DNA of 41,352 nucleotides from Acetobacteraceae bacterium (GTDB taxonomy: Bacteria > Pseudomonadota > Alphaproteobacteria > Acetobacterales > Acetobacteraceae): assembly GCA_027487385.1 (NCBI GenBank), contig JAIYDS010000310.1, positions 1 to 41,352 on the forward strand, read 5' to 3'. Under the pieces are notes generated by a model that made no database searches, was not told where the DNA came from, and saw only the letters and a program-made list of their open reading frames with translations. The position numbers and the translations under genes were made by a program. Shown here one piece after another: positions 1-41,352 of the stretch. Each line of letters starts with the position of its first letter. Within the stretch, counting starts at the first letter, position 1.

Positions 1-443
1 CCATGCACCAGGCGGACGAAGCTCACCACCTGCTCCACATCATAGGCACGGCGCAGGAAGGGCTTGCACATGCAGGGGCCGACCGCGTGCTCGATCTCGC
101 AGGCCTGGGCGTGGAAGCGGGCGCGGGGGAATTTCTCGAAATTCCCGGCATGGTCCCAATGCAGATGCGTGCTGATCACGCTGGTCACGTTCTCGGCCTT
201 CACGCCCAGCGCGGCCAGGCCCTCGGTCGGGCAGCGCAGGAAATCATGGCCGCGCGCGGCGCAGGTGGCCTTGTCGGCGCCGCTGTCGATCAGGATGGCC
301 TGGCCGTCGCGCACCGCGGCCCAGACGAAGAAATCCATCGGCATCGGCCCGTCATGCGCATCGCCGGGCGCGGTCATGAACTGGTCCCGCGCCAGGCGGC
401 GCGGGTTGGTGGCGTAGCGGATGGCATAAAGCTCGTAGGTCAT
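1..443 (-). CDS. MBL-fold metallohydrolase, N-acyl-homoserine-lactonase-like (3' end beyond window)
   Basis: The first 147 codons of a gene that runs off the left edge. The protein starts MTYELYAIRYA and carries the metal-binding signature THLHWDHAGN (HxHxDH) of the metallo-beta-lactamase fold near residue 94, preceded by an ILIDSGAD strand and loop that is typical of the family. Members hydrolyse lactones, thioesters or related bonds with two metal ions, usually in the cytoplasm. The arrangement resembles the AhlD/AttM-type lactonases, but the C-terminal half with the remaining metal ligands is not visible, so the substrate is open. It is divergent from the alcohol dehydrogenase that starts 77 bp away, and the two may share a promoter region. 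Confidence 0.85.
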   Translation of the reverse strand, partial: MTYELYAIRYATNPRRLARDQFMTAPGDAHDGPMPMDFFVWAAVRDGQAILIDSGADKATCAARGHDFLRCPTEGLAALGVKAENVTSVISTHLHWDHAGNFEKFPRARFHAQACEIEHAVGPCMCKPFLRRAYDVEQVVSFVRLVH

Positions 444-520
444 GGCGTTCCCTCGTTTCGGCCATGCTGGACAGTGCGGCGCATGGCGTCCAGCCTGCGG
501 CCAACCGAGGAGGACACACC

Positions 521-1651
521 ATGCGCATGAAGGCCGCCGTGCTGCACGCCCAGGGCCTGCCACGCCCCTATGCCGAGACGCAGCCCATGCGCATCGAGGA
601 GGTGGAGCTGGCCCCGCCCGGCCCCGGCGAGGTGCTGATCGAGATCGCCGCCGCCGGGCTGTGCCATTCCGATCTCTCCACCATCGAGAATCAGCGCCCG
701 CGGCCCTTGCCCATCATCATCGGCCATGAGGGTGCGGGCATCGTCCGCGCGCTGGGCGAGGGCGTGACCGGGCTGCGCGAGGGGGATCATGTGGTGGCGC
801 TCTTCGTCACCAGCTGCGGCGAATGCCGGAATTGCGCGCGCGGTCGGCCGAATATCTGCGGCGCCTCCTTCGACGCGCGGGCCAAGGGCACGCTGATGTC
901 CGGCGCGCGGCGGCTGAAGCGGCTGGATGGCGCGGTGGTGAACCACAATTCCGGCCTTTCGCTCTTCGCCCAATTCGCCGTCGTGATGCAGGACAGCCTC
1001 GTGAAGATCGAGAAGGACATTCCGCTGGAGGATGCGGCGCTGTTCGGCTGCGCGGTGATGACCGGCGCGGGCGCCATCCTCAACACGGCCCGTCTGCGCC
1101 CCGGCGAGGAGGTGGCGGTGGTGGGGCTGGGCGGCGTGGGGATGAGCGCGCTGATGGCGGCCGTCGCCACGGGCGCCACGCGCATCGTGGCGGTGGACAC
1201 CAGCCAGGCGAAGCTCGACCTCGCGCGCGAATGGGGCGCGACGGACACCTTCCTGGCCGGCAATGCCGATTGCGCGGCGGCCGTGCGCGAGGCGACGGCC
1301 GGCGGGCTGGATACGGTGATCGAGACGGCGGGCAGCATTCCCGCGCTGGAACTGGCCTATGCCATCACCGCGCGCGGCGGCAGCACGATCAGCGCCGGCC
1401 TGCCCAATGTGAACGCGAAATTCGCCTATTCCCACGCGGCGCTGGTGAGCGAGGAACGCAGCATCCGCGGCAGCTACATGGGCAGCTGCGTGCCGCGGCG
1501 GGACATCCCGCTGCTGCTCGGCCTCTATCGCAGCGGCAAGCTGCCGGTGGATCGGCTCAAGAGCGGCTATGTCAGCCTGGAGGAGATCAACGCCGGCTTC
1601 GACCGCCTCTCCGACGGCACGGTCCTGCGGCAGATTCTCCGCCCCCAGTAG
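521..1651 (+). CDS. Zinc-dependent alcohol dehydrogenase (MDR family)
   Basis: A 376-residue medium-chain dehydrogenase that oxidises an alcohol or reduces an aldehyde with NAD(P). Visible are catalytic-zinc ligands C48 (AGLCHSD) and H69-E70 (GHEGAG), the four-cysteine structural zinc lobe C99/C102/C105/C113 (CGECRNC...C) and the nucleotide-binding GLGGVG turn. Length and order are typical of class III-like ADHs. The ATG at 521 is chosen because a GAGGAGG-like ribosome site lies about 7 nt upstream; an in-frame start at 464 has none. Its stop is 23 bp from the convergent panE-like gene. The substrate cannot be read from the sequence. A metallohydrolase as divergent neighbour would fit a small detoxification or catabolic pair, but that is inference. 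Confidence 0.9.
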   Translation: MRMKAAVLHAQGLPRPYAETQPMRIEEVELAPPGPGEVLIEIAAAGLCHSDLSTIENQRPRPLPIIIGHEGAGIVRALGEGVTGLREGDHVVALFVTSCGECRNCARGRPNICGASFDARAKGTLMSGARRLKRLDGAVVNHNSGLSLFAQFAVVMQDSLVKIEKDIPLEDAALFGCAVMTGAGAILNTARLRPGEEVAVVGLGGVGMSALMAAVATGATRIVAVDTSQAKLDLAREWGATDTFLAGNADCAAAVREATAGGLDTVIETAGSIPALELAYAITARGGSTISAGLPNVNAKFAYSHAALVSEERSIRGSYMGSCVPRRDIPLLLGLYRSGKLPVDRLKSGYVSLEEINAGFDRLSDGTVLRQILRPQ

Positions 1652-1674
1652 CGGCTCGGGCGTCGGGGCCGAGC

Positions 1675-2601
1675 CTACCCCCGGCCGGTGCGCCTTTGTT
1701 CATAGGCGCGCGCATGCAGCGCGGCGGCGTCATGGATCGCCGTCTCCACCCCCGCGCGCTGCGCGGCGGCGGCGAGGAAGCCCAGGATGTGCTCGCCCTC
1801 GATGCGGTTGCCCGCCTCGATGTCGCGCAGCATGGAGGTGGCGTAGGCGCTGCCCGGCTCGCTGAACAAGGCACGGTATTCGGCCATGAAGCTCTCCGGC
1901 ATCGGGTGGCCGTGATGGGCCGCGATGGCGGCGTTGCGGGTCAGGATCTCCTGCAGCCAGGAACCACCGCCGCCGCGGACGATCTCGCCCACATTGGCGC
2001 GCATCAGCACCGTGCCGATGGCGCTGGTGCCGAGATGCACCAGCTTCTCCCACATCCGCTGCGAGATGTTGGGCACGGCCTTGGCCTCCATGCCGCGCGC
2101 GCCGGCGAAGGCGGCCTCCAGCGCGGTGACGCGCGGGCTCAGGCCGCCATCCGTCTCGCCGAAGGTGAGCCAGCGCCAGTCATTCAGCTGCTTCACCACG
2201 CCCGAAGGCGTCAGCGTCGCCTGGATTTTGCACAGGCCCCCCAGCACGCGCGCGGCGCCGAAGCGGGCCTGCAAGGTCTCGATATGGGAAAGCCCGTTCA
2301 GCACGGGCAGGATGACGCTGCGCGCATCCATGGCCGGCGCGATGCTCGCCATCGCATCCTCCAGGTCATAGGCCTTGCAGGTGAGCAGGATGGCGTCCCA
2401 GCCCGGCTGCAGCGCTTCGGCCGTCACGGTCTTCACCGGCAGCCGCGCATCGCCGAAGGGGCTTTCGATCACCAGGCCGTCCTGGGCCAGCTGCGCGGCC
2501 CGGCGCGGGCGCACCAGGAAGGTGACATCGCCGCCCGCCTCGGCCAGCCTGCCGCCGAAATACCCGCCCAGCGCGCCCGCCCCCAGCACCAGCACCCGCA
2601 T
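1675..2601 (-). CDS. Ketopantoate reductase family protein (PanE/ApbA-like)
   Basis: A 308-residue NADPH-dependent 2-oxoacid reductase. The N terminus has the Rossmann motif [11 protein letters not shown], and the C-terminal helical domain has the family's WEKL lysine segment ([14 protein letters not shown]) with the conserved RANVGEI stretch after it. True PanE reduces 2-dehydropantoate to pantoate in coenzyme A synthesis. In E. coli PanE the lysine is followed by KLxxN, whose Asn contacts substrate; here the motif reads KLVHL. The protein may therefore be a paralogue with another 2-oxoacid substrate, so no symbol is given. It stands alone on the minus strand, convergent with the alcohol dehydrogenase and divergent from the efflux operon 62 bp away. 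Confidence 0.85.
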
Positions 2602-2663
2602 GCCACATTCCTTTCCATTCCCGACATAAGCGCGTTACACCCGAGGCCTAGCTTCGAGAAGTC

Positions 2664-4282
2664 ATGCGCCGCAAACTCATCCTCCTGCTCGTCCTCGTCG
2701 CCCTGCTCGGCGGCGGCTATGTCTATGGCCGGCCGGCGCTGGCGGCGCTCGGCATCAGCCTGCCCGGCACCGCGCAGGCCAGCGGCCCGCGCCTCAGGCT
2801 CGCCAGCGTGGATCGCGGGCCGATCACGGCCGTGGTCTCGGCCACCGGCACGGTGAACCCGCTGGTGACCGTCATCGTCGGCAGCCAGCTTTCCGGCCTG
2901 ATCCGGGAATTGCCCGGCGATTTCAACCAGCGCGTCACCACCGGCCAGGTGCTGGCCCGGCTCGACACGCAGCAGCTGGAGGCGACGCGCGCGGCGGCGG
3001 CGGCCGATGCGCTCTCCGCCCAGGCCGCCGTCGCCGTGGCCCGCGCCCAGGCCGAGCGCGCGCAATCCGATGCCGAGCAATCCCGCGCCGCGGTGGATGC
3101 CGCCCGCGCCGAGGCGAGCCGCGCCGAGGCGCAGCTGCGCGATGCGGAATTCGAGGCGCGCCGCACGGAGGAGTTGCGCCGCTCCGCCGTCGGCACCCCG
3201 CGCGATGCGGCGCGTGCCGGCTTCACCGCCGATGGCGCGCGCGCCAATGTCGCGATCCAGCAGGCGCAGATCGCCCGGGCCGAGGCCAATCTGATCTCGG
3301 CCGAGGCCATGGCGCGCACCGCGCTCGCCCAGGTGGAGGCCGCCATCGCCACCGCCGAGCAGCGCGCGGCGCAGCTGCGGCAGGTGGAGGTCAATCTCGG
3401 CTTCGCCACCATCCGCAGCCCGATCGATGGCGTCATCGTCTCGCGCAGCGTGGATCTGGGGCAGACGGTCGCGGCCTCGCTGCAATCGCCCACGCTCTTC
3501 ACCATCGCGGCGAATCTGGCGGAGATGGAGGTCTGGGCCACGGTGGATGAGAGCGATATCGGCCGCATCCGCCCCGGGCAGAATGTGGCCTTCACGGTCG
3601 CGGCGCATCCGAACGCCAATCTGCGCGGCACGGTGAAGGATATCCGCCTGAGCCCGACCACGGTGAACAATGTGGTGACCTATACGGTCGTCGTCAGCGC
3701 GGCGAACACGGAAGGCCGCATGCTGCCCGGCATGACGGCCACGCTGCGCATCATCACCGATGAGCGCGCCGATGTGCTGCGCGTGCCCAATGCCGCGCTG
3801 CGTTGGCGCCCGCCGGGCGCGGGGGCCGCGGCGGGCCAGCCGGCCGCGCCCGCCAACCCGATGGAGGCCGCGCTGCGCGAGATGACGGACCTCACGCCCG
3901 CGCAGCGCCAGGAGGTGGAGGCCGCCGGCCGTGAGCTGCGTGAGCGCATGCAGGCCCTGCCGGCCGATCCGGAAGCGCGGCGCCAGCAGGCCCAGGCGGC
4001 GCGGCAGCGGCTGCAATCGCGGCTGAACGCGGTGCTGACGCCCGAGCAGCGTGCCCGCCTTGCCGCCGCGCGCGGCGCGCGCCAAGCGGGCGGCGCCGCC
4101 GGCACGGTCCATGTCGTCGAGGGCGATGGCCCGCCGCGCGCCATCGCCATCCGCACGGGCCTGACCGATGGCAATGTCACCGAGGTGATCAGCGGGGACC
4201 TCACGCCCGAGATGCAGGTTGTCGTCGGCACGGAGCGCGCGGGTGCCCCACCGGCCCGCGCCCCCACCGCAAGGCCGCTGTT

Positions 4283-4286
<4 letters not shown>
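2664..4286 (+). CDS. MacA-like periplasmic adaptor (HlyD/MFP family) of an ABC efflux pump
   Basis: A 540-residue membrane-fusion protein linking an inner-membrane ABC exporter to an outer-membrane channel. Residues 3-25 form an N-terminal membrane anchor or signal. Next come the first half-lipoyl/barrel strands (SATGTVNPLVTV...GSQLSGLI), a long Ala/Arg/Glu-rich coiled-coil hairpin (about 95-250), then IRSPIDGVIVSR and the beta-barrel domain. Between barrel and C-terminal membrane-proximal domain there is an unusual insertion (about 380-475), rich in Ala, Gln and Arg, with two LTPxQR motifs as in Spy/CpxP proteins. The protein is longer than classical MacA (about 370 residues) because of it. 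It overlaps the next gene by 4 nt, so adaptor, ATPase and permease are one translationally coupled operon. Confidence 0.9.
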
Positions 4287-5004
<718 letters not shown>

Positions 5005-5008
<4 letters not shown>

Positions 5009-6321
5009 ACGCGCCGCATCCCCTGCCGGCGGCCGAAGCCCGTTCCGTGGCGCCGCTGCCACCCCTGCCGCCGGGGCGCCGCGCGGGGCTTTCCATGGCG
5101 GAGGCGCTGCTGGCGGCCCTCGCGGCGCTGGCCGCCAACAAGCTGCGCGCCGCACTCACGGCGCTTGGCATCTTCATCGGCGTGGCGGCGGTGATCGTCA
5201 CCGTTGCGGTGGGGGCGGGCGCGCGGCAGCAGGTGCTGGCGCAGATCCAGTCGCTCGGCGCCAATCTCCTGGTCGTCTGGGGCGCCAATGTGCGGCTGGG
5301 CGGCGTTTCCATGGGCGCCGGGCAGCGGCCCAATCTCAGCTGGGATGACGCGCAGGAAATCCCGCGCCAGATCGCCGCGGTGCAGGTCGCGGCCGGCACC
5401 TCGCGCCAGCAGCAGCAGGTGGTGGCGGGCAACCAGAACTGGTCCACCACCGTCGTCGCCACCGACCCCGACTATTTCATCGCGCATGACTGGCTGGTGG
5501 CGGAGGGGCGCTTCTTCACCACCGAGGAGAACATGTCCGGTCGGAAGCTCGTGCTGCTCGGCGCCACCGTGGCGGAGAATCTCTTCGGCGACGAAGACCC
5601 CGTGGGCCGCGAAATCCGCATCCGCGCGACACCCTTCGAGGTGATCGGCGTGCTCGGCCGCAAGGGGCAGAATCCCATGGGGCAGGATCAGGATGACGTG
5701 GTCATCATGCCCTTCTGGAGCGCGCGTCGCAGCGTGATGGGCGCCCCCCGCGCCTTTGCCCGCGCCGTCGGCACGATCAGCGTGAAGGTGCATGAGGGCG
5801 AGAGCATGAGCGATGTGGAGGATGAGCTGCGGCAATTCTTCCGCCAGCGCCATCGCGTCGCCGCGAATGAGCCCGACACCGTCTCCATCCGCAACCTGAG
5901 CGAGATCGCGGCGACGCGCGATGCCTCGGCGCGCACGCTCTCCCTGCTGCTGGCCGCCGTCGCCGCCGTCTCGCTGCTGGTGGGCGGCATCGGCGTGATG
6001 AACATCATGCTGGTGAGTGTCACCGAGCGCACGCGCGAGATCGGGCTGCGCCTCGCTGTCGGCGCGCGGCGGCGGGACATCCTGCGGCAATTCCTGCTGG
6101 AGGCCGTGCTGCTGGCGCTGCTGGGCGGCGCGGTGGGCGTGATCGTCGGCATCGGCCTCGCGCATTCGCTCGCCGGCCTGGCGGGCTGGCCCGTGCTGAT
6201 CCAGTGGGATGCGGTGGCGCTGGCCGTCACCGTCTCGGCGCTGACGGGGCTCTTCTTCGGCTATTACCCGGCGCGGCGCGCGGCGAGCCTCGACCCCATC
6301 ACCGCGCTGCGGCACGAGTGA
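5005..6321 (+). CDS. MacB-like ABC transporter permease (FtsX fold)
   Basis: A 438-residue inner-membrane permease with the MacB layout: a cytoplasmic N terminus, a first membrane helix around residues 50-73 (LGIFIGVAAVIVTVAVGAG), a large periplasmic MacB-PCD domain (about 75-310), then three C-terminal helices from about residue 312. The loop TERTREIGLRLAVGARRRDIL after the second helix is the FtsX-family coupling segment that docks on the ATPase. The N terminus carries about 30 extra Pro/Ala-rich residues. It is the last gene of the adaptor-ATPase-permease operon. Its stop is directly followed by the stop of the convergent DUF1203 gene, with no space for a separate terminator. Confidence 0.93.
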
Positions 6322-6798
6322 TCAGGGCAGCTTCTCCACCCGCGTGAGCCAGCAACCCGGCCGCGCCGTGTGGATGTTCACATAGGCCACGCGGGGGTCC
6401 GCCAGCCGTTCGCGCAGTGGCGCCTCCACCGCATCGCCGGCGCTCACCATACCGAGATCGTAGAGGCACATCCCCTGCGCGTCGTAATGCCGCAGCGAGA
6501 CGATGCTGTTCGCCGTCACCGTCTCGGGCAGCGTGTCCTCCACCACGGCGGCTTCGCAGTCGCGCGCGTGGAGGAAGACGGGCGAGGGCGTCCAATAGGG
6601 CCCTTGCGGCAGGGGCAGGTCCCAACTGACCAGCAGCATCTCCTCGCCGATCTCGCCGAGCTTCAGGCAATGGCGGCAGGGAAAGCCCGGCCCGTCCACG
6701 ATGCGGGAATGGGCGGGGCCGCCGCGGTCATCGCGGCGGGTGGCGCGGAAGCGCTGGGCGGAGGGCGTGTCCATGGGGACGCAGCGGAAATGGCTCAT
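6322..6798 (-). CDS. DUF1203 domain protein
   Basis: A 158-residue cytoplasmic protein without signal or membrane segment. The pattern PGFPCRHCL near residue 50, LPQGPYWTPSPVF, LRHYDAQGMCLYD and the C-terminal LADPRVAYVNIHTARPGCW match the DUF1203 family, whose function is unknown. It is a single-gene unit on the minus strand, convergent with the efflux permease, and the two stop codons abut. The ATG at 6798 has only a weak ribosome site; an in-frame ATG eight codons later (MDTPSAQ) is an alternative. A role cannot be inferred from its neighbours. Confidence 0.8.
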   Translation of the reverse strand: MSHFRCVPMDTPSAQRFRATRRDDRGGPAHSRIVDGPGFPCRHCLKLGEIGEEMLLVSWDLPLPQGPYWTPSPVFLHARDCEAAVVEDTLPETVTANSIVSLRHYDAQGMCLYDLGMVSAGDAVEAPLRERLADPRVAYVNIHTARPGCWLTRVEKLP

Positions 6799-7052
6799 GC
6801 GAGGCTTCTAGGCCGGGGCGCCTGCCGCGCGCCTTCCGCCCGTTGCTCTCACATGTCGGCAGGGCGGTGGCGCAGCCGGAAAGGCGCAACCGCCGCCCCC
6901 GCTTGGGGACGGCGGCGCTTTCCCCTGCGCTGCCGCACCCCGGGAGAAGGGGAAGGGGCGCGGCGGCCGGCGACGGCACGCACGGTCACGCAGGGGTGCG
7001 CGGTGGCGCGGCTGAGCCACGGCGCAGGGTCGGGGCCTGCGCCGGCCAGGCA

Positions 7053-7832
7053 CTATCGCATCACGGCGATGTCGATCACCTCGATCGCCGGCAAGCCGCT
7101 GACGGCGCCCAGCGTCGTGGGGGTGCCATCGGCCAGGTTCAGCCGGTGCAGCGTGGTGCCCGCCAGCAGGAAGGCGGTGTTGGTGGTGCCTTCCGTCAGG
7201 ATGTCGAAGGCCACGCCGGCGGGCAGCGGGGCCGGGATGCGCGCGCGCGGCGCCTGGATTCCGTCATTGGGCGGCGCCTGCACGTTCAGCGCATTCTGCA
7301 GCGTGTCGATGGTGTAGAGCGTCGTCGCCGTGGCGCCCGCCAGGCTGTTGATATAGGCGCCGGCCACGATGCGCGGCTGCGTGCCGGCCAGCGGACCATC
7401 GCCATGCTTCAGCGTGCCATCCCGCGCCACTTCGCCGGTTTCCACATTCACGCGGAAATTCGTCCCGTTCATGCCCATCAGCCGCAGGCGGTCCGGCACC
7501 GGGTTGAAATCCGCCACGGCGCGGCCGCCGAATTCGAAGGGCATGTTGAGGCGGCTCACCTGCGTCGCGCGGCCCGTGGCGGGGTCGAGCGTCACGATCT
7601 GCCCGCGCTCGGTCACGCCATAGAGCAGGCCATTGGCGGGGCGCTGATCCACCGCGATCACGCGGCCATCGGCGCCCTGGATGCGCACCGGCGACATCGC
7701 GCGGCGGGTTTCGCTGTCCATGCGGACCAGCATGTTGTCGGCGGTGAGGCCGATGAGGGTGGTGGCCTGCGCGGCGAGGCTGCCGAGCAGGGCGACGCTG
7801 GCCAGCAGGGCGCTGCGGAAGATCCGGGTCAT
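7053..7832 (-). CDS. Secreted DUF4394 domain protein
   Basis: A 259-residue protein with an N-terminal Sec signal peptide (TRIFRSALLASVALLGSLAAQA, cleavage around AQA-TT). The body shows the DUF4394 pattern: LIGLTADNMLVRMD, IAVDQRPANGLLYGV, LDPATGRATQV, VADFNPVPDRLRLMGMNGTNFRVNVETG. This suggests a repeated-strand, propeller-like fold. The family is exported and of unknown function, often linked to cell-surface proteins. The ATG at 7832 is chosen for its GGAG ribosome site 8 nt upstream and because the signal peptide starts there; the frame stays open upstream but reads as low-complexity noise. It lies 150 bp downstream of the riboswitch-linked DUF1289 gene on the same strand, so read-through is possible but unproven. 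Confidence 0.85.
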   Translation of the reverse strand: MTRIFRSALLASVALLGSLAAQATTLIGLTADNMLVRMDSETRRAMSPVRIQGADGRVIAVDQRPANGLLYGVTERGQIVTLDPATGRATQVSRLNMPFEFGGRAVADFNPVPDRLRLMGMNGTNFRVNVETGEVARDGTLKHGDGPLAGTQPRIVAGAYINSLAGATATTLYTIDTLQNALNVQAPPNDGIQAPRARIPAPLPAGVAFDILTEGTTNTAFLLAGTTLHRLNLADGTPTTLGAVSGLPAIEVIDIAVMR

Positions 7833-7983
7833 GGGCTTTGCTCCGTTGTGCGGGGCGGCATCGCCTCGCTGCGGGAGATACGGAGGGGCGGCGCCGCCGG
7901 ATGCAGCGGGCGGGCAAAAAGATCGGGGCGGCGGCCGCGCGCGAGATCGGTTGCGCTCCAGCACCGGGGCAGCGGACCAGGCG

Positions 7984-8190
7984 CTATGGGGCTGGCGGAC
8001 CGTGGCGAAGGGCCAGCCGCCCGCGTGCCGCGTGCCAGATCGCCCAGCGGGTCGCCACGGAAGCGCGCGCCCATTGGGTGATCTCATCGAGGCTGCGGCC
8101 GCAGCCGAGGCAGATGCCCGCGGAATCCAGCGCGCAAAGCTGCACGCAGGGCGAGGCGGGCGCCTCGGCCTGGCCGGGAAGGGCTGGCAT
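7984..8190 (-). CDS. DUF1289 small cysteine-rich protein, downstream of the cobalamin riboswitch
   Basis: A 68-residue protein (MPALPGQAEAPASPCVQLC...) with the DUF1289 cysteine pattern C-x3-C-x8-C-x2-C (SPCVQLCALDSAGICLGCGR) followed by LDEITQWARAS. The family is described as predicted Fe-S or metal-binding and has no established reaction. The ATG at 8190 gives a normal family length. It lies 5 nt after the stop of a 26-codon ORF that itself has a good ribosome site, suggesting translational coupling. An alternative in-frame GTG at 8301 would add 37 Pro/Gly/Ala-rich residues and would sit inside the riboswitch's downstream hairpin, so it is less likely. The upstream riboswitch implies repression when cobalamin is plentiful. 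Confidence 0.8.
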   Translation of the reverse strand: MPALPGQAEAPASPCVQLCALDSAGICLGCGRSLDEITQWARASVATRWAIWHAARGRLALRHGPPAP

Positions 8191-8195
8191 GGCGG

Positions 8196-8276
8196 TCAGC
8201 CCCGTGCCGGGGCCAAGCGCCGCATTCGGCCCACCTGGGGCTTCAGGGATGGAAATCGGGCGCGGTGAAGGCGCAT
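8196..8276 (-). CDS. Possible 26-residue leader ORF between cobalamin riboswitch and DUF1289 gene
   Basis: An ATG at 8276 follows a strong ribosome site (AGGAG, 8 nt spacing) directly below the riboswitch. It reads 26 codons (MRLHRARFPSLKPQVGRMRR...) to a TGA that ends 5 nt before the DUF1289 start. It is basic and matches no family I know. It may be a coupling leader through which the riboswitch controls ribosome access. A sequencing frameshift that split a longer DUF1289 N terminus would look the same. Confidence 0.35.
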   Translation of the reverse strand: MRLHRARFPSLKPQVGRMRRLAPARG

Positions 8277-8330
8277 GGTCCTGTCTCCTGGCCGGCGGCA
8301 CCCCGCGCCGGTGTGGGGTGGGTCAATGCG

Positions 8331-8537
8331 CTGGCAGGTCTCCTGGCTCACGGGTCAAGGCCGGCCCTGCCGCCTTCCCGGGGAGCTGATCCCCAGTGAC
8401 GCGCCCCGTCCGGGGCGAAGCAGGGTCAGCTCTCCGCTGACAGTTGCGGGGGCAGCCGCCGACTGGGCCTTGCCTTCCCCGAAAGGAGGGTTTGGCCGCA
8501 CGGCGTTCCCTTTTCACCGGCTTGCGCCGGACCAACA
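8331..8537 (-). promoter_or_regulatory. Cobalamin (adenosylcobalamin) riboswitch
   Basis: Read on the minus strand, the conserved blocks occur in order: GTTGGT, CCGGTGAAAAGGGAA, GTGCGGCCAAACC, GGCTGCCCCCGCAACTGT, GCGGAGAGC, GTCACTGG, CCGGGAAGGCGG and the B12 box GAGCCAGGAGACCTGCC. This is the full core of the Cobalamin riboswitch family. Ligand binding normally hides the downstream ribosome site or triggers termination. Here a CACCCC/GGGGTG hairpin lies between the B12 box and the first start codon, with no T-run, so translational control is more likely. It points at the small leader ORF and DUF1289 gene, with no cobalamin synthesis or transport gene in the window. Confidence 0.93.
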
Positions 8538-8544
8538 CGATATC

Positions 8545-8572
8545 GACATATCCTTATATCACTCCTAGTCAA
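8545..8572 (-). promoter_or_regulatory. Candidate sigma-70 promoter for the riboswitch transcript
   Basis: On the minus strand TTGACT (8572-8567) and TATGTC (8550-8545) are separated by 16 nt, and the riboswitch begins about 8 nt after the second box. The -35 box is close to consensus, the -10 box weaker. The A/T-rich stretch stands out in a GC-rich region. It lies between the stop of the upstream DUF1289 paralogue and the riboswitch. Confidence 0.5.
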
Positions 8573-8592
8573 GCCCGATCCGCGGTGCGGGC

Positions 8593-8775
8593 TCAGCCCT
8601 CGGCCGCCGCCAGCTGCGCGAGACGCGCCTCGCTGGCCCGCAGGATGTCCCGCTTTTCCGCGTCATCGGCCGAGGGCCAGAGCGCGATTTCGCGCCCGGT
8701 GCGGCCGCATCCCTGGCAGATGCGGGCTTGGAGGTGACAGATCTTGCGGCAGGGGGAGGCGGGGGCATCAGGCAC
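8593..8775 (-). CDS. DUF1289 small cysteine-rich protein (second paralogue)
   Basis: A 60-residue protein with the DUF1289 pattern C-x3-C-x6-C-x2-C (SPCRKICHLQARICQGCGR) followed by TGREIALWPSADDAEKRDIL. The GTG at 8775 is preferred because GGAG lies 8 nt upstream and the length fits the family; an in-frame GTG at 8844 would add 23 residues of Arg/Gly-rich sequence. It is a close family relative of the gene at 7984-8190 and lies just upstream of the riboswitch promoter, so it is not itself under the riboswitch. It is divergent from dihydroorotase. Function unknown; a metal or Fe-S site is inferred from the cysteines. Confidence 0.8.
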   Translation of the reverse strand: MPDAPASPCRKICHLQARICQGCGRTGREIALWPSADDAEKRDILRASEARLAQLAAAEG

Positions 8776-8933
8776 GCGGAGAACTCCGAAAGCTGTTCCC
8801 CGGCGGCTTCCCCTTCTGGGAGGGATGTCATGATCCTTCCCCACCCGGCGCCGCCAGGCAAGCCTGTTTTGCCCCCCGTCTTGCGCGGCCCGGCGGAGGC
8901 GTCAGATTGCGCCATCGCCCCTTGGAGACTTCC

Positions 8934-10250
8934 ATGCCCCATTACGATCTCATCCTGCGCGGTGGCCAGGCCGTCCTGCCCTGGGGCATCGAGCCTTTGG
9001 ACATCGGCGTGCGCGAGGGGCGGATCGCCGCCATGGGCAGCCTGCGCGGCGCCGAGGCGACGCAGGAGGTGGATTGCCGCCACCTGCATGTCCTGCCCGG
9101 GCTGATCGACGCCCATGTGCATCTGCGCGAGCCGGGCGACCCGGCGGTGGAAACCATCGCGACCGGGACCAAGGCCGCGATCCTGGGCGGGCTGGCCGCG
9201 GTCTTCGACATGCCGAACACGGCACCCTCCATCACGGATTCCACGCAGCTCGCCTGGAAGCGCAATTATGTGAGCGAGGTCGCCTATTGCGATGTCGGCC
9301 TCTATCTGGGGGCTTCGAAGAAGAACATCCCGGACCTCGCCGCGCTGGAAGCGGAAGAGAATGTCTGCGCGGTGAAGGTCTTCGCCGGCTCCTCCACCGG
9401 CGATCTGCTGATCGAGGATGATGCGAGCCTGGAGGCGGTCATGCGCTCGGGCCGCCGCCGCATCTGCTACCATTCCGAGGACGAGTATCGCCTGCAGGCG
9501 CGCAAGCCCAACTACACTTCGGGCATGCCGCACCGGAACCATATGGAATGGCGCGATGTCGAATGCGCCATGTTGGGCACGAAGCGCCTCATGGCCATCG
9601 CCCGCAAGACCGGCCGCCCCGCGCATATCCTGCACGTCTCCACCGCCGAGGAGCTCGCCTATCTGGCGGATTACAAGGACATCTGCTCGGTCGAGGTGCT
9701 GATGAACCACCTGACCCAGACGGATGAGGCCTATGGCCGCCTGGGCGGCTATGCCGTGATGAACCCGCCGATCCGCGACCAGCGCCATCTGGAGGCCGCC
9801 TGGGCCGCGGTGCGCAACGGCACGGTGGATGTGGTGGGCAGCGACCATGCGCCGCACTCGCGCGCCGCCAAGGACCGCCCCTGGCCGGACACCGCCGCGG
9901 GCCTCACCGGCATCCAGACCATCGTGCCGGTCATGCTGGATCACGTCTCGGCCGGGCGGCTCAGCCTGATGCGCCTGGTGGAACTGATGTGCGCGGGGCC
10001 GGCCCGCATCTACGGCGCGGTGAACAAGGGGCGTCTCGCCGTCGGCTATGACGCCGACTTCACGCTGGTGGACATGGCGAAGTCGCGCGAGATCACCAAT
10101 GACTGGATCGCCAGCCCCTGCGGCTGGACGCCCTTCGATGGGTATCGCTGCCAGGGTTGGCCGGTGGGCACCATCGTGCGCGGGCATGTGGCGATGCGCG
10201 AGGATGAGGTGCTGGGCGGGCCGGTGGGCAGGCCGGTGCGGTTCCGCTGA
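8934..10250 (+). CDS. pyrC: Dihydroorotase
   Basis: A 438-residue amidohydrolase that interconverts carbamoyl-aspartate and dihydroorotate in pyrimidine synthesis. Metal ligands are visible: H61 and H63 in DAHVHLREPG, a carboxylated-lysine candidate in AVKVFAGSSTG, a histidine in HILHVSTAEE and the catalytic aspartate in VVGSDHAPHS (about D304). Length and the LREPG motif match the class I/allantoinase-like dihydroorotases. The ATG at 8934 has GGAG 6 nt upstream; an in-frame TTG at 8907 is less likely. It is divergent from the DUF1289 gene and followed by a strong hairpin and then a glutamine amidotransferase. An allied amidohydrolase (allantoinase, hydantoinase) is less likely but not excluded. 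Confidence 0.9.
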   Translation: MPHYDLILRGGQAVLPWGIEPLDIGVREGRIAAMGSLRGAEATQEVDCRHLHVLPGLIDAHVHLREPGDPAVETIATGTKAAILGGLAAVFDMPNTAPSITDSTQLAWKRNYVSEVAYCDVGLYLGASKKNIPDLAALEAEENVCAVKVFAGSSTGDLLIEDDASLEAVMRSGRRRICYHSEDEYRLQARKPNYTSGMPHRNHMEWRDVECAMLGTKRLMAIARKTGRPAHILHVSTAEELAYLADYKDICSVEVLMNHLTQTDEAYGRLGGYAVMNPPIRDQRHLEAAWAAVRNGTVDVVGSDHAPHSRAAKDRPWPDTAAGLTGIQTIVPVMLDHVSAGRLSLMRLVELMCAGPARIYGAVNKGRLAVGYDADFTLVDMAKSREITNDWIASPCGWTPFDGYRCQGWPVGTIVRGHVAMREDEVLGGPVGRPVRFR

Positions 10251-10286
10251 GGGAGTTGAGGGGGACGCTGTCCCCCTCAAACTCCC
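10251..10286. terminator. Long GC-rich hairpin after dihydroorotase
   Basis: Starting directly after the pyrC stop, a 16-bp stem with one bulged base closes a GCT loop; its inner 11 bp (TTGAGGGGGAC and its complement) are perfect. There is no T-run, so it may stop transcription weakly or protect the 3' end. A close relative of its core (GAGGGGG...CCCCCTC) lies at 26614-26638. Confidence 0.5.
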
Positions 10287-10292
10287 CCTGCG

Positions 10293-10310
10293 AAAGGCCG
10301 AAAGGCCTTT
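10293..10310. repeat. Short hairpin with GAAA tetraloop
   Basis: AAAGGCC, GAAA loop, GGCCTTT: a perfect 7-bp stem with a stable GNRA loop, 6 nt after the larger hairpin and upstream of the glutamine amidotransferase gene. Together the two hairpins look like a composite intergenic repeat unit. Confidence 0.5.
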
Positions 10311-10355
10311 GGAAACCGGATGGACAAGCCGGACGCCGGATGATGTCCTGGCCGC

Positions 10356-11036
10356 ATGAAGATCGGCATCCTGCAATGCGGTGAACTTCCGGACGAATTG
10401 GCCGCCGCCCATGGCCGCTACGGCGCCATGATGCGCCGCCTCCTCCCGCCCGGCCGCGACGCCACGCTGCATGACGTGACCACCGGCGTGATGCCGGCCA
10501 GCCCCACGGATTGCGATGCCTGGATGCTCACCGGCTCCGCCGCCGGGGTCTATGACGAGCTGCCCTGGATCGCGCCGCTCAGGGAGTTTCTCCGCGCGGC
10601 ACGTGGCCCCACGAAGCTGGTCGGCATCTGCTTCGGCCATCAGATCATGGCCGAGGCCTTCGGCGGCCATGTGGTGAAATCGCCCAAGGGCTGGGGCATC
10701 GGCCTGCACCGCTATGAGGTCCGGATGGCGGCGCCCTGGATGGTGGACGCCGCGCCCATCCACATCCCCGCCTCGCACCAGGACCAGGTGGTGGAGGCGC
10801 CGCCCGGCGCGCGCGTGACCATCGCCAGTGACTTCACCCCCTTCGCCGGCCTGGATTACGGCGATGCGATCTCTTTCCAGTGCCACCCGGAATTCACGCC
10901 GGAATTCTGCGTGGACCTGCTGCAATCCCGGCGTGCGCTCTATGGCGCCGGCACGGATGCGGCGGTGGCGTCCCTCGCCGCCCCGAATGACTCGGCCCGC
11001 ATGGCCCACTGGATCGCCCGTTTCCTGGAGGGTTGA
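10356..11036 (+). CDS. Type 1 glutamine amidotransferase (GuaA-N-like)
   Basis: A 226-residue stand-alone class I glutamine amidotransferase. The nucleophile elbow GICFGHQ carries the catalytic Cys, and QCHPEF supplies the His and Glu of the triad. The SPKGWGIGLHRYEV segment is typical of the GMP-synthase-like group of unknown substrate. Such proteins hydrolyse glutamine to ammonia for a partner, or act on gamma-glutamyl compounds as PuuD relatives do. No synthetase domain is present. It follows pyrC by 105 bp on the same strand, separated by hairpins, so a shared transcript is uncertain. It ends 7 bp before the convergent lipoprotein gene. Confidence 0.88.
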   Translation: MKIGILQCGELPDELAAAHGRYGAMMRRLLPPGRDATLHDVTTGVMPASPTDCDAWMLTGSAAGVYDELPWIAPLREFLRAARGPTKLVGICFGHQIMAEAFGGHVVKSPKGWGIGLHRYEVRMAAPWMVDAAPIHIPASHQDQVVEAPPGARVTIASDFTPFAGLDYGDAISFQCHPEFTPEFCVDLLQSRRALYGAGTDAAVASLAAPNDSARMAHWIARFLEG

Positions 11037-11043
11037 GGCCGCA

Positions 11044-11451
11044 TCACGGCTCGGCGAAGGGCTCGATCCGCAGCAGGTCCCGCGGCAGGCCGGGCCACCA
11101 GGCCGTCCGGTCCGCCTCCTGCGCGGGGGTCAGCGCCACGGGCCCATCCACCACGCCGCGCTGCATCGGGATGCTGGCCGGGCGCGTCACCCAGCAATCC
11201 ACCCGGCCGAGGCTCGGCGTGCAATAGGGCGCGGGGCCGGGCACTGGCTGCTCCGCCGCGCAATAGGACAGGCCGCGATCCACCCGCACGATCGAGCAAT
11301 CCCGCCCGCTCAGCCCCGAGATCACGATATCGGGCACGCTGCGCCCCACCAGCGTGACGGACGCGAGATTGACCGCGGCGCCGGCCGTCAGGCTCGCCGC
11401 GTCGCAGCCGGAGAGGGCCAGCAAGGCCAAGGGGAATAATCCGGCGCGCAT
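11044..11451 (-). CDS. Small putative lipoprotein
   Basis: A 135-residue protein with a short signal (MRAGLFPLALLALSGC) ending in a lipobox LSGC with the acceptor Cys at position 16. The mature part contains four further cysteines (DCSIV, SYC, YCTPS, DCW), which could form disulfides in the periplasm. I recognise no domain. The ATG at 11451 is chosen; a GTG five codons upstream is possible. It lies convergent to the amidotransferase and divergent from the YfgM-like gene. Confidence 0.7.
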   Translation of the reverse strand: MRAGLFPLALLALSGCDAASLTAGAAVNLASVTLVGRSVPDIVISGLSGRDCSIVRVDRGLSYCAAEQPVPGPAPYCTPSLGRVDCWVTRPASIPMQRGVVDGPVALTPAQEADRTAWWPGLPRDLLRIEPFAEP

Positions 11452-11562
11452 CCGGCCAGCCAACACCGGCCGGGGTTAACACCGGGCAAACGCCGCCGGT
11501 GATTTCACCGCCGCCCCGGATGCTCTATACCCCTCCCTCCTGAACGCTGAAGGCCCCTGAAC

Positions 11563-12213
11563 TTGCCGGATTTGATTGATGAAGTGGATGAGGAGCTGCG
11601 TGCCGAGCGGGCGAAGCGGCTCGCCCAGCGCTATGGCGGCATCGCCACCGGCGCCCTCCTGCTGGCCATCGCAGGCGTGGGCGGCTGGGAGGGCTGGCGC
11701 TGGTATGAGGGGCGCCAGGCCGCCCAGGCTTCGCAAAGCTTCCTCGCCGCCTCGCGCGATGCGGCGGCGGAAGGCGCTGATCTGCGCGCCTCGGCCGAGC
11801 GCTTCGCTGGCATCGCCCAGGCTGCGCCCGCCGGCTATCGCACGCTCGGCCGGCTGCGCGCCGCCGCCCTGCTGGCCGAGACCGGCCAGCTCGACGCCGC
11901 GCTGGCCGCCTGGGAAGCCCTGGCCCGCGACACCGAGACGGATCAGCTCTACCGGGACCTCGCCACCGTGCTCTGGGGCCTGCACGCGCTGGACCAGGGG
12001 GATGCGGCGCTGATCGAAGCGCGGATGACGCCGCTCGTCGCGCCCGGTGCGCCCTGGCGCGCCTCCGCGCAGGAGGTGCTGGCGCTCGCCGCGCTGAAGC
12101 GCGGCAACACCGACCAGGCCCGCCGCGCCCTGCAGGCGGTGCTGGCGGATGCGACCACGCCGCAGGCCCTGCGCGAGCGCGCGGGCCGGCTGCTGCAAGG
12201 ATTGGGAAGTTAG
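11563..12213 (+). CDS. YfgM-like tetratricopeptide protein
   Basis: A 216-residue protein with a charged cytoplasmic N terminus (DEVDEELRAERAKRLAQRYG), one membrane helix at about 24-44 (GGIATGALLLAIAGVGGW) and a helical TPR-like periplasmic part rich in Ala/Leu. This is the YfgM layout; in E. coli YfgM is an accessory partner of SecYEG and periplasmic chaperones. The start is a TTG at 11563; no better in-frame ATG precedes the acidic N terminus. It is followed with no gap by bamB and then der, the same order as yfgM-bamB-der in E. coli, which supports the call. Confidence 0.8.
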   Translation: MPDLIDEVDEELRAERAKRLAQRYGGIATGALLLAIAGVGGWEGWRWYEGRQAAQASQSFLAASRDAAAEGADLRASAERFAGIAQAAPAGYRTLGRLRAAALLAETGQLDAALAAWEALARDTETDQLYRDLATVLWGLHALDQGDAALIEARMTPLVAPGAPWRASAQEVLALAALKRGNTDQARRALQAVLADATTPQALRERAGRLLQGLGS

Positions 12214-13605
12214 ATGCAAGACGCGAATCCGGCCCGCATCGGCGAATCCGACCGCGGCCCCCTGGGCAGACGCCTCGCATTGCTGGGCGGGGCCGCCGCA
12301 TTGCTGGCGGGCTGCGACACGCTGCGTGATGGGCTGGACAGCGTGCTGGGCCAGACCAAGACGCCGCTGCCGGGCGAGCGCGTGCCCGTCATGGCCGCCG
12401 AGCGCGGCATCGCCCCCGACGCCTCGGCCCAGGGGCGCGCCTTCGCGCTGCCCGCGCCCGTGCTCAACACCGAATGGCCGACGGCGGGCGGCAATGCCGG
12501 GCATGCGCCCGGGCATCTCTCCCTGCCCAGCCCGCTGGGCGAGGTCTGGCGCAGTTCCATCGGCTCGGGCACCGGCTACCGCCAGCGTCTGACGGCGGCG
12601 CCCCGCGTCGTGGGCGACACCGTCTTCGCCGTGGATGCCTTCGGCTGGGTCACGGCGCTCGATGTCGCCCGCGGCAATCGCCGCTGGCAGACCGATACCC
12701 GCCCCCGGCGCGATCGCGACGGCGCGGTGGGCGGCGCCCTCGCCTATGCCGATGACACGCTCTATTGCGCCACCGGCCTCGCCGAGATCATGGCGCTGGA
12801 CCCGGCCACGGGCAGCATTCGCTGGCGCGCGCCGCTGCCCGCGCCGGCGCGCGGCGGGCTTGCCGTGGCCCAGGGCCGCCTGCTGGTTCCCACCATCGAG
12901 AACCAGATGATCGGCCTGTCCGCCGAGGATGGCAGCCGCGTCTGGACCTTCCGCGCCACCCCGGTGCAGGCCCTGCCGCTCGGCCTGCCCAGCCCGGCCG
13001 TGGAGGGCGATGTCGCGGTGGGCGGCTTCCCCTCGGGCGAGCTGGTCTGCTTCCGCATCGCCGATGGGCGCGTGCAATGGAGTGAGAGCCTGGGCACCAC
13101 CCGCGGCGGCGTTTCCATCGCCGATATCGGCGCGATCACGGCGCTGCCCGTCATTGATCGCGGCCGCGTCTTCGCCATCGGCATGGCCGGCGCGGCCACC
13201 TCGCTCGACCTGCGCTCCGGCCGGCGGGTCTGGGAGCGGGAGGTGGGCGGCACGCAGACCCCCTCCGTGGTGGGCGATTGGATGTTCGCGCTGACCCGCG
13301 GCGGTGCCCTGGTGGCGATGACCCGCGATGAGGGCCGCGTGCGCTGGCTCACCCAGCTCCCGGTCTTCGCCAATGAGGCGCGCAGCCGCGATCCCATCGC
13401 CTGGGGGCCGCCGGTGCTGGCGGGCGGGCGCCTGCTGATCACCGGCAGCCACGCGCAATTGCTGGAGGTGAATGCCGAGAATGGCGAGATCCTCTCCCGC
13501 CTGCGCATCCCGGCCGGCAGCAGCCTGCAGCCGGTGGTCGTCAACAACAGCGTCTATCTGCTGACCGATGGCGGCTCGGTCGTCGCCCTGCGAGGAGTCG
13601 GCTGA
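12214..13605 (+). CDS. bamB: Outer membrane assembly lipoprotein BamB (PQQ-like beta-propeller)
   Basis: A 463-residue lipoprotein of the outer-membrane protein assembly machine. A basic N terminus and hydrophobic stretch end in the lipobox LLAGC with C34 as the lipidated residue. The rest is a repeated propeller pattern: VTALDVARGNRRWQ, IMALDPATGSIRWRAP, IGLSAEDGSRVWTF, TSLDLRSGRRVWEREVGG, LLEVNAENGEILSRL. These are the PQQ-type blades typical of BamB. The start codon follows the stop of the YfgM-like gene directly (TAGATG), and der follows 15 bp later, so the three are one operon. The protein is somewhat longer than E. coli BamB (about 390 residues) because of a Pro/Ala-rich N-terminal linker. 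Confidence 0.9.
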   Translation: MQDANPARIGESDRGPLGRRLALLGGAAALLAGCDTLRDGLDSVLGQTKTPLPGERVPVMAAERGIAPDASAQGRAFALPAPVLNTEWPTAGGNAGHAPGHLSLPSPLGEVWRSSIGSGTGYRQRLTAAPRVVGDTVFAVDAFGWVTALDVARGNRRWQTDTRPRRDRDGAVGGALAYADDTLYCATGLAEIMALDPATGSIRWRAPLPAPARGGLAVAQGRLLVPTIENQMIGLSAEDGSRVWTFRATPVQALPLGLPSPAVEGDVAVGGFPSGELVCFRIADGRVQWSESLGTTRGGVSIADIGAITALPVIDRGRVFAIGMAGAATSLDLRSGRRVWEREVGGTQTPSVVGDWMFALTRGGALVAMTRDEGRVRWLTQLPVFANEARSRDPIAWGPPVLAGGRLLITGSHAQLLEVNAENGEILSRLRIPAGSSLQPVVVNNSVYLLTDGGSVVALRGVG

Positions 13606-13620
13606 TGTTGCACCTTTTCC

Positions 13621-15018
13621 ATGGCGAGTGAGCGCGAGGCCGAGCGCGGCAGCCAGTATCGCCACCGCGACACCTCGACGCTGCCGGTGGTGGCCATCCT
13701 CGGCCGGCCCAATGTCGGCAAGTCCTCGTTGTTCAACCGCCTGGTCGGGCGGCGCCTGGCCATCGTGGATGACACGCCGGGCGTGACGCGTGACCGCAAG
13801 GAGGCCGAGACGATGATGGCGGGCCGCAACCTCCTGCTGGTGGACACCGCCGGCCTGGAGGAAGCGGCGCCCGAGACGCTCTTCGGCCGCATGCGCGCGA
13901 GTTCCGAGGCCGCCCTCGAACAGGCCGACGTCGCCGTCTTCGTGGTGGATGCGAAATCCGGCATCACCGCCTCCGACCGTGCCTTCGCCAATTGGCTGCG
14001 CCGCGCGCGGCGGCCCGTCATCCTCGTCGCCAACAAGGCCGAGGGGCGGGGTGGCGCGCAGGCCGCGATGGAGGCCTATGAGCTGGGCCTGGGCGATCCG
14101 ATCGCCGTCTCGGCCGAGCACAATGAGGGCATTGCCGGCCTCATGCAGGCCATCGCCGAGCACCTGCCCGAGGCCGAGCCCGAGCCCTTCGAAGACGACG
14201 CCAAGCTGCTGCGCCTGGCCATCCTGGGCCGCCCCAACGCCGGCAAATCCACCCTGCTCAACACGCTGCTGGGCGAGGAGCGGATGATCACCGGCCCCGA
14301 GCCTGGCCTCACGCGCGATGCCATCGCCGCCGCCTGGCAGGATGAGCATGGCCCGATCCGCATCGTGGACACGGCCGGCATGCGCAAGCGCGCCCGCATC
14401 AACCACCGGCTGGAGGAGATGTCCGTCGCTTCCTCCATCTCGGCGCTGCGCGAGGCGGAGGTGGTGATCCTCGTCCTCGACGCGATGCTGGGGCTGGAGG
14501 AGCAGGATATCCGCATCGCCCGCCTGGCCGAGCGCGAGGGCCGCGCGGTGGTGATCGCGCTGAACAAGTGGGATGCCGTGGAGGACCGCGCGGCCGCCCG
14601 CAACCGGGTCGCGGATACGCTGGAGACCTCACTGAACCAGCTGCGCGGGGTGGAGGTGGTGCCCATCTCAGCCGCCACCGGGGCTGGCGTGGAGAACCTC
14701 ATGCCCGCGGTGCGCCGGACGCATGAGCGCTGGAATCGCCGCATCGGCACCGGCGCGCTGAACCGCTGGTTCGCCACCATGCTGGAGCGGCACCAGCTGC
14801 CCCTGGTGGATGGCAAGCGGCTGAAGCTGCGTTACGCCACCATGCCGAAGGCCCGCCCGCCCACCATCGTCATCTTCGGCACGCGGGCCGAGCAGCTGCC
14901 GCTGGACTACCAGCGCTACCTGTTCAACGGCTTCCGCGAGGAATTCGACATGCCGGGCGTGCCGATCCGGCTGCAGCTGCGCGGGACGGAAAACCCCTAC
15001 GCGGAAGAGGCGGACTAG
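13621..15018 (+). CDS. der: Ribosome assembly GTPase Der (EngA)
   Basis: A 465-residue protein with two tandem GTPase domains and a C-terminal KH-like domain, needed for 50S subunit maturation. Domain 1: GRPNVGKSS, DTAGLEE and NKAE. Domain 2: GRPNAGKST, DTAGMRKRARI and NKWD. The KH-like end contains LPLVDGKRLKLRYAT and PLDYQRYLFNGFREEF. The N terminus carries about 22 residues before the usual start of the first domain (LPVVAILGRPN), and the ATG at 13621 has no ribosome site. Instead, GAGGAG lies before an ATG at 13605 that reads only eight codons and stops inside the der start region, suggesting coupling. Its TAG stop lies inside the inverted-repeat element at 15015. Confidence 0.95.
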   Translation: MASEREAERGSQYRHRDTSTLPVVAILGRPNVGKSSLFNRLVGRRLAIVDDTPGVTRDRKEAETMMAGRNLLLVDTAGLEEAAPETLFGRMRASSEAALEQADVAVFVVDAKSGITASDRAFANWLRRARRPVILVANKAEGRGGAQAAMEAYELGLGDPIAVSAEHNEGIAGLMQAIAEHLPEAEPEPFEDDAKLLRLAILGRPNAGKSTLLNTLLGEERMITGPEPGLTRDAIAAAWQDEHGPIRIVDTAGMRKRARINHRLEEMSVASSISALREAEVVILVLDAMLGLEEQDIRIARLAEREGRAVVIALNKWDAVEDRAAARNRVADTLETSLNQLRGVEVVPISAATGAGVENLMPAVRRTHERWNRRIGTGALNRWFATMLERHQLPLVDGKRLKLRYATMPKARPPTIVIFGTRAEQLPLDYQRYLFNGFREEFDMPGVPIRLQLRGTENPYAEEAD

Positions 15019-15118
15019 AGCGTGCTGCGTTCACATGCGTTCACTCCGCACGCTCTAGACTTTGCTGAGAGGATGATTCAGCGTCTCGGCGATTCCGCCT
15101 TAACGCATCATGCTCTAG
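15015..15118. repeat. About 104-bp element with terminal inverted repeats (MITE-like)
   Basis: The left end (15015-15032, CTAGAGCGTGCTGCGTTC) and the reverse complement of the right end (15101-15118) agree at 15 of 18 positions. The left part also forms a perfect 10-bp inverted repeat (15015-15024 with 15049-15058) and contains a tandem TGCGTTCAC repeat (15027-15035 and 15037-15045). The right part has the small hairpin GCTGA/TCAGC. The left CTAG supplies the der stop codon. No coding potential is seen. This resembles small non-autonomous mobile or palindromic intergenic elements; it may also act as the der terminator. Confidence 0.6.
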
Positions 15119-15168
15119 AAGAGGCCACAGACCTCGATCCTTGGCGCCGGCCTTGCAAAACTGCGCGG

Positions 15169-15216
15169 TTTTGGGGTCTGGGGCCTCTTGGCCCCAGCCG
15201 CCGGAGGCCCTTCTTT
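15169..15216. repeat. GC-rich palindromic intergenic repeat, copy 1
   Basis: The block runs TTTTGGGGTCTGGGGCC, TCTTGGCCCCAG, CCGCCGGAGGCC, then a T-rich end. It contains the stem CTGGGGCC/GGCCCCAG. A near-identical block occurs at 33391-33434. Lying between der and the Ppx/GppA gene (convergent), it may serve as a terminator; it overlaps the Ppx stop codon by two bases. Confidence 0.6.
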
Positions 15217-16213
15217 AGGCTCGCCCGCCGCGCATCAGCCGCATCAGCATCCCCTCCCGCAGCCCGCGATCGGCCACGGTGAGCTCCCCCACCGGCCAGA
15301 GCTGGCGGATGGCGGCATAGACGGCGCAGCCCGGCAGCACGAAATCGGCGCGCTCCGGCCCCACGCAGGGATGCGCCGAGAGGCCCTTGCGCCCCATGGC
15401 GAAAAGCTGCTCCAGCGCCGCATCCGCGGCTTCGGCGTTCAGCCGCGTGCCATCCACCAGCTGGCGCCGGTATTTCGGCAGGGCCATGACCACGCCGGCC
15501 AGCGTGGTGACCGTGCCCGAGGTGCCGATCAGCCGCACCCCGCCCGCGCGGATCTCCTGGCCGATGCAATGCAGCCGATCGAACTGGGCCAGGCGCGCGT
15601 GGATGTCCTCCACCACGGCGGCGAAGCCATGCGGCGAGAAGCAATCGCCGCCCTCGCGCTCGGCCAGCGTCACCACACCGCAGGGGATGGAGATATAGCC
15701 GATCAGCTCGGGCCGCGGGCCCGTGCGAATCCACGCGATTTCCGTGCTTCCGCCGCCGATGTCGAAGAGGATGGCGCGGCGGTCCCCCGCCTCCAGCAGC
15801 GGGGCGCAGCTTTCCATCGCCAGCTCCGCTTCCTCGCGCGGCGAGATGATGCGCGGGCGCAGGCCGGTTTCCTGCGCGGCGCGGGCCAGGAAGGCTGGGC
15901 CATTGGCGGCGCGGCGGCAGGCCTCGGTGGCGACCGCGGCCAGGCGGCGGACGGGGCGGCGGTGCAGCCGCTCGGCGCAGGCGGAGAGGGCGGAGATGGT
16001 GCGCTCCATCGCCGCATCGGAGAGGGCGCCGCTGCCGGCCAGGCCCTCGCCCAGGCGGACGATGCGGGAGAAGCTGTCCACCACGCGGAAACCATGGCGC
16101 GTGGGCGCGCCAATCAGCAGGCGGCAATTGTTGGTGCCGAGGTCCAGCGCGGCGAAGAGCGCGGGTGCCGGGGCCGTTCGCGGCGGGGCCGGGCGAGGGA
16201 GGAGGGCACTCAT
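15215..16213 (-). CDS. Ppx/GppA family phosphatase
   Basis: A 332-residue member of the actin/Hsp70-fold exopolyphosphatase and pppGpp phosphohydrolase family. The phosphate-1 motif AALDLGTNNCRLLIG, the family's EEAELAMES segment, the phosphate-2 motif FDIGGGSTEIAW and the LIGTSGTVTTLAGV segment are all present, followed by GLREGMLMRLM near the end. It is a short form lacking the C-terminal HD-type domain of E. coli Ppx. Either polyphosphate or pppGpp could be the substrate, so no symbol is given. The ATG at 16213 opens just before a Pro-rich linker; an alternative ATG 20 codons upstream (16273) cannot be excluded. The frame remains open further up, across the tRNA on the other strand, which is not coding. 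Confidence 0.88.
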   Translation of the reverse strand: MSALLPRPAPPRTAPAPALFAALDLGTNNCRLLIGAPTRHGFRVVDSFSRIVRLGEGLAGSGALSDAAMERTISALSACAERLHRRPVRRLAAVATEACRRAANGPAFLARAAQETGLRPRIISPREEAELAMESCAPLLEAGDRRAILFDIGGGSTEIAWIRTGPRPELIGYISIPCGVVTLAEREGGDCFSPHGFAAVVEDIHARLAQFDRLHCIGQEIRAGGVRLIGTSGTVTTLAGVVMALPKYRRQLVDGTRLNAEAADAALEQLFAMGRKGLSAHPCVGPERADFVLPGCAVYAAIRQLWPVGELTVADRGLREGMLMRLMRGGRA

Positions 16214-16344
16214 CGGGGGATGGCGGGTCCTGCGGGGGGCGATGCTGTCATGATCGTGAAGCGGGGCTGTCATCGCAAGCGGGAACTGCGCTTGGCAAGC
16301 GAGAAATGCGGTGTTAGGACCACGGCCTGCCGAGCGGGCGCGCT

Positions 16345-16418
16345 TGGGGGATAGTTTAACGGTAGAACTTCCGACTCTGACTCGGACAGTCTTGGTTCGA
16401 ATCCAGGTCCCCCAGCCA
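16345..16418 (+). tRNA. tRNA-Gln (anticodon CTG), CCA encoded
   Basis: A full cloverleaf can be drawn: acceptor TGGGGGA with TCCCCCA, D arm AGTTTAACGGTAGAACT, anticodon stem TCCGA/TCGGA around loop CTCTGAC with anticodon CTG (reads CAG), T arm CTTGG-TTCGAAT-CCAGG, discriminator G and an encoded CCA. It reads the glutamine codon CAG, the dominant one in GC-rich genomes. It lies in the gap between the Ppx/GppA gene and the Crp-type regulator, both on the other strand. The following 209 bases to 16627 show nothing else I can name. Confidence 0.96.
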
Positions 16419-16627
16419 CGCGGCCCATCCTTCCTCCTCGTGATCACGCGATATCCGTCTTCCGCCCGCATCGCCGGGCGGCGCGGGCGAGGTGGCCGGC
16501 GTCGCGGAACCCGGCATGGTCTGCGTGCGGCACCAGCGACCGCAAGCGGGCTGGGGGTGGCGGTGCGGGCGGCACCGGCCGTCGTCATGGATCGCCCGGG
16601 CCGGCCCGCCGCGGATCACAGGGGCGG

Positions 16628-17314
16628 CTATTCGCAGGCCGCCGAGAGCGCCAGGGCGTCGAGGATCACCACCTGGCCGCGGTCCACCGCCAGCACGCGG
16701 GCCTGGCGCCATTCCGCCAGCTGCTTGTTCACCGCCTCCCGCGTGCCGGCCACCATGGCGGCGATCTCGGCCTGAGAGAGGCGCATGGGCACCAGCACGC
16801 CATCCTCCAGCGGCCGCCCATAGTCGCGGGCCAGCTTCAGGAAGAGATGCGCGAGGCGCGAGGACAGGCGCTGCGTCGCCACCCGCTCCAGCCCCAGGCT
16901 GGTGTCGCGCAGCCGCTCGCAAAGCACGCCGATCAGCGCCTGCGCCAGGCTGGGATGCCGTGCCAGCATCCGCTGGCAATGCTCGCGCGGCAGCAGCAGC
17001 AGGCGGCAGGTGGAGACGGCCAGGACATCGGCCGTGCGCGGGCCGCCATCCAGCATCGCCACCTCGCCCACCGGCTGGACCGGCGCGATCATGCGAAAGG
17101 TCAGTTCCCGCCCGGCGAGCGACATGACCGAGACCCGCAACTGCCCTTGCAGCAGGATGAGGAGCGGCCCCGCGGGATCGCCCTGGCGCATGAGCTGGTG
17201 GCCCGCCATCACCTCGATCAGCCGCCCCCCGGCCAGGAAGGCGCAGCGCGGCCCCGCGGGCACCGCGCGCAGGAAGGGGATGTCCGGCCAGGCATGGGGC
17301 AGGGGCTCCGACAC
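16628..17314 (-). CDS. Crp/Fnr family transcriptional regulator
   Basis: A 228-residue regulator with an N-terminal cyclic-nucleotide-binding barrel (GRLIEVMAGHQLMRQGDPAGPLLILLQG... VGEVAMLDGGPRTADV) and a C-terminal winged helix. The phosphate-binding cassette keeps the GE and R-T positions that bind cAMP in CRP, and no FNR-type cysteine cluster is seen, so cyclic nucleotide is the likely effector. The recognition helix reads AGTREAVNKQL, with the RExVxK pattern that reads TGTGA half-sites. The GTG at 17314 has AAGGAAGG upstream. It is divergent from the oxoamine-synthase-like gene, and a perfect TGTGA-N6-TCACA site lies between them, so auto-regulation plus control of the neighbour is likely. 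Confidence 0.9.
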   Translation of the reverse strand: MSEPLPHAWPDIPFLRAVPAGPRCAFLAGGRLIEVMAGHQLMRQGDPAGPLLILLQGQLRVSVMSLAGRELTFRMIAPVQPVGEVAMLDGGPRTADVLAVSTCRLLLLPREHCQRMLARHPSLAQALIGVLCERLRDTSLGLERVATQRLSSRLAHLFLKLARDYGRPLEDGVLVPMRLSQAEIAAMVAGTREAVNKQLAEWRQARVLAVDRGQVVILDALALSAACE

Positions 17315-17409
17315 GCCGTGCAGCCTTCCTTTCGCTTCCGATGGTCTTCGCGGCTCGCGGCGTCGCCACAACGCGACCGTTACGAAGTGTCCTCCGAAAA
17401 CCGCCGGAT

Positions 17410-17425
17410 TGTGAAGTGCTTCACA
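17410..17425. promoter_or_regulatory. Perfect Crp-type operator TGTGA-N6-TCACA
   Basis: The 16 bases form a 7-2-7 perfect palindrome (TGTGAAG, TG, CTTCACA) identical to the half-sites of the E. coli CRP consensus. It is the only such site I see between the Crp/Fnr gene (start 17314) and the divergent PLP-fold gene (start 17482), about 57 bp from the latter and 96 bp from the former. The regulator's RExVxK recognition helix fits this site. Confidence 0.75.
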
Positions 17426-17481
17426 GCCCCAGCGCGGCATCACTGGCACGAAAGGCCTCCGGGATCGCAACAGGGGGTGGG

Positions 17482-18773
17482 ATGGAGTGCGCCGAACGGC
17501 AGAAGCCACCGCGGCCTGAGGCGGCGGCCTTCGACACGATTCCCGCCGGGGCGCTGCACGCGACCGCGCGCGACGTCCTGGGCCAGGGCGGGTCGGACCT
17601 GCTGGCGCGCTGGGAGGCGCACCAGAGCTGGTGGGAGGCCCGGCGCCGGCACGGAATGGCGCCGGAGCAAGGCGCCCGCCCAGGCGATCTGGACTTCGTC
17701 GCGCGGGATCACCTGAACCTCGCCGCGCATCCTGCCGTGGTGGCGGCCGCGCGGCTGGCGATGGAGCGCTTCGGCCTGGGGGGCCCGGCCGGCCGTGACG
17801 GGACCGACCCCGTGGCGGAACTGGAGCAGCGTGTGGCGCGCTTCCTCGCCTATGCCGATGGCATCCTGTTCCCGACCGGCCCGGCCGCGCAGCACGCGGC
17901 CCTCACCGCGCTGGCCGGCCCGGGGGACCACATCCTGCTGGACGAGGCGGTCACGGCGGGTTTGCGCGCCGGCGCCGCGCTCAGCGGTGCCGCGATCCAT
18001 GAGATCCCCCATCTCTCCAACGAGACGGCGCTGCACAGGCTCGCCCGGTTGCGCCAGGCCGCGCCCGAGGCCGGCATCCTGGTGGCGACCGAGAGCCTCT
18101 TCGCGATGGACAGCGCCGCGCCCGACATGGCCGGGCTGCATGCGCTGTGCCGGCAATATCGCGCGACGCTCCTGGTGGATGTCACGCAGGATCTCGGAAT
18201 CTTCGGCCCCGATGGGCGGGGGCATCTGGCGGCGCAAGGGATGCTGGGCCTGGCCGACATCGTCACCGGCGGCTTCTGCCAGAGCTTCGCGAGCCCTGGC
18301 GGCTTCGTCGCCGCGCGGACGCCGAGCCTGCGGTTGGGCCTGCGTGCCAGGGGCGCCTTGCCGCTCCAGGCGGCCATCGTGCTTGCCGCCTTCGACTTGG
18401 TCGTCTCCTTCGAAGGCGCCGCGCGGCGGGAGCGGGTGCTGCGCCAGGCGGTGCTGCTGCGTGATGGCCTGCAGGCGGCCGGCTTCACCGTGCTGGGCGA
18501 ACCGAGCCCGATGGTTCCGGTGCTGCTGGGCCCGCCCGCCCTGGCCCGGCTGATGACGCGCCATGCGCGGGAGGGCGGTGCGCGGCTCCAGCTGGTGGAG
18601 CCGCCCGACGTGGCGGCCGGGGCCTGCCGCTGGGTGCTGCAGCTGCGCGCCGATCACACGCCGGCGCAGATGCGGCGCATGGTCGGCATCGCGCGCGAGG
18701 CGCGGGAGATGGCGCTGGCCCATGCGCGGGCCCTGGGCCTCTCGCCGGAGAGCGGCGCGGGGGAGGCCCCGCC

Positions 18774-18792
<19 letters not shown>
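17482..18792 (+). CDS. Alpha-oxoamine synthase-fold protein lacking the PLP lysine (LCB1-like pseudoenzyme?)
   Basis: A 436-residue fold-type I PLP-family protein of the alpha-oxoamine synthase group (serine palmitoyltransferase, KBL, BioF, HemA). The family path is clear: DFVARDHLNLAAHP, RFGLGGPAGRDGTDPVAELEQ, ILFPTGPAAQHAALTAL, VATESLFAMDSAAPDMAGLHALC and SFASPGGFVAA. Three active-site positions are changed. The PLP-stacking His in LLDxxxHAS is T158, the His after the retained Asp (D233, VDxxH) is Q236, and the Schiff-base Lys of TFSKSFAS is Q267 (FCQSFAS). The same Lys is absent from eukaryotic LCB1, the non-catalytic subunit of serine palmitoyltransferase. The frame is full-length with normal codon use, so it is not a decayed gene. 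No catalytic partner is in the window. It is divergent from a Crp-type regulator. Confidence 0.8.
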
Positions 18793-20399
<1,607 letters not shown>

Positions 20400-20467
20400 G
20401 TCATCCTCCCAGATTGTTCTTCTGGGGGCATCCTGCCGCAGCCCGGCCCGCAGCGTCCAGCGCGCCG

Positions 20468-20728
20468 CTACCAGCCCAGGCGGCGCGGATCGCCCGGCGC
20501 GGGCGCGGTGAAGGGCCGTGGGTTGCTGGTGGGCGGCAGGTCGAAGCGGCGCGGGTCGTTCGGCGTCAATTCCCGGTCGAGCGTGAGGCCGCCCGTGGCC
20601 GACTGGTAGCCGCGCTGGAAGCCCGGCTGCCCGAAGGGCATGTCCGGCACGCCCGAGGCGCCGGGCGAGGTGTCCACCGCGCCGCAGGCGCCCACGAGCA
20701 GAAGCAGGCCGAGCGGGAAAAGACGCAT
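20468..20728 (-). CDS. Small putative lipoprotein
   Basis: An 86-residue protein beginning MRLFPLGLLLLVGAC, where VGAC is a lipobox with Cys at about position 15. The mature part is Pro/Gly/Asp-rich and contains the repeated DPRR motif (NDPRRFDLPP and GDPRRLGW). No known domain is seen. Three ATG codons lie in a row (20734, 20731, 20728); the third has the best distance (8 nt) from GGAG. The first overlaps the TGA of the upstream Bug protein gene, so the two are coupled. Anchored in the outer or inner membrane; role unknown. Confidence 0.65.
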   Translation of the reverse strand: MRLFPLGLLLLVGACGAVDTSPGASGVPDMPFGQPGFQRGYQSATGGLTLDRELTPNDPRRFDLPPTSNPRPFTAPAPGDPRRLGW

Positions 20729-20733
20729 CATCA

Positions 20734-21696
20734 TCACTCCGGTCGAATATTGGCGCCGCGGATCAGCTCGCCCCACATGGTGGTCTCACGCGCCAGGAGA
20801 TCCCGCACCGAGGCGGCGTCGCCGGTCACGATATCCACCCCTTGCTCGGCCATGCGGGAGCGCAGGGTCGCATCTTCGGTGGCGGCGCGCAAAGCGGCGC
20901 CGAGCCGCGCCAGCACCGGGGCCGGCGTGCCGGCCGGGGCGAAGAGGGCCTGCCAGAACACCGCCTCGAAGCCCGGCACCGCATCGGCCACGGGCGGCAG
21001 GTCGGGCACCAGGGCATTGCGCTCGCGGGACGAGATGGCGAGGCCGCGCGTGGCGCCGTCCCGCATGGTGGGCAGGGCCTCCAGCAGGGCCTGGAACATC
21101 GCCTGGATGCGGCCGGCGCGCAGCTCCAACAGGGCAGGGGCCCCGCCGCGGAAGGGGACATGCACCACGTCAATGCCGGTGCGGGCCACCAGCAGCGCCT
21201 GGGCCAGGTGGTTCACGGCACCCGTGCCGCTGGAGCCAAAATTCACGCGCCCGGGATTGGCGCGGCAATAGGCGATGAATTCCTCCGTCGTGCGGGCCGG
21301 CACGGCAGGGTTCACATGCAGGGCGAAGGCGGTGCGGAAGACCATGCCCACCGGCACCAGCTCGCGCATCGGCTCGCGGGGCGTGAGGTTGGGCTGCAGG
21401 CCTGGGTTGATGGCGAGCGTCGAGGTGCCCATCAGCAGCGTGTAGCCATCCGGCCGCGCCTGGGCGACGTGGGTATTGGCCACCGCCGTGGCGGCACCCA
21501 CCCGATTCTCGATCACCACCGGCACGCCCAGCTCGCGCGCCATGCGCTCGGCGACGGCGCGGCTCGTCACATCCGTCACCCCGCCGGGCGCATAGCCCGA
21601 GGCGATGGCCAGGGCGCGGCTGGGGAAGGCCTCCTGCGCGGCGGCGGGCAGGGTGAGCAGGGCGGGTGTCGCGAGCAGGGCGCGGCGTGGTGGCAT
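20734..21696 (-). CDS. Bug family (TTT) periplasmic solute-binding protein
   Basis: A 320-residue substrate-binding protein of the tripartite tricarboxylate transporter type. The signal peptide PRRALLATPALLTLPAAAQ is followed by the family's FPSRALAIASGYAPGGVTDVTSRAVAERM start, the VVIENRVGAATAVA loop, ARPDGYTLLMGTSTLAINP, VNFGSSGTGAVNHL, VPFRGGAPALLELRAGRIQAMF and the FAPAGTPAPVLARL end. Such proteins bind carboxylates in the periplasm. No TctA or TctB membrane genes are nearby, so it is an orphan, as is common in this family. It shares the divergent region with phnC and is coupled to a small lipoprotein downstream. Confidence 0.92.
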   Translation of the reverse strand: MPPRRALLATPALLTLPAAAQEAFPSRALAIASGYAPGGVTDVTSRAVAERMARELGVPVVIENRVGAATAVANTHVAQARPDGYTLLMGTSTLAINPGLQPNLTPREPMRELVPVGMVFRTAFALHVNPAVPARTTEEFIAYCRANPGRVNFGSSGTGAVNHLAQALLVARTGIDVVHVPFRGGAPALLELRAGRIQAMFQALLEALPTMRDGATRGLAISSRERNALVPDLPPVADAVPGFEAVFWQALFAPAGTPAPVLARLGAALRAATEDATLRSRMAEQGVDIVTGDAASVRDLLARETTMWGELIRGANIRPE

Positions 21697-21724
21697 GGGA
21701 TCCTCCGTTTTGTTTTGATTCAGT

Positions 21725-21755
21725 CAGGCGTCACATTTGCTTTGCGCAGGCGTCA
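21725..21755. promoter_or_regulatory. Direct repeat CAGGCGTCA x2 in the Bug/phnC divergent region
   Basis: Two identical 9-mers begin at 21725 and 21747, 22 bp apart (two helical turns), with A/T-rich spacer. Pho boxes use direct repeats (CTGTCAT-like) at an 11-bp period, and GGCGTCA is reminiscent of the GTCA core. The site lies 54 bp before the phnC start. PhoB or another regulator could bind here; this is inference. Confidence 0.4.
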
Positions 21756-21808
21756 TCTCATTGCAACACAGAGCGCCTAAGCCGCGCCCCAGCAGACGGG
21801 GTGTGGTG

Positions 21809-22636
21809 ATGCTCGAGATCGAAGGTCTGACACGGCGCTTTGGCCCTGTGAAGGCGGTGGATGGCGTGAGCCTCGCCATTCCGGCCGGGCAGATGGTGGG
21901 CGTGATCGGTCGCTCCGGCGCCGGGAAGTCCACCTTGCTGCGGCTGATCAACCGCCTGGCCGAGCCCTCCGAGGGGCGCATCCTCTTCGAAGGCCGCGAC
22001 GTGACGGCGCTGCAGGGCCGCGCCCTGCGCGACTGGCGCACGGGCTGCGCCATGATTTTCCAGCAATTCAACCTGGTGCAGCGCCTGGATGTGCTGACCA
22101 ATGTGCTGATCGGCCGGCTGAACCATCGCCATGGGGTGATCGCGCGGCTCGGCTCGCTCTTCTGCCAGTTCTCGGCCGAGGAGCGCGCCATGGCGTTGGC
22201 CGCGCTGGAGCGCTTCGACCTGCTGAGCACGGCGCTGCAACGCGCCGACACGCTTTCGGGCGGGCAGCAGCAACGCGTGGCGATCTGCCGGGCGCTCATG
22301 CAGCAGCCCCGCCTGATCCTGGCCGATGAGCCCATCGCGAGCCTCGACCCGCGCAATGCGCGCACGGTCATGGACGCGCTGGCCCAGGTGAACAGCCGCG
22401 ATGGCATCACGGTCCTGGTCAACCTGCATCACCTGGATACGGCCCGCGAATACTGCAACCGCGTCATCGCCATGCAGCAGGGGCGCATCGTCTTCGATGG
22501 CGCGCCGTCCGAGCTCGATCCCGCGCGCATCACCCAGATCTACGGCATCACCGAGGCGGAGTTCCAGGCGGAAGCCGCCGCCGCGGTGAATGCCAACCCC
22601 GCCTTCGCCGTGGCGCCGCAAGCGGCGCTGGCCTGA
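21809..22636 (+). CDS. phnC: Phosphonate-type ABC transporter ATP-binding protein PhnC
   Basis: A 275-residue nucleotide-binding subunit. Walker [10 protein letters not shown], the Q-loop [24 protein letters not shown] (a PhnC hallmark), signature [17 protein letters not shown], Walker [14 protein letters not shown] and the late [19 protein letters not shown] segment identify PhnC. It is the first gene of phnC-phnD-phnD-phnE-phnE and energises uptake of phosphonate or a related phosphorus compound. The ATG at 21809 begins the usual [11 protein letters not shown]; upstream GTG codons are possible. The C-terminal extension after EAEF is Ala-rich. Confidence 0.93.
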
Positions 22637-22656
22637 CACCACCAAGGAGACTCCGC

Positions 22657-23697
22657 ATGATCAATCGCCGCTATCTCGGCGCGCTGGCGCTTGGCGCCAG
22701 CGCCGTTCCGGGCCTCGCCGCCGCGCAGCGCGCCGCGGCCCCGGCCACCATGGCGCCCGAGGCCGCTGCCGGCCAGCGCATGCGCCGCACGCTCGATGCC
22801 GATGTCACCATGCCCAGCGCCGGCCGCCGCGCCTGGGCCGCGCAGGTGCCGCAGATCCGCATCGGCCTGCTGGGCGGCGAGAACGAGGCCGACCGCATGG
22901 GCCGCTTCGGTGCCTATCAGAACCTGCTGCAGGAGACCTTCCAGGTCGCCGTCCGCCTTTTCGCCGCCAGCGACTATGCCGGCGTGCTCCAGGCCTTCTC
23001 CGCCGGGCAGATCGAGTTCGCCAGCATGGGCCCCTCGGTCTATGCCGGCACCTGGATCGACACCAATGGTGGCGTCGAGCCCCTGCTGGTGGCGGAGGAG
23101 CGCGACGGCTCCATCAGCTACATCGCCGTGATGGTGGTGCGCGCCGATAGCGGCATCACGAATTTCGAGCAGATGCGCGGCCGCAGTCTGGCCTGGGCCG
23201 ATGCCAATTCCACCTCCGGCTATCTGGTGCCGCGCTTCGCGCTGCGCCGGCAGGGCATCGGCGTGGAGAGCGGGCAGTATTTCTCCCGCACCGGCTTCGG
23301 CGGCGGGCATGAGCAGGCGGTGGTCGCCGTGCTGCAGCGGCAATTCGACGCCGCCGTCACCTGGGCCTCGGGCCAGGGCGATGTGAATGAGGGCTTCAGC
23401 CGCGGCAATCTGCGCGCGATGGTGGACAAGGGCATGCTGAACATGCGCGACCTGCGCATCATCTGGCAGAGCGAGCCCATCATCAACGGCCCGATCACCA
23501 TGCGCACCAACCTGCCGCGCGCCTTCCGCGATGACATCGTGAACTTCCACCTGGCGCTGCCGAAGACGCATCCGACGATCTACCAGCAGATCGAGCGCGG
23601 CGGCGGCACGGGCTATCGCGAAGTGACGCATGCGCAGTTCCAGTTCCTGGTGGATATGCGCCGCGAGGAAGCCGCCGAGCGGCGCCGGAGGAGCTAG
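22657..23697 (+). CDS. phnD: Phosphonate-type ABC transporter substrate-binding protein PhnD (copy 1)
   Basis: A 346-residue periplasmic protein with signal peptide INRRYLGALALGASAVPGLAAAQ. After an Ala-rich linker comes the PhnD core: IRIGLLGGENEADRMGRF, LFAASDYAGVLQAFSAGQIEFASMGPSVYAG, VRADSGITNFEQMRGRSLAWADANSTSGYLVP and TGFGGGHEQAVVAVLQRQFDAAVTW. The S-x-S-G-Y-L-VP loop corresponds to the phosphonate/phosphate pocket. The C terminus is Arg/Glu-rich (RREEAAERRRRS). It follows phnC by 20 bp, with AAGGAG upstream. The protein could bind phosphonates, phosphite or phosphate; no C-P lyase or phosphonatase gene is visible to narrow this. Confidence 0.92.
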   Translation: MINRRYLGALALGASAVPGLAAAQRAAAPATMAPEAAAGQRMRRTLDADVTMPSAGRRAWAAQVPQIRIGLLGGENEADRMGRFGAYQNLLQETFQVAVRLFAASDYAGVLQAFSAGQIEFASMGPSVYAGTWIDTNGGVEPLLVAEERDGSISYIAVMVVRADSGITNFEQMRGRSLAWADANSTSGYLVPRFALRRQGIGVESGQYFSRTGFGGGHEQAVVAVLQRQFDAAVTWASGQGDVNEGFSRGNLRAMVDKGMLNMRDLRIIWQSEPIINGPITMRTNLPRAFRDDIVNFHLALPKTHPTIYQQIERGGGTGYREVTHAQFQFLVDMRREEAAERRRRS

Positions 23698-23702
23698 TAC
23701 CG

Positions 23703-23760
23703 CCCTCAGACGCCGGGGGAATTTTTCGGCCCTCAGACGCCGGGCGGCGGCTCCGCCGCC
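23703..23760. repeat. Direct repeat plus hairpin between the two phnD copies
   Basis: CCCTCAGACGCCGGG occurs at 23703-23717 and again at 23730-23744, separated by a spacer with a T-run (ATTTTTC). It is followed by an 8-bp hairpin GGCGGCGG/CCGCCGCC at 23743-23760. The 152-bp gap is the only large one in the phn operon. It may attenuate downstream genes or stabilise upstream mRNA, as intercistronic hairpins often do after binding-protein genes. Confidence 0.5.
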
Positions 23761-23849
23761 TTGGCTTCGCGCCGCGGCGCGGAGCAGCGGCGGTGAGGTC
23801 GGTTTGGGCGCGCCGGCCGTCTTGCGGCCGGCTCCTGGAAAGGTGTGTG

Positions 23850-24860
23850 ATGATCACGTCTGCTCTGGCCCGTCGCGCCGTGCTCGGTGGCGCTGTGGCT
23901 CTCCCCCTCGCCGCGCGGGCCCAGCCCGCGCCCGAATGGCGCCCGCGCCGCACGGCGGATGGCACCCATGCCATGCCCGAGCCCGGCCGCCGCGCCTGGG
24001 CTGAGCAGGTGCCCGTCATCCGCGTGGGCCTGATGGGCGGCGAGAACGAGGCGGATCGCCTGGGCCGCTTCGACGGGCTGCGCCGCCTGCTGGAGGAGAC
24101 CTTCCGCGTGCCGGTGCGCCTGATGCCCGCCAGCGACTATGCGGGCGTCATGCAGGCGCTCTCCGCCCGGCAGATCGAATTTGCAGGGCTCGGTCCCTCC
24201 ATCTACGCCGCCGCCTGGATTGATACGAATGGCGGCATCGAGCCCATCCTCACCACCGAGCAGGTGGATGGCTCCACCAGCTACATTTCCGTCATGCTGG
24301 TGCGCGCCGATAGCGGCATCACCAACCTGGAGCAGATGCGCGGCCGCAGCCTGGCCTGGGCCGATCCGAACTCCGCCTCGGGCTACCTGATCCCGCGCTT
24401 CGAGCTGCGCCGCGCGGGCGTGGGCGTGGAGCCCGGGCAATTCTTCGGCCGCACCGGCTTCGGCGGCGGGCATGAGCAGGCGGTCATCGCCATGCTGCAA
24501 CGGCAGTATGACGCGGCGATGACCTGGGCCTCCGGCATGGGCGACATCAACGAGGGCTTCACCCGCGGCAATACGCGCGCGATGGTCGAGAAGGGCATGC
24601 TGCGCATGTCCGATGTGCGGATCATCTGGCAGTCCCGCCCCATCCAGAATGGTCCGCTCGCCATGCGCACCGACCTGCCGGCGGAATTCCGCGAGGACAT
24701 CATCCGCTTCTATTTGGCGCTGCCGCGCGCCAATCCCGCCGTCTTCGAGCAGATCGCCCGCGGCACCGGCGCGGGCTTCCGCGAGGTGCGGCACGCCGAT
24801 TACGAGGTCTTCGTGGAAATGCGCCGCGAAGAGGCCGCCGCGCGGCGGAGGCGTTCGTGA
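23850..24860 (+). CDS. phnD: Phosphonate-type ABC transporter substrate-binding protein PhnD (copy 2)
   Basis: A 336-residue paralogue of the preceding gene with its own signal peptide (MITSALARRAVLGGAVALPLAARAQ). It shares long blocks with copy 1: MGGENEADRLGRF, RADSGITNLEQMRGRSLAWAD, TGFGGGHEQAV, a WASGxGDxNEGF segment and the Arg-rich end. It differs around the pocket (NSASGYLIP versus NSTSGYLVP) and in surface residues, so a related but distinct ligand is possible. The ATG at 23850 has GGAAAGG upstream; GTG at 23847 is an alternative. Its TGA overlaps the start of phnE. The pair probably arose by tandem duplication. Confidence 0.92.
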   Translation: MITSALARRAVLGGAVALPLAARAQPAPEWRPRRTADGTHAMPEPGRRAWAEQVPVIRVGLMGGENEADRLGRFDGLRRLLEETFRVPVRLMPASDYAGVMQALSARQIEFAGLGPSIYAAAWIDTNGGIEPILTTEQVDGSTSYISVMLVRADSGITNLEQMRGRSLAWADPNSASGYLIPRFELRRAGVGVEPGQFFGRTGFGGGHEQAVIAMLQRQYDAAMTWASGMGDINEGFTRGNTRAMVEKGMLRMSDVRIIWQSRPIQNGPLAMRTDLPAEFREDIIRFYLALPRANPAVFEQIARGTGAGFREVRHADYEVFVEMRREEAAARRRRS

Positions 24861-25735
24861 TGGCCTCGCCCGGGGTCGCGATCCAGGAGGCCGCCTTCCT
24901 CGAACTGCGCCGCCAGCGGCGCGTGACGACGCTGATCGGCCTCGCCATCCTCGCTGCATGCCTGCTGCTGGCCGCCTGGACGAGCGAATTCTACCCCAGC
25001 TCGCTCGCCGCCGGCGTGCCGCGCATCGGCGAGTATTTCGCCCGCATCACGCCCTCGCTGGAATGGGACAAGCTGTTTGCCAGCGTGGACACCGAGGGCA
25101 GCCTGGCCTTCTGGTTCTACCGCCTGGATGCCTGGGCCATCCTGCTCTTCGAGACGGCGCAGATGGCGGCACTCGCCACGCTGGCCGGCGCCGGGGTGGC
25201 GCTGCTGCTGGCCTTCCCGGCCGCGAAGAACACCGGCGCGCCGGCCTGGGCCTACCAGGCCGCGCGCCGCTTCCTGGAAGCGACCCGCACCGTGCCGGAG
25301 ATCGTCTTCGCGCTGATCTTCGTCTGGGCCTTCGGCGTGGGCGCGCTGGCCGGCATCCTCGCCATCGCGCTGCACACGGCGGGCGCACTCGGCAAGCTTT
25401 TCGCGGATGCCATGGAGAATGTGGAGATGCGCCCCTGGGATGGCGTGCGCGCCTCGGGCGGCACCTGGTCCGAGGCCTGCCGCTTCGCCGTGCTGCCCGC
25501 GGCCCTGCCGGACCTGCTGAGCTACGCCATGCTGCGCTTCGAGATCAATCTGCGCTCGGCCAGCGTCATCGGCTTCGTCGGCGCCGGCGGCATCGGCGAG
25601 GAGCTCTACAAGGTGATCTCCTTCAACTACTACGAGGAGATCAGCGCGATCCTGCTGCTCATCATCCTCTCCGTCATGGTGATCGACATGGTCTCTGAGA
25701 AGCTGCGCCGCCGCGTGATCGAGGCCGTGGCATGA
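24860..25735 (+). CDS. phnE: Phosphonate-type ABC transporter permease PhnE (copy 1)
   Basis: A 291-residue inner-membrane permease. It has one N-terminal helix (about 22-42, TLIGLAILAACLLLAAW), a periplasmic loop and a further helix bundle including MAALATLAGAGVALLLAFPA, and the BPD_transp_1 coupling loop ENVEMRPWDGVRASGGTWSEACRFAVLPAALP (EAA motif). It ends with ASVIGFVGAGGIGEELY, a PhnE signature. The ATG at 24860 overlaps the phnD stop (TGATG); the GTG at 24857 is equally in frame. The gene ends in an ATGA overlap with the second phnE, so the two permeases are made in equal amounts and probably form a heterodimer. Confidence 0.92.
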   Translation: MASPGVAIQEAAFLELRRQRRVTTLIGLAILAACLLLAAWTSEFYPSSLAAGVPRIGEYFARITPSLEWDKLFASVDTEGSLAFWFYRLDAWAILLFETAQMAALATLAGAGVALLLAFPAAKNTGAPAWAYQAARRFLEATRTVPEIVFALIFVWAFGVGALAGILAIALHTAGALGKLFADAMENVEMRPWDGVRASGGTWSEACRFAVLPAALPDLLSYAMLRFEINLRSASVIGFVGAGGIGEELYKVISFNYYEEISAILLLIILSVMVIDMVSEKLRRRVIEAVA

Positions 25736-26577
25736 GCGGCCTGCGGATGGCTCCCGCCGAGATCGCCGCCTGGCGCGCGCGCCTGCCGCGTGCCTTCGCG
25801 CCCGCGCCACGAGGGCAGGCGCTGCGCTGGCTGGGGGGGCTTGCCTTCCTCACCTGGCTGATCGGCACGCTCTGGTGGTTCGACATCTCGCCCCAGCGGA
25901 TGTGGAACGGGCTGAACGGGCTGCTGGTCATCACCCGGCTGATGATCCCGCCCTCGCCGGGCGAGCAATGGGTGGAAATCCTCCAGGGCCTGGCCGAGAG
26001 CCTGGCCATGGCCTTCCTGGGCACCTTCATCGCGGCCCTGATCGCCGTGCCGCTGGGCTTCATGGGCGCCAACAACGTGGTCACCAACACGCTGTTCCGC
26101 TTCTCGCTGCGCCGCGTCTTCGACGGCTTCCGCGGCGTGGACCAGCTGATCTGGGCGCTGGCCTATGTGCGCGCGGTGGGCCTGGGCCCGTTGGCCGGCG
26201 TGCTGGCCATTGCGACCGCCGATATCGCGGTGCTGGCCAAGCTCTATGCGGAAGCCATCGAGAATGCCGAGAAGAAGCAGGCGGAGGGGATCGCCGCCGC
26301 CGGTGGCTCGCCCACGCTGATCATGCGCTTCGGCCTGCTGCCGCAGGTGGCGCCCATCATGCTGGGCCATGCGCTGTATTTCTTCGAGAGCAACACGCGC
26401 TCGGCCACCATCCTGGGCGTGGTGGGGGCAGGCGGCATCGGCTTGCAGATCGCCGAGCGCATCCGTGTGCGCCATTGGGATGAGGTGGCCTTCATCATCA
26501 TCCTGATGGTGCTGATGGTGGCGGCGATTGATTGGCTGTCCGGCAAGCTGCGCCGCCGCCTGATCGGTGCCCGATAA
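25732..26577 (+). CDS. phnE: Phosphonate-type ABC transporter permease PhnE (copy 2)
   Basis: A 281-residue permease of the same family: an N-terminal helix (LGGLAFLTWLIGTLWWF), further membrane segments (SLAMAFLGTFIAALIAVPLGF, LIWALAYVRAVGLGPLAGVLAIATA), the EAA loop ENAEKKQAEGIAAAGGSPTLIMRFGLLPQ and the late ATILGVVGAGGIGLQI. Both phnE products keep the ATPase-docking loop, which supports a functional heterodimer with PhnC. It is the last gene of the operon and is followed by two strong hairpins before the convergent superoxide dismutase gene. Confidence 0.92.
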   Translation: MSGLRMAPAEIAAWRARLPRAFAPAPRGQALRWLGGLAFLTWLIGTLWWFDISPQRMWNGLNGLLVITRLMIPPSPGEQWVEILQGLAESLAMAFLGTFIAALIAVPLGFMGANNVVTNTLFRFSLRRVFDGFRGVDQLIWALAYVRAVGLGPLAGVLAIATADIAVLAKLYAEAIENAEKKQAEGIAAAGGSPTLIMRFGLLPQVAPIMLGHALYFFESNTRSATILGVVGAGGIGLQIAERIRVRHWDEVAFIIILMVLMVAAIDWLSGKLRRRLIGAR

Positions 26578-26585
26578 GCCAGGGT

Positions 26586-26638
26586 GCAGGGAACCAGTTC
26601 CCTGCCGGGGGAGTGTGAGGGGGCAGCGCCCCCTCACA
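26586..26638. terminator. Double hairpin between phnE and the SOD gene
   Basis: Two perfect stems follow each other: GCAGGGAAC/GTTCCCTGC with a 2-nt gap (26586-26605) and TGTGAGGGGGC/GCCCCCTCACA with an AGC loop (26614-26638). Both lie between convergent genes and could stop transcription from either side, though T-runs are missing. The second shares its GAGGGGG core with the hairpin at 10251. Confidence 0.6.
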
Positions 26639-26642
26639 GGTT

Positions 26643-27386
26643 TCAGACGCGCAGCGTGCCCGCCATCGCCGCGCCATAGCGCGCCGCGATCTTGTCCCAA
26701 GCCAGGATGTTCCACCAGTTCGAGACATACTCGTTCCGGCGGTTCTGGTAGCGCAGGTAATAGGCGTGCTCCCACACGTCATTGCCCATCAGCACGCGCT
26801 GGCCATCCATCAGCGGGTTGTCCTGGTTCGGCCGGGTCGCGATGGCGAGCGCGCCCGAGGGCGTCACCGTCACGAAGGCCCAGCCCGAGCCGAAGACGCC
26901 CATGCTGGCGGCGTTGAAGCGGTTGCGGAATTCCGTCATGCCCCCCAGGTCGCGGTTGATGGCGGCCAGCAGGTCGCCCGTCGGCTCGCCGCCCTGACCG
27001 CCCATGATCTCCCAGAACATGGTGTGGTTGGCGTGGCCGCCGCCATTGTTGCGGATGGCGCCGCGCACCGCCTCGGGCACGCGGGAGAGGTTCATCAGCA
27101 GCTCATCCAGCGGCATGGCGGCGAAGGCATCATGGCCCGCGAGGGCGCGGTTCAGGTTGGCCACCTGGGCGCCGTGATGGAAGCGCCAATGCAGCTCCAT
27201 GGTGCGCGCGTCGATCGCGGCCTCATTGGCGTCGAAGCCATAGGGCAGGGGGGCCAGGCTGTGCGGGCCGGTGGGCGCGGGCGCCGGGGCGGCGGCGGGG
27301 GCCTGGGCGGAAGCGCCCTGGGTCAGCGCGCCAAGGCCAAGGGCGGCGGCGCCGAGCAGCAGGCCGCGGCGGTGGATGAATGCCAT
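26643..27386 (-). CDS. Exported Fe/Mn superoxide dismutase
   Basis: A 247-residue superoxide dismutase with an export signal. The metal ligands are the His in ELHWRFHH, the His in GGGHANHTMFW and the Asp/His of DVWEHAYYLRYQNRR. Features such as NNGGGHANHTMFW and RPNQDNPLM are more like Mn or cambialistic forms than E. coli SodB. Residues 1-28 (FIHRRGLLLGAAALGLGALTQGASAQA) contain a twin arginine, suggesting Tat export of the folded metal protein, followed by an Ala/Pro linker. Most bacterial Fe/Mn SODs are cytoplasmic, so this one would protect the periplasm. The ATG has an ideal GAGGAGG site 6 nt upstream. It is a single-gene unit. Confidence 0.92.
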   Translation of the reverse strand: MAFIHRRGLLLGAAALGLGALTQGASAQAPAAAPAPAPTGPHSLAPLPYGFDANEAAIDARTMELHWRFHHGAQVANLNRALAGHDAFAAMPLDELLMNLSRVPEAVRGAIRNNGGGHANHTMFWEIMGGQGGEPTGDLLAAINRDLGGMTEFRNRFNAASMGVFGSGWAFVTVTPSGALAIATRPNQDNPLMDGQRVLMGNDVWEHAYYLRYQNRRNEYVSNWWNILAWDKIAARYGAAMAGTLRV

Positions 27387-27507
27387 GGGTTTCCTCCTCA
27401 GGAGATTTGGTCGCGCTAAACTGAGGCTTGCGCCGGGCTTCCGCAAGGCTTCTGGACACCCGGCCCCCCGCGCGCTACCGCCGAAGCAGGACCAACGAGG
27501 AAGCACC

Positions 27508-28518
27508 ATGAGCGAAGCAAGCCTGATCCTGAATCGCGAGGGCCATGCCGGCACCATCCTGATGAATCGCCCCAAGGCGCTGAACGCGCTGGACCTGGGC
27601 ATGATCCGGGATTTCGCCGCCGCCATCGCGCAGTGGAAGGACGACGCCGCGGTGAAGCTGGTTCTGCTGGAAGGCGCCGGCGGCCGCGCCTTCTGCGCCG
27701 GCGGCGATGTCCGCGCCGTGCGCGCCGCCGCCGTCGCGGGCGACCGCGCCCCGGTCGAGGCCTTCTTCACCGAGGAATATGCGGTGAATGAGGGCATCGC
27801 CCTGTTTCCCAAGCCCTGGGTCTCGCTGATCGATGGCGTCTGCATGGGCGGCGGCATCGGGCTTTCCATCCACAATGGTCCGCGCGTGGTGAGCGAGCAC
27901 GCGCTGCTGGCCATGCCTGAGACCGCCATCGCGCTCTTCCCCGATGTCGGCACCAGCCACATCCTGCCGCGCCTGCCGGGCAAGCTCGGGACCTGGCTGG
28001 CGCTGACCGGCGCGCGGCTTTCGGGGGCGGATTGCGTGCATGCCGGCCTCGCCACGCACCTGGTCCCGCGCGAGCATTTCCCGGCCCTGCGCGCGGCGCT
28101 GGTCGAGACCGGCGATGCCGGCGTGATCGAGCGCTTCGCCGCCCCGCTGCCCGAGGCGAGCTTCGCGCCGCATCGCGCGCTGATCGATCACGCCTTCGCG
28201 GCCGACAGCGTGCTCGGCATCATCGCCGCACTTGAGGCCGATGGCGGCGAATGGGCGCTCTCCCAGGTGAAGATCCTGCGGCGCATGTCGCCCACCAGCC
28301 TCAGCGTCTCGCTGGAATTGCTGAAGCGGGGTGCCACCATGAACCTGCGCCAATGCCTGGATGAGGAGCTGAAGCTGACCCGGACCGTGGTGCACGACCA
28401 CCCGGATTTCCGCGAGGGCGTGCGCAGCGTGCTGGTGGACAAGGACGGCACGCCGAGCTGGACGCCGGCCACGCTGGAGCAGGTGGACCGCGCGGCGGTG
28501 CTCGCGCTCTTCAACTGA
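27508..28518 (+). CDS. Enoyl-CoA hydratase/isomerase family, 3-hydroxyisobutyryl-CoA hydrolase-like
   Basis: A 336-residue crotonase-fold protein. The oxyanion-hole segments are FCAGGDVRAV and DGVCMGGGIGLSIHNGPRVVSE, and the catalytic-site segment MPETAIALFPDVGTSHILPRLPG is the form typical of HIBCH enzymes (E-x5-FPDVG). The C-terminal LTRTVVHDHPDFREGVRSVLVDKDGTPSWTP is also HIBCH-specific. The enzyme frees 3-hydroxyisobutyrate from its CoA ester in valine catabolism. The ATG at 27508 has GAGG 7 nt upstream. It is divergent from the SOD gene and convergent with the EamA gene. The acyl-CoA dehydrogenase 1.7 kb away could act upstream in the same pathway, but it lies in another operon. Confidence 0.9.
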   Translation: MSEASLILNREGHAGTILMNRPKALNALDLGMIRDFAAAIAQWKDDAAVKLVLLEGAGGRAFCAGGDVRAVRAAAVAGDRAPVEAFFTEEYAVNEGIALFPKPWVSLIDGVCMGGGIGLSIHNGPRVVSEHALLAMPETAIALFPDVGTSHILPRLPGKLGTWLALTGARLSGADCVHAGLATHLVPREHFPALRAALVETGDAGVIERFAAPLPEASFAPHRALIDHAFAADSVLGIIAALEADGGEWALSQVKILRRMSPTSLSVSLELLKRGATMNLRQCLDEELKLTRTVVHDHPDFREGVRSVLVDKDGTPSWTPATLEQVDRAAVLALFN

Positions 28519-28562
28519 GGCCACAGCTCCTGGCTTGTGATCCATGGCTGGGCGGGATGTGG

Positions 28563-28585
28563 AAAGAAAAATAGGCCTCCGGCCT
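28563..28585 (-). terminator. Rho-independent terminator of the EamA gene
   Basis: On the minus strand, immediately after the TGA, the stem AGGCC-GGA-GGCCT is followed by TATTTTTCTTT. The stem is short (5 bp) but the T-run is good. Its GGCCTCCGG core is shared with the palindromic repeats elsewhere in the window. Confidence 0.55.
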
Positions 28586-29526
28586 CACATGCTGCCCGCC
28601 AGCACGAGCACCACGCCCGAAACCACCATCAGGGCGCCGGTCACATCCTTGGCCTTCAGCTTCTCGCCCAGGAAGAAGCGGCTGAAGAGCAGGGTGAAGA
28701 GGATCTCCACCTGGCCCACGGCGCGCACCAGCGCCACCGGGGCCAGGGCGAAGCCCATGAACCAGCAGCAGGAGCCGGCGGCCGAGAGCGCGCCCACCTT
28801 GGCGCTGTCCCGCCAGCTGCGAAACACGGCCATGACCTGCGCGGGCTCGCGCAGCACCAGCCACCCGCCCTGCATCACCGTCTGCATCACATTGGTGACG
28901 ACGACCGAGAAGAGCGCCTTGAGCAAAGGGTCGCTCCCCGGCAGTTCCATATTCGCCTTGCGCACGCAGATCGCCGTCAGCGCGAAGCAGAAGCCCGCCC
29001 CGATGCCACAGAGCGCCGCGGGCTGGCGCGTGGCCTGCCAGAGGTCCCGCGGCTTCATCCCCCGCCCGGCCAGCGAGAGATACATCACGCCCGTGACACT
29101 CACGGCGATGCCGAGCCAGGAGAGGACGGACAGCAATTCGCCCAGGATGATCACCGCGATGATCGAGGCCTGCACCGCCTCGGTCTTGGAATAGGCGGTG
29201 CCCACGGCAAAGCCGCGCGACGCGAAGGAGGCGATGAGCAGGTTGGTGCCGAAGATCTGCGTGATGCCCGCCAGCGCGCAGAGCAGCAGGAAATAGGGCG
29301 TAGGCATGCCAAAGCTGCCGCCAAAGATGAGCCAATAGCTGCCCAGGATCAGCAGCCCGAAGGGCACGCCGTAGAGATAGCGCACCACCGCCGCCCCGTT
29401 GAGCGAGAGCTGCCCGCGCAGGCGTTGCTGCAAGGCCGTGCGCCAGGTCTGGAACAGCGCGGCGGTGATGGTGATGGCAACCCAGAGGGGCAAGCGACAC
29501 TCTTCCTGGTCCGAGGCGGCCAGCAT
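28585..29526 (-). CDS. EamA/DMT family transporter
   Basis: A 313-residue inner-membrane protein with about ten hydrophobic helices in two halves, each of EamA type. Examples are LPLWVAITITAALFQTW, YFLLLCALAGITQIFGTNLLI, ASIIAVIILGELLSVLSWLGIAVSVTGVMYL and, near the end, VEILFTLLFSRFFLGEKLKAKDVTGALMVVSGVVLVL. The late GEKL segment is a DMT hallmark. Such proteins export amino acids or other small metabolites; substrate unknown. The N terminus (MLAASDQEECR) may be slightly over-extended. It is convergent with the HIBCH-like gene and lies 37 bp downstream of the RsbW-like gene on the same strand, so the two may be co-transcribed. Confidence 0.88.
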   Translation of the reverse strand: MLAASDQEECRLPLWVAITITAALFQTWRTALQQRLRGQLSLNGAAVVRYLYGVPFGLLILGSYWLIFGGSFGMPTPYFLLLCALAGITQIFGTNLLIASFASRGFAVGTAYSKTEAVQASIIAVIILGELLSVLSWLGIAVSVTGVMYLSLAGRGMKPRDLWQATRQPAALCGIGAGFCFALTAICVRKANMELPGSDPLLKALFSVVVTNVMQTVMQGGWLVLREPAQVMAVFRSWRDSAKVGALSAAGSCCWFMGFALAPVALVRAVGQVEILFTLLFSRFFLGEKLKAKDVTGALMVVSGVVLVLAGSM

Positions 29527-29563
29527 GGCCCCGGCCGCGGCGGAAGGAAACCTCCCTGGGCGG

Positions 29564-30010
29564 TCAGCCCGGCATGGGCAAGGCGCAGCTCAGCCGGTTC
29601 AGCCCATCCGCGCGGTCATAGCGGGCATCCTCGGTCAATTCGCGCACGAGATGCACGCCCAGCCCGCCCACCTCGCGATCCTCCAGCGCGGCGCCGACAT
29701 CCGGCGCGGCCCGGGCCAGAGGGTCGTATTCCGGCCCGTCATCCTCGATGCAGAGGCCAAGCCGCCCGCCCTCGGGCGTCACGCGCAATTCGAAGAAGCT
29801 GGCGCCCTCGGCATGCATGGCGACATTGGCTGCGACCTCCTCGGCCACCAGGGCCAGCCGGGCGGCGATGCCGGGGGCGATGCCGGCCTCCTCGGCATAG
29901 GCTTCCAGCGCGTCGAGCAATTCGCTGACGCTTTCCAGCTTGGCGGGCAGGCGAAGGTGAAAGGGTGGCGTTTCCAACAGACAGGCTTCCGACGATTCCC
30001 GGGGAAACAT
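29564..30010 (-). CDS. RsbW/SpoIIAB-like serine kinase (HATPase) anti-sigma factor
   Basis: A 148-residue single-domain GHKL ATPase. The N box is EEVAANVAMHA, followed by the G1 region CIEDDGPEYDP and the G2 region GGLGVHLVRELTED, a short form typical of the RsbW anti-sigma kinases. These bind a sigma or anti-anti-sigma factor and phosphorylate a STAS protein on serine. No STAS protein, PP2C phosphatase or sigma factor is adjacent, so the partner lies elsewhere. The ATG at 30010 begins MFPRESSEACLLETPPFHLRLPAKLES; the open frame extends further upstream but reads as basic noise. It could also serve a chemotaxis-like or surface-signalling switch. Confidence 0.85.
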   Translation of the reverse strand: MFPRESSEACLLETPPFHLRLPAKLESVSELLDALEAYAEEAGIAPGIAARLALVAEEVAANVAMHAEGASFFELRVTPEGGRLGLCIEDDGPEYDPLARAAPDVGAALEDREVGGLGVHLVRELTEDARYDRADGLNRLSCALPMPG

Positions 30011-30098
30011 AACGAGGTTCCGGCGCGGCTGCCTACTTCCGGCTTGGCGCGGGCCTGGCGCCCGGGGCGGCACCATGAGGGAGCCTGGGTTAATGTAT

Positions 30099-30116
30099 TG
30101 AAATAGCGATGAAATA
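30099..30116. promoter_or_regulatory. A/T-rich direct repeat TGAAATA x2
   Basis: In the 263-bp gap between the divergent RsbW-like gene and the acyl-CoA dehydrogenase, TGAAATA occurs at 30099 and 30110, an 11-bp period, inside the most A/T-rich stretch of the gap. It could be part of a promoter or an operator for either gene. Nothing else recognisable is seen in the gap. Confidence 0.3.
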
Positions 30117-30273
30117 CGTCGCCGCGTCAGCCTCGGCGCCCTGGCCGGGCGGCGCGTCGGGGCGCCCATCCCCGCCGCGGATGGGCGCGCTCCTCCGCCA
30201 GGCCCGGCTTGCGGCGGCGCGCGTTTGACTCCGCCCCCCGCGCCGCCGGATGCTGCGCGGAACGGAGGAAACC

Positions 30274-31458
30274 ATGACCGACGCCTTGCCCGAGCGCGCC
30301 ACCGCGACGGAATTCGCCAGCTATCTGGACGGCATCACGCGCCTGGTGCGGGACAAGCTGATCCCCGCCGAGCCGCGCCTGGAAGGCCAGGAAACCCTGC
30401 CCGAGGACCTGACCCAGCTGCTGCGGGAGGCGGGCCTCTTCGGCATCTCCATCCCGACGCGCTGGGGCGGCCTCGGCCTGACGATGGAACAGCAGGTGCG
30501 CGTGATGTTCGAGGTGACGCGTGCCAGCAGCGTCTTCCGCGCGCGCTTCTCCACCACGATCGGCCTCGGCTCCCAGCCCATCCTTTACAACGGCACGGAG
30601 GCGCAGCGCGCCGAATGGCTGCCGCGCATGGCGAGCGGCGAGGTGACGGCCGCCTTCTGCCTGACCGAGCCCGAGGCCGGCAGTGATGCCGGCGGCGTGC
30701 GGACCATGGCGGTGCGCGATGGCGACCACTACGTGCTGAATGGCAGCAAGCGCTACATCACCAATGCCCGCCAGGCGCAGGTGCTGATCGTCATGGCCCG
30801 CACCGAGGCGGGCACGCGCGATGCCTCGGGCATTTCCGCCTTCATTGTTCCCATCGGCACGAAGGGTGTCAGCTGCGGCCCGGCCGACCGCAAGATGGGC
30901 CAGGATGGCAGCGCCACCAGCGAGGTCTTCTTCGACGATGCCCGCGTGCCGGCGGAAAACCTGATCGGCGGGCGTGAGGGTGGCGGCTTCAAGACCGCCA
31001 TGCGCGGCATCAACCATGCGCGGCTGCATGTCGCCGTCACCTGCGTCGGCCAGGCGCAGCGGCTGATCGAGGAGGCGCTGTTCCACGCCATGAACCGCCG
31101 CCAATTCGGTCAGCCTCTGGCCGAATTCCAGCTGGTGCAGGCGAAGCTCGCCGATATGCGGGCCGAGACCCAGGCGGCGCGCAGCATGATCCTGGAAACC
31201 GCCCGTGCCTTCGATGCGGCGGGCGAGGCGCAGGGCCCGATCATCGCCGACATCGCCTGCTGCAAGCTCTTCGCCTCCGAGATGGTGGGCCGCGTGGCCG
31301 ACCACGCCGTGCAGATTCATGGCGGCGCCGGCTGGATGCGCGGCAGCGTCGTCGAGCAATTCTACCGGGATGTCCGGCTCTTCCGCATCTTCGAGGGCGC
31401 CTCGGATGTGCAGCGCATGCTGATCGCCAAGGACATGATCAAGGGAGCAAAAGCATGA
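30274..31458 (+). CDS. Acyl-CoA dehydrogenase
   Basis: A 394-residue FAD-dependent acyl-CoA dehydrogenase that introduces the alpha-beta double bond and passes electrons to ETF. It shows the N-terminal helical domain, the FAD motif AAFCLTEPEAGSDAGG, the middle-domain YVLNGSKRYITNA, QMHGG-like QIHGGAGWMRG and RIFEGASDVQRMLIA with the Glu of the usual catalytic-base position. Length is standard. The ATG at 30274 has GGAGG 6 nt upstream. It heads an operon with ATGA overlaps to a Bug binding protein and nitronate monooxygenase. The chain-length class is not readable; short branched substrates are plausible. Confidence 0.92.
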   Translation: MTDALPERATATEFASYLDGITRLVRDKLIPAEPRLEGQETLPEDLTQLLREAGLFGISIPTRWGGLGLTMEQQVRVMFEVTRASSVFRARFSTTIGLGSQPILYNGTEAQRAEWLPRMASGEVTAAFCLTEPEAGSDAGGVRTMAVRDGDHYVLNGSKRYITNARQAQVLIVMARTEAGTRDASGISAFIVPIGTKGVSCGPADRKMGQDGSATSEVFFDDARVPAENLIGGREGGGFKTAMRGINHARLHVAVTCVGQAQRLIEEALFHAMNRRQFGQPLAEFQLVQAKLADMRAETQAARSMILETARAFDAAGEAQGPIIADIACCKLFASEMVGRVADHAVQIHGGAGWMRGSVVEQFYRDVRLFRIFEGASDVQRMLIAKDMIKGAKA

Positions 31459-32390
31459 AGCGCCGCGCGCTTTTCGCGGGCCTCGCCCTGCCGGCGTTGG
31501 CCCAGGCCCAGCCGACACAGATGCGCATCATCAGCCCCTATGCGCCGGGCGGAGCCTCGGACACGCTGTCGCGCTTCTCGGCCCAGGCCATCACCGAGGC
31601 GATGGGCGTGAATGTCGTGGTGGAAAACCGCCCCGGCGCGGGCGGCAATCTGGGCGCGGAATTCGTGGCGCGCGCGCCGAATGATGGCAGCACCTGGCTC
31701 ACCATCGCCGCCGCCCATGCCGCGAATGTCACCCTCTATCGGCGTCTCCCCTTCGATGTGGTGCGGGATTTCGTGCCGGTCTGCGTGATCGGCCTCGTGC
31801 CCAATGTCCTGGCGGTGAATCCGGCCGTGCCGGTCCGCAGCTTTCCCGAATTCCTCACCTGGGCCGGGGCGCAACCGCAGGGCATCAGCTATGGCAGCGC
31901 CGGCATCGGCACGCTGCCGCATCTGCTGATGGAGCTGGTGCGCCATCGTGCCGGCTTCCAGGCGGTGCATGTGCCCTTCCGCGGCTCGGCGCCCGCCATC
32001 ACGGAGCTGCTCTCCGGCCGCATCCAGGCGACTTTCGAGAACCTGCCCCCCAGCGCGCCACAGATCCGCGCAGGGGGGATCCGCGCCATCGCCATGTCAA
32101 CCGCGCAGCGCCTGCCCGATTGGCCGGATGTGCCCGCCGTGGCCGAGACCTGGCCCGGCTTTGAGGGCGTGGCCTGGCAGGCGCTGATGGCGCCCGCCGG
32201 CACGCCCATGGCCCTGGTGGAGCGCGTGGCCGGCATCGTCCTTGCCGCCACCCAGGCGCAGGCCACGCGGCTGCGCGGCATGGGGATCGAGCCCGGCGGG
32301 ATTGGTCCGGATCGCTTCCCCGCCTTCCTGCAATCCGAAATCACCAAATGGGCGGAAGCCGTCCGCCTCTCCGGAGCCACCGCCGAATGA
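31455..32390 (+). CDS. Bug family (TTT) periplasmic solute-binding protein
   Basis: A 311-residue protein with a short signal peptide (MKRRALFAGLALPALAQAQ) and the Bug features ISPYAPGGASDTLSRFSAQAITEAM, VVVENRPGAGGNLGAEFVARA, ISYGSAGIGTLPHLL, HVPFRGSAPAITELLSGRIQATF and MAPAGTPMALVERV. It probably binds a carboxylate that the flanking enzymes help degrade, since it is translated with the acyl-CoA dehydrogenase (ATGA overlap) and with nitronate monooxygenase downstream. No TctAB membrane components are present. Confidence 0.92.
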   Translation: MKRRALFAGLALPALAQAQPTQMRIISPYAPGGASDTLSRFSAQAITEAMGVNVVVENRPGAGGNLGAEFVARAPNDGSTWLTIAAAHAANVTLYRRLPFDVVRDFVPVCVIGLVPNVLAVNPAVPVRSFPEFLTWAGAQPQGISYGSAGIGTLPHLLMELVRHRAGFQAVHVPFRGSAPAITELLSGRIQATFENLPPSAPQIRAGGIRAIAMSTAQRLPDWPDVPAVAETWPGFEGVAWQALMAPAGTPMALVERVAGIVLAATQAQATRLRGMGIEPGGIGPDRFPAFLQSEITKWAEAVRLSGATAE

Positions 32391-33340
32391 AAACCCGCGC
32401 GACCGAGATGCTCGGCATCGCCTATCCCATCGTGCAGGGCGGGCTGGCGCGCGTTGCCAAGGCGGAGTTGTGCGCCGCCGTCTCGCAGGCCGGTGGCCTC
32501 GGGCAGATCGCCACCGCCGGGCTGGATGGGGCGGAGGCGTTGCGCGCCGAAATCCATCGCTGCCGGGCGCTCACGGACAAGCCCTTCGGCGTGAACTTCC
32601 CGCTCGGCCGGATGGACATCACCGCGATGATGGAGGTCGCGCTGGAGGAGCGCGTGCCCGTCATCGCGCTCACCGCCGGCAATCCGGCGCCCTGGATCAA
32701 GCGCATCAATGGGGCGGCGAAGATCCTGGTGCTGATCGCGGGGCCGGAACTGGCGAAAAAGGCGGAAGCGGCCGGCGCCGACATGGTGGCAACCGTGGGC
32801 TATGAGGGCGGTGGGCATCTCGGCCGCTCGGACGAGACCACCTTCGTCATGGTGCCGCGCGTGGTGCGCGCCGTCTCCATCCCGGTGCTGGCCTCGGGCG
32901 GCATCGCGACGGGCGCTGGGCTGCTCGCCGCGCTCTCCCTCGGCGCCGAGGGGGTGGAAATGGGCACGCGCTTCGTCGCCACCGTCGAGGCGCAGACGCA
33001 TGCCAATTACAAGCAGGCGATCGTGGCGGCCGAGCCTTCGGGCACCATGATCATCAAGCGCTCGCTCGGCATGCCGGGCCGTGCGCTGGTCAGCGCCTAT
33101 GCGCAGCAGGTCGCGGCGCGCGAGGCGGCGGGCGCGCCGGCCGAGGAGATCGTGCCGATGATCGCGGGCAACGTGAACGCGATCGCGACCGATGAGGGCC
33201 GCATGGAAGAGGGCTTCGCCTGGGCCGGCCAATGCGCCGGGCTGATCCAGGAGGTGCTGCCGGCGGGCGAGGTGGTGCGGCGGATGGTAGAGGAGGCGGA
33301 GCAGGGGCAGCGGAGGTTGCGGGCGGCCTTCGGTCCGTAA
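32387..33340 (+). CDS. Nitronate monooxygenase family (NPD-like, FMN)
   Basis: A 317-residue TIM-barrel FMN protein. It shows the N-terminal YPIVQGGLARVAKAELCAAVSQAGGLGQIATAG, VNFPLG, VGYEGGGHLGR, IPVLASGGIATGAGLLAALSLGAEGVEMGTRFVAT and the FMN phosphate site around it. Nitronate monooxygenases oxidise alkyl nitronates such as propionate-3-nitronate; many relatives act on other substrates, and some are enoyl reductases (FabK). The ATGA overlap with the Bug gene places it as third gene of the operon. A strong palindromic terminator follows. Confidence 0.88.
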   Translation: MKTRATEMLGIAYPIVQGGLARVAKAELCAAVSQAGGLGQIATAGLDGAEALRAEIHRCRALTDKPFGVNFPLGRMDITAMMEVALEERVPVIALTAGNPAPWIKRINGAAKILVLIAGPELAKKAEAAGADMVATVGYEGGGHLGRSDETTFVMVPRVVRAVSIPVLASGGIATGAGLLAALSLGAEGVEMGTRFVATVEAQTHANYKQAIVAAEPSGTMIIKRSLGMPGRALVSAYAQQVAAREAAGAPAEEIVPMIAGNVNAIATDEGRMEEGFAWAGQCAGLIQEVLPAGEVVRRMVEEAEQGQRRLRAAFGP

Positions 33341-33436
33341 GAAAAAAATGGCCTCCGGCGGCTGGGGCCGGGGCCCCAGACCCCTTGAGTTTTGGGGTCC
33401 GGGGCCTCTCGGCCTCGGCCGCCGGAGGCCTTTTCT
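33341..33436. terminator. Large palindromic repeat acting as terminator (copy 2 of the family)
   Basis: A 13-bp perfect inverted repeat GGCCTCCGGCGGC (33350-33362) and its complement (33418-33430) encloses GC-rich inner stems (TGGGGCC..., GGGGTCCGGGGCC). It has AAAAAAA on the left and TTTTCTT on the right, so it can stop transcription on both strands. The part 33391-33434 is nearly the same as 15169-15216. Confidence 0.7.
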
Positions 33437-33490
33437 TGTCCCTGGCGCGGCGCTTGCAAGCCTCCCGGCAACACATCGCCGAGGATCCCC

Positions 33491-34462
33491 ATGCGCCTGA
33501 CCCTCCTGCTGACCGGCCTGGCCTTGTTCAGCACCGCCGCCCGGGCGGACCCCAGCTATCCCAGCCGCCCCGTGACGATGATCGTCGCCTTCGCGCCGGG
33601 CGGCCCCTCCGACACCACGGGCCGCCTGGTGGCCGAAGCGCTCTCCACCCGGCTCGGCCAGCGCTTCGTGGTGGAGAATGTCTCGGGTGCGGGCAGCACC
33701 ATCGGATCGGCGCGCGTCGCGCGCAGCGCGCCGGATGGCTACACCCTGCTGCTGAACCACCTGGCCCTGCCGGGCGGGGCGGCGCTCTATGCCAGCCTGC
33801 CCTATGACACCGCGACGGCCTTCGCCCCCATCGGCCTGATCAATTACGGCCCTCTGGTGCTGATCGGCCGACGGGACCTGCCGGCGAGCGACACGCCGAG
33901 CCTGCTGGCCTGGATGCGCAGCCAGGGCGAGCGGCTGAATATGGGGCATTCGGGCATCGGCTCGGCCGTGCATTTGTGCAGCCTGATGATTCAGCACCGG
34001 CTGGGCGTGAAGTTCAACGATATCGGCTATCGCGGCAGCGCGCCCGCGCTGCAGGACATGCTGGCCGGCCGCGTGGACACGATCTGCGATCTCTCCACCA
34101 CCGCCCTGGCCCAGGTGCAGGCCGGCAATGCCCGCCCCTATGCGGTGACGACGCGCACGCGCCTGGCCGCCCTGCCGGACACGCCGAGCTTCGCCGAGGC
34201 CGGCTTCCCGGGCTTCGAATTGCTGCTGTGGAACGCGATCTACGCCCCCGCCGGGACGCCGCGGCCGATCATCGATCGGCTGAACGCCGCGCTGCGCGAT
34301 GCCCTGGCCGACCCCGCCCTGCGCCAGCGCTTCGCCGGCTTTGGCACGGAGGTGTTTCCCGTGGCCGAGCAGACGCCCGAGGCCGCGAATGCCCGGCTTC
34401 AGGCCGAGATCGTCGCCATCCGGGAGACGGTGCGCGCCATGGGGGTGCAGCCGGAGCGATAA
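33491..34462 (+). CDS. Bug family (TTT) periplasmic solute-binding protein
   Basis: A 323-residue protein with signal peptide RLTLLLTGLALFSTAARA and the Bug pattern YPSRPVTMIVAFAPGGPSDTTGRLVAEAL, VVENVSGAGSTIGSARVARSAPDGYTLLL, LNMGHSGIGSAVHLCSLM, IGYRGSAPALQDMLAGRVDTICD and YAPAGTPRPIIDRLNAALRDAL. It is the third orphan Bug protein in the window. It stands alone after the palindromic terminator and is convergent with the arylsulfatase gene 81 bp away. Ligand unknown. Confidence 0.92.
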   Translation: MRLTLLLTGLALFSTAARADPSYPSRPVTMIVAFAPGGPSDTTGRLVAEALSTRLGQRFVVENVSGAGSTIGSARVARSAPDGYTLLLNHLALPGGAALYASLPYDTATAFAPIGLINYGPLVLIGRRDLPASDTPSLLAWMRSQGERLNMGHSGIGSAVHLCSLMIQHRLGVKFNDIGYRGSAPALQDMLAGRVDTICDLSTTALAQVQAGNARPYAVTTRTRLAALPDTPSFAEAGFPGFELLLWNAIYAPAGTPRPIIDRLNAALRDALADPALRQRFAGFGTEVFPVAEQTPEAANARLQAEIVAIRETVRAMGVQPER

Positions 34463-34517
34463 GGCCAAGTCCCGTTGAGAGGGACCGATGCGGCTTTGGG
34501 AAGACGAAAGAAGAAGA

Positions 34518-34533
34518 GCCTCCGGCGGCTGGC
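34518..34533. repeat. Fragment of the GCCTCCGGCGGCTGG palindromic repeat
   Basis: AGCCTCCGGCGGCTGG matches the left arm of the element at 33350, preceded by the same kind of A/G-rich run (GAAAGAAGAAGA). Only one arm is present, between the third Bug gene and the arylsulfatase stop. It looks like a decayed copy. Confidence 0.4.
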
Positions 34534-34543
34534 CGCGCGGCGT

Positions 34544-37060
34544 TCAGTGGCGCGCCGCCGCTCCGGGCAAGGTCGACTCGCCCAGCGTCACCACGAAGCG
34601 CTCGATCCGCCCGGTGAAGGCAAAGGGCGGCCGGTAGTCGCGCAGTTCCACCGAGGAGCCGGTGTCGTGCCCGATGTCGAAGCTCTCATCGCCCTGCAGG
34701 GCGAAGGGAATGCTGCGCGCCATGGCCTGCCGCGCGACCACGCGGCCATTCACGGAGAGCGTGCCCGTTCCGCCCCGGCCCACCGGCGGCCCGGCGGCCT
34801 CGGGCTCGAAGGCAAAGGCGATGCTGTGGCGGCCCGGGGGCAGCGCCTCCGGCGCTTCCCAGCGGATGCGCTCCAGGTCGAGCAGGTTCCAGGTGAAGAC
34901 CGGCCGTCCCTCCAGCAGATAGAAGCCCCAGCCGGCGAAGCGCCCGCCATGCGTCGCGATCACGCCCTGGGCGCCGCCCGCCGGCACCTCGACCTCCGCC
35001 ACCAGGCGATAGGCGCGGTTGAGCAGGGAGGGCGCGGCATTGGCCGGCAACCCGCCGCCCGGGCCGCGATAGACGAATTCCCGCCGCCCCGCCGCCGGGC
35101 CCGGCCGCGGCGCGATCAGGCGCGGCAGGCTGGTGTTGTCGAGCGGCAGCACTTGGTGGCGCGCCGCCTCCACGAGAAAGCGCTGCTGCATGTCCCGCAG
35201 GCGCTCGGGGAACTGCGCCGCGAGGTCCCGCGCCTGCGTCGGATCCTCGTCGAGATTGTAGAGTTCCCAGCTGTAGCCGTTCAGCACATCCTCCGGCGCG
35301 GTGCCGCCACTCTCCCAAGGCAGCGTCGGCGGCGTCGTGTTGGCGTACCAGCCCTCGTGATAGATGCCGCGATGGGCCAGCATCTCGAAATGTGCGGTGC
35401 GGCGGCGTGAGGGGGCGCGGGCATTCGCGGCATCGAAGCTATAGGCCATGCCGACCCCCTCCATCGGCCGCTGCGCCACGCCGTTGATCGCGCGCGGCTC
35501 GGGGATCCGCGTCGCTTCCAGGAGGGTGGGCGCGATGTCGCTCACATGGTGGAACTGGTGGCGGATGCCGCCGCGATCCGTGATCCGGGCCGGCCAGGAG
35601 ATGGCCATGCCGTTGCGCGTGCCGCCGAAATGCGAGGCGACCTGCTTGGTCCAGCGATAAGGCGTGCTGAAGGCCCAGCTCCAGCCCACGGCGAGGTTGG
35701 GGTAGGTGGTCTCATCACCCCAGGCCTCCAGGAAGGGCAGTTGCCGCTCCACCGGGATTTCGACGCCGTTGAAGAAGGCGAATTCATTCGGCGTGCCGCG
35801 CAGCTGCCCTTCCGCGCTGCCGCCATTGTCGCCGCTGATGTAGATGATCAGCGTGTTGTCGCTCTGCCCCGCATCGCGCACCGCCTGGATGACGCGGCCG
35901 ATCTCATGGTCGGTATAGGCGAGGTAGGCGGCGAAGACCTCGGCCTGGCGCGCGAAGAGGCGGCGCTCATCGGCGGAAAGGCTGGCCCAGCGCGGCAGCG
36001 TCTCCGGCCAGGGCGGCAGGGCGGCGTTGGGCGGCAGCACGCCCAGGCGCTGCTGGTTGGCGAAGATGCGCTCGCGCAGCACCTCCCAGCCCTCGTCGAA
36101 CTGGCCACGGAAGCGGGCGATCCATTCGGGCGTGGGGTGGTGGGGCGCATGCGCGCCGCCCGGTGCGTAATGGATGAACCAGGGACGGTTGGGCGTCACC
36201 TCGGTCAGCAGGCGGATATGGGCGATGGCTTCCTCCGCCATGGCCGTCGTCAGATTCCAGCCGGGCTGGCCTTCGAAGGGGAGGATGCGCGTGGTGTTGC
36301 GATAGAGATTGCCCGGCTCCCACTGGCTCGTCTCACCGCCCATGAAGCCGTAGAAAAAATCGAAGCCGAGGCCGGTGGGCCAGCGCGCGAAGGGGCCGGC
36401 CGGGCTCGTCTCCCAGGGCGGCGTGTTGTGGTTCTTGCCGAACCAGGCGGTGGCATAGCCATTCTGCCGCAGCGTCTCGGCGATGGTCGCGGTATCCGCG
36501 CCGATGATCGCGTTGTAGCCGGGGAAGCCCGTGGAGAGCTCGGCGACGGCGCCGAAGCCCACGGAATGCGGGTTGCGCCCGGTCAGCAGCGAGGCGCGCG
36601 TGGGCGAGCAGAGCGCCGTGGTGTGGAATTGCGTGTAGCGCAGCCCCGCCTGCGCGACCTCCTCCAGCGCCGGCGTCGGGATGACGCCGCCAAAGGTCGA
36701 GGGCGCGCCGAAGGCCACGTCATCCGTGATGATCAGCAGGATATTGGGCGCGCCCTCGGGTGCCGCGAGCGTGGGGGGCCAGGCGGGGATGCTGTCGCGC
36801 GCTGCGGGCTGGATGCTGCCGGCGAAGGGCGCGGGCGGCTGCGGCAGGATGCGCGAGTTGGGGAATTCCAGCGCCGTGGGTGAGCCCGGCGTGCCGCGCA
36901 ATTCCTGCGCGCCGACAGGCCCGGCCATCCCGGCGACACCAAGCAGAAGGCTGCCCGCGAGGCTCAGCCAGGGGCGCCCGCGCCTCTCATCCTTGGGGTG
37001 CTGCGCCGTGAAGACACGCCCCGCGCCTGTGACGGAACACCCCTGCATCTGCCGTGTCAT
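34544..37060 (-). CDS. Arylsulfatase (type I, formylglycine-dependent), large secreted form
   Basis: An 838-residue sulfatase cleaving sulfate esters. The metal site starts at NILLIITDDVAFGAPSTFGG, and the formylglycine motif CSPTR (about C151) is in TTALCSPTRASLLTGRNPHSVG, with the following GFGAVAELSTGFPGYN. Further family segments are WFGKNHNTPPWE, APGGAHAPHHPTPEW, YISGDNGGSAEG and GGTRNGMAISWPARI. The last 180 residues form a separate beta-sandwich-like domain. A hydrophobic signal (PWLSLAGSLLLGVAGMAGPVGAQ) lies about 35 residues after the chosen ATG; another ATG four codons later is possible. The length matches AtsA/AtsD-like arylsulfatases. Activity needs a formylglycine-generating enzyme, not in this window. 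Divergent from the barrel protein. Confidence 0.9.
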   Translation of the reverse strand: MTRQMQGCSVTGAGRVFTAQHPKDERRGRPWLSLAGSLLLGVAGMAGPVGAQELRGTPGSPTALEFPNSRILPQPPAPFAGSIQPAARDSIPAWPPTLAAPEGAPNILLIITDDVAFGAPSTFGGVIPTPALEEVAQAGLRYTQFHTTALCSPTRASLLTGRNPHSVGFGAVAELSTGFPGYNAIIGADTATIAETLRQNGYATAWFGKNHNTPPWETSPAGPFARWPTGLGFDFFYGFMGGETSQWEPGNLYRNTTRILPFEGQPGWNLTTAMAEEAIAHIRLLTEVTPNRPWFIHYAPGGAHAPHHPTPEWIARFRGQFDEGWEVLRERIFANQQRLGVLPPNAALPPWPETLPRWASLSADERRLFARQAEVFAAYLAYTDHEIGRVIQAVRDAGQSDNTLIIYISGDNGGSAEGQLRGTPNEFAFFNGVEIPVERQLPFLEAWGDETTYPNLAVGWSWAFSTPYRWTKQVASHFGGTRNGMAISWPARITDRGGIRHQFHHVSDIAPTLLEATRIPEPRAINGVAQRPMEGVGMAYSFDAANARAPSRRRTAHFEMLAHRGIYHEGWYANTTPPTLPWESGGTAPEDVLNGYSWELYNLDEDPTQARDLAAQFPERLRDMQQRFLVEAARHQVLPLDNTSLPRLIAPRPGPAAGRREFVYRGPGGGLPANAAPSLLNRAYRLVAEVEVPAGGAQGVIATHGGRFAGWGFYLLEGRPVFTWNLLDLERIRWEAPEALPPGRHSIAFAFEPEAAGPPVGRGGTGTLSVNGRVVARQAMARSIPFALQGDESFDIGHDTGSSVELRDYRPPFAFTGRIERFVVTLGESTLPGAAARH

Positions 37061-37205
37061 TGCTCTTGCTGTCCCCCGCGCCCGACGCGCGCCAACCATG
37101 TCCGCCTTGCGCGAAGCAACGGCGATGTCTTGTCGGCAATGATCGCGGGCCAGCCGCCGCTTTGCCTTGATGTGGCGCAACGCCCTGGCTCCCCTGGCGC
37201 GCTAA

Positions 37206-37227
37206 GCGTGACGTGGAAACGTCACGC
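37206..37227. promoter_or_regulatory. Perfect palindrome GCGTGACGT-GGAA-ACGTCACGC
   Basis: A 9-bp perfect inverted repeat with a 4-nt loop, 35 bp upstream of the barrel-protein start and in the divergent region with the sulfatase. It could be an operator for a dimeric regulator or a hairpin in the 5' UTR. It does not look like a terminator because no T-run follows and it precedes a gene. Confidence 0.5.
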
Positions 37228-37262
37228 GGCGTTGGGCCAAAGCAAAACAAGGAAAGTTCGGG

Positions 37263-38042
37263 ATGAGCACAGAGCATGGGCGCGGAATGGTCATGGCCGC
37301 TGCGGTGAGCGGGTTGATGGCCATGGCGCTGCCCGCTTCCGCCCAGGCGCCGATTCCCGGCACGGAGAGCTGGGCCGTGACCCTATCACCCTATGTGTGG
37401 TTCTCCGGCATGAGCGGGGAGATCTCGGTTCCCGCGGGCTCGGTGGATTTCAGCGCGAGCTTCGGCGACATCTTCCAGACCCTGAAGTTCTCGATGATGG
37501 GCCTGGCCGAGGCGCGGCGCGGCAATCTGAGCATCGTGATGGACACGCTCTACCTCAACCTGCAGCAGGGCGTTCCGGTGCCGGGAAGCCACGGTGCTTT
37601 CAGCGGTGGCAGCGTGCGCACGCAATCGGCGGAAATCTCGGCCATCGGCCTCTACACGCTCACCGAAGCGCCAAGCGGGCGGCTTGAGCTGGGCGGCGGG
37701 CTGCGCGGCTGGTGGTTCAACACCGCGCTCACCTACAGCCCGGGCCTGCTGCCCGGGCGCAGCACGGACAGCACGACGAGCTGGGTGGATCCCATCTTCG
37801 CCGCGCGTGGGGTGTTGCGGCTGACCGACAGCCTCTCCTTCACCGCCTATGGTGATGTGGGCGGCTTCGGCGTGGGGTCGCAATTCACCTGGCAGGCCAT
37901 GGGCACGCTGGATTGGCGGGTGAATGAGCGGCTCAGCGCCTCCATCGGATACCGCCACATCCACATCGACTATTCGAAAGGGCGCGCGGAGATCGGCATT
38001 GACCTCTCCGGTCCGATCATCGGCGCCAGCTACCGCTTCTGA
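37263..38042 (+). CDS. Outer-membrane beta-barrel protein, unknown function
   Basis: A 259-residue protein with a signal peptide ending ALPASAQA and a body of alternating strands typical of small barrels: WAVTLSPYVWFSGMSGEIS, LSIVMDTLYLNLQQG, LELGGGLRGWWFNTALTY, LSFTAYGDVGGFGVG, FTWQAMGTLDWRVNERLSASIGYRHIHIDY. It ends in a terminal Phe (GASYRF), the outer-membrane insertion signal read by BamA. No enzyme motif is seen. The ATG at 37263 has AAGGAAAG upstream. It is divergent from the sulfatase, with a palindrome in the shared region. Confidence 0.8.
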   Translation: MSTEHGRGMVMAAAVSGLMAMALPASAQAPIPGTESWAVTLSPYVWFSGMSGEISVPAGSVDFSASFGDIFQTLKFSMMGLAEARRGNLSIVMDTLYLNLQQGVPVPGSHGAFSGGSVRTQSAEISAIGLYTLTEAPSGRLELGGGLRGWWFNTALTYSPGLLPGRSTDSTTSWVDPIFAARGVLRLTDSLSFTAYGDVGGFGVGSQFTWQAMGTLDWRVNERLSASIGYRHIHIDYSKGRAEIGIDLSGPIIGASYRF

Positions 38043-38078
38043 CGCCGGCGAACGAAGCAGGCCGGCCCGCCGGCCGCT

Positions 38079-38390
38079 TCAGCGCCGGACGATGATCCGG
38101 ATCGGCCCGGGCTCGATGCCCATCTTCCGCAGCCGGCGGCGGCGCCACCAGAGCGAGAGGGCGGCGATGCTGCCGGCCGCGATGGCCACGGGCAGCAGCA
38201 GCCCGATGAAGAAGATGGCGACCGCCACGAGCAGCAGCCCGCCCGCCGCGATGGCGACGAGCATGGCGATGCCCCCCATCCGCGCGAGCAGGAGGTTGAA
38301 ACCGCTGGGCTTCGGCGCTTCCCGGAACTCGCCCTCAGGCGTCATGTCCAGCACCGGCCGAGGGTGCGTCGGATTGTTCATGGCCTCCAT
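38079..38390 (-). CDS. Small integral membrane protein, unknown
   Basis: A 103-residue protein with a Pro-rich soluble N terminus (MEAMNNPTHPRPVLDMTPEGEF), two strongly hydrophobic stretches (GGIAMLVAIAAGGLLLVAVAIFFIGLLLPVAI, then AAGSIAALSLWW) and a basic tail (RRRRLRKMGIEPGPIRIIVRR). The charge distribution suggests a hairpin in the inner membrane with both ends inside. I recognise no family. The ATG at 38390 has AGGG 5 nt upstream; ATG at 38381 is an alternative. Convergent with the barrel-protein gene and divergent from otnK. Confidence 0.65.
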   Translation of the reverse strand: MEAMNNPTHPRPVLDMTPEGEFREAPKPSGFNLLLARMGGIAMLVAIAAGGLLLVAVAIFFIGLLLPVAIAAGSIAALSLWWRRRRLRKMGIEPGPIRIIVRR

Positions 38391-38474
38391 GTTGCCCTGC
38401 CGCCTGTCCGCTTCAAGCCCCGTTTGCGGCGGGCGGCGGGCCAGCCTAAACGGAGGGCGCTGAAGGAGATTCCC

Positions 38475-39737
38475 ATGCCGCTTCTGGGCTGCATCGCCGA
38501 TGATTTCACCGGGGCCACCGACCTCGCCAGCACGCTGGTGCGCCAGGGCATGCGCGCCGTGCAGGTGATCGGCGTGCCAGACGGGCCCTTGCCGGAGGCG
38601 GATGCGGTGATCATCGCGCTGAAATCCCGCACCATCCCGGCGCGGGAGGCGGTGGCGCAGTCGCTCGCCGCCTGTGACGCGCTGCTGGCGGGCGGCGCCA
38701 CGCAGATCCTCTTCAAATACTGCTCCACCTTCGACAGCACGGAGGCGGGCAATATCGGCCCGGTGGCGGAAGCCCTGCTGAAGCGGCTGGACGCGCCCTT
38801 CGCCATCGCCTGCCCGGCCTTCCCGACCAATGGGCGCACCATCTACCAGGGCCATCTTTTCGTCGGCGGCAATCTGCTGAACGAGAGCGGCATGGAGAAC
38901 CACCCGCTGACGCCGATGCGCGACGCCAATCTGGTCCGCGTGCTGGGGCGGCAGAGCGAGGGCAGCGTCGGCCTCATCCCCTTCACCGTGGTGGAGCGCG
39001 GCGCCGCCGCCATTCGCGACGAGGTGACGCGCCTGCGCGACGCCAATCGCCGCTTCGCCATCGCGGATGCCATCACCGACGCGCATCTCATGGCGCTGGG
39101 CGAGGCCTGTGCGCGGCATGCGCTGATCACCGGCGGCTCGGGCATCGCCATGGGCCTGCCGGAGAATTTCCGCCGCAGCGGCCAATTGCCCGCGCGCATG
39201 GATGCCGGCGCGCTGCCGGAGGTGGGTGGGTTCTGCGCCGTCGTCGCCGGCTCCTGCTCGCGCGCCACGCTGGGGCAGATCGGCATCGCGCGGGACCATG
39301 TGCCCGTGCTGGAGCTGGACGCGCTGGCGACACCCGATGCCGCGGCGCTGGCGCGCCAGGCGCGGGCGTGGATGGCGGGCAAGCTCGACGCCGCGCGCCC
39401 CATCGTCATCGCGGCCTCCTCCACGCCCGAGCGCGTGGCGGCCTTGCAGGACAAGCTCGGCCGCGATGCCGCGGGCGCGCTGGTCGAGGAGGCCATGGCG
39501 GAAATCGCCGATGACCTGGTGAAGGCCGGCGTGCGCCGCCTGGTGGTGGCCGGCGGCGAGACCTCGGGCGCCGTGGTGCAGCGGCTGGGTGTGGCCAGCC
39601 TGCGCATCGGCGCCGAGATCGATCCCGGCGTGCCCTGGACGCACGCCACGCCCCCCACCGCGCCCGAGGGGCTGCTGCTGGCGCTGAAGAGCGGCAATTT
39701 CGGTGCCCGCGATTTCTTCCTGAAGGCCTTCAGCTGA
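38475..39737 (+). CDS. otnK: 3-oxo-tetronate kinase OtnK (YgbK/DUF1537 family)
   Basis: A 420-residue kinase of four-carbon acid sugars. The N-terminal domain opens GCIADDFTGATDLASTLVRQGM and holds FKYCSTFDSTEAGNIGP and PAFPTNGRTIYQGHLFVGG, while the C-terminal nucleotide domain has VVAGSCSRATLGQI and LVVAGGETSGAVVQ. This layout is the OtnK group, which phosphorylates 3-oxo-tetronate at the 4 position. The aldolase-family neighbour 2 nt downstream is the expected partner OtnC, supporting the call. The ATG at 38475 follows AAGGAG. The isomerase OtnI and dehydrogenase (LtnD/DtnD) of the full pathway are not in the window. Confidence 0.9.
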   Translation: MPLLGCIADDFTGATDLASTLVRQGMRAVQVIGVPDGPLPEADAVIIALKSRTIPAREAVAQSLAACDALLAGGATQILFKYCSTFDSTEAGNIGPVAEALLKRLDAPFAIACPAFPTNGRTIYQGHLFVGGNLLNESGMENHPLTPMRDANLVRVLGRQSEGSVGLIPFTVVERGAAAIRDEVTRLRDANRRFAIADAITDAHLMALGEACARHALITGGSGIAMGLPENFRRSGQLPARMDAGALPEVGGFCAVVAGSCSRATLGQIGIARDHVPVLELDALATPDAAALARQARAWMAGKLDAARPIVIAASSTPERVAALQDKLGRDAAGALVEEAMAEIADDLVKAGVRRLVVAGGETSGAVVQRLGVASLRIGAEIDPGVPWTHATPPTAPEGLLLALKSGNFGARDFFLKAFS

Positions 39738-39739
39738 GC

Positions 39740-40360
39740 ATGCGCGAGGAAGACCAGCGCCAGCTCCTGGTGCGCCTCGGCGCCTCGCTCTTCGAGCGCG
39801 GCTACAGCGTCGGCAGCGCCGGCAATATCAGCGTGCGCCTGGCCGATGGCTACCTGATGACGCCGACCAACTCCTCGCTCGGCCGGCTGGACGCCGCGCG
39901 GCTGAGCCGGCTGGATCGCGATTGGAACCACATCGGCGGCGACAAGCCGACGAAGGAGGTGTTCCTGCACCGCGCCTTCCTCGATGCCCGGCCCGATGCC
40001 GGGGCGGTGGTGCATCTGCACTCGACGCATGCCACCGCGATCTCCTGCCTGGAGGAGGCGGTGATCCCGCCGCTGACGCCCTACTTCGTGATGCGGGTGG
40101 GCCGCAGCCTGCCGCTCATTCCCTATTACCGGCCCGGGGATGCGGCGATGGAACCCGCCATCCACGCGGCGGCCAGGACGGCCAAGGCCGTGCTGCTGGC
40201 CAATCACGGCCCGGTGATCTGCGGCGCCACGCTCACCGATGCGGTGAATGCCGCGGAGGAGCTGGAGGAAGCCGCCAAGCTCGCGCTCATGCTGCGCGCC
40301 CTGAACCCCCGCCTGCTCACGCCCGCGCAGGTGGATGATCTTCTCAACACCTTTGGATAG
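39740..40360 (+). CDS. otnC: 3-oxo-tetronate 4-phosphate decarboxylase OtnC (class II aldolase fold)
   Basis: A 206-residue class II aldolase/adducin-fold enzyme. The zinc and substrate site is visible as GSAGNISVRL, TPTNSSLGRLDAARLS, VVHLHSTHATAISCL and LLANHGPVICG. OtnC removes carbon dioxide from 3-oxo-tetronate 4-phosphate to give dihydroxyacetone phosphate for glycolysis. The 2-nt gap from otnK shows one transcript and coupled translation. Related families (L-fuculose-phosphate aldolase, AraD) share the fold; the pairing with OtnK makes OtnC most likely. Confidence 0.88.
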   Translation: MREEDQRQLLVRLGASLFERGYSVGSAGNISVRLADGYLMTPTNSSLGRLDAARLSRLDRDWNHIGGDKPTKEVFLHRAFLDARPDAGAVVHLHSTHATAISCLEEAVIPPLTPYFVMRVGRSLPLIPYYRPGDAAMEPAIHAAARTAKAVLLANHGPVICGATLTDAVNAAEELEEAAKLALMLRALNPRLLTPAQVDDLLNTFG

Positions 40361-40368
40361 GAATTTCC

Positions 40369-40953
40369 ATGGACCGTACCGCCCCCACCGAACACCCCGT
40401 GCTGCCCGCCATCGCCGCCCGCTGGAGCCCGCGCAGCTATCTCGACACGCCGGTCTCGGATGCCGACCTGCATTCCGTGCTGGAAGCCGGCCGCTGGGCC
40501 GCCTCGGCCTATAACGAGCAGCCCTGGCAGTATCTGGTGACGCGCAAGAATGTGGAGCCCGAGGCCTTCGCGAAGCTGCTCGGCTGCCTCGTGCCGTTCA
40601 ACCAGGGCTGGATCGGCGCGGCCCCTGTTCTCATGCTGGCCTGCGCGCGGCTGAACTCGGCCGGCAATGGCAAGCCCAACCCCTGGGCGCATTACGATGC
40701 GGGCCAGGCGAGCAGCGCCATGGCGATCCAGGCGGCGGCGCTGGGGCTGCAGCTGCACCAGATGGCCGGCTTCGATGCGGCCGCCGCGCGCGCGGCCTTC
40801 GGCATCCCCGAGGATGTGGCGCCGATCGCCGCGATGGTGCTGGGCACGCCCGGCCCTGCCTCCGCCCTGCCGGAGCAGCTGGCCCAGCGCGAGACGGCGC
40901 CGCGCGCCCGCAAGCCGGCGAGCGAGATCTTCTTCATGGGCCAATGGGGCTGA
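40369..40953 (+). CDS. Nitroreductase family protein
   Basis: A 194-residue FMN-dependent oxidoreductase. The N-terminal RWSPRSYLDTPVSDADLHSVLEAGRWAASAYNEQPWQYLV is the FMN-binding signature of the nitroreductase family, and the later AHYDAGQASSAMAIQAAALGLQLHQMAGFD helix fits the dimer interface. Such enzymes reduce nitro groups, quinones or flavins with NAD(P)H. It follows otnC by 8 bp with an AGGAA ribosome site, so it is probably the third gene of the operon, though a role in tetronate metabolism is not obvious. A strong bidirectional terminator follows. Confidence 0.9.
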   Translation: MDRTAPTEHPVLPAIAARWSPRSYLDTPVSDADLHSVLEAGRWAASAYNEQPWQYLVTRKNVEPEAFAKLLGCLVPFNQGWIGAAPVLMLACARLNSAGNGKPNPWAHYDAGQASSAMAIQAAALGLQLHQMAGFDAAAARAAFGIPEDVAPIAAMVLGTPGPASALPEQLAQRETAPRARKPASEIFFMGQWG

Positions 40954-40978
40954 AGCTGCGGGGCTGAATCGGCCCATC

Positions 40979-41013
40979 AAAAAAGGCGCCACCCGATGGG
41001 TGGCGCCTCCTTT
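40979..41013. terminator. Bidirectional rho-independent terminator
   Basis: AAAAAA, then a perfect 10-bp stem GGCGCCACCC/GGGTGGCGCC with loop GAT (40985-41007), then TCCTTT. For the minus-strand lysine-rich gene the stem is followed by six T's, a textbook terminator; for the nitroreductase side the T-run is weaker. Confidence 0.85.
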
Positions 41014-41045
41014 CGCATCACGCCCTGCGGCGTGAGGCGCAGCCC

Positions 41046-41352
41046 TCAGCTCGTCGGCGTCTCGGAGGTGGGCGCGGGGGCGGGCGCCGGGGCAGCGGCG
41101 GCAGCGGCGGCCTTCTTGGCCGCGCGCGTGGCGGCGGCCTTCTTCGCGGCCTCGGCGCGCTTCGGATCCTTCGCGGGCGCGGCCTTCACGGCCGGGGCCT
41201 TGGCCGCCGGCTTCTTGGCGGGAGCAGCCTTCTTCGCGGGAGCGGCCTTCTTGGCAGCCGGCTTCTTGGCGGCGGCGGCGGCCTTCTTCGGTGCGGCCTT
41301 CTTCGCGGGGGCGGCCTTCTTGGCAGCCGGCTTCTTGGCGGCGGCGGCCTTC
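41046..41352 (-). CDS. C-terminal tail of a lysine/alanine/proline-rich DNA-binding-type protein (5' end beyond window)
   Basis: The last 101 codons of a gene entering from the right. The sequence is a low-complexity tail of AAKKPAAKKAAPAKKAA-type repeats, ending in an Ala/Pro stretch and SETPTS before TGA. It is strongly basic except at the end. Such tails are found on histone H1-like and HU-like nucleoid proteins, on some TopA topoisomerases, on PhaF-like phasins and on Rho. The folded domain is outside the window, so the identity is open. Nucleic-acid binding is inferred from the repeated lysine pairs. Confidence 0.7.
   Translation of the reverse strand, partial: KAAAAKKPAAKKAAPAKKAAPKKAAAAAKKPAAKKAAPAKKAAPAKKPAAKAPAVKAAPAKDPKRAEAAKKAAATRAAKKAAAAAAAPAPAPAPTSETPTS

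Follow-up and report, generated by a model that had tools for sequence, protein, structure and literature searches.

A bacterial member of the α-oxoamine synthase fold that lacks the catalytic residues and adjoins a gene for a Crp-type regulator

A divergent gene pair in two species

The window (the whole stretch of DNA that was analyzed, 41,352 nucleotides from an Acetobacteraceae bacterium, genome G000) contains a gene for an α-oxoamine synthase (AOS) homologue, P0001, the frame of which is unbroken and begins with ATG (Table 1). Its nearest orthologue, L016, aligns from its own residue 1 and was the only close one found among 21 genomes of the genus, the own one included; it is encoded on contig C356 of genome G304 and is 66% identical to P0001. 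The gene order, a Crp-type regulator, the AOS homologue and an acyl-CoA ligase, is common to G000 and G304. The GTG start of the regulator gene (at 17314) was chosen from the sequence, and the regulator is 83% identical in G304. When the stretch comprising the regulator gene and the AOS homologue was searched for in the other 20 genomes of the genus (E 1e-30; 14 candidates scored per genome), only G304 matched.

The intergenic region shared by the pair carries a perfect palindrome of the form TGTGA-N6-TCACA, which we take to be the Crp-type consensus. This pattern was observed once in the window, with 0 matches expected, and the palindrome is kept in G304 within an otherwise diverged spacer. 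The exact 18-mer is present in one copy each in G000 and G304 and absent from the other 19 genomes of the genus. According to the original prediction, the AOS homologue would be controlled by its own Crp-type regulator; co-inheritance of the divergent pair, together with the conserved perfect box, makes such control probable, as judged from the sequence.

Just left of the two-gene unit lies a tRNA-Gln gene (ctg; window positions 16345–16418), a possible insertion landmark. A dispersed repeat of ∼100 bp (15015–15117) recurs in many copies, about 90–99% identical, in G000, G303 and G309, and a short repeat of G304 (L026:2679–2735) has matches, in either orientation, in many contigs of G000. The region 21737–25735, named from its sequence appearance, likely encodes an ABC transporter of the phosphonate type, including two PhnD-like binding proteins in tandem.

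Table 1. Positions, within the window, of the gene pair, its shared palindrome, the altered sites and the neighboring ligase gene.
Feature	Position	Strand	Details
Crp/Fnr-family regulator, divergent from the AOS homologue	16628..17314	-	Pfam cNMP_binding (60.4 bits) and HTH_Crp_2 (49.9 bits), both above cut-off
Perfect palindrome TGTGA-AGTGCT-TCACA, shared intergenic region	17410..17425	+	56 bp before the AOS start
AOS homologue without catalytic residues (P0001)	17482..18792	+	436 aa; T158, D233, Q236, Q267, V at the SPT Arg390 equivalent
What remains of the GVHSAGS-type loop, shorter and altered in sequence, codons 98–106	17773..17799	+	Alignments
Thr for the PLP-stacking His, codon 158	17953..17955	+	phmmer and family alignment
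Gln for His, codon 236 (DVTQD for DVAHD)	18187..18189	+	phmmer and family alignment
Gln for the Schiff-base Lys, codon 267 (GGFCQSFAS for GSFSKTFAS)	18280..18282	+	phmmer and family alignment
Convergent acyl-CoA ligase	18774..20399	-	Matched in 21/21 genus genomes (partly in G312); outside the two-gene unit

Fold and missing catalytic residues

A full-length fold-type I architecture of P0001 was found with Pfam (Aminotran_1_2, 77.3 bits), AlphaFold and Foldseek alike. The predicted structure was of the AOS fold (pLDDT 90.5, pTM 0.88), the input being P0001 and 46 relatives taken from 80 fetched loci; the model was built on an alignment of Lys-keeping homologues, which biases it towards their fold. 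With this model, Foldseek returned KBL as the top match (1fc4, E 3e-31), SPT (2jg2) at E 2.2e-29, and also BioF, ALAS, CqsA and chains of the human SPT complex. In sequence, the nearest solved relatives were Sphingomonas SPT, followed by KBL and BioF. The predicted fold resembles that of the homodimeric bacterial SPT, KBL and BioF (23–30% identity in the Foldseek alignments), but the catalytic Lys, His, His and Arg of these enzymes are lost in P0001.

None of the family models assigned P0001 to a known enzyme. Scores against the SPT models were 138.6, 123.8 and 116.9 bits, the cut-offs being 500, 640 and 670, respectively, and even the best NCBIfam model, bioF, gave 170.6 bits at a cut-off of 426, P0001 remaining far below every NCBIfam cut-off. 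These scores, together with its placement in a separate AOS family, rule out that P0001 is a serine palmitoyltransferase, and the earlier label "serine-palmitoyltransferase-like" was too specific, that separate family being linked to signaling genes. Identity with the autoinducer synthases CqsA/LqsA was likewise rejected, because P0001 scored 62 bits with model NF005526 (cut-off 428; 166 bits for the family member L029) and has no adjacent membrane sensor kinase. By sequence, P0001 is a member of an AOS family that is distinct from SPT and without previous characterization.

When P0001 was aligned with Sphingomonas SPT (2jgt and 2jg2) using phmmer, the PLP-stacking His was matched by T158, the retained Asp by D233, the His after it by Q236 and the Schiff-base Lys by Q267, precisely as originally read from the sequence. 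In SpSPT, these sites are numbered His159, Asp231, His234 and Lys265 (PMC6148460). Two changes go beyond the earlier reading: the equivalent of SPT Arg390 is V, and the GVHSAGS and TFSNALSP loops, near-invariant in the family, are deleted or rewritten. A different lysine might have taken the Schiff-base position, but K8, outside the fold, is the only lysine of P0001, which rules out a substitute; an internal aldimine is therefore not possible in the fold. L016 has K7 and K69. Lysine scarcity as such is ordinary in this DNA (TctC has none, BamB one). The Schiff-base Lys and the two His that mark a catalytic AOS are thus all replaced in P0001, and from the missing residues it is close to certain that the protein performs no lysine-based PLP chemistry. 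Predicted fold and missing residues together bear out the earlier view of a non-catalytic AOS fold.

The loss stands out within the family. An alignment of 88 rows was made from six references and 82 ORF pieces from 80 loci (three of which duplicate references), these loci being the best 80 of 316 relatives found in a scan with a six-row profile; scan patterns and ranking by similarity to a Lys-keeping member favor Lys-keeping sequences. In the Lys column, 85 rows have K, P0001 has Q, L016 has R and one L047 piece has a gap. Among the 88 rows, the three catalytic columns were altered solely in P0001 and L016, except for one gap per column from two L047 pieces. Invariant columns (105, at least 95% conserved in 81 Lys-keeping rows) were then divided into active-site columns, which we chose by known motifs, and others. 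Retention was lower in the active-site columns than in the others for P0001 (20/42 versus 47/63; p=0.007), L016 (19/42 versus 47/63; p=0.004) and a further Lys-less member, L126 (22/42 versus 48/63; p 0.019).

A regulator-linked family and a second lysine-less member

The family to which P0001 belongs (L029, L040–L119) is large, stems mostly from Alphaproteobacteria and is 37–49% identical to P0001. These direct kin have a similar N-terminal extension; unlike P0001, they keep the Lys and both His, and most of them have HK, RR, GGDEF-EAL, LuxR-like or BTAD-TPR neighbors (for example at L095:2574–7344), whereas that of P0001 is of the Crp type. A gene of one of these five kinds (frames overlapping the AOS itself omitted) was present within 1.5 kb at 61 of 79 family loci compared with one of 32 other AOS loci, a contrast that is inflated because the profiles were built from family neighbors, the loci are related and the controls all come from the window's bacterial family. 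Within 3 kb of the window gene, no HK or RR profile match was found, its neighbors being the Crp-type regulator and the acyl-CoA ligase, and no neighbor homologous to this Crp-type protein was detected at the other AOS-family loci examined.

Ten N-terminal sensor domains of the linked kinases and GGDEF-EAL proteins could be aligned with a mean column identity of 50%. This shared membrane domain (MFLISH..GP..G) gave no Pfam match above cut-off in the scanned proteins; six membrane-length helices were predicted in one linked sensor domain, and no solved relative of the linked-kinase sensor domain was detected by Foldseek (best E 0.5). In many of the active relatives, the AOS gene lies near a membrane-domain sensor kinase, a layout like that of the α-hydroxyketone systems CqsA/CqsS and LqsA/LqsS; the latter is encoded in the cluster lqsA-lqsR-hdeD-lqsS (PMC5289986). 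In contrast to CqsA and LqsA, P0001 and L029 remain below the cut-off of NF005526, and the window gene has no adjacent kinase. By analogy, the Lys-keeping members are perhaps signal synthases, and the family together with its neighboring kinases and regulators is a candidate signaling system.

When 397 genomes of the bacterial family were searched with a profile, six, the own one included, contained a match at E 1e-90 or better. One of these matches is L126 (genome G424; L149:6931–10471), in which Ala replaces the Lys and Cys the Asp, while the Arg and the two His are retained. L126 has no close orthologue; its gene adjoins a divergent TPR/BTAD-type regulator that shares 42% identity with the regulators next to the Lys-keeping genes in G020 and G015. 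Genomes of the class (385) and order (395) yielded, at E 1e-45, another five members from beyond the bacterial family, each of them with the Lys and both His, and no further Lys-less member; four or five candidates were scored per genome in the family, class and order searches and the groups were sampled, so that absences are absences from those samples. A scan of genome contigs with P0001 alone as the query gave no match. The origin of P0001, L016 and L126 in one clade was rejected (AU test, p 0.0048), with p only indicative because the group was defined once a quick tree had already been made; on this indicative value, the lysine of L126 would have been lost independently of that of P0001 and L016. 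The quick tree (84 rows) was made without six rows, namely three that repeat references (L040, L056 and L064), both L047 pieces and the second L057 gene, and a later tree contained 22 of the 84.

Possible functions and evolution of the non-catalytic homologue

The missing residues recall eukaryotic SPT1/LCB1 (SPTLC1), and the original prediction had accordingly suggested an LCB1-type scaffold. Like SPT1 with SPT2, P0001 would then pair with a catalytic AOS paralogue and shape or control the active site at the dimer interface. SPT1 is reported to have the AOS fold without the equivalents of Lys265, His159, His234 and Arg390 of SpSPT, which is nearly the set lost here; Asp231, reported missing in SPT1, is however present as D233, and the heterodimeric arrangement of SPT1 is said to have no counterpart in other members of the AOS family (PMC6148460). 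P0001 differs from SPT1 further in being bacterial, in belonging to another AOS family and in being paired with a Crp-type regulator. A potential partner does exist in G304: a paralogue on contig C331 with the Lys and both His intact is 51% identical to P0001, and the P0001/L016 pair is placed beside it in the tree, albeit weakly (87/86). The search for such a partner failed, however, in the G000 assembly, where the AOS other than P0001 are a 5-aminolevulinate synthase and one distant, unassigned AOS. Both assemblies are drafts, 88.75% (G000; 6.7% contamination) and 97% (G304; 7% contamination) complete, so that G000 may lack a partner only as assembled. The 2.7-kb stretch of G304 with the paralogue and a LuxR-like gene (so labeled because it resembles L055, a GerE match, although no Pfam model matched the protein of G304) is absent at the G000 site, and the DNA comparison placed both of its flanks, abutting, on one contig (C3:18249–18251). 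Nor was a Lys-keeping family paralogue of L126 found in the assembly of G424. The suggestion of a scaffold thus gains from the active paralogue of G304 and loses from the empty site in the G000 draft and the result for G424; an SPT1-like subunit, conceivable in G304, appears on the whole unlikely.

Rather improbable is simple decay, that is, a useless product and a frame that merely happens to be still unbroken. Such decay would fit the rewritten loops, the patchy occurrence (2/21 genus genomes), the long stem branch of P0001 and L016 (1.12 in the 22-row tree, 1.69 in the 84-row quick tree) and the rate of the gene, which is the fastest evolving of the eight compared. Between G000 and G304, ω (NG86) was 0.457 for the AOS gene (bootstrap 0.36–0.56), 0.234 for the Crp-type regulator gene, 0.149 for the ligase gene and 0.064–0.151 for five transporter genes. 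With the GY94 model and F3x4 codon frequencies, used to allow for the strong GC bias, the values were 0.144, 0.096, 0.064 and 0.031–0.056, respectively, ω of the AOS gene being 1.5–4.6 times that of its seven neighbors. Constraint on the AOS gene is weaker than on the neighbors, but ω=1 was nevertheless rejected (2ΔlnL 139.8, GY94), which disfavors neutral decay, as far as an estimate from one species pair, with a single close orthologue, can tell. Differences are half as frequent at second codon positions (0.184) as at third ones (0.367), the frames are open in both species, gaps in the protein alignment are whole codons, and the palindrome is kept where the spacer has diverged.

The comparison with L016 also places the loss in time. 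This orthologue reads N, Q and R at the family His, His and Lys, and the Arg390 equivalent is absent in both species. The loss expected from the earlier reading is thus common to the orthologues, but the exact residue set is not. Of the lost invariant columns, eight have the same replacement in P0001 and L016, including His236 to Gln, 25 have different ones and 11 are lost in one protein only. Because the same new letter occurs at eight columns, the loss of catalysis is probably older than the divergence of the two species, the fold having been kept since; because 25 columns differ and only eight agree, part of the change is lineage specific, and the Lys column (Q versus R) could have changed after the split.

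The old pocket might instead host a new chemistry, PMP-type or cofactor-free, that needs no lysine; both species do retain the TG motif and D233, the residue expected to touch the PLP ring. Such chemistry is nonetheless very improbable, as the stacking His, the second His, the carboxylate Arg and the cofactor loops are gone and most replacements differ between the species (T/N, Q/R), unlike what a conserved new active site would show. A misread or misassembled lysine codon, conceivable in a draft such as G000, is refuted, as is a mutation of a single strain, because the changes affect several separate catalytic positions and loops at once and the separately assembled G304 orthologue, with R in place of the lysine, has the same losses.

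The best explanation, to which we assign a probability of roughly 0.6, is that P0001 is a functional, non-catalytic pseudoenzyme under Crp-type control; that it is functional follows from the purifying selection computed for the one species pair. The fold, the residue loss in both species, this selection, the co-inheritance with the Crp-type gene and the conserved box were computed, and a mechanism compatible with them may be sketched as follows. An AOS of a regulator-linked, perhaps signal-making, family would have given up its PLP chemistry on the branch ancestral to two Roseococcus-type species, the protein being retained thereafter in a non-catalytic role. The regulator would bind the palindrome and set the level of the pseudoenzyme, which would form a dimer of the AOS type with no covalently attached PLP and bind, in its remodeled pocket, a small ligand or an acyl thioester, or else another protein. 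In G000, it would act alone and would not be a necessary component of a catalytic synthase. P0001 would thus probably work by binding rather than by catalysis. More speculative, and doubtful at present, is the wider notion that a widespread alphaproteobacterial AOS signaling family repeatedly yields dead synthases that stay beside a regulator, the pseudo-synthase being a sensor or decoy that binds the signal or an acyl precursor and feeds the regulator.

Within the accessible parts of the open-access PMC literature (PMC4821796 included), no description was found of this AOS family or of any bacterial AOS pseudoenzyme. If the sensor or decoy reading were true, the cell would respond to a signal that it no longer makes itself. 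A bacterial AOS pseudoenzyme under purifying selection, and a further, independent case of lysine loss, would point to reuse of the fold for non-catalytic work outside sphingolipid synthesis, and the large synthase family beside kinases and regulators represents a testable candidate for a signaling system.
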